Assembly: GCA_031082225.1 (NCBI GenBank)
Contig: JAVHLG010000028.1
Span: 1-52,306, forward strand
Source of the DNA: Desulfovibrionaceae bacterium
GTDB taxonomy: Bacteria; Desulfobacterota; Desulfovibrionia; Desulfovibrionales; Desulfovibrionaceae
Direction of reading: 5' to 3'
Length of the DNA stretch: 52,306 nucleotides
Shown here: one piece after another, positions 1 through 52,306 of the stretch
Numbering within the stretch: the stretch's first letter is position 1
Layout: every line of letters begins with the position of its first letter
The notes under the pieces: generated by a model
Seen by the model: only the letters and a program-made list of their open reading frames with translations
What the model was told of the DNA's origin: nothing
Database searches by the model: none
Translations under genes and position numbers: made by a program

Positions 1-740
1 CCCCCACATTCTCCCTTTCCGCCCAGGCCGGTGGCCAGCACCTGGGCGATGTGCAGGGTTTGCAACGGGGTATGGTTGTGGGCCAGCGCGCCCTTGATAT
101 TTTGCAGGCAGCTTGGTTCGGCGCAGATGACGGTGGTGGCCCGGGTGGCCAGGATGGCCTGGATTTTGTCAAGCGTCAGGGCCTCGGACACGCCGGGGAA
201 GCGCATGCTGAAGGGGCCGCCGAAGCCGCAGCAGGCGTCGGGAAGCTCCGGCGTGGCCAGGGTCAGGCCCGCGACCCGGGACAGCAGGAGCAGGGGTTGG
301 GAGGTCAGGCCCAGGGTGCGGCCCATCTGGCAGGAGTCGTGGTAGACGGCGGTGGTGGGAAGCGTCGCGCCGAAGTCGGTGGCGTGGAGCACGTCCACCA
401 GGAACTGGGTGAATTCGTAGGTCCGGGCGGCCAGGTCTCGGGCCTTTGCGGCTGTGGCCGGGTCGTCGGGAAAAAGGTCGGGATAGCGGCGGATCATGTG
501 GGTGCAGGAGCCGGACGGGCAGACCACGGCCTCGGCGTCGGCAAAGAGGTCCATGACGCGGCGGGCCAGGGGGCGGACCCTGGAGGCGTGGCCGAGCTTG
601 AAAAGCGGCTGGCCGCAGCAGGTCTGGCCGTGGGGGACGAGGGGCTCGATCCCGGCGGCGCGAAGGACGTGAAGGCAGGCCAGGCCCGCCTCGGGCATGA
701 CGTCCTGGATGAGACAGGGGATGAAAAGCATGACGCGCAC
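1..740 (-). CDS. lutA: LutA/LldE-family (Fe-S)-binding protein, 3' end cut by window edge
   Basis: This is a cysteine-rich CCG-domain protein of the LutA/GlcF/heterodisulfide-reductase-D type, probably a subunit of an L-lactate (or glycolate) oxidising enzyme that passes electrons through Fe-S centres in the cytoplasm. About 246 codons are visible. The first CCG domain has Cys9 and the C41-C42-G43-Q-P motif; the second has HDSC and, further on, ACCGFGG, so both four-Cys sites look intact. LutA proteins are about 240 residues, so only a few C-terminal residues should be missing. I chose the GTG at 740 (MRVMLFIPCL), which sits about 10 nt after AAAGGAG; the ATG at 731 is the alternative. LutB/LutC-like partners would lie beyond the window edge, so the substrate is inferred. 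Confidence 0.85.
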   Translation of the reverse strand, partial: MRVMLFIPCLIQDVMPEAGLACLHVLRAAGIEPLVPHGQTCCGQPLFKLGHASRVRPLARRVMDLFADAEAVVCPSGSCTHMIRRYPDLFPDDPATAAKARDLAARTYEFTQFLVDVLHATDFGATLPTTAVYHDSCQMGRTLGLTSQPLLLLSRVAGLTLATPELPDACCGFGGPFSMRFPGVSEALTLDKIQAILATRATTVICAEPSCLQNIKGALAHNHTPLQTLHIAQVLATGLGGKGECG

Positions 741-1103
741 GGGATGGCGGCTCCTTTGTCGGCGGCCCGTCAAGCGGCCGAAGGGGGGTGGATACCCCTG
801 GCGGTGGGAAAAATCCAGCCTGCTGGCTGGCCCGGATCCGGGTGTGGCATGCAGGGGCGGGGTGTCGGTCGGATGATGCACCGCCGCAATCGGTCATGGC
901 ATGTGCCCCGGCATTCGGTCATGTCATGCGCCTGCGACGCTGGTTTTGCCGTCACGGTTGTCTTCGCCTGGGAATTTCCGTAACGTGACCTGACGAAGTG
1001 GCGCATTGGCGCGGAAAAATCGTCGCCGCACCACCCTGGGCCACCATGGGCCACCCCGTTTTGACGGGCCGCTGCGGGGCGGCCGACCAGCAAAGGAGCC
1101 GAG
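741..1103. promoter_or_regulatory. Divergent intergenic region with a 14-bp direct repeat
   Basis: This 363-bp gap separates the divergent lutA-like and deoxyhypusine-synthase-like genes and must hold both promoters. I see no gene in it. A near-identical direct repeat, TCGGTCATGNCATG, occurs at 890-903 and 915-928, one copy 25 bp after the other, and could be a regulator site. A 6-bp inverted repeat (GTCACG at 951-956, CGTGAC at 984-989) lies nearby. AAAGGAG at 1092-1098 serves the plus-strand gene. No convincing -35/-10 pair was found. Confidence 0.35.
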
Positions 1104-2075
1104 ATGTCTACGATCACGCGTTTTCTGGAAACCCACTTCCGGCACTTCAACGCCAGGGAGACCCTGGACGCGGCCAAGGGCTGGTGCGATCTTTTAGATC
1201 GCGGCGGCAAGATGTTTCTGACCATGGCCGGGGCCATGAGCACCGCCGAGATCGGGGTGATCCTGGCCGAGATGATCCGCAAGGACAAGGTGCACGCCAT
1301 CAGTTGCACGGCGGCCAACCTGGAGGAGGATCTCTTCAACCTCTTCAACCACAACGAATACAAGATGGTGCCGTACTACCGCGACCTGTCTCCGGAGATG
1401 GAGAAGGAGCTGTACGACCAGGGATTCAACCGGGTCACGGACACCTGCATCCCCGAGGGGGTCTTGCGGCAGGTGCAGCGCCAGATCGCCGAGTTGTGGA
1501 AAAAGGCCGCGGACACCAATTCGCCGAAATTTCCCTATGAATTCATGTATGATCTGCTGGACCAGCCGGGCATCCAGGACCATTTCCAGGTTCCGGCCGA
1601 GCACTCCTGGGTGCTGGCCGCCAAGGAAAAGGGCCTGACCATCTATTCCCCGGGATTCGAGGACAGCACCCTGGGCAATATCTTCTGCTCCGAGGTCATG
1701 AGCGGCCGGGTGAAAAACCACGGCGCGGTGCGCCACGGCACGGAACAGATGGAGAAGCTGGCCGAGTGGTACACGGCCATGGGCCAGGCCGGGACGCCCG
1801 TGGGATTTTTCCAGATCGGGGGCGGCATTGCGGCGGATTTCCCCATCTGCGTGGTGCCCATGCTCATCCAGGATCTGGAGCGCGAGGACACCCCGTTTTG
1901 GGCCTATTTCGCCCAGATCGGCGACAGCACCACCTCGTATGGCTCCTATTCCGGGGCCGTGCCCAACGAAAAGATCACCTGGGGCAAGCTCGACGTGGGC
2001 ACGCCCTCGTTTATGATCAATTCCGACGCCTCCATCGTGGCCCCGCTGATTTTCGCCTACGTGCTGGACATGTAG
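1104..2075 (+). CDS. Deoxyhypusine synthase-like protein
   Basis: The 323-residue protein belongs to the deoxyhypusine synthase family, which transfers the aminobutyl group of spermidine in an NAD-dependent reaction. The C-terminal part carries ITWGKLDVG. Lys295 of this WGK motif aligns with the active-site lysine of the eukaryotic enzyme (K329 in human), and it is followed by the family-typical NSDASIVAPL. Bacteria lack eIF5A, the eukaryotic substrate, so the acceptor is unknown; homospermidine-synthase-like or other polyamine chemistry is possible. The start is firm: AAAGGAG lies 5 nt upstream. The gene is followed by a terminator-like hairpin and appears monocistronic. Family assignment is strong, exact reaction is not. 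Confidence 0.88.
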   Translation: MSTITRFLETHFRHFNARETLDAAKGWCDLLDRGGKMFLTMAGAMSTAEIGVILAEMIRKDKVHAISCTAANLEEDLFNLFNHNEYKMVPYYRDLSPEMEKELYDQGFNRVTDTCIPEGVLRQVQRQIAELWKKAADTNSPKFPYEFMYDLLDQPGIQDHFQVPAEHSWVLAAKEKGLTIYSPGFEDSTLGNIFCSEVMSGRVKNHGAVRHGTEQMEKLAEWYTAMGQAGTPVGFFQIGGGIAADFPICVVPMLIQDLEREDTPFWAYFAQIGDSTTSYGSYSGAVPNEKITWGKLDVGTPSFMINSDASIVAPLIFAYVLDM

Positions 2076-2158
2076 GCATCGCGGCCGCGTCAATTCCCTC
2101 TCCATGGCGAGGGTTCGGGGCGGCGGGTGAAAACCTGCCGCCCCCCCGCACAGGCCGC

Positions 2159-2194
2159 AACGCCCCGGGTTTTTCGAAATCCGGGGCGTTTTCG
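2159..2194 (+). terminator. Terminator-like hairpin after the deoxyhypusine-synthase-like gene
   Basis: AACGCCCCGG (2159-2168) pairs perfectly with CCGGGGCGTT (2181-2190) around a T-rich loop, and the stem is followed by TTCGCGTTT. The T-tract is interrupted, so this is a probable rather than ideal intrinsic terminator. Confidence 0.6.
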
Positions 2195-2355
2195 CGTTTC
2201 GGGCGGCCGGTTTTTGTCGGCCGCAATTTTCTGGTGCGTGCCGCGCCTTCCCGCAGTCTTCACGCGACCCTGCCGCCACGACTCGTCCAGCCGGAGTCGG
2301 CGTCGCGCCCGGGCGGTTGGCGTGCAATCACCCCGCACGAGGCCCCGGGAAGCGC

Positions 2356-2392
2356 CTCCCCGCCGCGACCGGGCGACTGGCGCGGCGGGGAG
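2356..2392. repeat. Perfect 12-bp inverted repeat without T-tract
   Basis: CTCCCCGCCGCG at 2356-2367 and its exact complement at 2381-2392 flank a 13-nt spacer. The element lies between the hairpin at 2159 and the promoter at 2436 and has no T-tract on either strand, so it may be a secondary transcription block or simply a stable stem. The rest of the 466-bp gap (2076-2541) holds no gene. Confidence 0.5.
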
Positions 2393-2435
2393 TGGCCGGA
2401 TGCGGAATCATAGCCTTTCTTGTGAAAAAAAGGTC

Positions 2436-2463
2436 TTGATTATCTTCTGTTTCGGCCTATAGT
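2436..2463 (+). promoter_or_regulatory. Sigma-70-like promoter for the small gene at 2542
   Basis: TTGATT (2436-2441) and TATAGT (2458-2463) are separated by 16 nt within an AT-rich island in otherwise GC-rich DNA, about 80 nt upstream of the start codon. Confidence 0.5.
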
Positions 2464-2541
2464 TAAAGAAAATTGGAAGCCCGGAATGGGCCTTTGCGGC
2501 ACGGGCGGTTGCGCCCAAACGAATGGTAAAAGGAGTGCGCG

Positions 2542-2781
2542 ATGAACTTCACCGAAGCCGATCTGCCGGTTGAGATCAATCACGAACAGATGGTGACCCT
2601 GGCCGACGGAACCTCCATCCGTTTCGAGACCAACGGCGAGGCCAAGGACGTCTATGTGGGCGACGCCTTCAACCCCACGGTCCAGCTTTTCCCGGACTGT
2701 GACCATCTCGTGGAGACGCCCCATGGGATGTTCAAGGTCACGGCCATGTTCACGGACACCGTCCTGGTGGACAAGGCCTAG
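2542..2781 (+). CDS. Small acidic protein of unknown function
   Basis: The 79-residue product is acidic, has no membrane segment, signal peptide or cysteine pair beyond a single Cys, and reads as a small beta-rich domain. The central part has alternating hydrophobic residues (for example VTLADGTSIRF and VYVGDAFNPTVQLF). AAAAGGAG lies 7 nt before the ATG, and a good promoter precedes it, so it is very likely expressed. It is flanked by terminators on both sides and is therefore monocistronic. I do not recognise the family. Confidence 0.75.
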   Translation: MNFTEADLPVEINHEQMVTLADGTSIRFETNGEAKDVYVGDAFNPTVQLFPDCDHLVETPHGMFKVTAMFTDTVLVDKA

Positions 2782-2807
2782 CCCTTCGCTGCATCCGGCT
2801 GGATTTT

Positions 2808-2909
2808 CCCGGTTCGCCGCGTGGCGAGGGCGAACCGGGGATGATCCTTCCCGCCGCCATGCGGCGCGGAAGTGTGTTGTTGCGTGGCTGGCCCGCCGTG
2901 AGGGCGGGG
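2808..2909. terminator. Cluster of hairpins between convergent genes
   Basis: Successive stems lie between the convergent small gene and the STAS gene. They are CCCGGTTCGCC/GGCGAACCGGG (2808-2818 with 2829-2839), CGCCGC/GCGGCG (2852-2857 with 2861-2866) and CCCGCC/GGCGGG around 2892-2909. The first has an A/T-rich flank on the 2801-2807 side, which reads as a T-poor U-tract for the minus strand. Together they probably act as a bidirectional terminator. Confidence 0.45.
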
Positions 2910-2922
2910 CGAAACGACCGCT

Positions 2923-3327
2923 TCAGCGGCGTTGCGCCGTCGCCTGGCCATCCGGAGGGGAGAAAATCCCGGCCAGCCCTGGCGGTCGGAAAAAACCCGA
3001 GAGCCGGGCGGCCTGACGGATCGCTTCCGGAAGCGTTCCCTGGCGGGACAGGCCGAGGCCCCGCCGGGCAAGGGCTGCGGCGGCGGCCGCCGTGACCTCG
3101 AAGAAGGCCAGGCCCACGACGGTGGCCTCGGAGATGTCCAGGAACGCGGTCCATCCTTCCGCTGTCGGCGGCGATGCGTGCTCCGTCCTGCCTTGCGCCG
3201 CATCCACCTTCGCCAACAGGTCTCCCCAGGCCGCCGCCAGCCCGGCGGCATGCTCCGTGGCGCAGGGGCCGTGAAGGCGCAGGGTGGCTGTCTTGTCCGT
3301 GGCGTTGACTGTCGTCTGGGTGTCCAT
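2923..3327 (-). CDS. STAS-like domain protein at the end of the chemotaxis operon
   Basis: This protein of about 134 residues shows the STAS/anti-sigma-factor-antagonist pattern. An N-terminal beta strand (TATLRLHGP) is followed by a helix, then a central FLDISEATVVGLAFFEV segment like the strand-plus-loop that holds the conserved Asp/Ser site, and finally a helix ending in ARLSGF. The classical phosphorylatable Ser is not obvious. I start at the ATG at 3327; a TTG at 3369 overlapping the cheA stop codon would add 14 residues and allow translational coupling. It lies directly downstream of cheA, so a role in the same signalling pathway is an inference. The C-terminus beyond the domain is Pro/Gly-rich and unremarkable. 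Confidence 0.6.
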   Translation of the reverse strand: MDTQTTVNATDKTATLRLHGPCATEHAAGLAAAWGDLLAKVDAAQGRTEHASPPTAEGWTAFLDISEATVVGLAFFEVTAAAAAALARRGLGLSRQGTLPEAIRQAARLSGFFRPPGLAGIFSPPDGQATAQRR

Positions 3328-3365
3328 GGCGTGCGTCCCGTATGGGGGGGAACCGGCCCCGGGCG

Positions 3366-5534
3366 TCAAAGGGGAGATTCCCGTTCATCCGTGCGTTGGT
3401 ACTGCTCCCTGGCCATGCGCAAAAGCCTCGGCACGTCCAGGATCAGCGAGATGCTTCCGTCGCCGTTGATGGTGGTCCCGGCGATCCATTTGAGGTGGCG
3501 GTAGGATTCGTCCAGGCTTTTGATCACCGCCTGCTGGCGGCCCACCACCACGTCCACGGCGATGCCGGTCATCTCCCCGTCAGCCTCCACGATCACCACC
3601 CGCTCGTAGTCCGGCTGGCCGCCCGGCACGGAAAACAGCCGCCGCAGGCTCACCAGGGGGATCAGATGCCCCATGCGTTCGATGGAATCCACCTGGCGGG
3701 GCTGGCCGGTGACGAACCGTTCCTGGAAGCCGCGCAGGTTGGACAGGGGCACGATGTAGGATTCGTCGCCCACGCGCACGTTGAACCCGTCGATGATGGC
3801 CAGGGTCAGGGGCAGGGTGATGACCGTGGTCGTTCCCTGGCCCATGGCGTTTTCCATGTCCACCGTGCCGCGCATGGCCTCGATGTTCTTTTTCACCACG
3901 TCCATGCCCACGCCGCGCCCCGAGACGTCGGACACCTTTTCCGCCGTGGAGAACCCCGGCTCGAACAATAGCGCCAGAAGCTCCTTGTCGGACACGTCCG
4001 CGTCCGGGGCCAGAAGACCGCGTTCCACGGCCTTTTTGCGGATGCGGGCCGGGTCGACGCCCCGGCCGTCGTCGCGGATGCGGATGACCACGTTGCCCCC
4101 GGAATGCCCGGCGGACAGGATGATGCGCCCGGCCGGAGGCTTTCCGGCCTGGGTGCGTTCCCCGGGGGGCTCGATGCCGTGGTCCAGGCTGTTGCGGATG
4201 ATGTGGATCAGCGGATCCTTGAGGCGGTCGATGACCGTCTTGTCGAGTTCGGTCTCGGCCCCCTCAGCCACAAAGTTGACCTCCTTGCCCAGGGAGGCGG
4301 ACAGGTCGCGCACCAGCCGCAAAAAGACGGAAAAGACCGTGCCGATGGGCAGCATGCGCAATTCCAGGGCGCTGTCCCGCATGGCGTCGGTGAGGCGCTC
4401 CAGATCCTCGTCCACGTCGGCGGCGGCGGCCATGTTCTCGCCCTTGACCGCCTGGCGCAGGCGGGACTGGAGGATGACCAGCTCCCCGACCATGTTCACC
4501 AGGGCGTCGAGCTTGGCCGAATCCACGCGCAACGAGGTGCTGGCCGGGGCGGTCTCCTGTTTCAGCTTCGGGGCTTGCTCCTTGGACGGCCCCTTGGCCC
4601 GGATGGCCTCCACCTGGCGCAGCCTGGCCTCCACCAGGGTCCGCAGCCGCGACGCGGCCACGGTCTGCTCCTCGTCAGCGGGCATGTGCGAGAAAAAGGC
4701 GAGAAACTCCTCCAGGTCGGACCCCCGAAGCCTGCCGGTGACCAGGGGAACCACGGCCAGCCGACAGGTGTCCTCCACGAACAGGAACACGTCGCGGATG
4801 GCGTTTTCCCCCCGGCAGGTCATGAGCAGGATCTCATAGGAGGCGGCCAGGGCCTCGGGATCGTAGCCGGGGGCGTCCAGGGCCGGGATGTCGGCTATGC
4901 GGGCATGGGCCCGGTAAGGCCCCAGCGCGGCCAGTTCCTCGAAAAGTCCCAGGGGCTCGGTGCCGTTGGCCAACAGATCCGCCGCAGGCGCGAACCGCAC
5001 CCAGTAGATGGCCGGCGGCCCGGCGTCCGGCAGATCGCAGGCCGATCCGTCCGAATCCGCGCCCCCATATGTCGGTATGGACGCCGCTGCGGGAGATGGG
5101 GCGGGAGGTACGGCGGCAGCGGGGGCCGTGGCGGGGGCGGCCTGTCCGGCCTCGGCCAGCATGGACCGGAAGACCTGGAGCAGTTCCTCGGAACGGGTCA
5201 GAAGTTCGTCCGGGGGCGGCCCTTCGGGGACGAAGAGCAGGGCCTTGATGTGGTCTCCGGCCATGAGCGTGGCGGTCAGAAGCTGCGAGGTGACCGGCAG
5301 TTTGCCGTTGCGCACCAGGTCGAAGGCGGTTTCGATCTCGTGGGTGAAGCGCGAGATCTCCTCGAAGCCGAACATGGCCCCGCCGCCCTTGATGGTGTGC
5401 ATGGCCCGGAAGCAGGCCGCCATCCGGTCGCGGTTGCCGGGGTCGGCCTCAAGGTCGAGGACCGCCCGTTCGAGTTCGGCCAGAAGCTCCAGGGCCTCGT
5501 CGCGATATGTCGTTACGGCCTGATCCATGGTCAT
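3366..5534 (-). CDS. cheA: Chemotaxis histidine kinase CheA
   Basis: CheA is the kinase that phosphorylates response regulators under receptor control. In the 722-residue product, the N-terminal Hpt domain has MHTIKGG with phosphoacceptor His46. An Ala/Pro-rich linker (about 130-155) leads to a regulatory domain (about 173-283). The dimerisation and HATPase regions follow, with the N-box RNSLDHG at 447-453 and the G1/G2 boxes DDGRGVD and GRGVGMD, and a CheW-like domain ends the protein. The start at 5534 is preceded by AAAGGGGAAGG; an in-frame upstream ATG at 5585 overlaps cheW and looks artefactual. It follows cheW by 40 nt. No cheY, cheB or cheR is present in this operon. Confidence 0.95.
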   Translation of the reverse strand: MTMDQAVTTYRDEALELLAELERAVLDLEADPGNRDRMAACFRAMHTIKGGGAMFGFEEISRFTHEIETAFDLVRNGKLPVTSQLLTATLMAGDHIKALLFVPEGPPPDELLTRSEELLQVFRSMLAEAGQAAPATAPAAAVPPAPSPAAASIPTYGGADSDGSACDLPDAGPPAIYWVRFAPAADLLANGTEPLGLFEELAALGPYRAHARIADIPALDAPGYDPEALAASYEILLMTCRGENAIRDVFLFVEDTCRLAVVPLVTGRLRGSDLEEFLAFFSHMPADEEQTVAASRLRTLVEARLRQVEAIRAKGPSKEQAPKLKQETAPASTSLRVDSAKLDALVNMVGELVILQSRLRQAVKGENMAAAADVDEDLERLTDAMRDSALELRMLPIGTVFSVFLRLVRDLSASLGKEVNFVAEGAETELDKTVIDRLKDPLIHIIRNSLDHGIEPPGERTQAGKPPAGRIILSAGHSGGNVVIRIRDDGRGVDPARIRKKAVERGLLAPDADVSDKELLALLFEPGFSTAEKVSDVSGRGVGMDVVKKNIEAMRGTVDMENAMGQGTTTVITLPLTLAIIDGFNVRVGDESYIVPLSNLRGFQERFVTGQPRQVDSIERMGHLIPLVSLRRLFSVPGGQPDYERVVIVEADGEMTGIAVDVVVGRQQAVIKSLDESYRHLKWIAGTTINGDGSISLILDVPRLLRMAREQYQRTDERESPL

Positions 5535-5574
5535 GGCCTTCCCCTTTCTGCCGGACACCGGCCGGGCAGCGGCA

Positions 5575-6090
5575 TCAGGCCGCACCAGCCATGGAATCCC
5601 TGGCGGCTTCCTCCACGACCCGGGCCACGTCCTGGACCTCCTCGCTGGTGAACACCTTGTCCACGTCCAGGATCAGGATGAAGCGGCCGCCGTGCTTGCC
5701 GATGCCCCGGATGAAGTCCGTGCGCACGGCGGCCCCCATGGCCGGGGGCGGGTCGATGGCGTCGGGTTCGAGCTCCAGCACCTCTTTGACCGAGTCGGCC
5801 ATGGCCCCGACAACGACAGTGGAGTCGTTTTTTTTGATCTCCACGATGACCACCCGGGTGTTGAGGGTTTTCTCCACCCGTCCCAGGCCGAATTTCATGC
5901 GCAGATCCATGACCGGCACCGCCGTTCCCCGCACGTTGACCACCCCGCGCATGTATTCCTGCGCCCCGGGGATGCGGGTGATGTCCTGAAGGTCAAGGAT
6001 CTCGCGGACCGAATAGATGTCCAGGGCGAAAAACACCTCGCCCAGGGTGAAGGTCAGAAAACGGCATCCGGCTCCCTCTTCCTGCATCAT
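5575..6090 (-). CDS. cheW: Chemotaxis coupling protein CheW
   Basis: CheW links chemoreceptors to CheA in the membrane-associated array. The 171-residue protein is one CheW domain: FLTFTLGEVFFALDI, then a VREIL segment, the RGVVNVRG loop, and ILILDVDKVF near the C-terminus. The short tail after about residue 155 is acidic and helical. GGAGAAAGG precedes the ATG. It sits 33 nt after the receptor gene and before cheA, forming one transcription unit in the order receptor, cheW, cheA. Confidence 0.93.
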   Translation of the reverse strand: MMQEEGAGCRFLTFTLGEVFFALDIYSVREILDLQDITRIPGAQEYMRGVVNVRGTAVPVMDLRMKFGLGRVEKTLNTRVVIVEIKKNDSTVVVGAMADSVKEVLELEPDAIDPPPAMGAAVRTDFIRGIGKHGGRFILILDVDKVFTSEEVQDVARVVEEAARDSMAGAA

Positions 6091-6123
6091 GGCCTTTCTC
6101 CGCGCGACGTGGCGGTCCGGACG

Positions 6124-8202
6124 TTAGAAACTTTCGAACTCCTCGTCATCGCCGCCCTTGGCAGGGGCATCGGACATGCGCAGCTTGAGGCCCCCTGCCT
6201 TGGCAGGCTTGGCGGCCCTGGATGCTGGCGTCGCCTTGGCCGGACGGCGGATCGGGACGCCAGCCTGGGGCAGGGCGGCGGGGCGGCGCACCTCGCGCAG
6301 GCCGATGTCGAAAAAGCCGATGGTGGCCTGGAGCTGTTCGGCCTGGGCCGAGAGCTCCTCGGCCGTGGAGGCCAGTTCCTCGGAGGCGGCGGCGTTTTGC
6401 TGGATGACCTGGTCGAGCTGCTGCAGGGCCTTGTTGACCTGGCCCGCCCCGGAACTTTGTTCCTGGCTGGCGGCGTTGATCTCCTGGATCAGGTCGGCGG
6501 TCTTCTGGATGTCCGGCACGAGCTTGCCCAGAAGTTCCCCGGCCCGGGCCGCGATGTCGGTGCTTGACCGCGACAGTTCCGTGATCTCCGAGGCCGCTCC
6601 CTGGCTGCGTTCGGCCAGCTTGCGCACCTCCGAGGCCACCACCGCGAAGCCCTTGCCGTGCTCCCCGGCCCGGGCCGCCTCCACGGCGGCGTTTAAGGCC
6701 AGCAGATCCGTCTGGCGGGCGATCTCCTCAATGATGGAGATCTTGCCCGCAATCACCTTCATGGCCGCCACGGCCTGGTTCACGGCCACGCCGGATTCCT
6801 CGGCGTCATGGGCGGCCTTGACCGCGATGGCCTCGGTCTGCTTGGCGTTGTCCGCATTCTGGCTGATGCTGGAAGCCATCTCCTCCATGGCCGCCGAGGA
6901 TTCCTCCACGGCCGCCGCCTGTTCCGTGGACCCCTGGGACAGGGACTCGGAGGAGGCGCTCATCTGTTCGCTGCCCGAGGCCACGTTTTCGGCCCCGGCC
7001 TGGACCTCGGAAACCACCTCGCGCAGCTTCTCCACCATCTCCCGGAAGGACCGGAACATCTCATCCTTGTCCGACCGGGGCACGACCTCCACGGTCAGAT
7101 CCCCGTCGGCCAGACTGGAGGCGATTTTGGCGGCCGTGCGTTCGGCCTCGATCATGCGGCCCATGGCCCCCAGGAGCTGGCCGATCTCGTCGGTGCTGGT
7201 GGCCGTGACATCCTCTTCGGTGTTGCCCGCAGCCACGTCCTCGGCCACGCGGAAGGCCCGGTTCACGCCGTTTTTGATGGCCCGGGTGATGAAAAAGGCG
7301 AAGAGCACGCCCACCAGCACGGCCACGGCGGACACGGAGAGATTGATGACGTTGGCCTGGCGCGATTCCGTGGCCATGCTTTCCTTTTGCGCGGCAAGGG
7401 CTCCTTCGGCCTGGCTGCTCACGTTTCCGGCCATGGCCGCCATGTCCTTGACCAGGGCGGCCTGGACGTCCCCGGCCTTGACCACGTCGTCGATGCGGAT
7501 CTTGTAGGCCTCGGCCTTGGACACGATGTCCGCCAAAAGGGCCTTCTCCTCGGCCGAGACCCCCTGTCCGGCCAGGTCGCGTCCGGCGGCCATCACCGCG
7601 TCCAGGCTGGCCTTGGCGTTGTCCGTGCGGGCCTTGTCCCCGCGCCACAGGTAGTACAGCACCTCAATGCGCGAGAGCAAAAAATTCTGGGTGATCCCGG
7701 CCAGCTTGGCCCCGGCCAGATCCCCAGCCCCCTGGGAACTCTCGGCGTTTGCGCGCACGGTCAGGGCCTCGGCCGACTGCTGCAGCCCGGTCGCTGCGGC
7801 CACCATTTCCTTGACCGTGGCGTCGCGGGAGCGGTCGGCGGCGATGTATTTCGTGAAACCGTCCTCGTAATTTTTGATGGCCGTGGTGATGGCGTCCATT
7901 TTTTCCCGGTTCGCCGGATTATTGAATATGGCCTTGAGTCCTGCGGCCTGGGCGACGATGGCCTCCGCCCGCTTCTTGAACTGTTCGATGCGGCCTTGGT
8001 CCTTGGCGTCCATGAAATACAGGACATCCATGCGGGCCAGAAGGGTCTCGCTCACGATGAAGTTGACCTTTTCCATCTTGTCTGCCCGGTCGCTGATGCT
8101 GCCCAGACTCTGCCATCCCACGAAGGCCACGACGACGGTGAAGAGCAATAAGAGCCCAAAACCGATGCCCAGTTTGACCGCAATTCGAAGATTGGCAAAC
8201 AT
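6124..8202 (-). CDS. Methyl-accepting chemotaxis protein with a helical bimodular (HBM-like) sensor
   Basis: This is a 692-residue transmembrane chemoreceptor. Membrane segments lie at about 12-31 and 286-306, enclosing a periplasmic domain of about 254 residues. That domain contains two similar helical modules: [10 protein letters not shown] near 55-64 and [10 protein letters not shown] near 175-184. The duplication and length fit the HBM sensor class, whose known members bind organic acids. HAMP follows TM2. The signalling domain carries the conserved hairpin tip ([20 protein letters not shown]). The C-terminus ends in EEFESF, which resembles the aromatic-E-x-F pentapeptide that docks CheR. 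The start at 8202 has GGAGG 7 nt upstream. It heads the operon with cheW and cheA; the ligand is unknown. Confidence 0.93.
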
Positions 8203-8555
8203 ACGAAGCCTCCGGGTTTGATATGGACGAGGAATGTCCGGGGCTCTCCGTTGCCGCCAGGCGGACGGAAAGAAACCCGATTTGACATGCATCGTAATCA
8301 CAATTCGTGAATTCGGGCAAGAAGGAAAGTTCTTTGCACAAAGATTTCAGGGGCGGGCATGTGCTCTTTCGAACGGAGAGGTCGTCCCGCTGCGGGAGAA
8401 ATTGCCGATTATGTCATTTCAAACACACGCCGTGGGCGTCGTGGCCGGTGAAGAGGATGAAGTTATCATTCTCAAGACAGAATGAACAGCATAAATGAAG
8501 AAACGCCGCAGTCACCGTCGTCGGGTCCACGGCGCGGGAGCGCGGCTTCGCAGAG
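8203..8555. other. Intergenic leader of the chemoreceptor operon, no gene seen
   Basis: This stretch is less GC-rich than its surroundings. CGGGTTT (8212-8218) is complementary to AAACCCG (8273-8279), so the 5' leader of the chemoreceptor mRNA may fold into a long stem enclosing smaller ones. I could not identify a clear promoter; the open frames here lack codon bias and ribosome sites. Confidence 0.4.
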
Positions 8556-8714
8556 GGCGGGGCGATGGAGCGGGGAAGCCGGGCCGTTCGGGGGGGCTAT
8601 CGCCCAGGTTTGTCCGAGCCGACGAGCCGGGCCAGTTCGCGTGAGGCGGGGCGATGGAGCGGGGAAGCCGGGCCGTTCGGGGGGGCTATCGCCCTGGTTT
8701 GTCCGAGGCGATGA
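8556..8714. repeat. Tandem duplication of about 70 bp (89-bp period) copying the 3' end of the channel gene
   Basis: Positions 8556-8625 and 8645-8714 are nearly identical, with about three mismatches. The second copy covers the last codons and stop of the minus-strand channel gene; the first copy repeats them, encoding SDKPGR-stop again, plus the same downstream sequence. This looks like a local duplication of the gene's 3' end and its downstream region. Confidence 0.8.
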
Positions 8715-9168
8715 GTCGCACCAGGATGACGATGAGGCAGGCACAGAACACCCCCAGGGCCAGGTAGCCGAAAAAGGCCTCGGAGGCGGCCAGGATGCGC
8801 AGGTCCGCAACCGGGGCGCAGTCCGCGCACCCCGTGTTGGTGAAGGTGGCCACGCTGTAATACAGGCAGTCGCGCAGGGTCTGGGTCGTCTGGCCGTTGC
8901 ACTGGATGCCGAAGGCCATGTAGGTCCGGGTGTATCCGGCGATGATCAGCGCGATATAGGCCGGTAGGGCCAGGACCAGCACCAGGAGGCTGCGGAAGAG
9001 CAACAGGGACAGAAGGATCAGGGTGGGAAAGGTCACCGAGAAGGCGAAGGCCAGAAAGATGATCTGGGTGGGGTCCACGCTTTGGCTGTGGCTCAAGTAC
9101 AGGAGATAGACCAGGAAGGGCAGGGCCACGACAAAGGCGGCGACGAAGACGATATGGCGAAAGTTCAT
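8686..9168 (-). CDS. Potassium-channel-like membrane protein with an atypical filter
   Basis: The 160-residue protein has hydrophobic segments at about 5-25, 36-58 and 60-78, then a pore-loop region and a last helix (about 127-153), matching the two-helix ion-channel fold with extra N-terminal helices. The pore helix DCLYYSVATF (100-109) is typical, but the filter reads TNTGCADCAP (110-119) where potassium channels have T-x-G-[YF]-G-D-x-x-P. The Thr, first Gly, Asp and Pro are kept, while the aromatic residue and the second Gly are Cys and Ala. Cys101 and Cys90 add two more thiols. No cytoplasmic gating domain is present. No clear Shine-Dalgarno precedes the ATG. Ion selectivity cannot be predicted. 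Confidence 0.7.
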   Translation of the reverse strand: MNFRHIVFVAAFVVALPFLVYLLYLSHSQSVDPTQIIFLAFAFSVTFPTLILLSLLLFRSLLVLVLALPAYIALIIAGYTRTYMAFGIQCNGQTTQTLRDCLYYSVATFTNTGCADCAPVADLRILAASEAFFGYLALGVFCACLIVILVRLIASDKPGR

Positions 9169-9192
9169 GGCCGTGCGATGGTTGCGATGGTT

Positions 9193-9225
9193 CCGGGCCG
9201 GGGAGAACGTCGGCCTCCGGCCCGG
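9193..9225 (-). terminator. GC-rich hairpin downstream of the PEP carboxykinase gene
   Basis: CCGGGCCGG (9193-9201) and CCGGCCCGG (9217-9225) form a perfect 9-bp stem with a 15-nt loop in the 79-bp gap after the carboxykinase stop codon. No U-tract follows on the minus strand, so termination is uncertain. Confidence 0.4.
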
Positions 9226-9247
9226 GTGTGGGCGAAACGCGCCATGT

Positions 9248-10981
9248 TCAACATTTCACCATGAGGGAATTGACCAGTTTGAGCAACAGTTCCGGCTTGT
9301 GGTGCAGGTCGGAATTTTGCAGAAAATTGCGTCGCTGCATGAACCGGTCGCGCACCGTGGCCGCGTAGTCCTCGGGATTATCCACCGTGGCCGGGTCGTA
9401 GCGGTCGCCGTAGCCCGGCAGGATCTTCTCCACGCTTTTTTTGTCCGGGATCTGGGCCCCGGGCAGCACGTCCCAGTCGGTCCAGGTCAGGCGGTCGGTC
9501 AAAAGGGCGGTCTGCAGGGTGAGCGACGTCTGCAGCGGGATCTTGCGCAGATCGCGGTCCGAGGTGCGCCAGAAGCCCACGGAGTTGAAGCAGAATCCCG
9601 TGGCCCCGTTCTCGAAGACCTTGAGAAAGGCCTCCACGTCCTTCCACAGCTCGTACACCCGGAAGGGGTTGGCGAAGGGCTCGAAGACCAGTTTCTTGAG
9701 TTCCTCCTCGGAGACGTTTTCGGCCAGGTTGCGCCGGGTCATGAGCGAGGCCCCCATGGCCACGGCCAGATTGTTGTCGATGAACCGGATCACCGGTGGC
9801 AGGCAGGTATCCTTCATGAGCCAGACCATGACGTCCGGGAAGGCGCAGCGGTTGACGTAGACCCCGAGCAGGTCGCGGTCGATGAGCGCCCGGCCGTTGG
9901 GGTTGCGCACGTCCTGCCCCAGGGGCAGCACCTTGCCGTCCAGGCGGGTCAGGGCCGTGTTTTGCACCGAGATCATGTACCGCCAGTCCGGGTGGTCCAG
10001 GGGCCGGGAGTCGGTCTTGTCAAAAAGCGTGGGTTCCCAGACCCGGCATACCTTCTGGTCGCAGTCGATCTGGAAGGCGTCGTCGTGCAGCACCACCTTG
10101 GTGAAGCCCTCGGGCAGGGTGCCGCCGTTGTCGTGGGAGTTGGTATGGGAGGACTTGCCCGTGCCGGACAGCCCGAAAAAGGCGATGGAACGCTTGCCCA
10201 GCACCCGGAATTTTTTTTCCGCAGCCTTGGAGAAATCGAGCTCCTTGATGCCGCCGTGGCAGGCGGCCATGCCCAGGCGCATGCCCGAGGTCCAGGCCAG
10301 GGTCAGGGTGCCTTTCTTGCGCTCGCCGAAATAGCGCATGCCCAGGTTCACGACCACGTTGGCGTCCTCGTCCACCAGGGCCAGTTGGGCGCCGCCTTCG
10401 TTGTGATAATAGGGGTCCGTGGTGCGCCAGTGGTTAAATCCCACGATGAGGATGTCCTGGATGGGCAGGACCGGGCTTTTGGCGTACTGCCCGGCCAGTT
10501 CCTCGAAGGGCGTGAAGTTGGCCAGCCAGTTGAAGACGTTGACGGCGTCGTCCTCGGTGGTCACCATGGTGGCCTTGATCATGAGGTCCGCATCCAGGCC
10601 CAGGATGGCGTTGGCCTTGATGAGGGGATGTTTTTGCATCTCGTAGACGGCCTCGCGCAGGTCGGCCTCCACCTTGCGCCGTTCCGAGGCGGGCATGCGG
10701 GTGTAGAATCGTCTGGCCTTGGCCGTGCGGCCCACGATCCGGCCGTGGCAGTGGTTTAAGACCGTGGCCCCCTCGGGCAGCCCCAGGCGTCTGGCCGCCG
10801 GGGGATAGATGGGCAGGTCCGTGTCCATGACGTCGTGCTGGGCCTTGGCCAGTTCATACGCCTCGGCCGCCGTGACCCGGCGCACCCGCTTGTCCAGAAG
10901 CAGGGTCTGGGCGATGGACCGGGGGGCGGGTATGCGGGTGAAGTCGCTGTGGTAATATTGGTAGCTGGACTGGCTGGCCAT
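9248..10981 (-). CDS. pckA: Phosphoenolpyruvate carboxykinase (ATP-type family), divergent
   Basis: The 577-residue protein belongs to the ATP-dependent PEP carboxykinase family, which interconverts oxaloacetate and PEP in gluconeogenesis. The P-loop FFGLSGTGKSS (around 268-278) is the family's kinase-1a signature. YFGERKKG keeps the substrate and metal-binding lysine region, ACHGG keeps the metal-site His, and LHDDAFQ provides the paired aspartates of kinase-2. Several motifs differ from the classical enzyme (GRTAKARRF for GRSPKDK, LHDDAF for GDDEHGW), so this is a divergent branch and the catalytic call is not fully secure. AAGGAG lies 8 nt before the ATG. It stands alone between two hairpins, with the channel gene downstream. 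Confidence 0.82.
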   Translation of the reverse strand: MASQSSYQYYHSDFTRIPAPRSIAQTLLLDKRVRRVTAAEAYELAKAQHDVMDTDLPIYPPAARRLGLPEGATVLNHCHGRIVGRTAKARRFYTRMPASERRKVEADLREAVYEMQKHPLIKANAILGLDADLMIKATMVTTEDDAVNVFNWLANFTPFEELAGQYAKSPVLPIQDILIVGFNHWRTTDPYYHNEGGAQLALVDEDANVVVNLGMRYFGERKKGTLTLAWTSGMRLGMAACHGGIKELDFSKAAEKKFRVLGKRSIAFFGLSGTGKSSHTNSHDNGGTLPEGFTKVVLHDDAFQIDCDQKVCRVWEPTLFDKTDSRPLDHPDWRYMISVQNTALTRLDGKVLPLGQDVRNPNGRALIDRDLLGVYVNRCAFPDVMVWLMKDTCLPPVIRFIDNNLAVAMGASLMTRRNLAENVSEEELKKLVFEPFANPFRVYELWKDVEAFLKVFENGATGFCFNSVGFWRTSDRDLRKIPLQTSLTLQTALLTDRLTWTDWDVLPGAQIPDKKSVEKILPGYGDRYDPATVDNPEDYAATVRDRFMQRRNFLQNSDLHHKPELLLKLVNSLMVKC

Positions 10982-11073
10982 GCGTCGGCTCCTTGGGGGG
11001 CGTTGTCCCCCAGTGTATCAGGGGGCGGGGCCTGAGGTAAATGGCTTTGGGCGGGCCGCAGGCGCCGGGGAAA

Positions 11074-11109
11074 CGAAAAAGGCCCCGGGAGATTGGTTCT
11101 CCCGGGGCC
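11074..11109 (-). terminator. Intrinsic terminator of the iorAB-regulator operon
   Basis: A perfect 12-bp stem (GGCCCCGGGAGA at 11081-11092 with TCTCCCGGGGCC at 11098-11109) has a 5-nt loop. Read on the minus strand it is followed by TTTTTCGTTT. It begins 9 nt after the stop codon of the regulator gene. Confidence 0.9.
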
Positions 11110-11117
11110 GCGCGGCG

Positions 11118-12788
11118 CTATCCCCGGCGTCCCATGGTGAAGCGTTTGGGGTCGATGCCGTATTTTTTGACCTTGTAGTTGACCACCCGGTAGCTTTCGC
11201 GCAGGTCGCGGGCGGCCTGGAACATGTTGCCCCGGGCCTTTTTCAGGGCCTCGATCAAGAGTTCCTGCTCGAACTTGGCCACGGCCTCGCCGAACGACAG
11301 GCTGGGGCCGGTATTGGAACTCTCGGCGGTCTGCAGGGTGGGCGGCAGATGGTAGGTGCGCACCACGCCCTCGTCGCACAGCATGGCGGCGCGCTCCATG
11401 CAACTGGCCAGTTCCCGGGCGTTTCCCGGCCAGTGGTACTGGTTCAACAGATCGATGGCCGGGGTGGAGATGCGGCGCAGGGCCTTGCCGAGTTTTTTGG
11501 AATACTGGTCCAGGAAATGCTCGGCCAGGGGCAGGATGTCCCCGGCCCGGTCGCGCAGGGCCGGAACGTAGATGGGCAGGACGCTTAGGCCGTAATACAG
11601 GTCTTCCAGAAACTCGCCCTTGGCCATGCGCTCGCCCAGGGAGGCGCTGGTGGCGGCCACGATGCGCGCGTCCACATGCACCGGGGCGATGCCGCCCTTG
11701 CGCAGCACCGTGCCTTCGTGGATGACCCGGAGCACCGCCTTCTGGGATGCGGGGGACAACTCCTCGATGTCGTCCAGGAACACGCCGCCGCCCTGGGCCA
11801 GTTCGAAGACGCCGCGCCTGGAGCGGGTGGACTCGGAGGCCTCGCCCTTTTGCACCCCGAAAAGGGCCTCCTCCACCACCTCCTGCGGGTCCGTGCCGCA
11901 GGACAGACGCAGAAACGGCCGGGCGCGGCGGGGACTCTGGGCATGCAGCAGTTCCGCCAGAAATTCCTTGCCCGTGCCTTCCTCGCCCCGGAACAGGACC
12001 GGCGTGTTCGACGCGGCGGCCTGGGCCACCTGCCGCAGCACCAGGCGCATGCTTTTGGAGACGGCCACCGGGGCCTGGCCGCCAAGGGGCGGCTCGGGGA
12101 GGGGGTCGGTCTGGGTCTGGATCAGACGGCGGCGGGGCCGGGTGAGTTCGTCGCGCAGCCGCATGGACAGGCTGCCCACCAGGGTGGCCACCACGCTCAA
12201 AAAATCGCAGTGGGCCTCCAAAAAGACGGGCGGGGCCTTGGGAATGTCCACGCTCAAGGTGCCGAGCACCCCGTGCGGCTCCTTTGCGGCGGGTTCATCC
12301 GCCACGGCCGCGTCGGCCGCGCCCGGCTGCCCGGCCGGGGCCTCGGGCGCTTGGGCCGCATCGGCGGCTGCTGCGGCGGCCACCTGCCCGGCCGGGGCCG
12401 GTTTGGGGGCGTTGATGGGCACGCACAGAAAAGACAGGGTCTCCAGTTCCTCGGGGGGGCGGCCGATGAAGTCCGGGTGGTCCCCCACGTCCTCGATGAC
12501 CAGGGTGCGCCGGGTGGCCATGACCTGGCTGGTGGCCAGGGGCCCCGGGCCGAAGAGGTGGGAGATGGCCGCCTCGCGGCCGCGGTCCAGGCTGATTTTG
12601 GTGTTTTTTCGGGGCAGGTCGAACAGTTCGATGTGGACGCGGCGGTATCCCAGGCTGCCCACCAGGATGTCCAGGGTCTTTTCCAGGCCCTGGCGCACGG
12701 GGATGTTGGGGCCGGTTTCCTGAATGATGCGTGTGAGCGTGGTCAGGAAGATGGGCCAGCCGCTATCGAAGGAGGAGAGTCCGTTCAT
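11118..12788 (-). CDS. Sigma-54 activator-like protein (GAF-AAA+-Fis HTH) with degenerate AAA+ motifs
   Basis: The 556-residue product has the NifA-like order: a GAF domain (about 15-210, interrupted by an Ala/Pro-rich insert at 127-170), an AAA+ domain and a Fis-type helix-turn-helix at the C-terminus. Walker A (GEEGTGKE, 268-275), Walker B (GVFLDDIEE, 335-343) and WPGNAREL are present. The GAFTGA loop that contacts sigma-54 is replaced by GEASES (315-320). Both arginines of the usual FREDLYYRL segment are gone (FLEDLYYGL, Leu394 and Gly400). The protein therefore probably binds DNA but cannot act as a normal sigma-54 activator. It is the last gene of the ior operon, 18 nt after iorB, and may sense 2-oxo acids; that role is inferred. 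Confidence 0.88.
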   Translation of the reverse strand: MNGLSSFDSGWPIFLTTLTRIIQETGPNIPVRQGLEKTLDILVGSLGYRRVHIELFDLPRKNTKISLDRGREAAISHLFGPGPLATSQVMATRRTLVIEDVGDHPDFIGRPPEELETLSFLCVPINAPKPAPAGQVAAAAAADAAQAPEAPAGQPGAADAAVADEPAAKEPHGVLGTLSVDIPKAPPVFLEAHCDFLSVVATLVGSLSMRLRDELTRPRRRLIQTQTDPLPEPPLGGQAPVAVSKSMRLVLRQVAQAAASNTPVLFRGEEGTGKEFLAELLHAQSPRRARPFLRLSCGTDPQEVVEEALFGVQKGEASESTRSRRGVFELAQGGGVFLDDIEELSPASQKAVLRVIHEGTVLRKGGIAPVHVDARIVAATSASLGERMAKGEFLEDLYYGLSVLPIYVPALRDRAGDILPLAEHFLDQYSKKLGKALRRISTPAIDLLNQYHWPGNARELASCMERAAMLCDEGVVRTYHLPPTLQTAESSNTGPSLSFGEAVAKFEQELLIEALKKARGNMFQAARDLRESYRVVNYKVKKYGIDPKRFTMGRRG

Positions 12789-12806
12789 GTCCCGCCTGCG
12801 TCCCGC

Positions 12807-13397
12807 TTAGCCGCAAAGGGCGTCGGCTCCCAGCCGCAGGGCCGCGAGATTGACGTCCACGATCTTGGGCGGCAGATGTTTTGTGATGGCCGCTTCCATG
12901 GCCGCCATGTCGAAGGGGAAGGCCCCGGCGGCGCAGGCCGCGCCCAAAAGCACGGTGTTGGCGCTTTGCGGGTTGCCCGCCGCAACCCCGAGGGCGTGGC
13001 AGGGGATAAATACCGCCTTCCCGGCCCATTCCCGGATGGGGGCGCAAAGGGTCTCCAGGGGGGGATAGGGTTCGCGCTCCAGGGCCGAACTCAAGGGCGG
13101 GATGGGGTCGGTGCTCACGGCCGCAAACCCTCCCTGCATCAGCATGGGCAGGGCCCGCAGGGCCTCCAGGGGCTCGAAGCCGAGCAGGATGTCGGCCTCC
13201 CCCGGGCTGATCTTGGGGCTTGTGAAGCCGCCCAGGAGCACCGTGGACTCCACCACGCCGCCGCGCTGGGCCATGCCGTGGATCTCCCCCGAGACCACGT
13301 CAAGGCCCGCATCCATGGCCGCCAGGGCCAGAAGGCGCGTGGAGGTGAGGGTTCCCTGGCCGCCGACGCCGGTGAGAAAAATGCGATGGCGCTGCAT
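12807..13397 (-). CDS. iorB: Indolepyruvate:ferredoxin oxidoreductase, beta subunit
   Basis: IorB is the gamma-domain subunit of the oxidoreductase that converts aryl 2-oxo acids from aromatic amino acids to aryl-acetyl-CoA with reduction of ferredoxin. The 196-residue protein shows FLTGVGGQGTLTSTRLL at the N-terminus, typical of the 2-oxoacid oxidoreductase gamma fold, then SGEIHGMAQRGG and ADILLGFEPLEA. The ATG follows the iorA stop codon with no gap (TAA then ATG), so translation is coupled. Length is normal for the family. Confidence 0.93.
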   Translation of the reverse strand: MQRHRIFLTGVGGQGTLTSTRLLALAAMDAGLDVVSGEIHGMAQRGGVVESTVLLGGFTSPKISPGEADILLGFEPLEALRALPMLMQGGFAAVSTDPIPPLSSALEREPYPPLETLCAPIREWAGKAVFIPCHALGVAAGNPQSANTVLLGAACAAGAFPFDMAAMEAAITKHLPPKIVDVNLAALRLGADALCG

Positions 13398-15236
13398 TTA
13401 TCCATCCTTCTTGCGGGCTTTGATTTCCGGGGAGAGCTGCACGCAGTACATGCAGCCCGAACAGGACTCGGCGTTGATGGTAAAGACCCCCTCCACCATG
13501 GTGAAGGCCGGACAGGCCAGTGCGTCGCGACAGGCCAGACACTTGGCGGGGTCGCCGGCCACCTGGGCGGGCGGCGTCTTGCGCGCGATCTTGACCTTGC
13601 GGGCGTGGATGGGGCAGGGGGCCTCGGCGATGAGCACCCGGACCCCGGACTGTTCCTTGAGATCCGTCAGGGCCGCCACCGTGGCCTTGTGGTTGAAGGG
13701 ATTGACCCGCACGGGCGTCACGCCGCAGGCCGCCACCAGTCCGGCCAGGTCCACCTTGGAGGAGAACTCCCCGAAGATGGTGTGGTCCACGCCCGGGTGG
13801 GGCTGGTGTCCGGTCATGCCCGTGGTGCGGTTGTCCAGGATCACCAGGAGCAGTTCGTGGCCGCCCGCCACGGCGTTGATGAGCCCGGTGATGCCGGAAT
13901 GGAAGAAGGTGGAGTCGCCGATAAAGGCCACCACCGGGCGTCCCGAGACGGCGGCGAAACCGCTTCCGGCGCTGACCGAGGAGCCCATGCAGAAAAGGAA
14001 GTCGGCGCAGGACAGGGGCGGCTGGATGCCGAGGGTATAGCAGCCGATGTCCGAGGAATAGACCGGTTCGTCCCCGAAGACCTGGCGCACGGCGTGGTAG
14101 GAGGCCCGGTGCGGGCACCCGGCGCACATGTTGGGCGGACGCCTGGGCAGGTCGGCGGGTACGGCGTACAGGGTCTTTTCCCGCGCGGGCAGGCCGCATG
14201 CGGCGCGCACCGCCCCCTCCACGATCTCCGGGGAATATTCGCCGAAGCGCGGAAGGATCTCCCCCTTGCCCACCACCGCCGTGGAGATACCCCGGCGCTG
14301 GAAAAGCGCCCGGATCTCCTCCTCCACAATGGGATCCACCTCTTCCAGGACCACCAGGGCGTCCAGGCCCTCGGCGAAGTCGGCGATGAGGTTTTTGGGC
14401 AGGGGATGGGAAAATCCCAGGTCCAAAACCTTGACCGTGCCGGCAAGCCCGGTCTCGAACAGGGCGTCGTGCAGGTAGGCCCGGCAGATGCCCGAGGCCA
14501 CGAACCCGATGGTCCCCTGGCCGGAGACGACGTTTAGGGGCGAGATGTCGGCGGCGGCGGACAGGGCGTCGAGCTTGTCCAGAAGCGCCAGGCGCATGGC
14601 CCGGGCCGAGGCCGGCAGCGGCACGTAGCGAAAGGGGTTTTTCACGAAGGGCGCGGGCGGGGTCTTTTCGGGCAGGGCCGCAAAGGTCACGGGGCCGCGC
14701 ACGTGGTTGACCCGGGTGGTGGTGCGCAAAAGGACCGGCTGGCCGAAGGTCAGCGACAGCTCCATGGCCGCCCGGGTGAAATCCTTGCATTCCTGGGCCG
14801 TACCCGGCTCGATGCAGGGCAGTCCGGCCAGCCGGGCATACCAGCGGTTGTCCTGCTCGTTTTGCGAGGAATGGCTGCCCGGGTCGTCGGCCGAGAGCAG
14901 CACGAACCCCCCGGGCGAGCCCACGTAGGCCAGGGTCAAAAGGGGATCGGCGGCCACGTTGACGCCCACGTGCTTCATGGTCACAAACGTCCTGGCCCCG
15001 GCCAGGCTGGCCCCGGCCCCGACCTCCAGGGCCACCTTCTCGTTGACGGAATATTCGAAACGGTAGGGGCCCTGCGGCGACAGCCGGAAAAAGGTGTCCG
15101 GCACCTCCGAGGACGGCGTCCCCGGATAACAGGTCACCATGTCCACCCCGGCCTCAAGCGCGCCCCGGACGATGGCCTCGTTGCCGAGCAGAAAATGTCT
15201 CGCCCCGCCTTCTTTGTCCAAAAGCTCCTTGCCCAT
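13398..15236 (-). CDS. iorA: Indolepyruvate:ferredoxin oxidoreductase, alpha subunit
   Basis: IorA holds the TPP-dependent 2-oxoacid decarboxylating site and a C-terminal ferredoxin domain. In the 612-residue protein the N-terminal pyrimidine-binding part includes GVDMVTCYPGTPSSEVPDTF. The TPP/Mg region has IGDSTFFHSGITGL and LDNRTTGMTGHQ. The ferredoxin part has CLACRDALACP (Cys566, 569, 575) and CSGCMYCVQLSP (Cys592, 595, 598). Compared with a two-cluster ferredoxin, the third Cys of motif 1 (Ala572) and the fourth Cys of motif 2 (Ser602) are missing. Those two positions serve the same cluster, so probably only one [4Fe-4S] cluster remains. It is 39 nt downstream of the TPR gene and is coupled to iorB. 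Confidence 0.94.
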   Translation of the reverse strand: MGKELLDKEGGARHFLLGNEAIVRGALEAGVDMVTCYPGTPSSEVPDTFFRLSPQGPYRFEYSVNEKVALEVGAGASLAGARTFVTMKHVGVNVAADPLLTLAYVGSPGGFVLLSADDPGSHSSQNEQDNRWYARLAGLPCIEPGTAQECKDFTRAAMELSLTFGQPVLLRTTTRVNHVRGPVTFAALPEKTPPAPFVKNPFRYVPLPASARAMRLALLDKLDALSAAADISPLNVVSGQGTIGFVASGICRAYLHDALFETGLAGTVKVLDLGFSHPLPKNLIADFAEGLDALVVLEEVDPIVEEEIRALFQRRGISTAVVGKGEILPRFGEYSPEIVEGAVRAACGLPAREKTLYAVPADLPRRPPNMCAGCPHRASYHAVRQVFGDEPVYSSDIGCYTLGIQPPLSCADFLFCMGSSVSAGSGFAAVSGRPVVAFIGDSTFFHSGITGLINAVAGGHELLLVILDNRTTGMTGHQPHPGVDHTIFGEFSSKVDLAGLVAACGVTPVRVNPFNHKATVAALTDLKEQSGVRVLIAEAPCPIHARKVKIARKTPPAQVAGDPAKCLACRDALACPAFTMVEGVFTINAESCSGCMYCVQLSPEIKARKKDG

Positions 15237-15275
15237 ATGCGCAAACTCCCGTCGGGTTCCGGAAAACCCGGTGGA

Positions 15276-15962
15276 CTATCCGTTGCTTTTCTGTTCGCCC
15301 GCCTCGATTTTGGCCCGTAGGGCCTCGATCTTGGAATCGATGTACGACATGTTTTGCATGGAGCTTTCCGCCTTCATGCGCTCATATCCCGAAAGCGCCG
15401 CCTTGAGGTCGCCTGCGGCCTCGGCGGTCACGGCCATCTGGCGGTCGATGGCCAGAAGAAACGGCTTGGACGCCGTGCCCCGGGCCTTCTCCAGGATCTG
15501 CAGGGCCTTGGCCGTGTCCCCGGTCTTGGTCAGGATGGCCGCCTGTCCCAGTTCCGCCAGGGAGCGCACCGCGCCGTCGGCGGATGCGGACAGATCCTGC
15601 CAGGCCAGGGCGGCGGCGGGCAGGTCGCCCGCGTCCTGGGCGGCCTTGGCCATATCCAGGAGCACGCCGTCGCGCGCCCCCGAGGGGGCCTCGGACAAAA
15701 GGGCCTTGAGCGCCGCCAGCCGGTCCGCGCCGGATTTTTCGGCCGCGATGCGTCCGATCTTCTCCGTGACCTCGGCGATGCGCGAGGCCTGGTATTTCTG
15801 GTAGGCCGCCACGCCCCCGGAGGCTACCAGGGCCACCGCAGCGGCGATGGCGGCGGGTTTCCAGTAGTCGCGGACAAGGCGGGCCAGGAGGTTGAGGTCT
15901 TCGGCCGCCTGGGCGGCATGGGCCGCCTGGGGGGGGGCGGTTTTCTTCGTCGGATCGGCCAT
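15276..15962 (-). CDS. Membrane-anchored TPR-type protein (YfgM-like)
   Basis: The 228-residue protein has a cytoplasmic N-terminal stretch, one membrane helix (about 35-54, PAAIAAAVALVASGGVAAY) and a long alanine-rich helical region of TPR-like repeats reaching the C-terminus. This is the layout of YfgM/TPR_21 proteins, which sit in the inner membrane and help secreted proteins at the Sec translocon. GGAGG lies 10 nt before the ATG. It is the first gene of the operon with iorA and iorB; the link to 2-oxoacid oxidation may be accidental. It is divergent from proA, with about 190 bp of promoter DNA between them. Confidence 0.7.
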   Translation of the reverse strand: MADPTKKTAPPQAAHAAQAAEDLNLLARLVRDYWKPAAIAAAVALVASGGVAAYQKYQASRIAEVTEKIGRIAAEKSGADRLAALKALLSEAPSGARDGVLLDMAKAAQDAGDLPAAALAWQDLSASADGAVRSLAELGQAAILTKTGDTAKALQILEKARGTASKPFLLAIDRQMAVTAEAAGDLKAALSGYERMKAESSMQNMSYIDSKIEALRAKIEAGEQKSNG

Positions 15963-16152
15963 GGGATGATTCCTCCAGGATGGGGATGATGTGCGAATCG
16001 CAAAAGAACAAGACCTTTAAGCAGAAACCGGACGGCCTGTCAAAAGCCCGGGCCCGCATGGGGGCGGACTGACGGCCTCCCCGTTGACTTTTCCTGCGGT
16101 TGTTGCCAAGCCTCGCCAAGCCATCGACACCGAAAAAACAGGGATACGCCAT

Positions 16153-17412
16153 ATGGACACCGCCGCCGCCATGCTCGACCTGGCCAAACGCGCCAAACGC
16201 GCCTCACGGCGCATGGCCGGGGCCGATCCGGCCGCCAAGGCCCGGGCCCTGCACCTTTTGGCCGATCTTTTGGCCGCCGGACCCGCCGAGGTCTACGCCG
16301 CCAACGACCGGGACATGGAAAAGGCAGCCGCCGCCGGACTCGACGCCCCGCGCCTGGACCGGCTGCGCCTGACCCCGGCGGTCATGGCCGCCATGGCCAG
16401 GGCCTGCCGCGAGGTGGCGGACATGCCCGACCCCGTGGGCGGGATCGACGCCCTGAAAAAGCGTGAAAACGGCCTGCTGGTCGGCCGCATGCGCATCCCC
16501 CTGGGGGTGGTGTGCATGATCTACGAATCGCGCCCCAACGTCACCATCGACGCCGCCATCCTGTGTCTGAAGGCCGGGAACGCCGTGATTTTGAAGGGCG
16601 GCTCCGAGGCCCTGGAGTCCAACAAGGCCCTGGCCGCGCTCATGCAGGGCGCCCTGGCCCAGGCCGGGCTGCCCGGGGACGCCGCCAGCCTGGTGGAGAC
16701 CTCCGACCGGGCCGCCGTGGCCGCCCTGTGCAGGCTCGACGAATATATTGATGTCATGATCCCCCGGGGCGGCGAGGGACTCATCCGGGCCGTGGCCGAA
16801 CAGGCCACCATGCCCGTGCTCAAGCATTACATGGGCGTGTGCCACGCCTACCTGGACGCGGATGTGGACGAGGACATGGCCCTGGCCGTGGTTGTCAACG
16901 CCAAGGCCCAGCGCCCCGGGGTGTGCAACGCCCTGGAATGCCTTCTGGTGCATGCCGACCGGGCGGCCTCCTTTCTGCCCCGGGTGGCCGAGGCCCTTGG
17001 CCGGGCCGGGGTCAGCTTCCGGGCCTGCCCGCGCAGCCTGCCGCATCTGGGGGAGGGGGCCGTGGCCGCCGCTCCCGGCGATTTCGGGCACGAATTCCAT
17101 GACCTGATCCTGGCCGTGAAGGTGGTGGACTCCATGGACGAGGCCCTGGACCACATCGCGGCCCACGGCTCGAACCACACCGAGGTCATCCTGACCACCA
17201 ACCATGACCGGGCCATGGCCTTTTTGCGCCTGGCCGACGCCTCCATGGTCGGGGTCAACTGCTCCACGCGTTTCAACGACGGCGGGGAACTGGGCCTTGG
17301 GGCCGAAATCGGCATCAGCACCTCCAAACTGCACGCCTACGGCCCCATGGGGGTCACGGAACTGACCGGGGCCAAGTTCGTGGTCCTGGGGCAGGGGCAG
17401 GTGCGGACGTAA
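16153..17412 (+). CDS. proA: Glutamate-5-semialdehyde dehydrogenase (gamma-glutamyl phosphate reductase)
   Basis: ProA reduces gamma-glutamyl phosphate to glutamate semialdehyde with NADPH in proline synthesis. The 419-residue length is normal. Recognisable motifs are IYESRPNVTIDAA, the cofactor region LKGGSEALESNKAL, catalytic Cys258 in RPGVCNALE, and VGVNCSTRFNDGGELGLGAE near the C-terminus. I start at the ATG at 16153 (MDTAAAMLDLA), with AGGGA upstream; an in-frame ATG at 16084 would add 23 non-homologous residues. nadD follows 26 nt downstream, so the two are probably co-transcribed. Confidence 0.95.
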   Translation: MDTAAAMLDLAKRAKRASRRMAGADPAAKARALHLLADLLAAGPAEVYAANDRDMEKAAAAGLDAPRLDRLRLTPAVMAAMARACREVADMPDPVGGIDALKKRENGLLVGRMRIPLGVVCMIYESRPNVTIDAAILCLKAGNAVILKGGSEALESNKALAALMQGALAQAGLPGDAASLVETSDRAAVAALCRLDEYIDVMIPRGGEGLIRAVAEQATMPVLKHYMGVCHAYLDADVDEDMALAVVVNAKAQRPGVCNALECLLVHADRAASFLPRVAEALGRAGVSFRACPRSLPHLGEGAVAAAPGDFGHEFHDLILAVKVVDSMDEALDHIAAHGSNHTEVILTTNHDRAMAFLRLADASMVGVNCSTRFNDGGELGLGAEIGISTSKLHAYGPMGVTELTGAKFVVLGQGQVRT

Positions 17413-17438
17413 GGCCCGGGTCCGCCCAGGGCACGCCG

Positions 17439-18155
17439 ATGCGAGAGCCTGTGCGCATAGGAATCTACGGGGGGTGTTTCAACCCGGTGCACTGCGGCCA
17501 CCTGCGGGCGGCCGTGGAGGCCGCCGAGGGCCTGGGCCTGGACCGGGTGGATTTCGTGCCTGCCGCCCGGCCGCCCCACAAGCCGGACAGCCCCATGCTG
17601 GACTTCGCCGCCCGGTTGCGCCTTGTGCGGGCCGCCGTGGCCGACCTGCCGGGAGTCGGCGTCAACGATCTGGAGGCGGGGCGGCCCGGTCCCTCCTATA
17701 CCTGGGACACCCTGGTTAGGTACCGGGAAGAGCATCCGCAGGCGGATCTTTTTTTCATCATGGGCGCCGGGGACATGCTGCAACTGGCGTCCTGGCGGCG
17801 GGGGTTCGAACTGCCCGGCCTGGCCCATCTGGCGGTTTTGTGCCGCGAGGGGCTGGGGGTTGCGGAGATCGGGGCCTATCTGGCAGGCGACGGGGCGGCC
17901 CTTGGGGCCGTGCCCGGGGCGGCCCCCGGGGCCGGTCCGGTAGCCGCCGTGTGGCGTTTTCCCCAGGGAACCTCGCTGTATTGTTTGCACATTCCCCGTC
18001 TGGACATCAGCGCCTCCCTGGTGCGGGAACGCTGGCTTTGCGGACGGTCGTTGCGCTTTCTGGCCCCGGATGCGGTTTTGCAGGAGCTTGCGTCCATGCG
18101 GGAGGCGGCGGTGCTGGCCTGGGGCCTCCCGGCGGCCTGGCGGGACGGCGGATGA
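17439..18155 (+). CDS. nadD: Nicotinate-nucleotide adenylyltransferase
   Basis: NadD adenylates nicotinic acid mononucleotide in NAD synthesis. The 238-residue protein opens with the nucleotidyltransferase motif GGCFNPVHCGH (11-21), has PPHKPDSP for the substrate loop, and ends with LDISASLVRERW, the ISxxxxR signature. A Gly/Ala/Pro-rich insert (about 148-168) lengthens it slightly. The next gene starts within about 25 nt of the stop codon, consistent with a proA-nadD operon. Confidence 0.94.
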   Translation: MREPVRIGIYGGCFNPVHCGHLRAAVEAAEGLGLDRVDFVPAARPPHKPDSPMLDFAARLRLVRAAVADLPGVGVNDLEAGRPGPSYTWDTLVRYREEHPQADLFFIMGAGDMLQLASWRRGFELPGLAHLAVLCREGLGVAEIGAYLAGDGAALGAVPGAAPGAGPVAAVWRFPQGTSLYCLHIPRLDISASLVRERWLCGRSLRFLAPDAVLQELASMREAAVLAWGLPAAWRDGG

Positions 18156-18177
18156 ATACAAGGATGTGGTGATTGTC

Positions 18178-19398
18178 GTGCGCGTTGTCGTCTCGCGGCT
18201 GCGGACCGCGACCATGTTTTTTTCCATCGTGATGTTTTCGGCACTGATCCTGGCCCCGTGGAGCAGCGAGCTGTTGCGCCGGGGACGCGCCCCGGTCGTG
18301 GCCGAATCGGGAATGGAGGGCCTGCCTTCCCTGGAGGCCGCGCCCGAAACCTGGGTCCGGGTGTTCAACGCCCTGCGCGGCGGCTATCTGGAGAAACATT
18401 TCGGCCTGCGTGGCCGGCTCATCACCTGGTACAACTACGTCAACGCCTTCCTGCTCCAGTCCTCCCAGGACAACAATCCCGTGGTGGTGGGGCGGGACAA
18501 GTGGCTTTTTTTGTCCCAGGACGGGCCTGACCGCAACATCCTGGAGGACTTCCGGACCTCCCGGCCCCTGCCCGAGGCCAAGATGCGCCGGGTGCTGGAT
18601 GTGCTCGCCGCCCGCCGGGACTGGTGCGCGGCCCGGGGCATCGCCTATCTGGTGGTGGTGGCCCCCAACAAGAACACGGTCTATCCCGAAAAGCTCCCCG
18701 AGGTCTTCTCCCGCCCGGCGCAGGACTCGCACCTGGACCAGTTGCTGCGCTACCTGAAGGACCACGCCGACCTGGACCTGGTGGACCTGCGCCCGGCCCT
18801 TTTCGCCGCGAAAAAGGAGCATCAGGTCTTTTACGCCATGGACAGCCACTGGAACGCCCATGGCGCGTTCGCCGCCTACCGGGAGATCATGCGCCACGTG
18901 ACGCCGCTTTTCCCGAACATCCGGCCCTTTGCGCCCGGGGACTACACGCCGGTGGAATTTGCCGGGCTCCCCGGGGATCTGGCCTTTCTGCTGGGACTTC
19001 AGGACTATCTCACCGAGCCGCGCCTGCTCTACGTCAACGCCGCAGGCGGGGCCAGGGCCCGGGGCGTGAGCTATCCGGCTTCAATCCACCCGGGCTATTT
19101 CCAGCCCCTGGCGGCCTCGGAGGTGGCGGGGCCTGCCGGGGAGGGACTGCCCCGGGCGGTCTTTTTCCATGATTCCTTTTTCTGGGAGCTTATGCCCTTT
19201 CTGGCCGAGCACTTCCGCTTTGCGGTCTATGCCTGGATGAATCCCCAGACGGAGATGGAGCCGCGCTATTTCGACACGGAGCTCATCGAGCGGGAGCGGC
19301 CGGACCTGGTGGTGGAGGAGTTCACGGAACGCTATTTCGTGCCCTCGGCCAGGCCGCTCCAGAAAAAAGAACCGCTGACGGCCTCCTCGGGGGGCTGA
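18178..19398 (+). CDS. AlgX/AlgJ-like SGNH-hydrolase-family protein
   Basis: The 406-residue protein has one N-terminal membrane helix or uncleaved signal (about 13-29), then a periplasmic domain of the AlgX/AlgJ acetyltransferase-like SGNH family. Family landmarks are RDKWLFL near the start of the domain, APNKNTVYPEKLP, DSHW at 222-225 carrying the catalytic Asp-x-His, and HDSFFWEL (331-338) with the nucleophile Ser333. Such proteins O-acetylate exported polysaccharides. No MBOAT (AlgI-type) partner or polysaccharide gene is in view, so the substrate is unknown. The start is uncertain: GTG codons at 18166, 18169 and 18178 are possible after AAGGA, and no ATG fits. Confidence 0.75.
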   Translation: MRVVVSRLRTATMFFSIVMFSALILAPWSSELLRRGRAPVVAESGMEGLPSLEAAPETWVRVFNALRGGYLEKHFGLRGRLITWYNYVNAFLLQSSQDNNPVVVGRDKWLFLSQDGPDRNILEDFRTSRPLPEAKMRRVLDVLAARRDWCAARGIAYLVVVAPNKNTVYPEKLPEVFSRPAQDSHLDQLLRYLKDHADLDLVDLRPALFAAKKEHQVFYAMDSHWNAHGAFAAYREIMRHVTPLFPNIRPFAPGDYTPVEFAGLPGDLAFLLGLQDYLTEPRLLYVNAAGGARARGVSYPASIHPGYFQPLAASEVAGPAGEGLPRAVFFHDSFFWELMPFLAEHFRFAVYAWMNPQTEMEPRYFDTELIERERPDLVVEEFTERYFVPSARPLQKKEPLTASSGG

Positions 19399-19512
19399 AG
19401 AGGGCGACGGTATTTTGGAAGAAAAACAGGCGGGTTGGGCTGTACGTCGAAAACAAACAGGGACACCTCTCCCGGAGGCCCTCGGGGCGTCCGGGTGCGG
19501 GGACGGGCCCCC

Positions 19513-20256
19513 TTACGCCGTGGCGGTTCCCATGCGTTTCATGATGTAATCCAGGAATTTGCGGGCCTCGACGAAATCGGGGCGGATGGACAGGGCCAGG
19601 TTCAGGTGCCGCAGACAGTCGGTCACGGCGTTTTTTTCGAAAAAGGCCCGGGCCATGTTGAAATGCACGTGGTCGTCGTTGGCGTCGAGTTCCAGGGCCC
19701 GGCCGTAGAAGGCCAGGGCCTCGTCGTAGTTTTTGTTCTTGCGCAGGGTGATGCCGAAGCTGTTGAACTGCTCCCGGTATTCCCGGGAAAAGGCCTCGTC
19801 CAGGTTGAGAAGCGTCCCCAGCACCTTCTTGAGCTTCGCATAATCCTTTTTTTCCGAAGCCACCTTGCCCACGCCGTAGGTCGCCTTGACGTTGAGGTCG
19901 TCGATCATCAGCGCCTTGATGAACTGCCGCTCGGCCTCGTCCAGATTTCCCAGGGAAAAGGCCTGTTCGCCCTTCTCGATTTTTTTGGCCAGCGTCTCCA
20001 GGGCCGGAACCGTATGCAGCTTGTAATAGCGGGGCTCCGGCACGTACTGGGTCAGGAAGTCCTTGGCAGGAAGTTCCTTTTTCACCCCGGACGGCACATG
20101 GTGGACATTTAAGGGCTGCACCTCGAAGCGTTCGGCGTCAAGTTGCCGGGCGTACCAGTAGGTCGTGGACTGGTGTTTCCCCGCCGTATCGCCGACGCCC
20201 AGATCGGTTTGCATGGCCAGGGAATAGACGCCGAGGATGATCGGATATTCGGGCAT
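19513..20256 (-). CDS. TPR-repeat protein
   Basis: The 247-residue soluble protein has an N-terminal region without known motif (about 1-85), then at least three tetratricopeptide repeats between about 90 and 235; the clearest is NKNYDEALAFYGRALELDAN. There is no signal peptide or membrane helix. TPR arrays bind partner proteins; the partner is unknown. AAGGAG is 8 nt upstream of the ATG. The 77-bp gap to the upstream minus-strand gene leaves open whether they are co-transcribed. Confidence 0.8.
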   Translation of the reverse strand: MPEYPIILGVYSLAMQTDLGVGDTAGKHQSTTYWYARQLDAERFEVQPLNVHHVPSGVKKELPAKDFLTQYVPEPRYYKLHTVPALETLAKKIEKGEQAFSLGNLDEAERQFIKALMIDDLNVKATYGVGKVASEKKDYAKLKKVLGTLLNLDEAFSREYREQFNSFGITLRKNKNYDEALAFYGRALELDANDDHVHFNMARAFFEKNAVTDCLRHLNLALSIRPDFVEARKFLDYIMKRMGTATA

Positions 20257-20333
20257 GGACCTTCTCCTTACTGGCCAGGATTATGGCCCAAAGCGAAGGC
20301 CCCGGCAAGCGTCCCCTCTGTTCTTTTTTATCA

Positions 20334-20942
20334 TTACGGGGTGTGTTGCGCAGCGCGCACGAAATACGCCGCATCCGGCCCGGCCTGAAGTTGTGCGGCA
20401 AGCTCGGATGCGCCACAGTCCGTGTCGCCGAACCGCGCGGCCACGATGCCTTGCCCGTCGGCCATGGCCCGGGCCAGCCGCTCGCCGCTGAGGGTCACGC
20501 CCCGGGCCATAAGCCCCGGGCCGATCTCAAGGGCGATGAAGTTAAACAGTTTCACGGACACCGTCCCGGCCTGGGCCTCGGCATGGCTGCGGGAGGCCGC
20601 CCGGCCGTGGGTGATGTCGCCCCGGAAAGATTTGAACGGACTGTCCAGGCGCATGCAGATGCCCACCAGCCCCGGCATGGCCACGGACAGGGCCAGTTCG
20701 TCCCCGGGGGAGAGCATGGTTTCGGCGATGTCGTCCACGGGCTGGCCGTTGACAAATATCGTGCGCAGCCGGTTTTGGACGTAGTCCGGATCGAGCCTGA
20801 GGATGTCCCCCAAAAACGCGTCCAGGCCGCATGGCCCGGGCACGCCCACCCCCACGCCTGAGGCCAGCAGGCCCATAAACCGGGCCATGCCGCGTTCGTC
20901 AAGATCAAGTTCGACCGTTGTCGCTGCTGCGGTGTCGTGCAT
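20334..20942 (-). CDS. Protein of unknown function divergent from aor
   Basis: I do not recognise this 202-residue protein. The region FVNGQPVDDI...MLSPGDELALS (about 63-87) resembles the beta-grasp pattern of MoaD/ThiS-like or S4-adjacent domains (a V-N-G turn followed by a P-G-D-E strand), but the protein lacks a C-terminal Gly-Gly. The N-terminal 45 residues are helical with a Gly/Val-rich stretch, and the C-terminal part includes VKLFNFIALEIGPGLMARG. It shares a 216-bp palindrome-rich promoter region with aor and is preceded by GGGGGAAGGA. A role linked to the aldehyde oxidoreductase is suggested only by position. Confidence 0.65.
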   Translation of the reverse strand: MHDTAAATTVELDLDERGMARFMGLLASGVGVGVPGPCGLDAFLGDILRLDPDYVQNRLRTIFVNGQPVDDIAETMLSPGDELALSVAMPGLVGICMRLDSPFKSFRGDITHGRAASRSHAEAQAGTVSVKLFNFIALEIGPGLMARGVTLSGERLARAMADGQGIVAARFGDTDCGASELAAQLQAGPDAAYFVRAAQHTP

Positions 20943-21005
20943 ATTTTCCTTCCCCCTCTTTGTTGGTCGGCGTAATACCCCTTTTGTTTCTCAAATCGCC
21001 ATGCT

Positions 21006-21080
21006 ATATGCAATGCATATTGGAGCATTTATGTCAATATTGAAATGTGTCAAGAATGGCTTATGTCGTTATTGACATAA
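21006..21080. promoter_or_regulatory. Operator-like palindromes in the divergent aor promoter region
   Basis: Within AT-rich DNA lie three dyads: ATATGCA-A-TGCATAT (21006-21020), TTATGTCAATA (21029-21039) with its exact complement TATTGACATAA (21070-21080), and TTATGTC-N6-GACATAA (21061-21080), which is itself a perfect 7-bp inverted repeat. TTGACA at 21072-21077 is embedded. The arrangement suggests a dimeric regulator binding at two or more sites and controlling both divergent genes. The regulator is unknown; no consensus for FNR or HcpR fits well. Confidence 0.6.
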
Positions 21081-21158
21081 ATAGTATCGGACAAAGCGGC
21101 GCATAAAAGAAATCTGAACAGGCAGCACGCCCTGCGCCTGGCTCAAGGAGGAACACAC

Positions 21159-22889
21159 ATGAGCAGACTGCTTCGCATCGACACCAACAAACGGACCTTT
21201 GCCTTTGCCGACATGGGCGCCTACGCGGGCCTGGGCGGCCGGGCACTGACCTCGCGCCTGATCCTGGAGGAGGTTCCCGCCCTGAGCCACCCCCTGGGCG
21301 CGTCCAACAAGCTGGTGGCCGCCGCCGGCATCCTGACCGGGACCGCCGCCGCCAACTCGGGCCGCATTTCGCTCGGGGCCAAGTCGCCGCTCACCGGCGG
21401 CATCAAGGAAAGCAACTCCGGCGGGCTTTTTTCCCAGAAGATGGCCAAGCTGGGCATCCAGGCCATGGTCTTCGAGGACAAGCCCGAGGACTCCGCCGCG
21501 CCCGTGGTGGTGGTGGTCAAGGCCGACGGCGTGAGCATCGTGGAGGCCCCGGAGCTGGCCGGACTGGGCACCTATGCCACCTCCGAAAAACTTCTGGCCG
21601 CGTACGGCTCCCGGGCGGCGATCATGCTCATCGGCCCGGCCGGTGAAACCTGCCGCCTGGCGGCGTCCGTGCAGTTCACCGATCCCAAGGGCCGTCCGGC
21701 CCGGGCCGCCGGTCGCGGGGGCCTTGGCGCGGTCATGGGTTCGAAAAAGATCAAGGCCGTGGTGGTGGACGACACCGGCGCAACGGGCGTGCCCGTGGCC
21801 GACAAGGATGCCTTCAAGGCCGCCAACAAGCGCTGGGTGGAGATCCTGGGGTCGCACCCGGTGACCAGCCAGGGCCTGCCGGGTTTCGGCACCTCGATTC
21901 TGGTCAACATCATCAACGAAGCCGGGGCCCTGCCCACCAAGAACTTCCGCCTGGGCCGCTTCGACCAGGTCGCCGACATCAGCGGCGAGAAGATGGTGGA
22001 GCTCATGCAGGCCCGGGGCGGCAAGCCCAAGGAAGGCTGTCATCCCGGCTGCGTCATCCAGTGCTCCCAGACCTTTGTGGACGACAAGGGCGGCTACCTG
22101 TCCTCGGGCCTGGAATATGAGACCGTGTGGGCGTTTGGGGCCAACTGCCTGATAAACGACATCGACGACATCGCCCGCATGGACCACGCCTGCGACGACC
22201 TGGGCCTGGACACCATCGACATGGGCAACGCCGTGGCCGTGGCCATGGACGGCGGGATCATCCCCTGGGGCGACAGCAAGGCCGCCCTGGAACTGCTGCA
22301 CCGGGTGGGCGACCCCAAGGATTCCCTGGGCCGGATCATGGGCAACGGGGCCAAGTTCGCCGGGCAGGCCTTCGGGGTGACCCGGGTGGCCGAGGTCAAG
22401 GGCCAGGCCCTGCCGGCCTATGACCCGCGCGCCGTCAAGGGCGTGGGCGTGACCTACGCCACCACCCCCATGGGTGCGGACCACACGGCCGGATACGCCG
22501 TGTGCCAGAACATCCTCAAGTGCGGCGGCGACGTGAATCCCATGACCAAGGCCGGTCAGGTGGAACTGTCCAAAAACCTGCAGATCGCCACGGCCGCCAT
22601 CGACGCCGTGGGATTCTGCCTGTTCGTGGCTTTTGCGGTGCTGGATACGGCGGATGCGGTGCAGGTCATGAGCGACCAGATCGCGGCCGTGACCGGCAAA
22701 AAGTTCGGTCCCGAGGATTTCCTGGCCCTGGGCGTGAACACCCTCAAAGACGAGATCGCGTTCAACACCAAGGCCGGGTTCACCAAGGAACACGACCAGT
22801 TGCCGGAGTTCTTCGCCGAGCCCCTGGCCCCGCACAACACCACCTGGGACTTCACCCCGGAGGAGTTGCAGGGCGCCAAGGTGTCCTAG
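21159..22889 (+). CDS. aor: Aldehyde:ferredoxin oxidoreductase (tungsten or molybdenum pterin enzyme)
   Basis: AOR oxidises aldehydes to acids with ferredoxin as acceptor, using a bis-pterin W or Mo centre and one [4Fe-4S] cluster in the cytoplasm. The 576-residue protein shows the N-terminal GGRALTSRLI and NKLVAAAGILTGT region for pterin binding. The cluster ligands read GCHPGCVIQC (Cys294, 298, 302) plus Cys487 in AVGFCLF. DDLGLDTIDMGN (346-357) and DPRAVKGVGVTYAT (422-435) are the second pterin motifs. Cys spacing is C-x3-C-x3-C, unlike the C-x2-C-x3-C of the Pyrococcus enzyme. AAGGAGG is 8 nt upstream. The locus also encodes a MoaD-like protein. Aldehyde specificity is not predictable. 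Confidence 0.95.
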   Translation: MSRLLRIDTNKRTFAFADMGAYAGLGGRALTSRLILEEVPALSHPLGASNKLVAAAGILTGTAAANSGRISLGAKSPLTGGIKESNSGGLFSQKMAKLGIQAMVFEDKPEDSAAPVVVVVKADGVSIVEAPELAGLGTYATSEKLLAAYGSRAAIMLIGPAGETCRLAASVQFTDPKGRPARAAGRGGLGAVMGSKKIKAVVVDDTGATGVPVADKDAFKAANKRWVEILGSHPVTSQGLPGFGTSILVNIINEAGALPTKNFRLGRFDQVADISGEKMVELMQARGGKPKEGCHPGCVIQCSQTFVDDKGGYLSSGLEYETVWAFGANCLINDIDDIARMDHACDDLGLDTIDMGNAVAVAMDGGIIPWGDSKAALELLHRVGDPKDSLGRIMGNGAKFAGQAFGVTRVAEVKGQALPAYDPRAVKGVGVTYATTPMGADHTAGYAVCQNILKCGGDVNPMTKAGQVELSKNLQIATAAIDAVGFCLFVAFAVLDTADAVQVMSDQIAAVTGKKFGPEDFLALGVNTLKDEIAFNTKAGFTKEHDQLPEFFAEPLAPHNTTWDFTPEELQGAKVS

Positions 22890-22907
22890 GGGCGCGCTGC
22901 CAGGAAA

Positions 22908-23044
22908 CGGCTTTGCCGACCTCGGATGCCCGCTTTCGAGGACAGGACACGGGAACGCGGCAGGAGGACGGCTGCGTGACAGCGGGCAGGCTCGGCTGCC
23001 CCTGCCGGGCGGCGGGCGGCGGACTGGAGACGTCCGCAGGCCGC
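22908..23044 (+). ncRNA. Candidate structured leader RNA between aor and moaD
   Basis: This gap can fold into an ordered series of stems. CGGC-TTT-GCCG lies at 22908-22918. A three-way junction is closed by CGGCAG (22958-22963) with CTGCCG (23002-23007); it encloses GCTG/CAGC (22971-22974 with 22980-22983) and GGGCAG/CTGCCC (22984-22989 with 22996-23001). Then CGGAC/GTCCG (23020-23024 with 23032-23036) is extended by GCGG/CCGC. A terminator follows at 23066. The layout resembles a riboswitch with expression platform ahead of a cofactor gene; a Moco/Tuco-type RNA is one candidate, but I could not match its consensus. Confidence 0.35.
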
Positions 23045-23065
23045 GCCCATGATGACGGCATAATA

Positions 23066-23106
23066 GCGGCCGGGAATCTCTCGCAGGGAGGTTCCCGGCC
23101 GCTTTT
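23066..23106 (+). terminator. Intrinsic terminator between aor and moaD
   Basis: GCGGCCGGGAA (23066-23076) pairs perfectly with TTCCCGGCCGC (23092-23102) around a 15-nt loop and is followed by TTTTCATTT. It lies 33 nt before the moaD-like start codon, so it either ends aor transcripts or controls read-through into moaD. Confidence 0.85.
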
Positions 23107-23138
23107 CATTTGAGCTTGCTTTGGATAGGAGGGGAGGC

Positions 23139-23366
23139 ATGCATATCTCAGTCAAATGCTTCGCAACGCTTGCGAAACACACCCCGGCCGGGGCGGATCG
23201 GTATGAGGTCGCGGACGGGGCCACGGTGGCGGATGTGGTGGCCGCTCTTGGCGTCGCGCCCGCCGAGGTGAAGATCGTCTTTGTGGACGGGGTGGCGGCG
23301 GCCCTGGACGCGGTCGTGCCCGACGGCGGCCGGGTGGGGATTTTTCCCGCCGTGGGGGGAGGGTGA
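23139..23366 (+). CDS. MoaD/ThiS-family sulfur carrier protein
   Basis: The 75-residue protein is a beta-grasp sulfur carrier of the MoaD type, used to build the dithiolene of molybdo- or tungsto-pterin. It begins with VKCFATLAKHTP, continues with DGATVADVVAALGV and VKIVFVDGV, and ends in AVGGG, giving the C-terminal Gly-Gly needed for adenylation and thiocarboxylation. The start at 23139 is set by GGAGGGGAGG just upstream. Placement after aor suggests a dedicated carrier for the tungsten cofactor; that pairing is common in AOR loci, the specific role here is inferred. Confidence 0.88.
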   Translation: MHISVKCFATLAKHTPAGADRYEVADGATVADVVAALGVAPAEVKIVFVDGVAAALDAVVPDGGRVGIFPAVGGG

Positions 23367-23424
23367 GGCTTTTTTCGAGATTGTTGCCTTGACGTGCACC
23401 ATTATTTGATGCATTGATATCCCC

Positions 23425-23703
23425 ATGACGTGGCGCGTGGTATTTTCGCGGCGGGCGGCCAAACAGAAGCCTGATCTCCCACAAAAAGTTGTGTTGTCTC
23501 TTGAGGCGTTGGTGATGCAGCTTCGTTTCGAGGGGCCCGTTCGCGGCGATTGGCCAAACTATTCCAAGCTTGGGAAAAATCGCCACCACTGCCACATCAA
23601 GAAAGGCCGCCCGACATACGTCGCCGTTTGGGAGGACGTGTCCGGTCACATCAAGCTTGTGGAGATTGTTTATGTTGGAACGCACGAAGACGCCCCCTAC
23701 TGA
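23425..23703 (+). CDS. RelE/ParE-superfamily toxin (HigB-like)
   Basis: The 92-residue protein matches small cytotoxic RelE-fold mRNA interferases: MTWRVVFSRRAAKQ at the N-terminus, a central helix pair, and HHCHIKKGRPTYVAVWE leading to IVYVGTHEDAPY. Basic residues of the likely active strand are present. No Shine-Dalgarno precedes the ATG (ATATCCCC), so the toxin may be poorly translated or leaderless; a TTGACG element lies at 23389-23394. The toxin comes first and overlaps the antitoxin by 32 nt, the HigBA order. Base composition is lower in GC than the neighbours, which suggests recent arrival. Confidence 0.85.
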   Translation: MTWRVVFSRRAAKQKPDLPQKVVLSLEALVMQLRFEGPVRGDWPNYSKLGKNRHHCHIKKGRPTYVAVWEDVSGHIKLVEIVYVGTHEDAPY

Positions 23704-24013
23704 AACTGTGGTGCTGCGCTTCAGTGGTCCGGCTTCCCTGCGTGAGAAGGCCGTGGCCGCCCTGCGCGAGTTCGGCTTTGAAAACGAGGATGATACGATA
23801 AGCTGGGAGCGGGTGTTTCCCGAGCATGCCCCGGGGCGGGTGCTTCAGGGATTTCGTCACCGCGATGGCCTGACCCAGACGACCCTGGCCGAACGGGCGG
23901 ACATCCCGCGCCGCCACGTCTCGGACATGGAGAACGGCCGCCGTCCCATCGGCAAGGAGACGGCCAAGCGTCTGGCCGGGGTGTTTTGCGTGGATTACCG
24001 GGTGTTTCTGTAG
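23672..24013 (+). CDS. XRE-family antitoxin (HigA-like)
   Basis: The 113-residue protein carries an N-terminal region of about 50 residues (VVLRFSGPASLREKAV...) and a C-terminal XRE helix-turn-helix (LQGFRHRDGLTQTTLAERADIPRRHVSDMENG...). It should neutralise the upstream toxin and repress the operon. GGAG lies 7 nt before the ATG at 23672, inside the toxin gene, so the antitoxin has the better ribosome site. A small stem (CGTCCG/CGGACG) follows its stop codon. Confidence 0.85.
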   Translation: MLERTKTPPTETVVLRFSGPASLREKAVAALREFGFENEDDTISWERVFPEHAPGRVLQGFRHRDGLTQTTLAERADIPRRHVSDMENGRRPIGKETAKRLAGVFCVDYRVFL

Positions 24014-24014
24014 C

Positions 24015-24034
24015 CGTCCGACCGTCGGCGGACG
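24015..24034. terminator. Short stem between convergent genes
   Basis: CGTCCG (24015-24020) and CGGACG (24029-24034) pair around an 8-nt loop in the 21-bp gap between the antitoxin and the DUF3795 gene. It is too short to be a confident terminator. Confidence 0.3.
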
Positions 24035-24673
24035 TTAGTACCTGGCCTGCCCGGCCACCCACTCCATATACCCGGCCAGACCCAGCTCCCGCATCTTTTC
24101 GTTATTGGCCAGCCACCGGGCGTGCAGCATTCCGGAAAATCCGGTATGGTCGCAGGGAAACTCCGCGCACTCGCAGCAAAAATCCACGCCGCGCTCCTTC
24201 ACGCAGGTCTGCACGGCGCAGTGCCCCAAAAGACACGTCCCCGAACGGCATCCGGCGCAGTCGGCGGCGGCGAACCGTTTCGCCACCGCCTCAAAGGCCG
24301 CATAGTGCTCGAAAACCGGGTCCAGGCGCGCGAAAAACGCCGCCCGGGCCGCGAAATTCCCCAGTCCGTCCAGGAGCCCCCGGGCGTGGCGGCTGATGGG
24401 GCTTTGCGGATGGCTCAGGCAGCGGCCGCAGTCCAGGCCGCAGGCCGCAATACGGGCCGCGATCCCGGTCCGGTCCGTGGGGAGGCTAGGATCTTGCCTC
24501 GTGCCGGGCATGTCCGTCAGGCCGGGCGTTCCGGGCGTGTCGGGCGCTTTGGGCGCCTCGGGTGCGGCTGCCGTGCCCGGCGTTTCAGGCGAAAAAGGAC
24601 TGCCCGGTGCGCCAGGCGCGCCAGATTGGACAGGGGCACGCGAAGTCTTTCGCGTCCCGGAGTCGCCAGCCAC
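24035..24673 (-). CDS. Cysteine-rich DUF3795-like protein with a Pro/Gly-rich N-terminus
   Basis: The C-terminal 145 residues form a DUF3795-type domain: CGLDCGRC, then DCAGCRSGTCLLGHCAVQTC and FCCECAEFPC. At least twelve cysteines are arranged as metal or Fe-S ligands. The first 65 residues are low-complexity, with PGAP/PGTP-like repeats, and may not be structured. The GTG at 24673 lies 1 nt after the fabI stop, so translation is probably coupled; a later start is possible. Function is unknown. It is the third gene of a tetR-fabI operon. Confidence 0.75.
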   Translation of the reverse strand: MAGDSGTRKTSRAPVQSGAPGAPGSPFSPETPGTAAAPEAPKAPDTPGTPGLTDMPGTRQDPSLPTDRTGIAARIAACGLDCGRCLSHPQSPISRHARGLLDGLGNFAARAAFFARLDPVFEHYAAFEAVAKRFAAADCAGCRSGTCLLGHCAVQTCVKERGVDFCCECAEFPCDHTGFSGMLHARWLANNEKMRELGLAGYMEWVAGQARY

Positions 24674-24674
24674 C

Positions 24675-25442
24675 CTACACCCCCATGATGTTGTAGCCCG
24701 AATCCACGAACACCACGTCCCCGGTGGTGCCCGACGACAGGTCCGAGGCCAGGTACAGGGCGGACTTGCCCACGTCCTCGATGGTGATGTTGCGCCGCAT
24801 GGGCGATTTTTCCTCGATGCGCTCCAAAATGGTCTTGAAACCGCTGATGGCCGAGGCGGCCATGGTCTTGACCGGCCCGGCGGAGATGGCGTTGACCCGC
24901 ACCCCGCGCGCCCCCAGGTCCACGGCCAGATAGCGCACGCTGGCCTCCAGGGCCGACTTGGCCACGCCCATGGCGTTGTAGTTGGCCACCACCTTGCCCG
25001 CGCCGTAATAGCTCAAGGTGATGACCGAGGCCGCGCCCGAGAACTGGTTCTCGAAGGCCCGGCAAAGCGCCACCAGGGAATAGGCCGAGACGTCGAGCGC
25101 GATGGAGAAGCCCTCCCGGCTGGTGTCGATGAACCTCCCGGCCAGATCCTCGCGCCGGGCAAAGGCGATGGAATGGACCAGGATGTCCACATGGTCCCAT
25201 TTGTCCTTCACGAACGCGGCCGCCCGGGCGATCTCCTCGTCGTTTGCGACGTTGCAGGGCAAAACGAAATCCGCCCCAAGCTCCTGGGCAATCGGCGTGA
25301 TGCGCTTTAAGATCGGCTCGGCCGCATAGCTTAGGCCCAGGCTGGCCCCATGCTCCACAAAGCACTTGGCGATGCCGTAGGCGATGCTGCGTTCGTTGAC
25401 CACGCCGAAGACCAGGGCCTTTTTCCCTTCAAGCAGTTTCAT
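24675..25442 (-). CDS. fabI: Enoyl-[acyl-carrier-protein] reductase FabI
   Basis: FabI carries out the last, NADH-dependent reduction of fatty acid elongation. The 255-residue protein has the short-chain-reductase fold with FabI features: KALVFGVVNERSIAYGIA for cofactor binding, LVHSIAFA, Tyr145/Tyr146, and the catalytic Tyr155-x6-Lys162 pair (YNAMGVAK). SAGPVKTMAASAI forms the substrate-loop region. The start at 25442 has GGGAGG upstream; an in-frame extension to 25490 lacks homology. It lies 28 nt downstream of a TetR regulator and upstream of the DUF3795 gene. Confidence 0.96.
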   Translation of the reverse strand: MKLLEGKKALVFGVVNERSIAYGIAKCFVEHGASLGLSYAAEPILKRITPIAQELGADFVLPCNVANDEEIARAAAFVKDKWDHVDILVHSIAFARREDLAGRFIDTSREGFSIALDVSAYSLVALCRAFENQFSGAASVITLSYYGAGKVVANYNAMGVAKSALEASVRYLAVDLGARGVRVNAISAGPVKTMAASAISGFKTILERIEEKSPMRRNITIEDVGKSALYLASDLSSGTTGDVVFVDSGYNIMGV

Positions 25443-25470
25443 GATGCCTCCCGCCGCGCCTGCGGCCGGT

Positions 25471-26097
25471 TTACAGTCTTGAGAAAACACCGCCGACCAG
25501 GGCGTCCACGGCTGCGTCGATGCGGGCCAGATCCGCCGGATCGTTGGGGTCGAGTCCCCCGAAATGGCCGCCCAGGCGGGCCCGGACCGCGAAAAAGAGC
25601 ATGGCCGCGCCCATGACCGCCACGATCCCGGTCAGCCCCGGGGCGTCGGGAGTCTCGCCGGTCAGGCTTTCGAAGCATTCCAGGGCCACCCGGACCCGGG
25701 CCTGCTCCAGCATCCGGGAGACGCTGGTGCGCTCCATCATCTCCCAGGCCAGGATGTCCAATGTCCGGGGGCGGTTGAGAAGCGCCCGCAAAAAGCCCTT
25801 GTGAAAGGCGGCGAGCTGCCCCTCGGGGCCGTCCGCAGCCCCGGCGGCCTCCATGCCCGCCCGGATCTCCGCCGTGGTCGGCCAGAAGTCCGGGGATCGG
25901 GCGAACTCGGCCACCAGTTCCGCCAGTCCCCCAAAATGCCGGTTGATCACCCGCCTGTCCACCCCGGCCTCCAGGGCCACCTTGCCAAGCCCGAAGCCCC
26001 GAAAGCCCTCCCGGGCCAGCACCCGGCCCACGGACGCCACCAGCCGCTGCCGGGCGCTCATGGTCCGGCCGATGGGGATCACCTTTTTGCCCGCCAC
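25471..26097 (-). CDS. TetR-family transcriptional regulator
   Basis: The 208-residue protein has a TetR-type N-terminal HTH (RQRLVASVGRVLAREGFRGF...LGKVALEAGVDRRVINRHFG) and a helical ligand-binding domain. I chose the GTG at 26097 because AGGAGG lies 4 nt upstream; longer in-frame starts back to 26232 run into the divergent promoter. It is the first gene before fabI, so it may control fatty acid synthesis in the way FabR-like TetR proteins do; this is inferred from position. It is divergent from the queuosine-precursor transporter gene. Confidence 0.85.
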   Translation of the reverse strand: MAGKKVIPIGRTMSARQRLVASVGRVLAREGFRGFGLGKVALEAGVDRRVINRHFGGLAELVAEFARSPDFWPTTAEIRAGMEAAGAADGPEGQLAAFHKGFLRALLNRPRTLDILAWEMMERTSVSRMLEQARVRVALECFESLTGETPDAPGLTGIVAVMGAAMLFFAVRARLGGHFGGLDPNDPADLARIDAAVDALVGGVFSRL

Positions 26098-26230
26098 GCA
26101 ACCTCCTGAAACCATTGTCTTCCCGGCAGCCGAAGAGGGGCCGGGATGCGCCATTCGGGACCGCTTGTCATCCCCGCCCGAATCTTGTAGCAACCCCTGT
26201 TTCACCATCATGACGCAGTATGAGGATTTC

Positions 26231-26902
26231 ATGCGACACTACAAGCACCTGGACGCCATAACCGCCCTTTTTGTCAGCGTCCTTCTCATCTCCAACGTGG
26301 CCTCCACCAAGATCCTGGACCTGGGGCCCTTCACCTTTGACGGCGGCACCATCCTTTTTCCTTTAAGCTACATCTTCGGCGACATCCTCACCGAGGTCTA
26401 CGGGTATTCCCGCTCCCGCCGGGTGATCTGGATGGGCTTTATGGCCACGCTCGTCATGTCCGCCGTGTTCATGCTCGTGGGCGCGCTGCCCCCGGCCGCG
26501 GACTGGCCCCACCAGGAGGCCTACGACGCCATCCTGGGGCTTACCCCGCGCATCGTCCTGGCCAGTCTGGCCGCCTATTTCTGCGGCGAATTCGTCAATT
26601 CCTACGTCATGGCCAGGCTCAAGGTCAAAACCGAGGGCCGCTTCCTGTGGATGCGCACCATCGGCTCCACGCTTTTCGGCCAGGTGGTGGACACGGTGGT
26701 CTTCGTGGCCGTGGCCTTCACGGGCGTGTTGCCCCTTGATCTCGTGGGCACGCTCATCGTCTCCAACTTCATTTTCAAAACCCTGGTGGAGATCGCCTTC
26801 ACCCCGGCCACCTACGCCATCGTGGGCTTCCTCAAGCGTTCCGAGAACGAGGATTACTACGACCGCCACACGGACTTCAATCCCTTCCGTGTGGGGGCCT
26901 AG
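26231..26902 (+). CDS. yhhQ: Queuosine precursor transporter (YhhQ/VUT family)
   Basis: The 223-residue integral membrane protein has about six hydrophobic segments and family motifs LLISNVASTKI, LSYIFGDILTEVYGY, and SNFIFKTLVEIAFTPATY. Members import queuosine precursors such as preQ0/preQ1 for tRNA modification. The start at 26231 follows GAGG by 6 nt; an ATG at 26210 lacks a ribosome site. I looked for a preQ1 riboswitch upstream and did not find one. It stands alone before bioY, with a 177-bp gap. Confidence 0.9.
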   Translation: MRHYKHLDAITALFVSVLLISNVASTKILDLGPFTFDGGTILFPLSYIFGDILTEVYGYSRSRRVIWMGFMATLVMSAVFMLVGALPPAADWPHQEAYDAILGLTPRIVLASLAAYFCGEFVNSYVMARLKVKTEGRFLWMRTIGSTLFGQVVDTVVFVAVAFTGVLPLDLVGTLIVSNFIFKTLVEIAFTPATYAIVGFLKRSENEDYYDRHTDFNPFRVGA

Positions 26903-26980
26903 GCCGCTTTCTCCCAGGATTCGCCCCGGCGGCGGGTCGGCGGCGCAGCCGTGACCGGGGCGGCCGCATGCCGCCATGCG

Positions 26981-27042
26981 CCGTCCGGCCATCCGTGAAG
27001 CGGGACGCCGGAAATCCGCCTTTCGCCGGGACAGCCGGACGG
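26981..27042 (+). promoter_or_regulatory. Long-range inverted repeat in the bioY leader
   Basis: CCGTCCGGC (26981-26989) is exactly complementary to GCCGGACGG (27034-27042), ending 37 nt before the bioY start. It could fold the 5' leader. No BirA-operator-like TTGTAAAC-N-GTTTACAA sequence is visible. The role is unknown. Confidence 0.35.
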
Positions 27043-27079
27043 TCTCCGTCAACCGCCAGCCGCCGCCAAGGACTCACCC

Positions 27080-27640
27080 ATGCCAAGCGCCTCCGTCGCC
27101 TCCGTCAACCGTCTGGTGTGGACCGCCGTGCTGGCTGCGCTCACGGCCGTGGGCGCGCACATCCAGTTCCCCATCGGCCCGGTGCCCTTTTCCCTGCAGA
27201 CCTTTTTCATCATGCTCTGCGGGTTGATCCTGGGGCCGGTGCGCGGCCCGGTGGCGGTCTTGCTGTACATCGCCGCCGGGGTGCTGGGGCTGCCGGTCTT
27301 CTCCAAGGGGTCTTCGGGATTCGCCCATCTGCTGGGGCCAACCGGCGGGTTTTTGCTGGGGTTCGTGTTCCAGGCTGCCGTCTACGGCCTGGCCCCGCGC
27401 CGGGCGGCGGACGGCCAACCCGGGGAGCTGCCCTGGCTGCGCGGGGTCGCCTTCGGGCTTCTGGGCTCGGTGGTTCTTTTCACCCCGGGGGTGTTGCGGC
27501 TGGCTGCGGTCATGAACACCGACCTGGGCAAGGCCGCCGCCGTGGGCCTTGTGCCGTTTATTCCGTCCGATCTTGTGAAGATGGCCCTGGCCATCGCCTG
27601 CTACCGGCATCTGCGCGCCAAAAGGCTGCTTCCGGCGTGA
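27080..27640 (+). CDS. bioY: Biotin transporter substrate-binding component BioY
   Basis: BioY is the S-component of the biotin ECF transporter. The 186-residue membrane protein has six hydrophobic helices and the family sequence FPIGPVPFSLQTFFIMLCG, then GVLGLPVFSKGSSGF and LLGPTGGFLLGF. The last part, IPSDLVKMALA, is also typical. Its stop codon overlaps the GTG start of the following ATPase gene (GTGA), so the two are translationally coupled. Confidence 0.94.
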   Translation: MPSASVASVNRLVWTAVLAALTAVGAHIQFPIGPVPFSLQTFFIMLCGLILGPVRGPVAVLLYIAAGVLGLPVFSKGSSGFAHLLGPTGGFLLGFVFQAAVYGLAPRRAADGQPGELPWLRGVAFGLLGSVVLFTPGVLRLAAVMNTDLGKAAAVGLVPFIPSDLVKMALAIACYRHLRAKRLLPA

Positions 27641-28368
27641 TCGCCTTCACGGATCTTACGTTCGCCCACGAAAAAGGCCGCCCGGTCCTGCGCGGGGCCA
27701 CGGGCCGCGCCCCGAAAGGCGCGCTGACCATCCTGGCCGGGCGAAACGGGGCGGGAAAATCCACGCTTCTGGCCCTTGCGGCGGGCATCCTGACCCCCGA
27801 GGCCGGGACCGTGCGTGTGGGCGATCTCGTCTCGCCCGGGGACGAAGACGGCATCCGGCGCGCCGTGCGCCTGGTGCTGCAAGATCCGGACATGCAGATC
27901 CTCGGCGCAACCGTGGGCGAAGACCTGACCCTCACGGGCGACCCCCGCGACCCCCGGTTCCTGGACGTGGCCCGGGACGCCGCCTGGCGCATGGGGCTTT
28001 TGGCTGCGTGGGACGCGCCGGTGCATACCCTGTCCTTCGGGCAGCGCCGCAAGCTGTGCCTGGCCGCCGCCCTGGTCCATGCCCCGGGGGATGCGCCGCC
28101 GCAGGTGCTTTTGCTCGACGAGCCCTTAAGCAACCTCGACTATCCGGGCGTTTTAGAGATGCGCCGCATCCTGCGCCACAACGCCGCCGCCGGGCTGACA
28201 CAGGTGGCCGCCGCCCACGAGCTCGACCCCCTGGCCGACCTGGCCGACCATGTCCTGGTGCTGCACGAAGGGGTCATCGCCTGCCAGGGCGCGCCGGAGG
28301 CGGTCCTTCCCGGCCTGCGGCCCTACGGGGTCAGGCCGCCGTACGCCCGGTGGGACGGGGAGGAGTAG
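27637..28368 (+). CDS. ECF-type ABC transporter ATPase (BioM-like)
   Basis: The 243-residue ATPase should energise BioY. Walker A is GRNGAGKS (35-42), the signature is LSFGQRRKLCLAAAL, and Walker B is VLLLDEPLSN. LQDPDMQILGATVGEDL matches the Q-loop region of ECF ATPases. The GTG start overlaps the bioY stop codon. The usual transmembrane T-component (BioN) is not adjacent: a repeat and an opposite-strand gene follow. BioN may be encoded elsewhere, or the ATPase may use a shared T-component. Confidence 0.88.
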   Translation: MIAFTDLTFAHEKGRPVLRGATGRAPKGALTILAGRNGAGKSTLLALAAGILTPEAGTVRVGDLVSPGDEDGIRRAVRLVLQDPDMQILGATVGEDLTLTGDPRDPRFLDVARDAAWRMGLLAAWDAPVHTLSFGQRRKLCLAAALVHAPGDAPPQVLLLDEPLSNLDYPGVLEMRRILRHNAAAGLTQVAAAHELDPLADLADHVLVLHEGVIACQGAPEAVLPGLRPYGVRPPYARWDGEE

Positions 28369-28388
28369 GGGAGTCGGACGGGAAAGGC

Positions 28389-28496
28389 CGTCCCGCAGAT
28401 CGTCCCGCAGATCGTCCAGCAGACGACCCCGCAGATCGTCCCGCAGAAAATGCCCCATAGAATGCCCCATAGAATGCCCCATAGAATGCCCCATAG
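28389..28496. repeat. Compound 12-bp tandem repeat (9 units)
   Basis: Five units related to CGTCCCGCAGAT (28389-28448, two of them degenerate) run straight into four exact units of AATGCCCCATAG (28449-28496) with the 12-bp phase unbroken. The array lies in the gap between the convergent ATPase and cysteine desulfurase genes. Because 12 is a multiple of three, open frames pass through it on both strands, but I see no gene with proper signals. Confidence 0.92.
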
Positions 28497-28512
28497 AATG
28501 ACATTGACGGCG

Positions 28513-29643
28513 TCACCGGGACAGGCGGCGCAGAATCCTTCCCAGCCGCTCCACAAGCTCCATGCCGTCTTCCATGGTGGTGGACCGCCCAAGCGACAGC
28601 CGGATGGTTCCCTCGGCGTAGGGCCGGTCGACGCCCATGGCCGCCAGCACCGGGGAGATCGAGGTGTCCGCGCCGTGGCAGGCCGCCCCGGCCCCGCAGC
28701 CGATGTCTTCGGTCACGCACTCCGACAGGATGTCCACGGCCCGAAATCCCGCAAAGCCGATGAACGTGGTGTTGGGCAGCCTCGGCGCGCCCCGGCCGTG
28801 GATCATGGCCTGGTATCCAAGCCCCAAAAGCCCGGCCTCCACGGCGTCGCGAATCCGCTCCTGCCGGGCGGCCTCGGCGGCCACGTCTGCGGCGGCCATG
28901 GCGCAGGCCTCGCCCAGGCCCGCGATCAGGGCCACGTTTTCCGTGCCCGAGCGCAGGCCTCCCTCCTGGCCGCCGCCCAGAAGAAGCGGCGGCAGTTCCC
29001 TGCCCGTTCGCACGTAGAGCGCGCCCACCCCTTTGGGGGCGTAGAGCTTGTGTCCGGCGATGGTCAGAAAATCCGCGCCAAGCGTGTCCACGTTCACGTC
29101 AATCTTGCCCACGGCCTGGGAGGCGTCCACATGCATGGCCGCGCCCGCGGCATGGGCCAGGGCCGCCATGTCGGCCACGGGCTGGATGACCCCGGTCTCG
29201 TTGTTGGCCAGCATGACGCTGACGAGCCGCGTCCGGGGCAGGATGCGGGCGGCGGCGTCGGCCGGGCAGACCACGCCGTCCGGCCCGGACGAAATGACGT
29301 CGACCGTGACGCCCGCGGCCGACAGGGCCATGGCCGGGGCCAGGACCGAGGGGTGCTCCAGGGCCGAGACGGCCAGGTGTCCGGATCGGTCCGGGAAATG
29401 TCCGAAGAGCACGGCGTTGTTGCTCTCCGTGGCGCAGCCGGTGAAGACGATCTCTTCAGGCCGAGCGCCGATGAGCGCCGCCACCTGGCTTCTGGCCTTG
29501 TCCACCGCCTTCCTGGCCTGAAGGCCCCAGATGTGGGCGCTGCCGGGGTTGCCGAAGCCGTCCTCGAAATACGGCCGCATGGCCGAGAACACCCGGGGGG
29601 CCACGGGGGTGGTGGCGTTGTGATCGAAATACAGCGGACGCAT
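28513..29643 (-). CDS. Cysteine desulfurase (NifS/IscS family)
   Basis: The 376-residue PLP enzyme takes sulfur from cysteine for Fe-S clusters, thio-cofactors or tRNA. Motifs are FDHNATTPVAP at the N-terminus, EHPSVLAP for the PLP-stacking His, VDASQAVGKIDV, the PLP Lys199 in AGHKLYAPKG, and RSGTENV. The persulfide cysteine is probably Cys322 in GAGAACHGADTS, a variant of the usual GSACSS loop. AAGGAG is 6 nt before the ATG. No iscU or iscR is nearby; a dedicated partner is not evident. Such stand-alone enzymes may serve selenium, biotin or molybdopterin sulfuration. Confidence 0.92.
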   Translation of the reverse strand: MRPLYFDHNATTPVAPRVFSAMRPYFEDGFGNPGSAHIWGLQARKAVDKARSQVAALIGARPEEIVFTGCATESNNAVLFGHFPDRSGHLAVSALEHPSVLAPAMALSAAGVTVDVISSGPDGVVCPADAAARILPRTRLVSVMLANNETGVIQPVADMAALAHAAGAAMHVDASQAVGKIDVNVDTLGADFLTIAGHKLYAPKGVGALYVRTGRELPPLLLGGGQEGGLRSGTENVALIAGLGEACAMAAADVAAEAARQERIRDAVEAGLLGLGYQAMIHGRGAPRLPNTTFIGFAGFRAVDILSECVTEDIGCGAGAACHGADTSISPVLAAMGVDRPYAEGTIRLSLGRSTTMEDGMELVERLGRILRRLSR

Positions 29644-29836
29644 GGGTGCTCCTTTACAGGCGGAAAAAAAATACTTATGAAGAACAAATGCGTTTCCGGG
29701 GCGGCAACCGCCCGATCCGCATCACCCTAATGGAACACGACCCGTTTCGCCAGATCGCAACCTTCCCTGCGCGCCCCAGGTTTCTCCAAACGCCCGGTGT
29801 CCGGACGCGCCCGTGCGCCGTCGCGGCCCTTCTCCC

Positions 29837-30904
29837 ATGCTGACGCTCATCATTGCCGTGGCCTTCGCCGTCCTGGTGTCCGCCTTTTGCTCCTTAAGCG
29901 AGGCCATGCTCTATTCCGTGCCCTGGAGCTTCATCGAAAAGCTGCGCAAGGACGGGAAAAAGGCCGGTGAGCACCTGTACTACCTGCGCCAAAACGTGGA
30001 AAAGCCCATCACCGCCATCCTGACCCTCAATACCGTGGCCAACACGGCCGGGGCCTCCGTGGCCGGGGCCGCCGCCGCCGCAGTCTTCGAGCCGGAGCAG
30101 GTGTGGATTTTCACCGCCGGGTTCACCCTTCTGATCCTGGCCCTGGGGGAGATCATCCCCAAGACCATCGGCGTGGCCTACAACCGCAGGCTGGCCCTGT
30201 ATCTGGCCGTGCCCATCCAGGTCATGATCGTGGCCCTGACGCCGCTGATCTGGGTGGGCGGGATCATGGCCCGCATGGTGCGCCCCAGGCGCAAGGGGCC
30301 GGTGTCCACCGAGGAGGATCTGCGGGCCGTGGTCAGCTTGACCCGCAAGGAAGGCGTGATTAAGCCATACGAAGAGTTGTCCATCAAAAACATCCTGTCC
30401 CTGGACGACAAGACCGTCAGCGACATCATGACCCCGCGCACCGTGGTCTTTTCCCTGCCCGCCACCATGACCACGGGCATGGCCAAGGGGACGTTCTGGC
30501 CCCACAGCCGCATCCCGGTCCATGACCAGGACGACCCGGAAGACATGGTGGGCATCGTCTACCGCCGTCAGGTGCTGGAGGCCCTGGCCAACGACCAGGA
30601 CGACCTGACCATGGCCCAGCTTATGAAGCCGGTGCGGTTCGTGCTCGAGACCATGACCCTGGACCGGCTGTTGGTGAAGTTTCTGGAGTCGCGCACCCAC
30701 CTTTTCGTGGTGCTCGACGAATACGGCGGCGTCAGCGGCGTGGTCAGCCTGGAAGACGTGCTGGAAGAGATTTTGGGCAAGGAAATCGTTGACGAGACCG
30801 ATCAGGTGACGGATATGAGGGAATTGGCCCGGACGCGGCGCAGCCAACTGCTCACGAAGATGTCCGTGCCGGGCGATCCCGACGAACCTCCACGCGAACC
30901 GTGA
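29837..30904 (+). CDS. CNNM/HlyC-CorC family membrane protein with CBS pair
   Basis: The 355-residue protein has an N-terminal DUF21/CNNM transmembrane domain: SAFCSLSEAMLYSV, then TAILTLNTVANTAGAS and LGEIIPKTIGV. Two CBS domains follow (about 195-315), beginning at MTPRTVVFSL and ending with VVLDEYGGVSGVVSLEDVLEEILG. Such proteins are implicated in Mg2+ and Co2+ export. The C-terminal CorC/HlyC domain of longer members is absent. The start is the ATG at 29837 (MLTLIIAVAF), without a clear ribosome site. ccmE begins 8 nt after its stop codon. Confidence 0.88.
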   Translation: MLTLIIAVAFAVLVSAFCSLSEAMLYSVPWSFIEKLRKDGKKAGEHLYYLRQNVEKPITAILTLNTVANTAGASVAGAAAAAVFEPEQVWIFTAGFTLLILALGEIIPKTIGVAYNRRLALYLAVPIQVMIVALTPLIWVGGIMARMVRPRRKGPVSTEEDLRAVVSLTRKEGVIKPYEELSIKNILSLDDKTVSDIMTPRTVVFSLPATMTTGMAKGTFWPHSRIPVHDQDDPEDMVGIVYRRQVLEALANDQDDLTMAQLMKPVRFVLETMTLDRLLVKFLESRTHLFVVLDEYGGVSGVVSLEDVLEEILGKEIVDETDQVTDMRELARTRRSQLLTKMSVPGDPDEPPREP

Positions 30905-30912
30905 GGGCGACC

Positions 30913-31335
30913 ATGAAAAAAAACGGCTCCAAAGGCATTTACGCGGCGGCCCTGATCCTCTTTCTGGGCGGGCTGGGGTATCTTGTGGTCTCCGGGCTGG
31001 GCGAGAACAGCTCCTATTTTCTGAACGTCTCCGAGGCCATGGCCATGGAGCCGGGCAAGCTCCACAAGGTGCGCCTGTTCGGCACCGTGGCCGCCGAGGG
31101 CCTCACCTCCCCCCAGGGAGGCCTGGGGGTCACCTTCAAGCTTGAGGACAAGGACAACACCTCCAAAACCCTGTGGGTGGACTACAAGGGCGCGGTGCCC
31201 GACACCTTCAAGCCCGGGGCCGAGGTCATCGTCGAGGGCGGTTTCGATTCCGGCTCGGGCGTCTTCGGGGCCAATTCGCTGATGACCAAGTGTCCGTCCA
31301 AGTACGAGAAGCAGAACCGGGAAAAGACCGGTTGA
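30913..31335 (+). CDS. ccmE: Cytochrome c maturation haem chaperone CcmE, CxxxY variant
   Basis: CcmE receives haem in the periplasm and hands it to CcmF for attachment to apocytochrome c. The 140-residue protein has one N-terminal membrane anchor (about 8-27) and an OB-fold domain (VRLFGTVAAEGL through VIVEGGFDSGSGVFGA). In classical CcmE a His binds haem covalently; here the equivalent site is KCPSKYE, with Cys127 and Tyr131 forming CxxxY. This cysteine variant is known from Desulfovibrio Ccm systems that lack CcmG and CcmH. GAGGG precedes the ATG at 30913. A terminator lies between this gene and ccmF. Confidence 0.93.
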   Translation: MKKNGSKGIYAAALILFLGGLGYLVVSGLGENSSYFLNVSEAMAMEPGKLHKVRLFGTVAAEGLTSPQGGLGVTFKLEDKDNTSKTLWVDYKGAVPDTFKPGAEVIVEGGFDSGSGVFGANSLMTKCPSKYEKQNREKTG

Positions 31336-31488
31336 CGGTTGGTTTTCGGGCGAACGGCGACGGGTGTTGCGCCCCGTCACAAATACGCCGGTATTTTTTA
31401 AGGAATTAAGAAGTATTTCAACGAATTGTTTTTATACGTCAGGTACCCCAGGTTCCAAAACGCGACACGGATTTCGATGAGAGGGACG

Positions 31489-31525
31489 GGGGCGTGTGCG
31501 GCGACGGGCCACACGCCCCGTTTTT
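31489..31525 (+). terminator. Intrinsic terminator between ccmE and ccmF
   Basis: GGGGCGTGTG (31489-31498) pairs perfectly with CACACGCCCC (31510-31519) and is followed by GTTTTT. A weaker AAATAC/GTATTT stem with a T-run sits at 31381-31399. ccmF therefore probably has its own promoter in the AT-rich 31381-31442 stretch or depends on read-through. Confidence 0.85.
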
Positions 31526-31587
31526 GTAACCGCCGTGTGCCCCATCAGATTTTTCGGTCTTTTTTTGGATTCAACAAAGGAGTTTCC

Positions 31588-33495
31588 ATGCATTTTGTGG
31601 CCTATTGGGCCCTTATGGCGTCCCTTCTGGTGTCCCTTTTCGCGGCGGTCGTGGCCGCCATGAAGACCTGGCGCAGTGAAAACGACGGCCTGCTGTGGTA
31701 TGAACGCGCCCAGACCGGCGTTTTCGTCCTGACCACCGTGTCCTCGGCCGTGTTGACCGTCGCCCTGTGGAAGAGGGATTTCTCCTTCCAGTATGTGGCC
31801 GAATACACGGACACGTTTTTGCCGCTGTTTTACACGGTCACCGCCTTCTGGGCCGGGCAGGCCGGGTCGCTGCTGTTCTGGATGCTGACCGTGGCCCTGT
31901 TCGGTTCGCTTTTCGCCAACTCCCCGGCATACCGGGCGTTGTCCCCCCAGACCAAACGGCTGTTCTGGCTCTTCTACCTGGGGGTCGAGGCCTTTTTCCT
32001 GCTGCTTTTGACCGGCCCCAGCAACCCCTTCATGGAGCTTGTTCCCGCCCCCCACGAGGGCCGGGGCTTAAATCCCCTCCTGCGCAACCCGGGCATGATC
32101 TTTCACCCGCCTCTGTTATTCCTGGGCTACGCCGGGTTCACCGTGCCCTGCTGCCTGGCCCTGGCCGCGTGGCTGTCCGGCGAAAAAATTTCCTGGATAC
32201 GGGCCGGACGCAACTACATCCTCGTGGCCTGGATCTTTCTGACCGCAGGCATCATCCTGGGCGGCTGGTGGTCGTACATGGAATTGGGCTGGGGCGGCTA
32301 CTGGGCCTGGGATCCGGTGGAGAACGCCTCGCTCATCCCCTGGCTCATGGGCACGGCCTTCATCCACACCGCCGTGGTGCAGCGCCGCCGGGGGGCGCTG
32401 CAAAAAACCAATGTCCTGCTCATCAGCCTGACCTTTCTGTCCAGCATCTTCGCCACCTATCTGGTGCGTAGCGGGGTGGTGGAGTCCCTGCACGCCTTTG
32501 GCGAGGGCGGCGTCAGCAGGCCGCTTATCGTCTTCATCCTTTTCTCTCTGGCCCTGACCGTGGCCGCCTTGCGCCTGGGCGGCGATCCGGAGCGCGAGCT
32601 CCGGCCCCTGCCGGGGCTGGTGAGCCTGCCCGGGGCGTTGGTCGTTTTGGCCTGGCTTTTTACGGCCCTGTCCCTGGTGGTCATTTTAGGCACCATGTGG
32701 CCGGTCATCAGCACCCTGTGGAGCGCCAAGTCCGTGGGCCTGGAGGCCGGTTTCTACAACCGGGCCTGCAACCCCCTGTTCGCGATGGTCGCCCTGTTAT
32801 TGATCGTCTGTCCCTGGCTGTCCTGGAAGGAGGGGCTGCGCGACCGTGGAGCGGCCATGGCCCTCGGGGCGTTTTCCCTGGTCGTGGGCGCGGTCCTGTA
32901 CCTCTCGGGCATGACCCATCCCGTGGCCCTGGCCGCTGCCGTGGGGGCCATCGGGGCCCTGGCCGGGATCGCGCTCCTTTTTGTGCGCGACCGGGCCGCG
33001 CGCAGCGCCAAGGGCGGGCTGTGCGGCTATCTGGTCCATGTCGGCACGGCGCTGTTGTTTCTGGGCGTGGCCGTGTCCGGCCCCTACCAGAGCGCCAAGG
33101 AGGCCATCCTGGCCCCGGGGGCGGACATGAAGGTGGGCGGCTACCGCCTGGTCTACCAGGACATGACCATCACCGAGGGCGAGGCCATGAGCGTGGCCCG
33201 GGCCGTGATCGCCGTGGAGAAGGACGGTCGCCAGGTGTCGGAGCTGGCCCCGGAGCGGCGCATCTATCGCGGCTTTGACCAGCCCTTTGCCGAGGTGTCC
33301 ACGGTCTTTTCCCTGGGCGACGAACTGTACGCCGTGCTTTTAAGCTTCACCGAGCAAAAATCCATCAGCGTGAAAATCAGCGTCAACCCCCTGGTCAACT
33401 GGATCTGGATCGGCGGAACCATCATGTGTCTGGCCGGATTCGTGGGGCTTACCCGCTTCCGGGCGCGGCCGGGCGGCGGGGAAGGGGAGGCCTAG
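31588..33495 (+). CDS. ccmF: Cytochrome c haem lyase subunit CcmF
   Basis: CcmF is the multi-spanning membrane protein that ligates haem to apocytochrome c. The 635-residue protein has the tryptophan-rich WWD motif in YMELGWGGYWAWDPVENAS, the conserved GLNPLLRNPGMIFHPPLLFLGY, and about 13-15 membrane segments. The C-terminal periplasmic part (about 525-610) contains VGGYRLVYQDM and the soluble domain before the last helix. The ATG at 31588 has AAAGGAG upstream. ccmA starts 7 nt after its stop. Confidence 0.96.
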   Translation: MHFVAYWALMASLLVSLFAAVVAAMKTWRSENDGLLWYERAQTGVFVLTTVSSAVLTVALWKRDFSFQYVAEYTDTFLPLFYTVTAFWAGQAGSLLFWMLTVALFGSLFANSPAYRALSPQTKRLFWLFYLGVEAFFLLLLTGPSNPFMELVPAPHEGRGLNPLLRNPGMIFHPPLLFLGYAGFTVPCCLALAAWLSGEKISWIRAGRNYILVAWIFLTAGIILGGWWSYMELGWGGYWAWDPVENASLIPWLMGTAFIHTAVVQRRRGALQKTNVLLISLTFLSSIFATYLVRSGVVESLHAFGEGGVSRPLIVFILFSLALTVAALRLGGDPERELRPLPGLVSLPGALVVLAWLFTALSLVVILGTMWPVISTLWSAKSVGLEAGFYNRACNPLFAMVALLLIVCPWLSWKEGLRDRGAAMALGAFSLVVGAVLYLSGMTHPVALAAAVGAIGALAGIALLFVRDRAARSAKGGLCGYLVHVGTALLFLGVAVSGPYQSAKEAILAPGADMKVGGYRLVYQDMTITEGEAMSVARAVIAVEKDGRQVSELAPERRIYRGFDQPFAEVSTVFSLGDELYAVLLSFTEQKSISVKISVNPLVNWIWIGGTIMCLAGFVGLTRFRARPGGGEGEA

Positions 33496-33502
33496 GCGAT
33501 TT

Positions 33503-34198
33503 ATGGCCATGCCTGCGCCCAGAACCGGGCCGGAGATCTTGCTGCGGCTTGGCAAGGTGGGCAAGTTCTACGGGGAACGGCCGGTCCTGCGCGGCATCGA
33601 GGTCGAGGTCCGGGCTGCCGAGGTGCTGTTGGTGGTGGGGAAAAACGGCGCGGGAAAGTCCACGCTGCTGCGCATCATGGCCGGGCTGGCCCGGCCCGAG
33701 CCGGGGCATGTGGAGCATTTTGCCGAACCGGGACAGACGGCCTTTCTGGGGCATCGCCCCTTTGTCTACCCCAGGCTCACCGCTGACGCCAACCTGGCCT
33801 TCTGGTCCCGGATGCATGGCCGAAACCTGGACCGGCAGGGGCGTATGGCCCTTCTTTCGCGGGTGGGGCTGGCGGATTTCGCCGACGAACCGGCCGGGGT
33901 GTTCTCCCGGGGCATGACCCAGCGGTTGGACCTGGCCAGGGTGTTCGCCCAGGCCCCAAGCCTTCTTTTTCTGGACGAACCGGCCTCGGGCCTGGATGCG
34001 GGCTCGGCGGCGCTCTTGCGCCGGGAGATCGCGGCCCTGCGCTCGGCCGGGGCCGGGGTGGTCATGGTCAGCCACGACGTGGCCGGGGATCTGTCCCTGG
34101 CCGACCGGGTGCTGCATCTGGCCGGGACGCGGGCGGTTTTTTGCGGTCCTGCCCGGGAGTTCGACGCCGGGGCGTTTGGCGCGGCGGGGGCATGCTGA
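33503..34198 (+). CDS. ccmA: Haem exporter ATP-binding protein CcmA
   Basis: CcmA is the ATPase that with CcmB releases holo-CcmE from the CcmC complex. The 231-residue protein has Walker A GKNGAGKS (46-53), the signature FSRGMTQRLDLARVF and Walker B LLFLDEPASGLD, followed by VSHD. Its stop codon overlaps the start of ccmB by several nucleotides, indicating coupled translation. Confidence 0.93.
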   Translation: MAMPAPRTGPEILLRLGKVGKFYGERPVLRGIEVEVRAAEVLLVVGKNGAGKSTLLRIMAGLARPEPGHVEHFAEPGQTAFLGHRPFVYPRLTADANLAFWSRMHGRNLDRQGRMALLSRVGLADFADEPAGVFSRGMTQRLDLARVFAQAPSLLFLDEPASGLDAGSAALLRREIAALRSAGAGVVMVSHDVAGDLSLADRVLHLAGTRAVFCGPAREFDAGAFGAAGAC

Positions 34199-34863
34199 GC
34201 CGGGCGGCGGCTGTGGCCGCCAAGGATCTGCGCCTGTCTGTGGCCGGGGCCCAGGGACCGGCCCAGACCGTGCTTTTGGGGCTCATCCTGATTTTTATCT
34301 TCAGCTTGTCGCGCGATCCCGGGGAGCTTTTTCCGCCGCTCTCGGCGGCGGCCGTGTTCTGGCTGGCCACGGCCTTCGGGCAGGTGCTGGTCTTCAATAC
34401 CCTGTATTCCCTGGAGGAAGGGGGCTGCCGGGACGGGCTTCTGCTGTCGCCAGCCCCGGCGCAGGCCGTGTGGCTGGGCAAGGCGGCGGCCGGGATGGCG
34501 CTTTTATTGGCCTGTCAGGCGGTGTTCGCCCCGGCCGTGGTGGCCTTTTTGGGCCAGCGTCCGGCCGGGTCGCTTCTGTCCGGACTGTTGTTCATCCTGG
34601 CCGCCGACTGGGGGATTGTGGCCCTGGGGTCGCTTCTGGGGGCCATCTCCGCCGGTCGCGGGGCCAGGGAGTCGCTTTTGACCGTGGTGCTTTTTCCGCT
34701 GCTCACGCCGCTTCTTCTGGCCGCCATCCGGCTGACCGAGGGGGTGCTCTCGGGCGAACCCGCCGATACGGGGCTGTGGCTGGGCATGGCCCTGGCCTTT
34801 GACGCGGTGTTCACGGCGGCGGCGTTGGCCCTTTTCCCGTCGCTGTATAGCGGCGAGGATTAG
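34192..34863 (+). CDS. ccmB: Haem exporter permease CcmB
   Basis: The 223-residue integral membrane protein has six predicted helices and the CcmB features FWLATAFGQVLVFNTLYSLEEGG and SPLLTP-like VLFPLLTPLLLAAIRLTEG. The ATG at 34192 overlaps the ccmA stop codon (ATGCTGA). It works with CcmA. The ccm gene order is then broken by a toxin-antitoxin pair before ccmC. Confidence 0.92.
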   Translation: MLSRAAAVAAKDLRLSVAGAQGPAQTVLLGLILIFIFSLSRDPGELFPPLSAAAVFWLATAFGQVLVFNTLYSLEEGGCRDGLLLSPAPAQAVWLGKAAAGMALLLACQAVFAPAVVAFLGQRPAGSLLSGLLFILAADWGIVALGSLLGAISAGRGARESLLTVVLFPLLTPLLLAAIRLTEGVLSGEPADTGLWLGMALAFDAVFTAAALALFPSLYSGED

Positions 34864-35010
34864 GGCGACGATTGTTTTTCAGGCTGTTTCCAGGTAGCAA
34901 ACGGGCAGATCGACGTGCAGGCCGCCTCTGGCGGGGATCGCGGCCTCCCGGTGTTCACCAGGGATGTTTCGTCGGCGATTCCCGGTCGGAGATGGACGGG
35001 GGAGGTAGGC

Positions 35011-35208
35011 ATGCTTGTTGTGCGCAAGAAGACCAAGGCCGGAGAGGGCGTGTTGCACATGGAGCTGCCCGAAACCTATCAGGGCAAGACGTTGCTGGTG
35101 ACGATCAAGACCGAACAGGACATCGCCCGGGATTTGTTGCTGGACACGGTGCGGGTCGATACCAGGGGATACGTATTCGACCGCGACGAGATACACGGTG
35201 GCCGTTAG
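35011..35208 (+). CDS. vapB: VapB-like antitoxin
   Basis: The 65-residue protein begins MLVVRKKTKAGEGVLHMELP, a short beta/arm region, and ends with RVDTRGYVFDRDEIHGGR, a C-terminal toxin-binding tail common in antitoxins paired with PIN toxins. GGGGGAGG is just upstream of the ATG. The coding end overlaps the start of vapC by 11 nt. It should neutralise VapC and autoregulate the pair. The family is loosely defined, so the call leans on the neighbour. Confidence 0.75.
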   Translation: MLVVRKKTKAGEGVLHMELPETYQGKTLLVTIKTEQDIARDLLLDTVRVDTRGYVFDRDEIHGGR

Positions 35209-35605
35209 GAGGTTTCTCGACACCAACGTCCTCGTGTACGCCTATTCGGCCACGGAGCCGGACAAGCGCGACGTGGCGGTCGCCCTTCTCGGTCAGGAGC
35301 TCGTAACCAGCAGCCAGGTGCTCGGCGAGTTCGTGTGGGTGATGCATCGAAAATTCGGCGTTCCCTACACGGTTCTTTTCGATATCGTTACCGGTATGAA
35401 CGATGTTTTCGAAGTCGTCTCGGTGGGGATCGCATCTGTGCGCTTGGCCCTGCGGTTGTGCGCCGAACACGGGTTGCCCTACTGGGACGGGGTTGTCGCA
35501 GCCACGGCGCTTATGGCCGGATGCGGCGAATTGTTGACGGAAGATTTTCAAAACGGCCGTTTGTTTGAAGACCGGCTGCGCATTATCAATCCTTTTGCGG
35601 GGTAG
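35198..35605 (+). CDS. vapC: VapC-like PIN-domain ribonuclease toxin
   Basis: The 135-residue protein is a complete PIN domain with the four acidic metal ligands in place: Asp8 (FLDTN), Glu44 (LGEFV), Asp97 (YWDGVV) and Asp116 (LTEDF). VapC toxins cleave RNA, often tRNA. The GTG start at 35198 lies within vapB. The pair sits between ccmB and ccmC, and ccmC begins 44 nt after the vapC stop codon, so the module probably inserted into the ccm operon. Confidence 0.9.
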   Translation: MAVRRFLDTNVLVYAYSATEPDKRDVAVALLGQELVTSSQVLGEFVWVMHRKFGVPYTVLFDIVTGMNDVFEVVSVGIASVRLALRLCAEHGLPYWDGVVAATALMAGCGELLTEDFQNGRLFEDRLRIINPFAG

Positions 35606-35649
35606 CCGCCCTGTGGGGCGCATTCCGGACCCGCATGGTTTGGAGACGC

Positions 35650-36309
35650 ATGACCATCCTCATCCTCGCCACCATCCTGTCCTTCGTGGCCGCCCAGTAC
35701 CTCATCTGGTTCTACGCCCCGCTTGAGGCCAGCATGGGCGTGGTCCAGAAGATCTTTTACATGCACATGCCCATGGCCGTCTGGTCCATGGCCGCCTTCG
35801 CCGTGGTCTTCGTGGCCTCGGTCCTGTATCTCGTGCGCCGCGACCCCAAATGGGACCGGCTGGCCGGGGCCTGCGCCGAACTGGGCGTGGTCTTTAGCGG
35901 GCTGGCCCTTGTCACCGGCATGATGTGGGCCCGGCCCATCTGGAACGTCTGGTGGACCTGGGATCCCCGGCTCACCACCACGCTGGTCATGTGGTTCGTC
36001 TACGCCGCCTATCTGGTCCTGCGGGCTTCGGACATGGGGCCTCAGCGCAGGCGGCTGGTGTGCGCCGTGCTCGGGGTGGCGGCCTTTTTGGACGTGCCCC
36101 TGGTGTTCGTGTCCGCCCGGTATTGGCGCAGCATCCATCCGGCGGTGCTCGGGGCCCAGGGCGGCGGCCTGGAACCCGAGATGCTGGCGACGCTGGTGGC
36201 CGGGCTGGTGGCCTTTGGGCTTTTGTCCGTGACCCTGGTGCGCCTGCGCCTGGCCCTCTCGGCCGCCGAGGCCAAGATGGCCGTCATAACCCTGGACCGC
36301 ATCGGATAA
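35650..36309 (+). CDS. ccmC: Haem exporter/haem-handling protein CcmC
   Basis: CcmC loads haem onto CcmE. The 219-residue protein has six membrane helices and the WWD motif in ARPIWNVWWTWDPRLTT, with FYMHMPMAVW carrying a conserved His. I choose the ATG at 35650 because GGAG lies 6 nt upstream; an ATG at 35635 would add 5 residues. ccmD follows 11 nt after. Confidence 0.94.
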   Translation: MTILILATILSFVAAQYLIWFYAPLEASMGVVQKIFYMHMPMAVWSMAAFAVVFVASVLYLVRRDPKWDRLAGACAELGVVFSGLALVTGMMWARPIWNVWWTWDPRLTTTLVMWFVYAAYLVLRASDMGPQRRRLVCAVLGVAAFLDVPLVFVSARYWRSIHPAVLGAQGGGLEPEMLATLVAGLVAFGLLSVTLVRLRLALSAAEAKMAVITLDRIG

Positions 36310-36320
36310 GGGATCTCGTC

Positions 36321-36458
36321 ATGGAAAAAGAAACATATCTTTTCGCCGCCAACGCCCTGGTGTGGATCGGGGTCGGCGGCTACCTGCTCTTTTTGTCCCG
36401 GGTCCAGGCCCGGCTGAAAAAACGCCTCAACCGTCTGGAGATGTCCCGCAATGACTAG
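36321..36458 (+). CDS. ccmD: Small membrane protein CcmD-like
   Basis: The 45-residue protein has one membrane helix (about 8-27, AANALVWIGVGGYLLFL) followed by a basic cytoplasmic tail (RLKKRLNRLEM), exactly the CcmD layout. CcmD helps release CcmE from CcmC. AAGGGATC precedes the ATG. Its end overlaps the next gene by 8 nt. Confidence 0.85.
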   Translation: MEKETYLFAANALVWIGVGGYLLFLSRVQARLKKRLNRLEMSRND

Positions 36459-37083
36459 GCATGACACGTCCGTTCAGGACGACGGCAGAACCGCCATGAT
36501 CGGGCGCTCCGTGGCGGCGCTCATGGGACTGGCCCTGGTGGGCATGTTCGTGTCCTCTTTCCTGTACCGGGCCGAGAACCCCTCCCGGGTGGTGCGCACC
36601 GACGTGCCCGCCATGCCCCAGGGCATGGGCGGCATGGCCGACAGCGGACCCATGAAGGAGATCATGGAGCTTATGCAGCGCCAGAAGGAGGAGCCGGACA
36701 ATCCGGCCATTCACCTGGAACTGGCCGAGCGGTTCATGATGATGGGGGTCTACGACCGGGCCCTGATCTTTCTGGACAAGGCCGCCAGCCTTGATCCGGA
36801 CAATCCCCAGATTTTAAACGACAAGGGCATCGCCCTGTACAACGTGGGCAGGGCCGACGAGGCCAAGGCCGCCTTCGAGTCCATCCTGGCCAAGGCCCCT
36901 GGAGACTTCCGGGCCCGGTTCAACCTGGGGCTGTTATATAAATACGCCCTGGGGGACATGGACAAGGCCGCCGAGCACCTGCGCGCGGTGATCGACTCCC
37001 CGGGGGTGGACGAACGCACCAAGACCCAGGCCAAGACCGAAATGGAGACGCCGCCGACGCCAGGGGAGAAGCCCGCCTCCTAG
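36451..37083 (+). CDS. TPR protein of the ccm operon (CcmI/NrfG-like)
   Basis: The 210-residue protein has an N-terminal membrane anchor (about 16-38) and periplasmic TPR repeats from about 85 to 185 (DNPAIHLELAERFMMMGVYDRALIFLDKAA and following). In Ccm systems a TPR protein of this type (CcmI/NrfG) holds apocytochrome c for the haem lyase. The start overlaps the ccmD stop codon. It is the last gene of the operon; no ccmG or ccmH is present between ccmE and here. Confidence 0.82.
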   Translation: MTRHDTSVQDDGRTAMIGRSVAALMGLALVGMFVSSFLYRAENPSRVVRTDVPAMPQGMGGMADSGPMKEIMELMQRQKEEPDNPAIHLELAERFMMMGVYDRALIFLDKAASLDPDNPQILNDKGIALYNVGRADEAKAAFESILAKAPGDFRARFNLGLLYKYALGDMDKAAEHLRAVIDSPGVDERTKTQAKTEMETPPTPGEKPAS

Positions 37084-37456
37084 TGTCGTGTTTGCAAGAA
37101 AGATTGTATGTTTTTTTGAGAATACAAATCATACATCCAATGTTTTGCTGCACCTTAACCAAGAGAGGACATTTTCGAGCGTAAAACCAGTGTCCATTTC
37201 CTGGCGGGGGCGCGCGGAACCCATAAAAAAGAGCCGGTTGCGTACAGCCTTCCCCGGCTTGGCGGCACGGGTCTGGCGAACCCGCCCGGTCCGACGCGGG
37301 CCCGCGAAGGGGCTTGGGCATTGCTTTTTGTGACGTTTTGGTGAATGCATGTGGGGCGCAGGGATGCTTTGAGGCCCGGCCTGTTTCCGGATGAAACGCC
37401 TGTTCCCGCCCCGTTGGGGGCGTCTCCCATCAACCCGTTGACGCAAGGAGGACGAC
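37084..37456 (+). promoter_or_regulatory. Intergenic region before livK with overlapping inverted repeats
   Basis: This 373-bp gap holds no gene. Near the ccm end, overlapping repeats TGTATG (37105-37110) with CATACA (37130-37135), and GATTGTAT with AATACAAATC, surround a seven-T tract and may terminate the ccm operon. Further on, AGCCGG/CCGGCT pairs flank a GC-rich stretch. No clear -35/-10 pair for livK was found; AAGGAGG lies directly before the livK ATG. Confidence 0.35.
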
Positions 37457-38617
37457 ATGCCCGGCAAAGGTCTGAAATTTTTGGGGAGCGTTTGCCTCAT
37501 GGGGCTTCTCATGGCCGCCGTCCCGGCCCTGGCCGAGGACGTGATCAAGATCGCCGTGCCCTCGCCCTACACCGGCAGCGCCGCCGGATTCGGCGAGAAC
37601 GTCAAGGCCGGGGTGACGCTGAAGGTGGAAGAGATCAACGCCGCTGGCGGGATCGACGGTAAAAAAGTCGAGGCCGTGTACCTGGACGAGCAGTGCGAGC
37701 CGCGCGAGGCGGCCACCGTGTCCACCAAGATCGCCAACGACAAGGCCATTGTGGGCATCGTGGGCCACCTGTGCTCTTCGGCCCATCTGGCCGCCCTGCC
37801 CACCTACGTGCGCGAGGGCATCGCCGCCATCTCCCCCACGGCCACCAGCGTCACCATCACGGACAAGAACAAGGACGCCAAGGGCAATGTCTGGTCCTTC
37901 CGCAACGTCTATCGTGACGACTTCCAGGGCAAGTTTTTGGCCCAGTATGTGGACAAGGCCATGGGCCTGAAAAAAATCGCCGTGTTCTATGAGAACAACG
38001 ACTACGGCATCGGCCTCAAGGACGCCTTCGTGAAAGAGGCCAAGGCCCTCGGCCTGACCATCGTTGGCGAAGAGGCCTACATGAAGGGCGCCCAGGATTT
38101 CAACCCGCAGTTGACCAAGATGAAGGGCGGCGCTCCCGAGGCCCTTTTCATCGCCGGGTACTATCCCGAGGGCGCGCTCATCGTGGACCAGGCCAAAAAG
38201 ATCGGCCTGGACGTGCCCAAGTTCGGGGCCGACGGCTTCGACAACGCCGACTACATCAAGCTGGCCGGCGACGCCGCCGACGGCCTGTACCTGACCGCCC
38301 CCTTTCTGGCCGAGACCGCCGGTCCCGACGCCAAGAAGTTCATCGAGACCTTCAAGGCCCGTTTCGGCCGTGATGTCGACTGGATGAGCGCCAACGCCTA
38401 CGACGCCACCGCAATGCTGGCCGACGCCATCGCCAAGGTCGGGGCCGACCGGGCCAAGATCCGCGACTATCTGGCCGGGATCAACACCGCCGACAAGGGC
38501 TACAAGGGCATCACCGGCGTCAACTACTTCGATAAAAACGGCGACTGCTTAAAGCCCGCCTACGTGAAGATGGTCAAGGGCAACGCCTTCGTCCCGGCCC
38601 CCAAGCAGATGGACTAG
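37457..38617 (+). CDS. livK: Branched-chain amino acid ABC transporter, substrate-binding protein
   Basis: The 386-residue periplasmic binding protein starts with a signal peptide (about 1-26, ending PALAED), then the LivJ/K fold: IKIAVPSPYTGSAAGFGENVK, HLCSSAHLAALPTY, and TSVTITD for ligand contacts, with FYENNDYGIGLKDAF in the second lobe. It binds Leu/Ile/Val or related amino acids and delivers them to LivHM. AAGGAGG sits 6 nt before the ATG. A strong hairpin separates it from livH, which would give more binding protein than permease. Confidence 0.93.
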   Translation: MPGKGLKFLGSVCLMGLLMAAVPALAEDVIKIAVPSPYTGSAAGFGENVKAGVTLKVEEINAAGGIDGKKVEAVYLDEQCEPREAATVSTKIANDKAIVGIVGHLCSSAHLAALPTYVREGIAAISPTATSVTITDKNKDAKGNVWSFRNVYRDDFQGKFLAQYVDKAMGLKKIAVFYENNDYGIGLKDAFVKEAKALGLTIVGEEAYMKGAQDFNPQLTKMKGGAPEALFIAGYYPEGALIVDQAKKIGLDVPKFGADGFDNADYIKLAGDAADGLYLTAPFLAETAGPDAKKFIETFKARFGRDVDWMSANAYDATAMLADAIAKVGADRAKIRDYLAGINTADKGYKGITGVNYFDKNGDCLKPAYVKMVKGNAFVPAPKQMD

Positions 38618-38640
38618 GGCGAACCGCAACGCACGCGAAC

Positions 38641-38675
38641 ACGAAACAGGCTGGACATCCTCCAGCCTGTTTCGT
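38641..38675 (+). terminator. Strong hairpin between livK and livH
   Basis: A perfect 15-bp stem (ACGAAACAGGCTGGA, 38641-38655, with TCCAGCCTGTTTCGT, 38661-38675) closes a 5-nt loop. No long U-tract follows (TACAAG), so it may partly terminate transcription or stabilise the 3' end of livK mRNA. Confidence 0.8.
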
Positions 38676-38771
38676 TACAAGCCGGGCGCTTGAACGATCC
38701 CGGACACCAGTCGGGAAAAAAAATCACCATGGCCGCCTCGACAGAGACGGCGAACGCGGCGGGAGTCGGCC

Positions 38772-39659
38772 TTGCTCGAACAACAACTGGTCAACGGTCT
38801 CACCCTGGGGCTCATCTACGCGCTGATCGCCGTGGGCTACACCATGGTCTACGGCGTGATCGAACTCATCAACTTCGCCCACGGCGAGGTGTACATGTTC
38901 GGCGCGTTTTTGTGCATGATGTTTCTCACCGTGTTCGGGGCGCCGCTGATCGTGGCCGTTCTCTTGTCCATGGTCTGCTGCGCCCTCATGGGCGTGCTCC
39001 TGGACGTGGTGGCCTACCGCCCCTTGCGCAACGCGCCGAGGCTTGCGGCCCTGATCACCGCCATCGGCATGTCCATTTTTCTCCAGAATCTGGCCATGAT
39101 CATCTGGGGCAGCCGCCCTCTGCCCTTCGTCAAGGAGGCCCTGCCCGCCTTTTTCAAGGTGACGGCCCTGTCGTTTGGCGACGTGAAAATCTCCTGGATG
39201 CAGATGACCATCTACATCGTGGCCGTGGCCCTCATGATCCTTTTGAACCTCATCATCACCAAGACCAGGACCGGAACGGCCATGCGGGCCCTGGCCCAGA
39301 ACCGGGTGTGCGCCTCGCTCATGGGCATAAACGTCAACCGGGTCATCGCCTTCACCTTCGCCCTGGGGTCGGGACTCGGGGCCATGGCCGGGATCATGGT
39401 GTCCATGTTCTACAACACCATGTACCCCACCATGGGCTACAACGCCGGGGTCAAGGCCTTTGCGGCGGCGGTACTGGGCGGCATCGGCTCCGTGCCCGGG
39501 GCCATGTTCGGCGGGGTGGTCCTTGGCATCGCCGAGACCCTGGGGGCCGGATACGTGTCCTCCCCGTACCGCGACGGCGTGGCCTACGCCATCATGATCC
39601 TGGTCATCATTTTGCGACCCTCCGGCCTTCTGGGCCGGGCCGTCACGGAAAAGGCCTGA
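38772..39659 (+). CDS. livH: Branched-chain amino acid ABC transporter permease LivH
   Basis: The 295-residue permease has eight hydrophobic segments and the LivH motif GLIYALIAVGYTMVYGVIELINFAHG, with AVLGGIGSVPGAM in the loop that meets the ATPases. It starts at a TTG (38772) with GGGAG 7 nt upstream. It pairs with LivM in the inner membrane. Confidence 0.95.
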   Translation: MLEQQLVNGLTLGLIYALIAVGYTMVYGVIELINFAHGEVYMFGAFLCMMFLTVFGAPLIVAVLLSMVCCALMGVLLDVVAYRPLRNAPRLAALITAIGMSIFLQNLAMIIWGSRPLPFVKEALPAFFKVTALSFGDVKISWMQMTIYIVAVALMILLNLIITKTRTGTAMRALAQNRVCASLMGINVNRVIAFTFALGSGLGAMAGIMVSMFYNTMYPTMGYNAGVKAFAAAVLGGIGSVPGAMFGGVVLGIAETLGAGYVSSPYRDGVAYAIMILVIILRPSGLLGRAVTEKA

Positions 39660-39708
39660 TCCGGCCAGGCCGGACCTCAAAGACACCTTCTTACCCCGGT
39701 TTCCACCT

Positions 39709-40764
39709 ATGCGCGGCGTCACGGCACTTCTCGGACCCTTGAAATACCTGCTTCTGGCGGCGGCCCTGGCCTATCCACTGACCCCGGTCAGCGACGTCTA
39801 CGTGCTGCACGTCCTGGTCCTGATCATGGTCTACATGGTCCTGGCCATGGGCCTCAATATCATGCCCGGATTCTGCGGCCTTTTAGACCTGGGCTACGTG
39901 GGCTTCTACGGCATCGGGGCCTATACCGCCGGGCTTTTGACCCTCAACTACGACCTGTCCTTCTGGGTCATCGTGCCCCTGGCGGTGGTCAACGGGGCGC
40001 TCTGGGGCGTCATTTTGGGCGCGCCCACCCTGCGCCTGGTGGGGGACTATTTCGCCATCGTGACCTTCGGGTTTTCCGAACTGGTGGTTCTTTTCCTGAC
40101 CAACGAGATCTGGCTCACGCGCGGCCCCCTGGGGCTGCCGGGCATCGCGCCGGTGTCCCTTGACCTGTCCTGGCTCTCGACCCTGCTTCATCCCGAATGG
40201 AACTGGCGATACGATTTTTACGGTGAAACGCCGTATTACTACCTGGGGTTTCTTATGGTGACCGTCATCTACGTGGTCATGCGCCGCGTGGAGGACTCGC
40301 GCCTGGGCCGGGCCTGGCTGGCCATCCGCGAGGATCCCATGGCCGCCGCCTCCTCGGGCGTGAACCTGTTCGAATACAAGATCATCGCCTTTGCCGTGTC
40401 TTCGGGCATCGGGGCCCTGGCCGGGGCCTTTTTTGCCCGCTGGACCATGTTTCTGTCCCCGGACATGTTCAAGTTCTGGGAATCCTTCCTGGTGTTGTGC
40501 ATGGTGGTCCTGGGCGGCCTTGGCAACATCCGGGGGGCGCTCATCGGCGCGGCGGTGCTCATTTCCCTGGGCGAGGTGCTGCGGGTGGTCCTGCCGGGCC
40601 TTGGCCTTCCGGCCGAAACCCGTTTTCTGGCGTATGGGCTGATTATGGTCCTCATCATGCGTTTCCGGCCGGGCGGCTTTTTCACCGCCGTGGCCGAGAG
40701 CACCCTGACGAGCCCCCTTATCATGGACCTGCGCCGCACGCTTGCGGCGCGCAAGACCGGATAG
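39709..40764 (+). CDS. livM: Branched-chain amino acid ABC transporter permease LivM
   Basis: The 351-residue permease shows AMGLNIMPGFCGLLDLGYVGFYGIGAY, the LivM counterpart of the LivH motif, and VLGGLGNIRGALIGA in the ATPase-contact loop. About nine to ten helices are present. No clear Shine-Dalgarno precedes the ATG. livG begins 6 nt after its stop. Confidence 0.95.
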   Translation: MRGVTALLGPLKYLLLAAALAYPLTPVSDVYVLHVLVLIMVYMVLAMGLNIMPGFCGLLDLGYVGFYGIGAYTAGLLTLNYDLSFWVIVPLAVVNGALWGVILGAPTLRLVGDYFAIVTFGFSELVVLFLTNEIWLTRGPLGLPGIAPVSLDLSWLSTLLHPEWNWRYDFYGETPYYYLGFLMVTVIYVVMRRVEDSRLGRAWLAIREDPMAAASSGVNLFEYKIIAFAVSSGIGALAGAFFARWTMFLSPDMFKFWESFLVLCMVVLGGLGNIRGALIGAAVLISLGEVLRVVLPGLGLPAETRFLAYGLIMVLIMRFRPGGFFTAVAESTLTSPLIMDLRRTLAARKTG

Positions 40765-40770
40765 CGCATT

Positions 40771-41548
40771 ATGGAAGCGATTTTGCGGGTGGACGGCGTC
40801 AGCAAGAAGTTCGGGGGCCTTATGGCCTTAAGCGACGTCACCTTCGACGTGGCCCGGGGCAGGATTTTAGGGCTCATCGGCCCCAACGGCGCGGGCAAGA
40901 CCACCATGTTCAACTGCGTGGCCGGGCTGTACAGGCCCACGGAAGGGACCATCGTGTTTCGGCCCGGGGCGCGCGACCAGCAGGTGCAGGGCGAAAAGCC
41001 CGAAAAGATGACCGCCCTGGGCGTGGCCCGCACCTTCCAGAACATCCGGCTTTTTTCGTCGCTGACGGTCCTGGACAATGTGCGCATCGGCCGCCACTGC
41101 CGCACCTTTTCCAATTTTTTCGGCGCAGTCCTGCGCACCCGGGCCCAGCGGGCCGAGGAGAAGCGGATCATCGACGACGCCATGCAGTGGCTCGATTTCG
41201 TGGGACTCGGGGGAAACGCCCTGCAATCCGCCGCAAGCCTGTCCTACGGCGACCAGCGCCGCCTGGAGATCGCCCGGGCCCTGGCCACGGATCCCAAACT
41301 GCTTTTGCTCGACGAACCCGCCGCAGGCATGAACCCCAAGGAGACAGAATCCCTGGTGGATCTCGTCTACGCCATCCTGGAAAAGGACGTGACCGTGGTC
41401 CTCATCGAACACGACATGAAGCTGGTCATGCGCATCTGCGAACACCTGGTGGTCCTGGACCACGGGGTCAAGATCGCCGAGGGGGCGCCCGCCGCCATCC
41501 GGGAGAACCCCGAGGTCATCGAGGCCTATCTCGGAAAGGGCGCGGCCC

Positions 41549-41556
<8 letters not shown>
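40771..41556 (+). CDS. livG: Branched-chain amino acid ABC transporter ATPase LivG
   Basis: The 261-residue ATPase has Walker A GPNGAGKTT, the LivG-type VARTFQNIRLF Q-loop, the signature LSYGDQRRLEIARAL (with SYGDQ in place of SGGQ, as is usual for LivG) and Walker B LLLLDEPAAGMN. Its end overlaps livF by 8 nt. Confidence 0.95.
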
Positions 41557-43757
<2,201 letters not shown>

Positions 43758-43814
43758 TCCGGAAACGGCCCGGCCGGCTCCGACAACCGCACCACGCAAA
43801 GCGCCCAAAACGCC

Positions 43815-45365
43815 ATGACCCATCCGGACACCGTCGTCATCCTGGATTTCGGCTCCCAGTTCACCCAGCTCATCGCCCGCCGGGTGCGCGAGGCCGGGGT
43901 CTATTCGGAAATTCATCCCTGCACCACGCCCGTGGACAAGCTGCGGGAGCTGGCCCCCCGGGCGCTGATCCTCTCCGGCGGCCCGTCCAGCGTCATTGAG
44001 CCCGGCGCGCCCTGCCTGGACATGGGGGTCTTCGACCTGGACCTGCCGATCCTTGGCATCTGCTACGGGATGCAGCTGTTGTCCCACCTTTTGCCCGGCG
44101 GCCGGGTGGTGTCCTCCACGGATCGCGAATACGGCCGGTCGGAGTTCACCGTGACTGCGGCCACGCCGCTTTTCGAGGGCCTGCCCATGGACCGGCCGCA
44201 CACCGTGTGGATGTCCCACGGCGACCGGGTCAAGTCGCCGCCCGAGGGATTCACGGTGATCGGCTCGACCCCGACTGTGGACGTGGCGGCCATGGCCGAT
44301 CCGGCCCGGCGCATCTACGCCCTGCAGTTTCACCCCGAGGTGGCCCACACCGAGGACGGCACGCTGATTTTGCACAACTTCCTGTTCAAGATCGCCGGGC
44401 TTACCCCGGGCTGGTCCATGTCCTCCTTTGTGGCCAGCCAGGACGCCGCGCTTCGCGAGCAGATCGGCGACAAACACGTGGTCTGCGCCCTGTCGGGCGG
44501 CGTGGACTCCACCGTGGTCGCGGTCATGCTGCATCGGGCCATCGGCAAGCGCCTGCACTGCATCTTCGTGGACAACGGCCTTTTGCGCCTCAATGAAGGC
44601 GAAGAGGTGGCGGCCTACCTGCGCGAGCACTTTGATTTGAACCTCATCCACGTCAAGGCGGCGGACCTTTTCCTGTCGCTTCTGGCCGGGGTCACGGACC
44701 CCGAGGAGAAGCGCAAGATCATCGGCCGCACGTTTATCGAGGTCTTCGAGCGCGAAGCCAAGAAACTCCCGGGCGTGGAGTTTCTGGCTCAAGGCACGCT
44801 GTATCCCGACGTGATCGAGTCCGTGTCGTTTAAGGGGCCGTCGGCGGTCATCAAAAGCCACCACAACGTGGGCGGGCTGCCGGACATCATGAAGCTGTCT
44901 CTGGTTGAGCCCTTGCGCGAGCTGTTCAAGGACGAGGTGCGCAAGGTGGCGGTGGAGCTCGGACTGCCGGACTTCATCATCTGGCGGCACCCCTTCCCCG
45001 GCCCGGGCCTGGCCATCCGCATCATCGGCGAGGTCACGCCGGAGCGCCTGGACATCCTGCGCCGGGCGGATAAGATCGTGCAGGCCGAGCTTCTGGCCTC
45101 GGACTGGTACCGCAAGGTGTGGCAGGGATTTGCGGTGCTTTTGCCGCTGAAAACCGTGGGCGTCATGGGCGACGACCGCACCTATGAGAGCGTGTGCGCC
45201 GTGCGGGTGGTGGACAGCCTGGACGCCATGACCGCCGACTGGTCCCGGGTGCCTTCCGAGATCCTGGCCACCATCTCGAACAGGATCATCAACGAGGTCA
45301 AGGGGATAAACCGGGTGGTGCTGGACATCTCCTCCAAACCGCCAAGCACCATCGAGTGGGAATAG
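43815..45365 (+). CDS. guaA: GMP synthase (glutamine-hydrolysing)
   Basis: GuaA converts XMP to GMP using glutamine and ATP. The 516-residue protein has the glutaminase domain with Cys83 in GICYGMQLL and the His/Glu pair in [11 protein letters not shown]. The ATP pyrophosphatase loop [13 protein letters not shown] follows, and the dimerisation domain ends in [14 protein letters not shown]. Length and motifs are complete. It is followed after 34 nt by the tat gene. Confidence 0.97.
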
Positions 45366-45399
45366 ACCGGACGCACAAGCGCCCAAAACGGGAAGACAT

Positions 45400-45720
45400 A
45401 TGTTCGGCATTGGCACGACGGAACTGTTGGTCATATTGGTGGTGGCGCTTATCGTCATCGGCCCAAGCAAGCTGCCCGACGTGATGCGCACCATCGGCAA
45501 GGGCCTGGCGGAATTCCGCCGGGTGAGCACCGATGTGAAGAGCACGCTGGAGGCCGAGGTGCAACGGGCCGAGGACACCAAGCGCAAGGAAGAGGCCAAG
45601 AAGGAACTTTTTCCGGAAAAAGAGGCGGCAGCACCCGAGGCGGCCACTTCGGAGGCCAAAGCGGAAGCGCCCGCCGAAACGCCCGCCGCCGCGCCCGCTG
45701 CGGACAAACAGACGGCCTGA
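45400..45720 (+). CDS. tatB: Sec-independent protein translocase TatA/TatB-family subunit, TatB-like
   Basis: The 106-residue protein has the Tat N-terminal helix with Glu8 (FGIGTTELLVILVVALIVIGPSKLP), an amphipathic helix (DVMRTIGKGLAEFRRV) and an Ala/Glu-rich C-terminal tail. Glu at position 8 and the GPSKLP hinge favour TatB over TatA. TatB helps recognise twin-arginine signal peptides with TatC. No tatC is adjacent. Its place between guaA and hisB is not functionally explained. Confidence 0.85.
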   Translation: MFGIGTTELLVILVVALIVIGPSKLPDVMRTIGKGLAEFRRVSTDVKSTLEAEVQRAEDTKRKEEAKKELFPEKEAAAPEAATSEAKAEAPAETPAAAPAADKQTA

Positions 45721-45741
45721 GCGGCCGTCGCCAGGGAGCCC

Positions 45742-46338
45742 ATGGACATGACCGAGCGAAGGGCCCGCATCGAGCGCAAGACCGCCGAGACCGAGGTGGC
45801 CGTGGCGCTTTGCCTGGACGGCCAGGGCCGCACCCGGTGCGACACGGGGTATGCCTTTGCCGACCACATGCTGACGCTTCTCGGGTTCTGGGCCGGGTTC
45901 GACCTGGAGGCGACCTGCCGGGGCGACCATGAGGTGGACGCCCACCACAGCCTGGAGGACGTGGGGCTGGCCCTGGGCCAGGCCCTGCTTGCAGCCGCCG
46001 GGGACCGGGCGGGCATCGAGCGGGTGGGACATGCCCGGGTACCCATGGACGAGGCCCTGGCCGAGGTCACTGTGGACCTTTCAGGCCGCCCGTATCTGGT
46101 CTATCTTGAGAACACCCTGCCCGCCGTGGTGGCGGGCGAGGAAAAGGACCTGTGGCGGGAATTTTTCAAGTCCCTGGCCATGAGTGCGAAAATGAACCTT
46201 CATGTCTGCTTCGTCTATGGCCAAAACGGCCATCACCAGCTCGAAGCCGCGTTCAAGGCGCTGGGAATGGCCCTGCGCCGGGCTTTGGCCGCCGGGAGAA
46301 CCGGCGTGCCCAGCACCAAAGGGAGCCTCGACCGATGA
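45742..46338 (+). CDS. hisB: Imidazoleglycerol-phosphate dehydratase
   Basis: HisB removes water from imidazole glycerol phosphate in histidine synthesis. The 198-residue, single-function enzyme has the metal motifs [16 protein letters not shown] and [13 protein letters not shown], with the C-terminal STKGSL. GGGAG precedes the ATG at 45742; a second in-frame ATG at 45748 is possible. Its stop codon overlaps the next start (ATGA). Confidence 0.95.
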
Positions 46339-46988
46339 ACACCATGCCGCTCAAACGCCTGCTTGTGGTCGCCGCCGTGGCGCTTCTGGTATTTTCCCTG
46401 GGGTGCAAACGCAAGGCCCCGCAGAGCGCCGTTTCCCAGGAGGCCACGGTGGCCGTGGCCCCGTTTTCCAATCCCCGGGCCGAGTTCGAGCTGTTGGCCG
46501 GATTTTTGCCGGAAGACGCCCCGGCCGTGAGCGAGGGGGTTCCGGGCAAACTTGACGAGGTGTTTTCCGGCGTGTTGGCCAAGGGAGCCAAGACCCCGGT
46601 TTTCGGCCCGTCCAGGATAGCCGCCTGCCAGAAGACCGAGCCCCGAGAGGACGCGGGGGGGCGGTTGGGAACCCTGCGCAACTGGCAGGAGATAGGCCGG
46701 TGCGCCGGGGCGGACTATGTGGTCGTGCCCCAGGTTCTGGCCTGGCGGGAGCGCGAGGGCTCGGCCATGGGAACCACCGTGTCCGCCGCCGTGGTCATCA
46801 ATTTTTATCTTTTGGATGTCAAAACCGGCGGGATGGTCAAGTTCTTCCATTTCGACGAGGAGCAGATCGCCCTGGCCGACAACCTGCTTGACGCCAAAAA
46901 GTTCATCGACCGCAAGGGACGCTGGCTGACGGCCTACGAGCTGGCTGCCGAGGGCATGCGCGCGGCCCTGGAGGAGTTCGGGTTGTGA
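46335..46988 (+). CDS. Lipoprotein of unknown function between hisB and hisA
   Basis: The 217-residue protein has a lipoprotein signal ending at a lipobox-like FSLGC (Cys24), then a mature domain with [11 protein letters not shown] and a Cys-containing middle ([25 protein letters not shown]). The pattern of a hydrophobic strand followed by GADYVVVPQ resembles outer-membrane-associated lipoproteins that assemble curli or related structures (CsgG/LpoB-like), but identity is weak. It overlaps both neighbours (ATGA with hisB, GTGA with hisA), so it is translated with the his genes although no link to histidine synthesis is evident. Confidence 0.7.
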
Positions 46989-47713
46989 TCGTCTATCCGG
47001 CCATCGACTTGAAAGACGGACGGTGCGTGCGGCTGCGCCAGGGCCGGGAAGACGACGTGACCGTTTTCTCCGAGGATCCCGAGGCCATGGCCCATCATTG
47101 GGCGGAACTCGGGGCCTTGTGGCTGCATGTGGTGGATCTGGACGGGGCCTTCTCCGGCATCCCCAAAAACGCGCCGCTTATCGGACGCATCTGCACAAGC
47201 CTGGACATCCCGGTGCAGCTCGGGGGCGGCATCCGCGACCTGTCCGTGGCCGAGGCCTACCTGGACGCCGGGGTGCGGCGCATCCTCATCGGCACCATGG
47301 CCATCACCGACCCGGACGGCTTCGGCGAGATCGTCCGGGCCCTGCCCGGCCGGGTGGGGGTGTCGCTCGACGCCGATGACGGCCGCCTCAAGATCCGGGG
47401 CTGGGTGGACGACGCCGGGCTTGGCGTGGAGGACGTGCTGCCGCGTTTGGAAGACCAGGGCGTGGCCTTTCTGGTCTATACCGACATCAGCCGCGACGGC
47501 ATGCAGACCGGGGTGAACATCCCGGCCATGGAGCGCCTGCTGTCCCTGACGCGGCTTCCGGTCATCGCCGCAGGCGGGGTGGCCACCATGGACGACGTCA
47601 CGGCCCTGGCCCCCCTGGCGAAAAAGGGGCTGGACGGGGTCATCAGCGGCCGGGCCATCTACGCCGGGACGCTGGATTTCAAGGCCGCCGCCGCCTTCGC
47701 CGCGAGCCTGTAG
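46985..47713 (+). CDS. hisA: ProFAR isomerase (HisA)
   Basis: HisA isomerises ProFAR to PRFAR in histidine synthesis. The 242-residue TIM barrel has catalytic Asp8 in [32 protein letters not shown] (second catalytic Asp region) and IAAGGV for phosphate binding. It starts at GTG 46985, overlapping the lipoprotein stop codon. It is the last gene of the guaB-to-hisA block. Confidence 0.96.
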
Positions 47714-47769
47714 ACCGATGTGAACCGACCGTCGGCATGCCTGATCCGGGCGTGTCGGCAGGCTTGACA

Positions 47770-47784
47770 TGAAAATGAGAATCA
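47770..47784 (+). promoter_or_regulatory. Fur-box-like site upstream of a metal-binding protein gene
   Basis: TGAAAAT-G-AGAATCA fits the 7-1-7 Fur pattern (TGATAAT-N-ATTATCA) at 11 of 14 half-site positions and also reads as GAAAAT-GAGAAT repeats. TTGACA (47764-47769) abuts it, which would let a repressor cover the promoter. It is about 95 bp upstream of the HMA-domain gene. Metal control is inferred. Confidence 0.5.
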
Positions 47785-47878
47785 CCTTCCCCACGTCCCG
47801 GGGCGCAAGGCCCGGAGCGCTTGACAGGGAAGGGCAACCGCGCCGCCCAAGGCTGCGCGTCGTGTGAGGAGCGCGCCC

Positions 47879-48082
47879 ATGCCCAGCATCGAAGTCAAGG
47901 GGATGTCCTGCAACCACTGCGTGATGAACGTGACCAAGACCCTGTCGGCCCTGCCCGGGGTATCCAACGTGGCCGTGGACCTGGCTGCCGGGCTGGCCAC
48001 CTTCGACGCCGCGGCCCTCGACCCCAAGGCCGTGCGCGAGGCCATCGCCAAAATCGGTTTCGAGCCGGGCGAGGTGAAATAG
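47879..48082 (+). CDS. Heavy-metal-associated (CopZ-like) metallochaperone
   Basis: The 67-residue protein is a single HMA domain: MPSIEVKGMSCNHC with the metal-binding Cys11 and Cys14 in MxCxxC, then a ferredoxin-like beta-alpha-beta-beta-alpha-beta fold ending KIGFEPGEVK. Such proteins carry Cu(I) or other soft metals to P-type ATPases. GAGGAG lies 8 nt before the ATG. A methyltransferase gene starts 7 nt after its stop codon. Confidence 0.92.
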   Translation: MPSIEVKGMSCNHCVMNVTKTLSALPGVSNVAVDLAAGLATFDAAALDPKAVREAIAKIGFEPGEVK

Positions 48083-48089
48083 CCGGGCC

Positions 48090-48764
48090 ATGGCGAATGC
48101 CTATTGGAAGACCGCAGGCCGGGTTCCGTCCACCCTGGACGTGGACCCGGCCTTTGCCGCATTGATCGGGCCGGGCGACTCCCTCCTGGACATGGGCTGC
48201 GGAGACGGACGGAGCCTGGCTGAGATGGCCGAAAGGCCGGAATGCGGGCGGGGGGTCGGAAGGGTCGGTCCCGCGCCCCTGTGGGCCGGTGTGGACGTCA
48301 ATCCGCCGGGCCTTCGGGCGGCGATGGCCCGGGGTCTGCCTGGTGTGGCGTTCGTGCAGGGTGATCTGGGACGCCTGCCCTTTGCCGCGAAATGCTTCGA
48401 CTATGGCGTGATGCATGCCGTGCTGACCACCCTGGAGACGCCCGGCACGCGCCTGGCCGTGCTTTGCGAGGCGGCCCGGGTGCTGCGCCGCGGGCTGTCG
48501 TTTTCGGATTTTCTCCTGACCCCCGGAATTCCCCTGTACCGGGAACGCTACCAGCGGGGGTTCGTCGAAACAGGCGAGCAGGGCACCTTCCGGGTCATGG
48601 AAAATGACCGCCATCTGTACACCGCCCATCACTATACCCTTGAAGAACTTCGGGAACTTTTTCAGGCGGCGGGTTTTCACACCCTGCAGATGCGCCGCGT
48701 CACATCCCGGACCCGCTCCGGAAACGAGATCAACGGCGTGGTGGGCATGGCTTTTCACTCCTGA
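48090..48764 (+). CDS. Class I SAM-dependent methyltransferase
   Basis: The 224-residue protein has the SAM-binding motif LLDMGCGDG (about 32-40), an acidic second motif (WAGVDVNPPGL) and a later GDLGRLPFAAKCFDY region typical of small-molecule methyltransferases. The substrate is unknown. It lies 7 nt after the HMA gene, so the two are probably co-transcribed, perhaps as part of a metal-stress or arsenic-type response; this is a guess from context. The last residues include a conserved-looking INGVVGMAF. Confidence 0.8.
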   Translation: MANAYWKTAGRVPSTLDVDPAFAALIGPGDSLLDMGCGDGRSLAEMAERPECGRGVGRVGPAPLWAGVDVNPPGLRAAMARGLPGVAFVQGDLGRLPFAAKCFDYGVMHAVLTTLETPGTRLAVLCEAARVLRRGLSFSDFLLTPGIPLYRERYQRGFVETGEQGTFRVMENDRHLYTAHHYTLEELRELFQAAGFHTLQMRRVTSRTRSGNEINGVVGMAFHS

Positions 48765-48959
48765 CACGTCATTATTTTCACATTGCCGTCTCGAAAAATT
48801 GTCCTGATAATCCGGATTGTTCAGCGTCTTTTCCGGGCCAGCGCCCTGGCTGGTCAGAAAAAAAGCCGTAAAAAGCCCGGACAATCCCTTTCCTTTCCGC
48901 CGGTCCTCGCTTATCTTTTCCGGCCCGGTGTGGAAATTTCACCCATTCCCGAGAGGGGC

Positions 48960-48988
48960 TTGACAGAGGCTCACGAATCACCTAAATG
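48960..48988 (+). promoter_or_regulatory. Promoter of the str (ribosomal protein) operon
   Basis: TTGACA (48960-48965) and TAAATG (48983-48988) are spaced 17 nt apart, 36 nt before the rpsL start codon. The upstream 48765-48959 segment holds no gene; it has complementary GGATTGT/ACAATCC words about 60 bp apart and a CCAGC/GCTGG stem at 48838-48853. Confidence 0.65.
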
Positions 48989-49024
48989 CCTCCGTCTTTG
49001 TCATTAAAAGTTACGGAGAAGGCT

Positions 49025-49396
49025 ATGCCCACGATCAACCAGCTCATTCGCAAGGGGCGCGCCCAGGTCGCCAAACGCCGGAAAACCCCGGCCCTGCAGG
49101 CCTGCCCCCAGCGCCGGGGCGTGTGCACCCGCGTGTACACCACCACGCCCAAGAAGCCCAACTCGGCCTTGCGCAAAGTGGCCCGCGTGCGTCTCACCAA
49201 CGGCATTGAAGTGACCTCGTACATTCCCGGCGAGGGCCATAACCTCCAGGAGCACTCCGTGGTCATGATCCGGGGCGGCCGCGTCAAGGACATTCCGGGC
49301 GTGCGCTACCACATCATCCGGGGCACCCTGGATACGGCCGGGGTTGGCGACCGTCGTCAGAGCCGGTCCAAGTACGGCGCCAAACGGCCCAAGTAA
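49025..49396 (+). CDS. rpsL: 30S ribosomal protein S12
   Basis: S12 of the small subunit guards decoding accuracy. The 123-residue protein has the standard [20 protein letters not shown] and [21 protein letters not shown] sequences, with the lysines of the streptomycin-sensitive type. CGGAG lies 6 nt upstream of the ATG at 49025. It is the first gene of the str operon. Confidence 0.98.
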
Positions 49397-49438
49397 GAAC
49401 GATCCACAGAAGACCGTAAGGACAAGGAGTGATGGCGT

Positions 49439-49909
49439 ATGCCTCGTAAAGGCCCCGTCCCCAAGAGATCCGTGCTGCCCGATCCCAGATATGGCAGCCA
49501 GCTGATCACCAAGTTCATCAACCGGCTGATGCACGACGGCGAAAAAAGCGTCGCCGAAGGCCTGTTCTACCGGGCCGTCGACGTGTTGGCCGAGAAGGCC
49601 GGCGAAGACCCCTTGAAGGCCTTTGAAAAGGCCCTGGGCAATGTGCGGCCGCACATGGAAGTCAAGCCCCGCCGGGTCGGCGGCGCGACCTACCAGGTTC
49701 CCATGGAGGTGCGCCCCGAGCGCCAGGTTACCCTGGCCATCCGCTGGGTCATCAATTATGCCCGCTCGCGCGGCGAGAAAGGCATGGCCGACAAACTGTC
49801 CGGGGAACTCCTGGATGCCTATAACAATCGCGGCGGGGCGGTGAAGAAGCGCGAAGACACTCACCGCATGGCCGAGGCCAACAAGGCCTTCGCCCATTAC
49901 CGCTGGTAG
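49439..49909 (+). CDS. rpsG: 30S ribosomal protein S7
   Basis: S7 organises the 3' domain of 16S rRNA. The 156-residue protein has [27 protein letters not shown] and [20 protein letters not shown]-like ending (here [20 protein letters not shown]). AAGGAG is 9 nt before the ATG. An out-of-frame ATG 7 nt upstream opens a five-codon frame that stops at 49449, overlapping the S7 start; it is probably incidental. Confidence 0.98.
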
Positions 49910-49920
49910 CGGAGATTTTC

Positions 49921-51993
49921 GTGTCCAAGCCCGTACCTATTGAGCGGCAACGCAATATTGGCATCATGGCCCACATCGATGCCGGGAAGACCACGACCAC
50001 GGAGAGAATTCTCTTCTATACCGGCGTGTCCCACAAGATCGGGGAAGTCCATGACGGCCAGGCCACCATGGACTGGATGGTCCAGGAGCAGGAGCGCGGC
50101 ATCACCATCACCTCCGCCGCCACCACCTGTTTCTGGCGTGACCATCGCATCAACATCATAGACACCCCGGGGCACGTCGATTTCACCATCGAGGTGGAAC
50201 GTTCCCTCCGGGTTCTCGACGGGGCTGTGGCCGTGTTCGACGCCGTGGCCGGGGTCGAGCCCCAGACCGAGACCGTGTGGCGGCAGGCCGAGCGCTACAA
50301 CGTGCCGCGCATGAGCTTCGTCAACAAGATGGACCGCGTGGGCGCGGACTTCTTCCGTTGCGTGGACATGATCCGTGACCGCCTGGGCGCCAAGCCCGTG
50401 CCCTTGCAGATCCCCATCGGCTCCGAGGAGAATTTCCTGGGAGTGGTGGATCTTATTCGCGGCAAGGCCATCTATTTCGACGACAGCACCAAGGGTCGCG
50501 AATTCGTCGAAAAAGACATTCCCGCCGAGATGGCGGAGCGTTACGACGAATTGCGGCTGTCCATGTTGGAGGCCGTGGCCGAGGAAGACGACAGTCTGCT
50601 GGAAAAATATCTCGGCGGCGAGGAAATCTCCCCCGAAGTCCTGGTGACGGCCATTCGCAAGGCCACCATCGGACTGTCCATCTGCCCGGTTTTGTGCGGC
50701 TCCGCCTTCAAGAACAAGGGTGTGCAGCCCCTGCTCGACGCGGTGGTCGATTATCTGCCGTCTCCGTTGGACATCCCCCCGGTCGTCGGCACGGATCCCG
50801 ATTATCCGGACAAGCAGATCGAATGCCCCTGCGATCCGAAGAAACCGCTGGCCGCCCTGGCCTTCAAACTCATGTCCGACCCCTTTGTGGGCCACCTGAC
50901 CTTTTTGCGCCTGTACTCCGGCCGCATCGAATCGGGCATGACCGTGGTCAACGCTAATACCGGCAAGAAGGAACGCGTGGGGCGTCTGCTCCAGATGCAC
51001 GCCAACAAGCGTGAAGATATCAAGTCAGCAGAAGCCGGCGACATCGTGGCCGCCGTGGGCATGAAGATCACCAGCACCGGCGACACCTTGTGCGAAGTGG
51101 GCAAGGGCGTGAAGCTGGAGTCCCTGACCATTCCCGAGCCGGTCATCGAGGTGGCCATCGAGCCCAAGACCAAGGCTGACCGCGACGCCCTGTCCCAGGC
51201 CCTGGCCAAACTCGCCAAGGAAGACCCGTCGTTTCGGGTCAAGGGCGACGAGGAGTCCGGGCAGACCCTGATTGCGGGCATGGGTGAACTGCACCTGGAA
51301 ATCATCGTGGACCGCCTCATGCGCGAATTCGGGGTCAACGCCAACGTGGGCCAGCCCCAGGTGGCCTATCGCGAGACCATCACCAAGTCCGTCAAGCACG
51401 AGAACCGCTACGTCAAGCAGACTGGCGGTCGGGGACAGTACGGCCACGTGGTCATCGAAATCGGACCCAAGGAAGACGGCGGCTACGAGTTCGTCAACTC
51501 CATCGTGGGCGGCGTCATCCCCAAGGAATACATTCCCGCCGTGGACAAGGGCATGCAAAACGCCATGAAGTCCGGCGTGCTGGCCGGGTTCCCGGTGGTG
51601 GACATCCGGGCCGAACTGACGTTTGGCTCCTATCACGAAGTGGATTCTTCCGAGCAGGCCTTCTATATCTGCGCCTCCCAGGCCTTCAAGGAAGCCGTGC
51701 AAAAGGCCGGGCCGGTGCTCCTCGAACCGATCATGATGGTCGAGGTGGTCACCCCGGACGAATACCTGGGCGAGGTCATGGGCGACCTCAACGGCCGTCG
51801 CGGCCGGGTGTCCAAGCTCGACGCGCGTCCCGGGGCCCAGATCATCAGCGCCCACGTGCCCCTGTCCCAGATGTTCGGCTACGCGACCGATCTGCGTTCC
51901 CGCACCCAGGGCCGGGCCACGTTCAGCATGCAGTTTGACCACTACGAAAAGGTTCCCGCCAGCTTGGCCGAGGAACTGGTGAAAAAGAAATAA
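49921..51993 (+). CDS. fusA: Elongation factor G
   Basis: EF-G drives ribosomal translocation with GTP. The 690-residue protein has G1 AHIDAGKT (17-24), DTPGHVDF for G3, NKMDRVGA for G4, and the later EF-G domains through [20 protein letters not shown]. It starts at GTG 49921 with CGGAG upstream. Only one EF-G gene is in view; no mutations of the fusidic acid type can be judged here. Confidence 0.98.
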
Positions 51994-52047
51994 GACGCCC
52001 TAGGCGAGACAACCGACCACACGACCAAAAAAGCGCAGGGGGAAACC

Positions 52048-52306
52048 ATGGGCAAGGCGAAATTCGAACGCAACAAGCCGCATGTCAACATCGGCACCAT
52101 CGGCCACATCGATCACGGCAAGACCACGTTGACCGCAGCCATCACCCGTCTGGCCAGCATGAAGGGATACGGCGAATACATTCCCTTCGACCAGATCGAC
52201 AAGGCCCCTGAGGAAAAGGAACGCGGCATCACCATCGCCACGGCCCATGTGGAATACCAGACCGACAAGCGCCACTATGCCCATGTGGATTGCCCGGGTC
52301 ACGCCG
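52048..52306 (+). CDS. tuf: Elongation factor Tu, 3' part beyond window
   Basis: EF-Tu carries aminoacyl-tRNA to the ribosome. The first 86 residues are visible: [26 protein letters not shown] with the G1 loop at 19-26, the [16 protein letters not shown] switch region and VDCPGHA just before the window end. AGGGGG precedes the ATG. It follows fusA by 54 nt in the usual str order. Confidence 0.97.

Follow-up and report, generated by a model that had tools for sequence, protein, structure and literature searches.

The closest described counterpart of the protein considered here is DVU1949 of Desulfovibrio vulgaris Hildenborough, a GAFTGA-bearing one-component regulator of the sigma-54 type that lies at the end of the operon DVU1952-iorA-iorB-DVU1949 and has a predicted nine-operon nitrogen regulon (PMC4641369). 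The ior genes enter that predicted regulon only as part of DVU1949's own operon; the study found no conserved sigma-54 promoter near DVU1949 and, as far as its text shows, checked GAFTGA in D. vulgaris only (PMC4641369). Homologues without GAFTGA that act with sigma-70 are already known (PMC3162934, PMC10274813); what is newly seen here is a putative convergent route. NtrC of Rhodobacter capsulatus and of Caulobacter are bEBP-family nitrogen regulators of this kind, reported or inferred to act at sigma-70 promoters; R. capsulatus NtrC, which uses sigma-70, needs ATP binding and not hydrolysis, and Caulobacter NtrC has been argued to need hydrolysis (PMC10274813). TyrR, DhaR and HupR are sigma-70-dependent bEBP homologues with a defective GAFTGA (PMC3162934). 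VpsR of Vibrio cholerae (7v2b; spelt VspR in PMC10274813) has the AAA+ bEBP fold without GAFTGA, regulates sigma-70 promoters and is said to need no ATP (PMC10274813), its ligand being c-di-GMP according to the title of 7v2b.

The protein described here is encoded at 11118..12788 (-) of a 52,306-nucleotide stretch of DNA from a Desulfovibrionaceae bacterium (contig JAVHLG010000028.1, assembly GCA_031082225.1), the whole of which is referred to as the window. The open reading frame list, Pfam, a motif alignment and a tree describe a DVU1949-type regulator of 556 aa with the architecture GAF-AAA+-lid-Fis HTH; by operon order and family it appears to correspond to DVU1949, whose own sequence lies outside the loci compared. 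Unlike DVU1949, the window protein lacks GAFTGA and the hydrolysis residues, and its clade lacks a GAF loop and a half-site at the ior promoter. Unlike the two NtrC proteins, which are two-component response regulators with the L1 loop deleted, it has an L1 loop of full length with substituted residues, and where VpsR has its c-di-GMP ligand the window protein has a GAF domain. The likeness to TyrR, DhaR and HupR is drawn apart from the hydrolysis residues, and the sensor domains, targets and lineages of those three differ from those of the window protein. NifA, which activates nif genes with sigma-54 and is catalytically intact, is the best PDB sequence match (9qq6) and a GAF fold match (8jrc), yet GAFTGA and FREDLYYRL are present in the aligned NifA and both are missing from the window protein.

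Pfam profiles match the window protein with Sigma54_activat (PF00158, 2.8e-46), AAA_lid_14 (9.5e-26) and HTH_8 (5.3e-7), and also with GAF, in agreement with the GAF sensor proposed in an earlier note on this DNA. The GAF region (about residues 14-210; 12159..12749 (-)) resembles the GAF domain of NifA in the predicted model (8jrc; Z 18.9, rmsd 2.7, 157 residues), and one of its loops is shorter by 4 residues than the corresponding loop of the intact orthologues. An Ala/Pro-rich insert inside this domain (residues about 127-171; 12276-12410 (-)), with a dN/dS of 0.47-0.55, occurs in the window and, in other letters, in one congener (L032), and is shorter or absent elsewhere.

The catalytic roles of the Walker B Glu, the switch Asn, the arginine fingers and related residues are known from work on PspF and NtrC1. 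In the motif alignment, Walker A reads GEEGTGKE with K274 kept (residues 268-275; 11964..11987 (-)), and the sensor II Arg is retained as R458. S296 occupies the position of the switch Asn (11901..11903 (-)), which is Asn in 50/50 intact orthologues; GEASES stands at the GAFTGA position in the L1 loop (residues 315-320; 11829..11846 (-)); Walker B, LDEI in activators, is FLDDI, with D340 for the catalytic Glu (residues 337-341; 11766..11780 (-)); and FLEDLYYGL has lost both arginine fingers (residues 393-401; 11586..11612 (-)). HMMER alignments to NifA, NtrC1 and ZraR place GEASES opposite GAFTGA, and L394 and G400 opposite both Arg of the FREDLYYRL-type stretch; the earlier note had read both substitutions exactly. 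It had also listed Walker A, Walker B and the Fis HTH as kept, which holds for the first and the last and not for Walker B, and it overlooked that the loss extends beyond GAFTGA and both arginines to the Walker B Glu and the switch Asn. The Fis-type HTH (residues 497-551; 11136..11300 (-); Pfam and alignment), with the recognition region SYRVVNYKVKKYG, is nearly unchanged across the clades.

Published rules for GAFTGA function accept only Tyr in place of Phe at position 3 and class any other replacement as inactive, and GEASES has Ala there; its Glu at position 2 is in none of the lists, and its Ser, Glu and Ser at positions 4, 5 and 6 would be tolerable (PMC3162934). Of the marks of a bEBP, the window protein retains PF00158, the lid, the Fis HTH and Walker A and lacks the Walker B Glu and the arginine fingers (D340, L394, G400); it also shows the combination of absent GAFTGA and retained ATP-binding site that characterizes sigma-70-acting bEBPs of the TyrR or R. 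capsulatus NtrC type. To judge from these residues, ATP hydrolysis and contact with sigma-54 are hardly to be expected of its motor.

Relatives of the window protein were gathered from whole genomes and named contigs. The Desulfovibrionales relatives form one 85-row branch (SH-aLRT 100) in a quick-search tree that includes the motif columns and is without DVU1949 itself, and the window-genome paralogues L005, L006 and L009 fall outside it. Left out before counting were one masked row (L120), duplicates (54 rows to 50, 15 to 14), other activators (L122-L140) and four distant rows, all intact (L105, L109, L116, L117). Outside two clades, all 50 distinct orthologues keep the Walker A Lys, switch Asn, Walker B DE, both arginines and sensor II Arg, with GAFTGA in 49 and GSFTGA in one, a 50/50 that is partly by construction, since the motif table served to define groups A and B in the first place; that A and B are each one branch with no other rows inside is a result of the tree, which includes the motif columns. 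Close relatives are numerous among the rows, and clustering at 90% identity leaves 32 clusters of intact proteins, 9 of A and 13 of B.

Clade A contains the window protein and those of Solidesulfovibrio and relatives (14 distinct), and the loss is conserved throughout it: the switch Asn, the Phe and Thr of GAFTGA, the Walker B Glu and both arginines are replaced in 14/14, the Thr by Ser in 10, while the Walker A Lys is kept in 13/14 and the sensor II Arg in 12/14. Deep members drift further at catalytic positions (GGPSQH, GKAPGA; Arg for the Walker A Lys in one; two without the sensor II Arg). Clade B, a gut lineage of Mailhella, Bilophila and relatives (L099-L118 in part, L121), has replaced the GAFTGA Thr, Walker B Glu, Asn, first Arg and sensor II Arg in 17/17, mostly giving GAFLGA and mostly Ala for the Walker B Glu, and keeps the GAFTGA Phe in 17/17, the second Arg in 16/17 and the Walker A Lys in 16/17. 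In 13/13 clade A rows the GAF loop DHPxFLNxAFGR is shortened by 4 residues; it is of full length in 50/50 intact and 17/17 clade B rows. Clade A proteins share 48% identity with the intact orthologues in the AAA+ core (82% among intact) and 77.5% in the HTH (84.6% among intact). The earlier note took homologues with an intact GAFTGA to count against its reading; such homologues are the rule outside the two clades (50/50), and because they are, the loss is derived rather than refuted. Two orthologues (G072:C3:690557-691702 and G064:C128:1592-2731) are interrupted, within the match or frame, by a single TGA codon in frame, which may reflect recoding, an error or a broken gene.

The full tree (quick search) places A and B on separate branches. 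In a regulator tree built without the AAA+ core each is one branch (100/100) and a joint A+B clade is unrejected (p-AU 0.138). In an RpoN tree of 36 genomes (7 A, 10 B, 14 intact, 5 outgroup; G089 was dropped, its RpoN being unrecovered), B joins an intact genome (99/93) and a single A+B clade is rejected (p-AU 2.14e-05). These trees suggest that the motor losses of the two clades, which differ in pattern, arose separately by a convergent route, with horizontal transfer of the regulator gene a possibility. RpoN (PF04552) is present in 22/22 and 15/15 genomes looked at, and the motor loss is therefore no by-product of losing sigma-54 from the genome. Misassembly or frameshift was likewise rejected, with similar losses in congeners and in named Solidesulfovibrio contigs.

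The regulator gene is the last of a presumed operon that begins with a TPR-like protein, the positional counterpart of DVU1952 (15276..15962 (-); Pfam, gene order and PMC4641369), and continues with iorA and iorB, the alpha and beta subunits of indolepyruvate ferredoxin oxidoreductase (13398..15236 (-) and 12807..13397 (-); profile matches). Directly 3' of its stop codon, a hairpin scan identifies a terminator-like hairpin of intrinsic type, with 12 pairs and a TTTTT tail (11081..11109 (-)). Locus comparison finds the order TPR-iorA-iorB-regulator in the window, L061-L066 and L071, and the regulator is commonly last in it, in intact and clade A members alike; the intact L049, L074 and L076 have no iorAB beside the regulator, and in clade B, where some loci are short, iorAB adjoins it in 2/17 (L114, L121). 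The tie to ior drawn in the earlier note stands as a linkage common in the family, but "ior regulator" is too narrow, because DVU1949, with its identical operon order, has a published regulon prediction that centres on nitrogen metabolism. At 9248-10981 (-) lies the gene of a PEPCK-like protein whose family scores are unusually low (PF01293 slightly under its cut-off); relatives 79-93% identical are neighbours of the regulator in some of the clade A loci (L032-L034, L061-L067) and in none of the other loci searched, many of them short.

A sigma-70-like promoter of the operon can be read at 16015..16043 (-) as TTGACA-17 nt-TTAAAG, with a perfect -35 and a weak -10; the promoter scan left it unscored, and it stays uncertain because of the weak -10. 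The ior promoters of the window and 33 other loci were compared, omitting loci cut by contig ends, loci without iorA and short loci, with start codons picked by ribosome-site score, some of which may be wrong (that of L061 is). The scan found no -24/-12 element in any of the 34 places, 260 bases each. In the intact set, 22 of 24 loci carry a half-site (GTMA, GTAC or TACA) 6 nt past a TTGAC or TTGAT box, which puts it between the -35 and -10 positions; the pattern was written after the promoters had been inspected. The half-site is absent from the window's promoter, from 8/8 clade A places in all, and from 2/2 clade B places; in clade B, L114 is within one base of it (TTGAC-N6-GTCG) and L121 is without the TTGAC box. 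Several intact loci are GC-rich to the same degree as those of clade A. The position of the half-site suggests autorepression of the ior operon in intact lineages, seemingly given up in clade A, where autoregulation is unsupported because the site is absent.

Upstream regions of glnA and amt (46 regions from 16 chosen genomes, leaving out L157 and seven listed amt copies) contain ACA-N4-TGT 16 times in 26 intact regions vs 1.7 expected and 15 times in 20 clade A regions vs 1.1 expected, with at most 4 for any other spacing in either set. The opposite order is also enriched (TGT-N1-ACA, 8 vs 1.0 in clade A; TGT-N2-ACA, 6 vs 1.5 in intact). Genome-wide, the stricter TTACA-N(0-12)-TGTMA has no excess over its backward control (3+5 vs 13+15 matches in the window's genome, G000; 8+9 vs 19+19 in G002; 13+19 vs 21+21 in G027; 9+9 vs 9+7 in G040); the looser KRCAWWWWTGTM, chosen after that result, gives 14+13 vs 5+4 in G000, 17+17 vs 10+8 in G002 and 5+6 vs 4+2 in G040. 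Same-family genomes without a clear orthologue have 0 sites in 4 promoters against 0.3 expected, a tiny sample. Among 14 genomes chosen for having no clear orthologue, five (G013, G019, G021, G036, G037) have no amt match (PF00909) and no strong glutamine synthetase match (PF00120, E<=1e-60).

Family f3, whose related activator has a different HTH, has 10 ACA-N4-TGT in 14 promoters (0.7 expected) and 0 of the longer [GT][AG]CA-N4-TGT[AC]. The repeat also occurs in the window's genome before genes that we take to be nifH and a nifE-like gene, and before chemotaxis-type genes. Upstream of nifH, the sigma-54-like TGGCACGCCTCTTGCC accompanies the repeat, which occurs twice, 22-23 bp apart, with a -24/-12-like element (L324, G000:C150); before the nifE-like gene, ACA- and ACG-N4-TGT are likewise 22-23 bp apart, with TGGCACGAGCCTTGTA (L326, G000:C44). 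Because the repeat precedes such genes too, several activators may read it. ACA-N4-TGT is kept at glnA and amt, with the window protein as a candidate reader, which is unproven because of the f3 enrichment under a different HTH and the repeats before nif and chemotaxis-type genes. A sigma-54-like amt promoter (scan score 17 or more) is kept in 5/7 clade A genomes, not every amt copy being included, and another protein must therefore supply its sigma-54 control; at most 1/17 glnA regions reach 17.

We consider it fairly probable that the window protein is a DVU1949-type regulator that is ATPase-dead, binds DNA and acts by occupancy without sigma-54. The AAA+ part of this one-component nitrogen regulator would have been uncoupled from sigma-54 and would have lost ATP hydrolysis; the protein would still fold and would probably keep nucleotide binding through Walker A. 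Through its almost unchanged Fis HTH it would still bind its operators, at presumptive target genes, and the GAF signal, perhaps together with nucleotide binding, would set its oligomeric state. Once on DNA it would block or adjust transcription, the sign being conjectural, of nitrogen-assimilation genes (glnA, amt) from their promoters; it would do so at sigma-70 promoters or else through competition for upstream sites that it shares with intact activators. The bolder proposal of a double conversion in one order, from a former nitrogen activator to an ATPase-dead brake on the same upstream sites (amt, perhaps nif) with its own ior operon released, we regard as rather unlikely. The earlier note had listed a repressor, an adaptor and a sigma-70 regulator; a joint loss that is fixed in the clade and under purifying selection fits that list, with nothing that supports the adaptor in its own right.

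Occupancy is the simplest account, and its main rival is an activator of sigma-70 promoters resembling R. capsulatus NtrC or VpsR, for which ligand- or nucleotide-driven assembly upstream of a housekeeping promoter would lead to direct contact with RNA polymerase. R. capsulatus NtrC provides the precedent, with GAFTGA lost and Walker A kept in the same pattern, the VpsR structure is among the model matches (7v2b; AAA+ part, Z 27.6, rmsd 2.1, 240 residues), and the missing -24/-12 elements at ior and the glnA scan agree with it. No conserved activator-to-promoter spacing was noticed, however, in an unsystematic look, and the ior half-site of intact lineages is in the position of a repressor, not of an activator; sigma-70 activation therefore seems to us unlikely.

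Two further rivals are improbable. The first is a non-catalytic adaptor that tunes an intact activator from within mixed rings. The AAA+ fold appears to be retained in an AlphaFold2 model (mean pLDDT 79.8, pTM 0.48), its AAA+ part superposing on NtrC1 (1ny6) with Z 31.6 and rmsd 1.6 over 247 residues, the lid is retained as well, and the genome offers potential partners: 31 AAA+ matches are listed, and 26 paralogous domains, without the window protein and four weak matches, were aligned. The second Arg and the Walker B Glu are present in all 26; the first Arg is present in 24, with His in one domain and Lys in another, and 24 have a GAFTGA-type hexamer (the others GVATGV and EGGEAV); loss of the catalytic motifs is not the norm in this genome. 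The best-scoring paralogue is only 37% identical, however, which also led us to reject an intact co-orthologue in the same genome, and subunits lacking the Walker B Glu and both arginine fingers would be expected to have a poisoning effect on mixed rings. The EGGEAV domain (L027, G000:C60:7947-8432) has an abnormal L1 with a 4-residue gap, SEL for DEI and both arginines, and lies about 2.4 kb from an intact-looking paralogue, L019.

The second, as improbable as the adaptor, is a relic that is being lost and persists only through its position in the ior operon. Catalytic drift in deep clade A would fit, and constraint is weaker than in intact orthologues because the dN/dS of the window protein against two congeners, 0.22 for the whole, exceeds that of three intact pairs (0.02-0.10); two clade A pairs give 0.11 and a clade B pair 0.10, and against another genus (G027) the values are 0.43 (whole), 0.37 (AAA+) and 0.11 (HTH). 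Yet no stops occur inside clade A genome-search matches, and against the congeners the AAA+ part (0.14-0.15) and HTH (0-0.04) are at or below IorB (0.15-0.29), with the GAF at 0.17-0.25. A pseudogene was rejected on the low AAA+ and HTH values. Constraint is relaxed but far from neutral, and the DNA-reading end is the most constrained part of the protein. It is highly improbable that sigma-54 activation persists through an unconventional loop, as inferred for D. vulgaris DVUA0100 with GVATGV (PMC4641369), since the window protein has lost its ATPase residues too, whereas its GVATGV paralogue L018 keeps the Walker B Glu and both arginines.

The motor loss in this family, its double origin and its coupling to the missing half-site were not found in the literature on DVU1949, Desulfovibrio GAFTGA or Solidesulfovibrio nitrogen regulation, and clade A proteins may be among the defective-GAFTGA entries in the supplement of PMC3162934. 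Within one family and one order, dozens of intact members stand beside two clades without the Walker B Glu, switch Asn, GAFTGA Thr and first arginine finger, while rpoN and the HTH stay. This amounts to a natural experiment on how an enhancer-binding protein behaves after losing its motor. It is also a warning for annotation that PF00158 matches in Solidesulfovibrio-like and Mailhella genomes are not all sigma-54 activators. If the double conversion were true, unlikely as we rate it, a former activator would have turned into a brake on the regulon once driven by the same protein.
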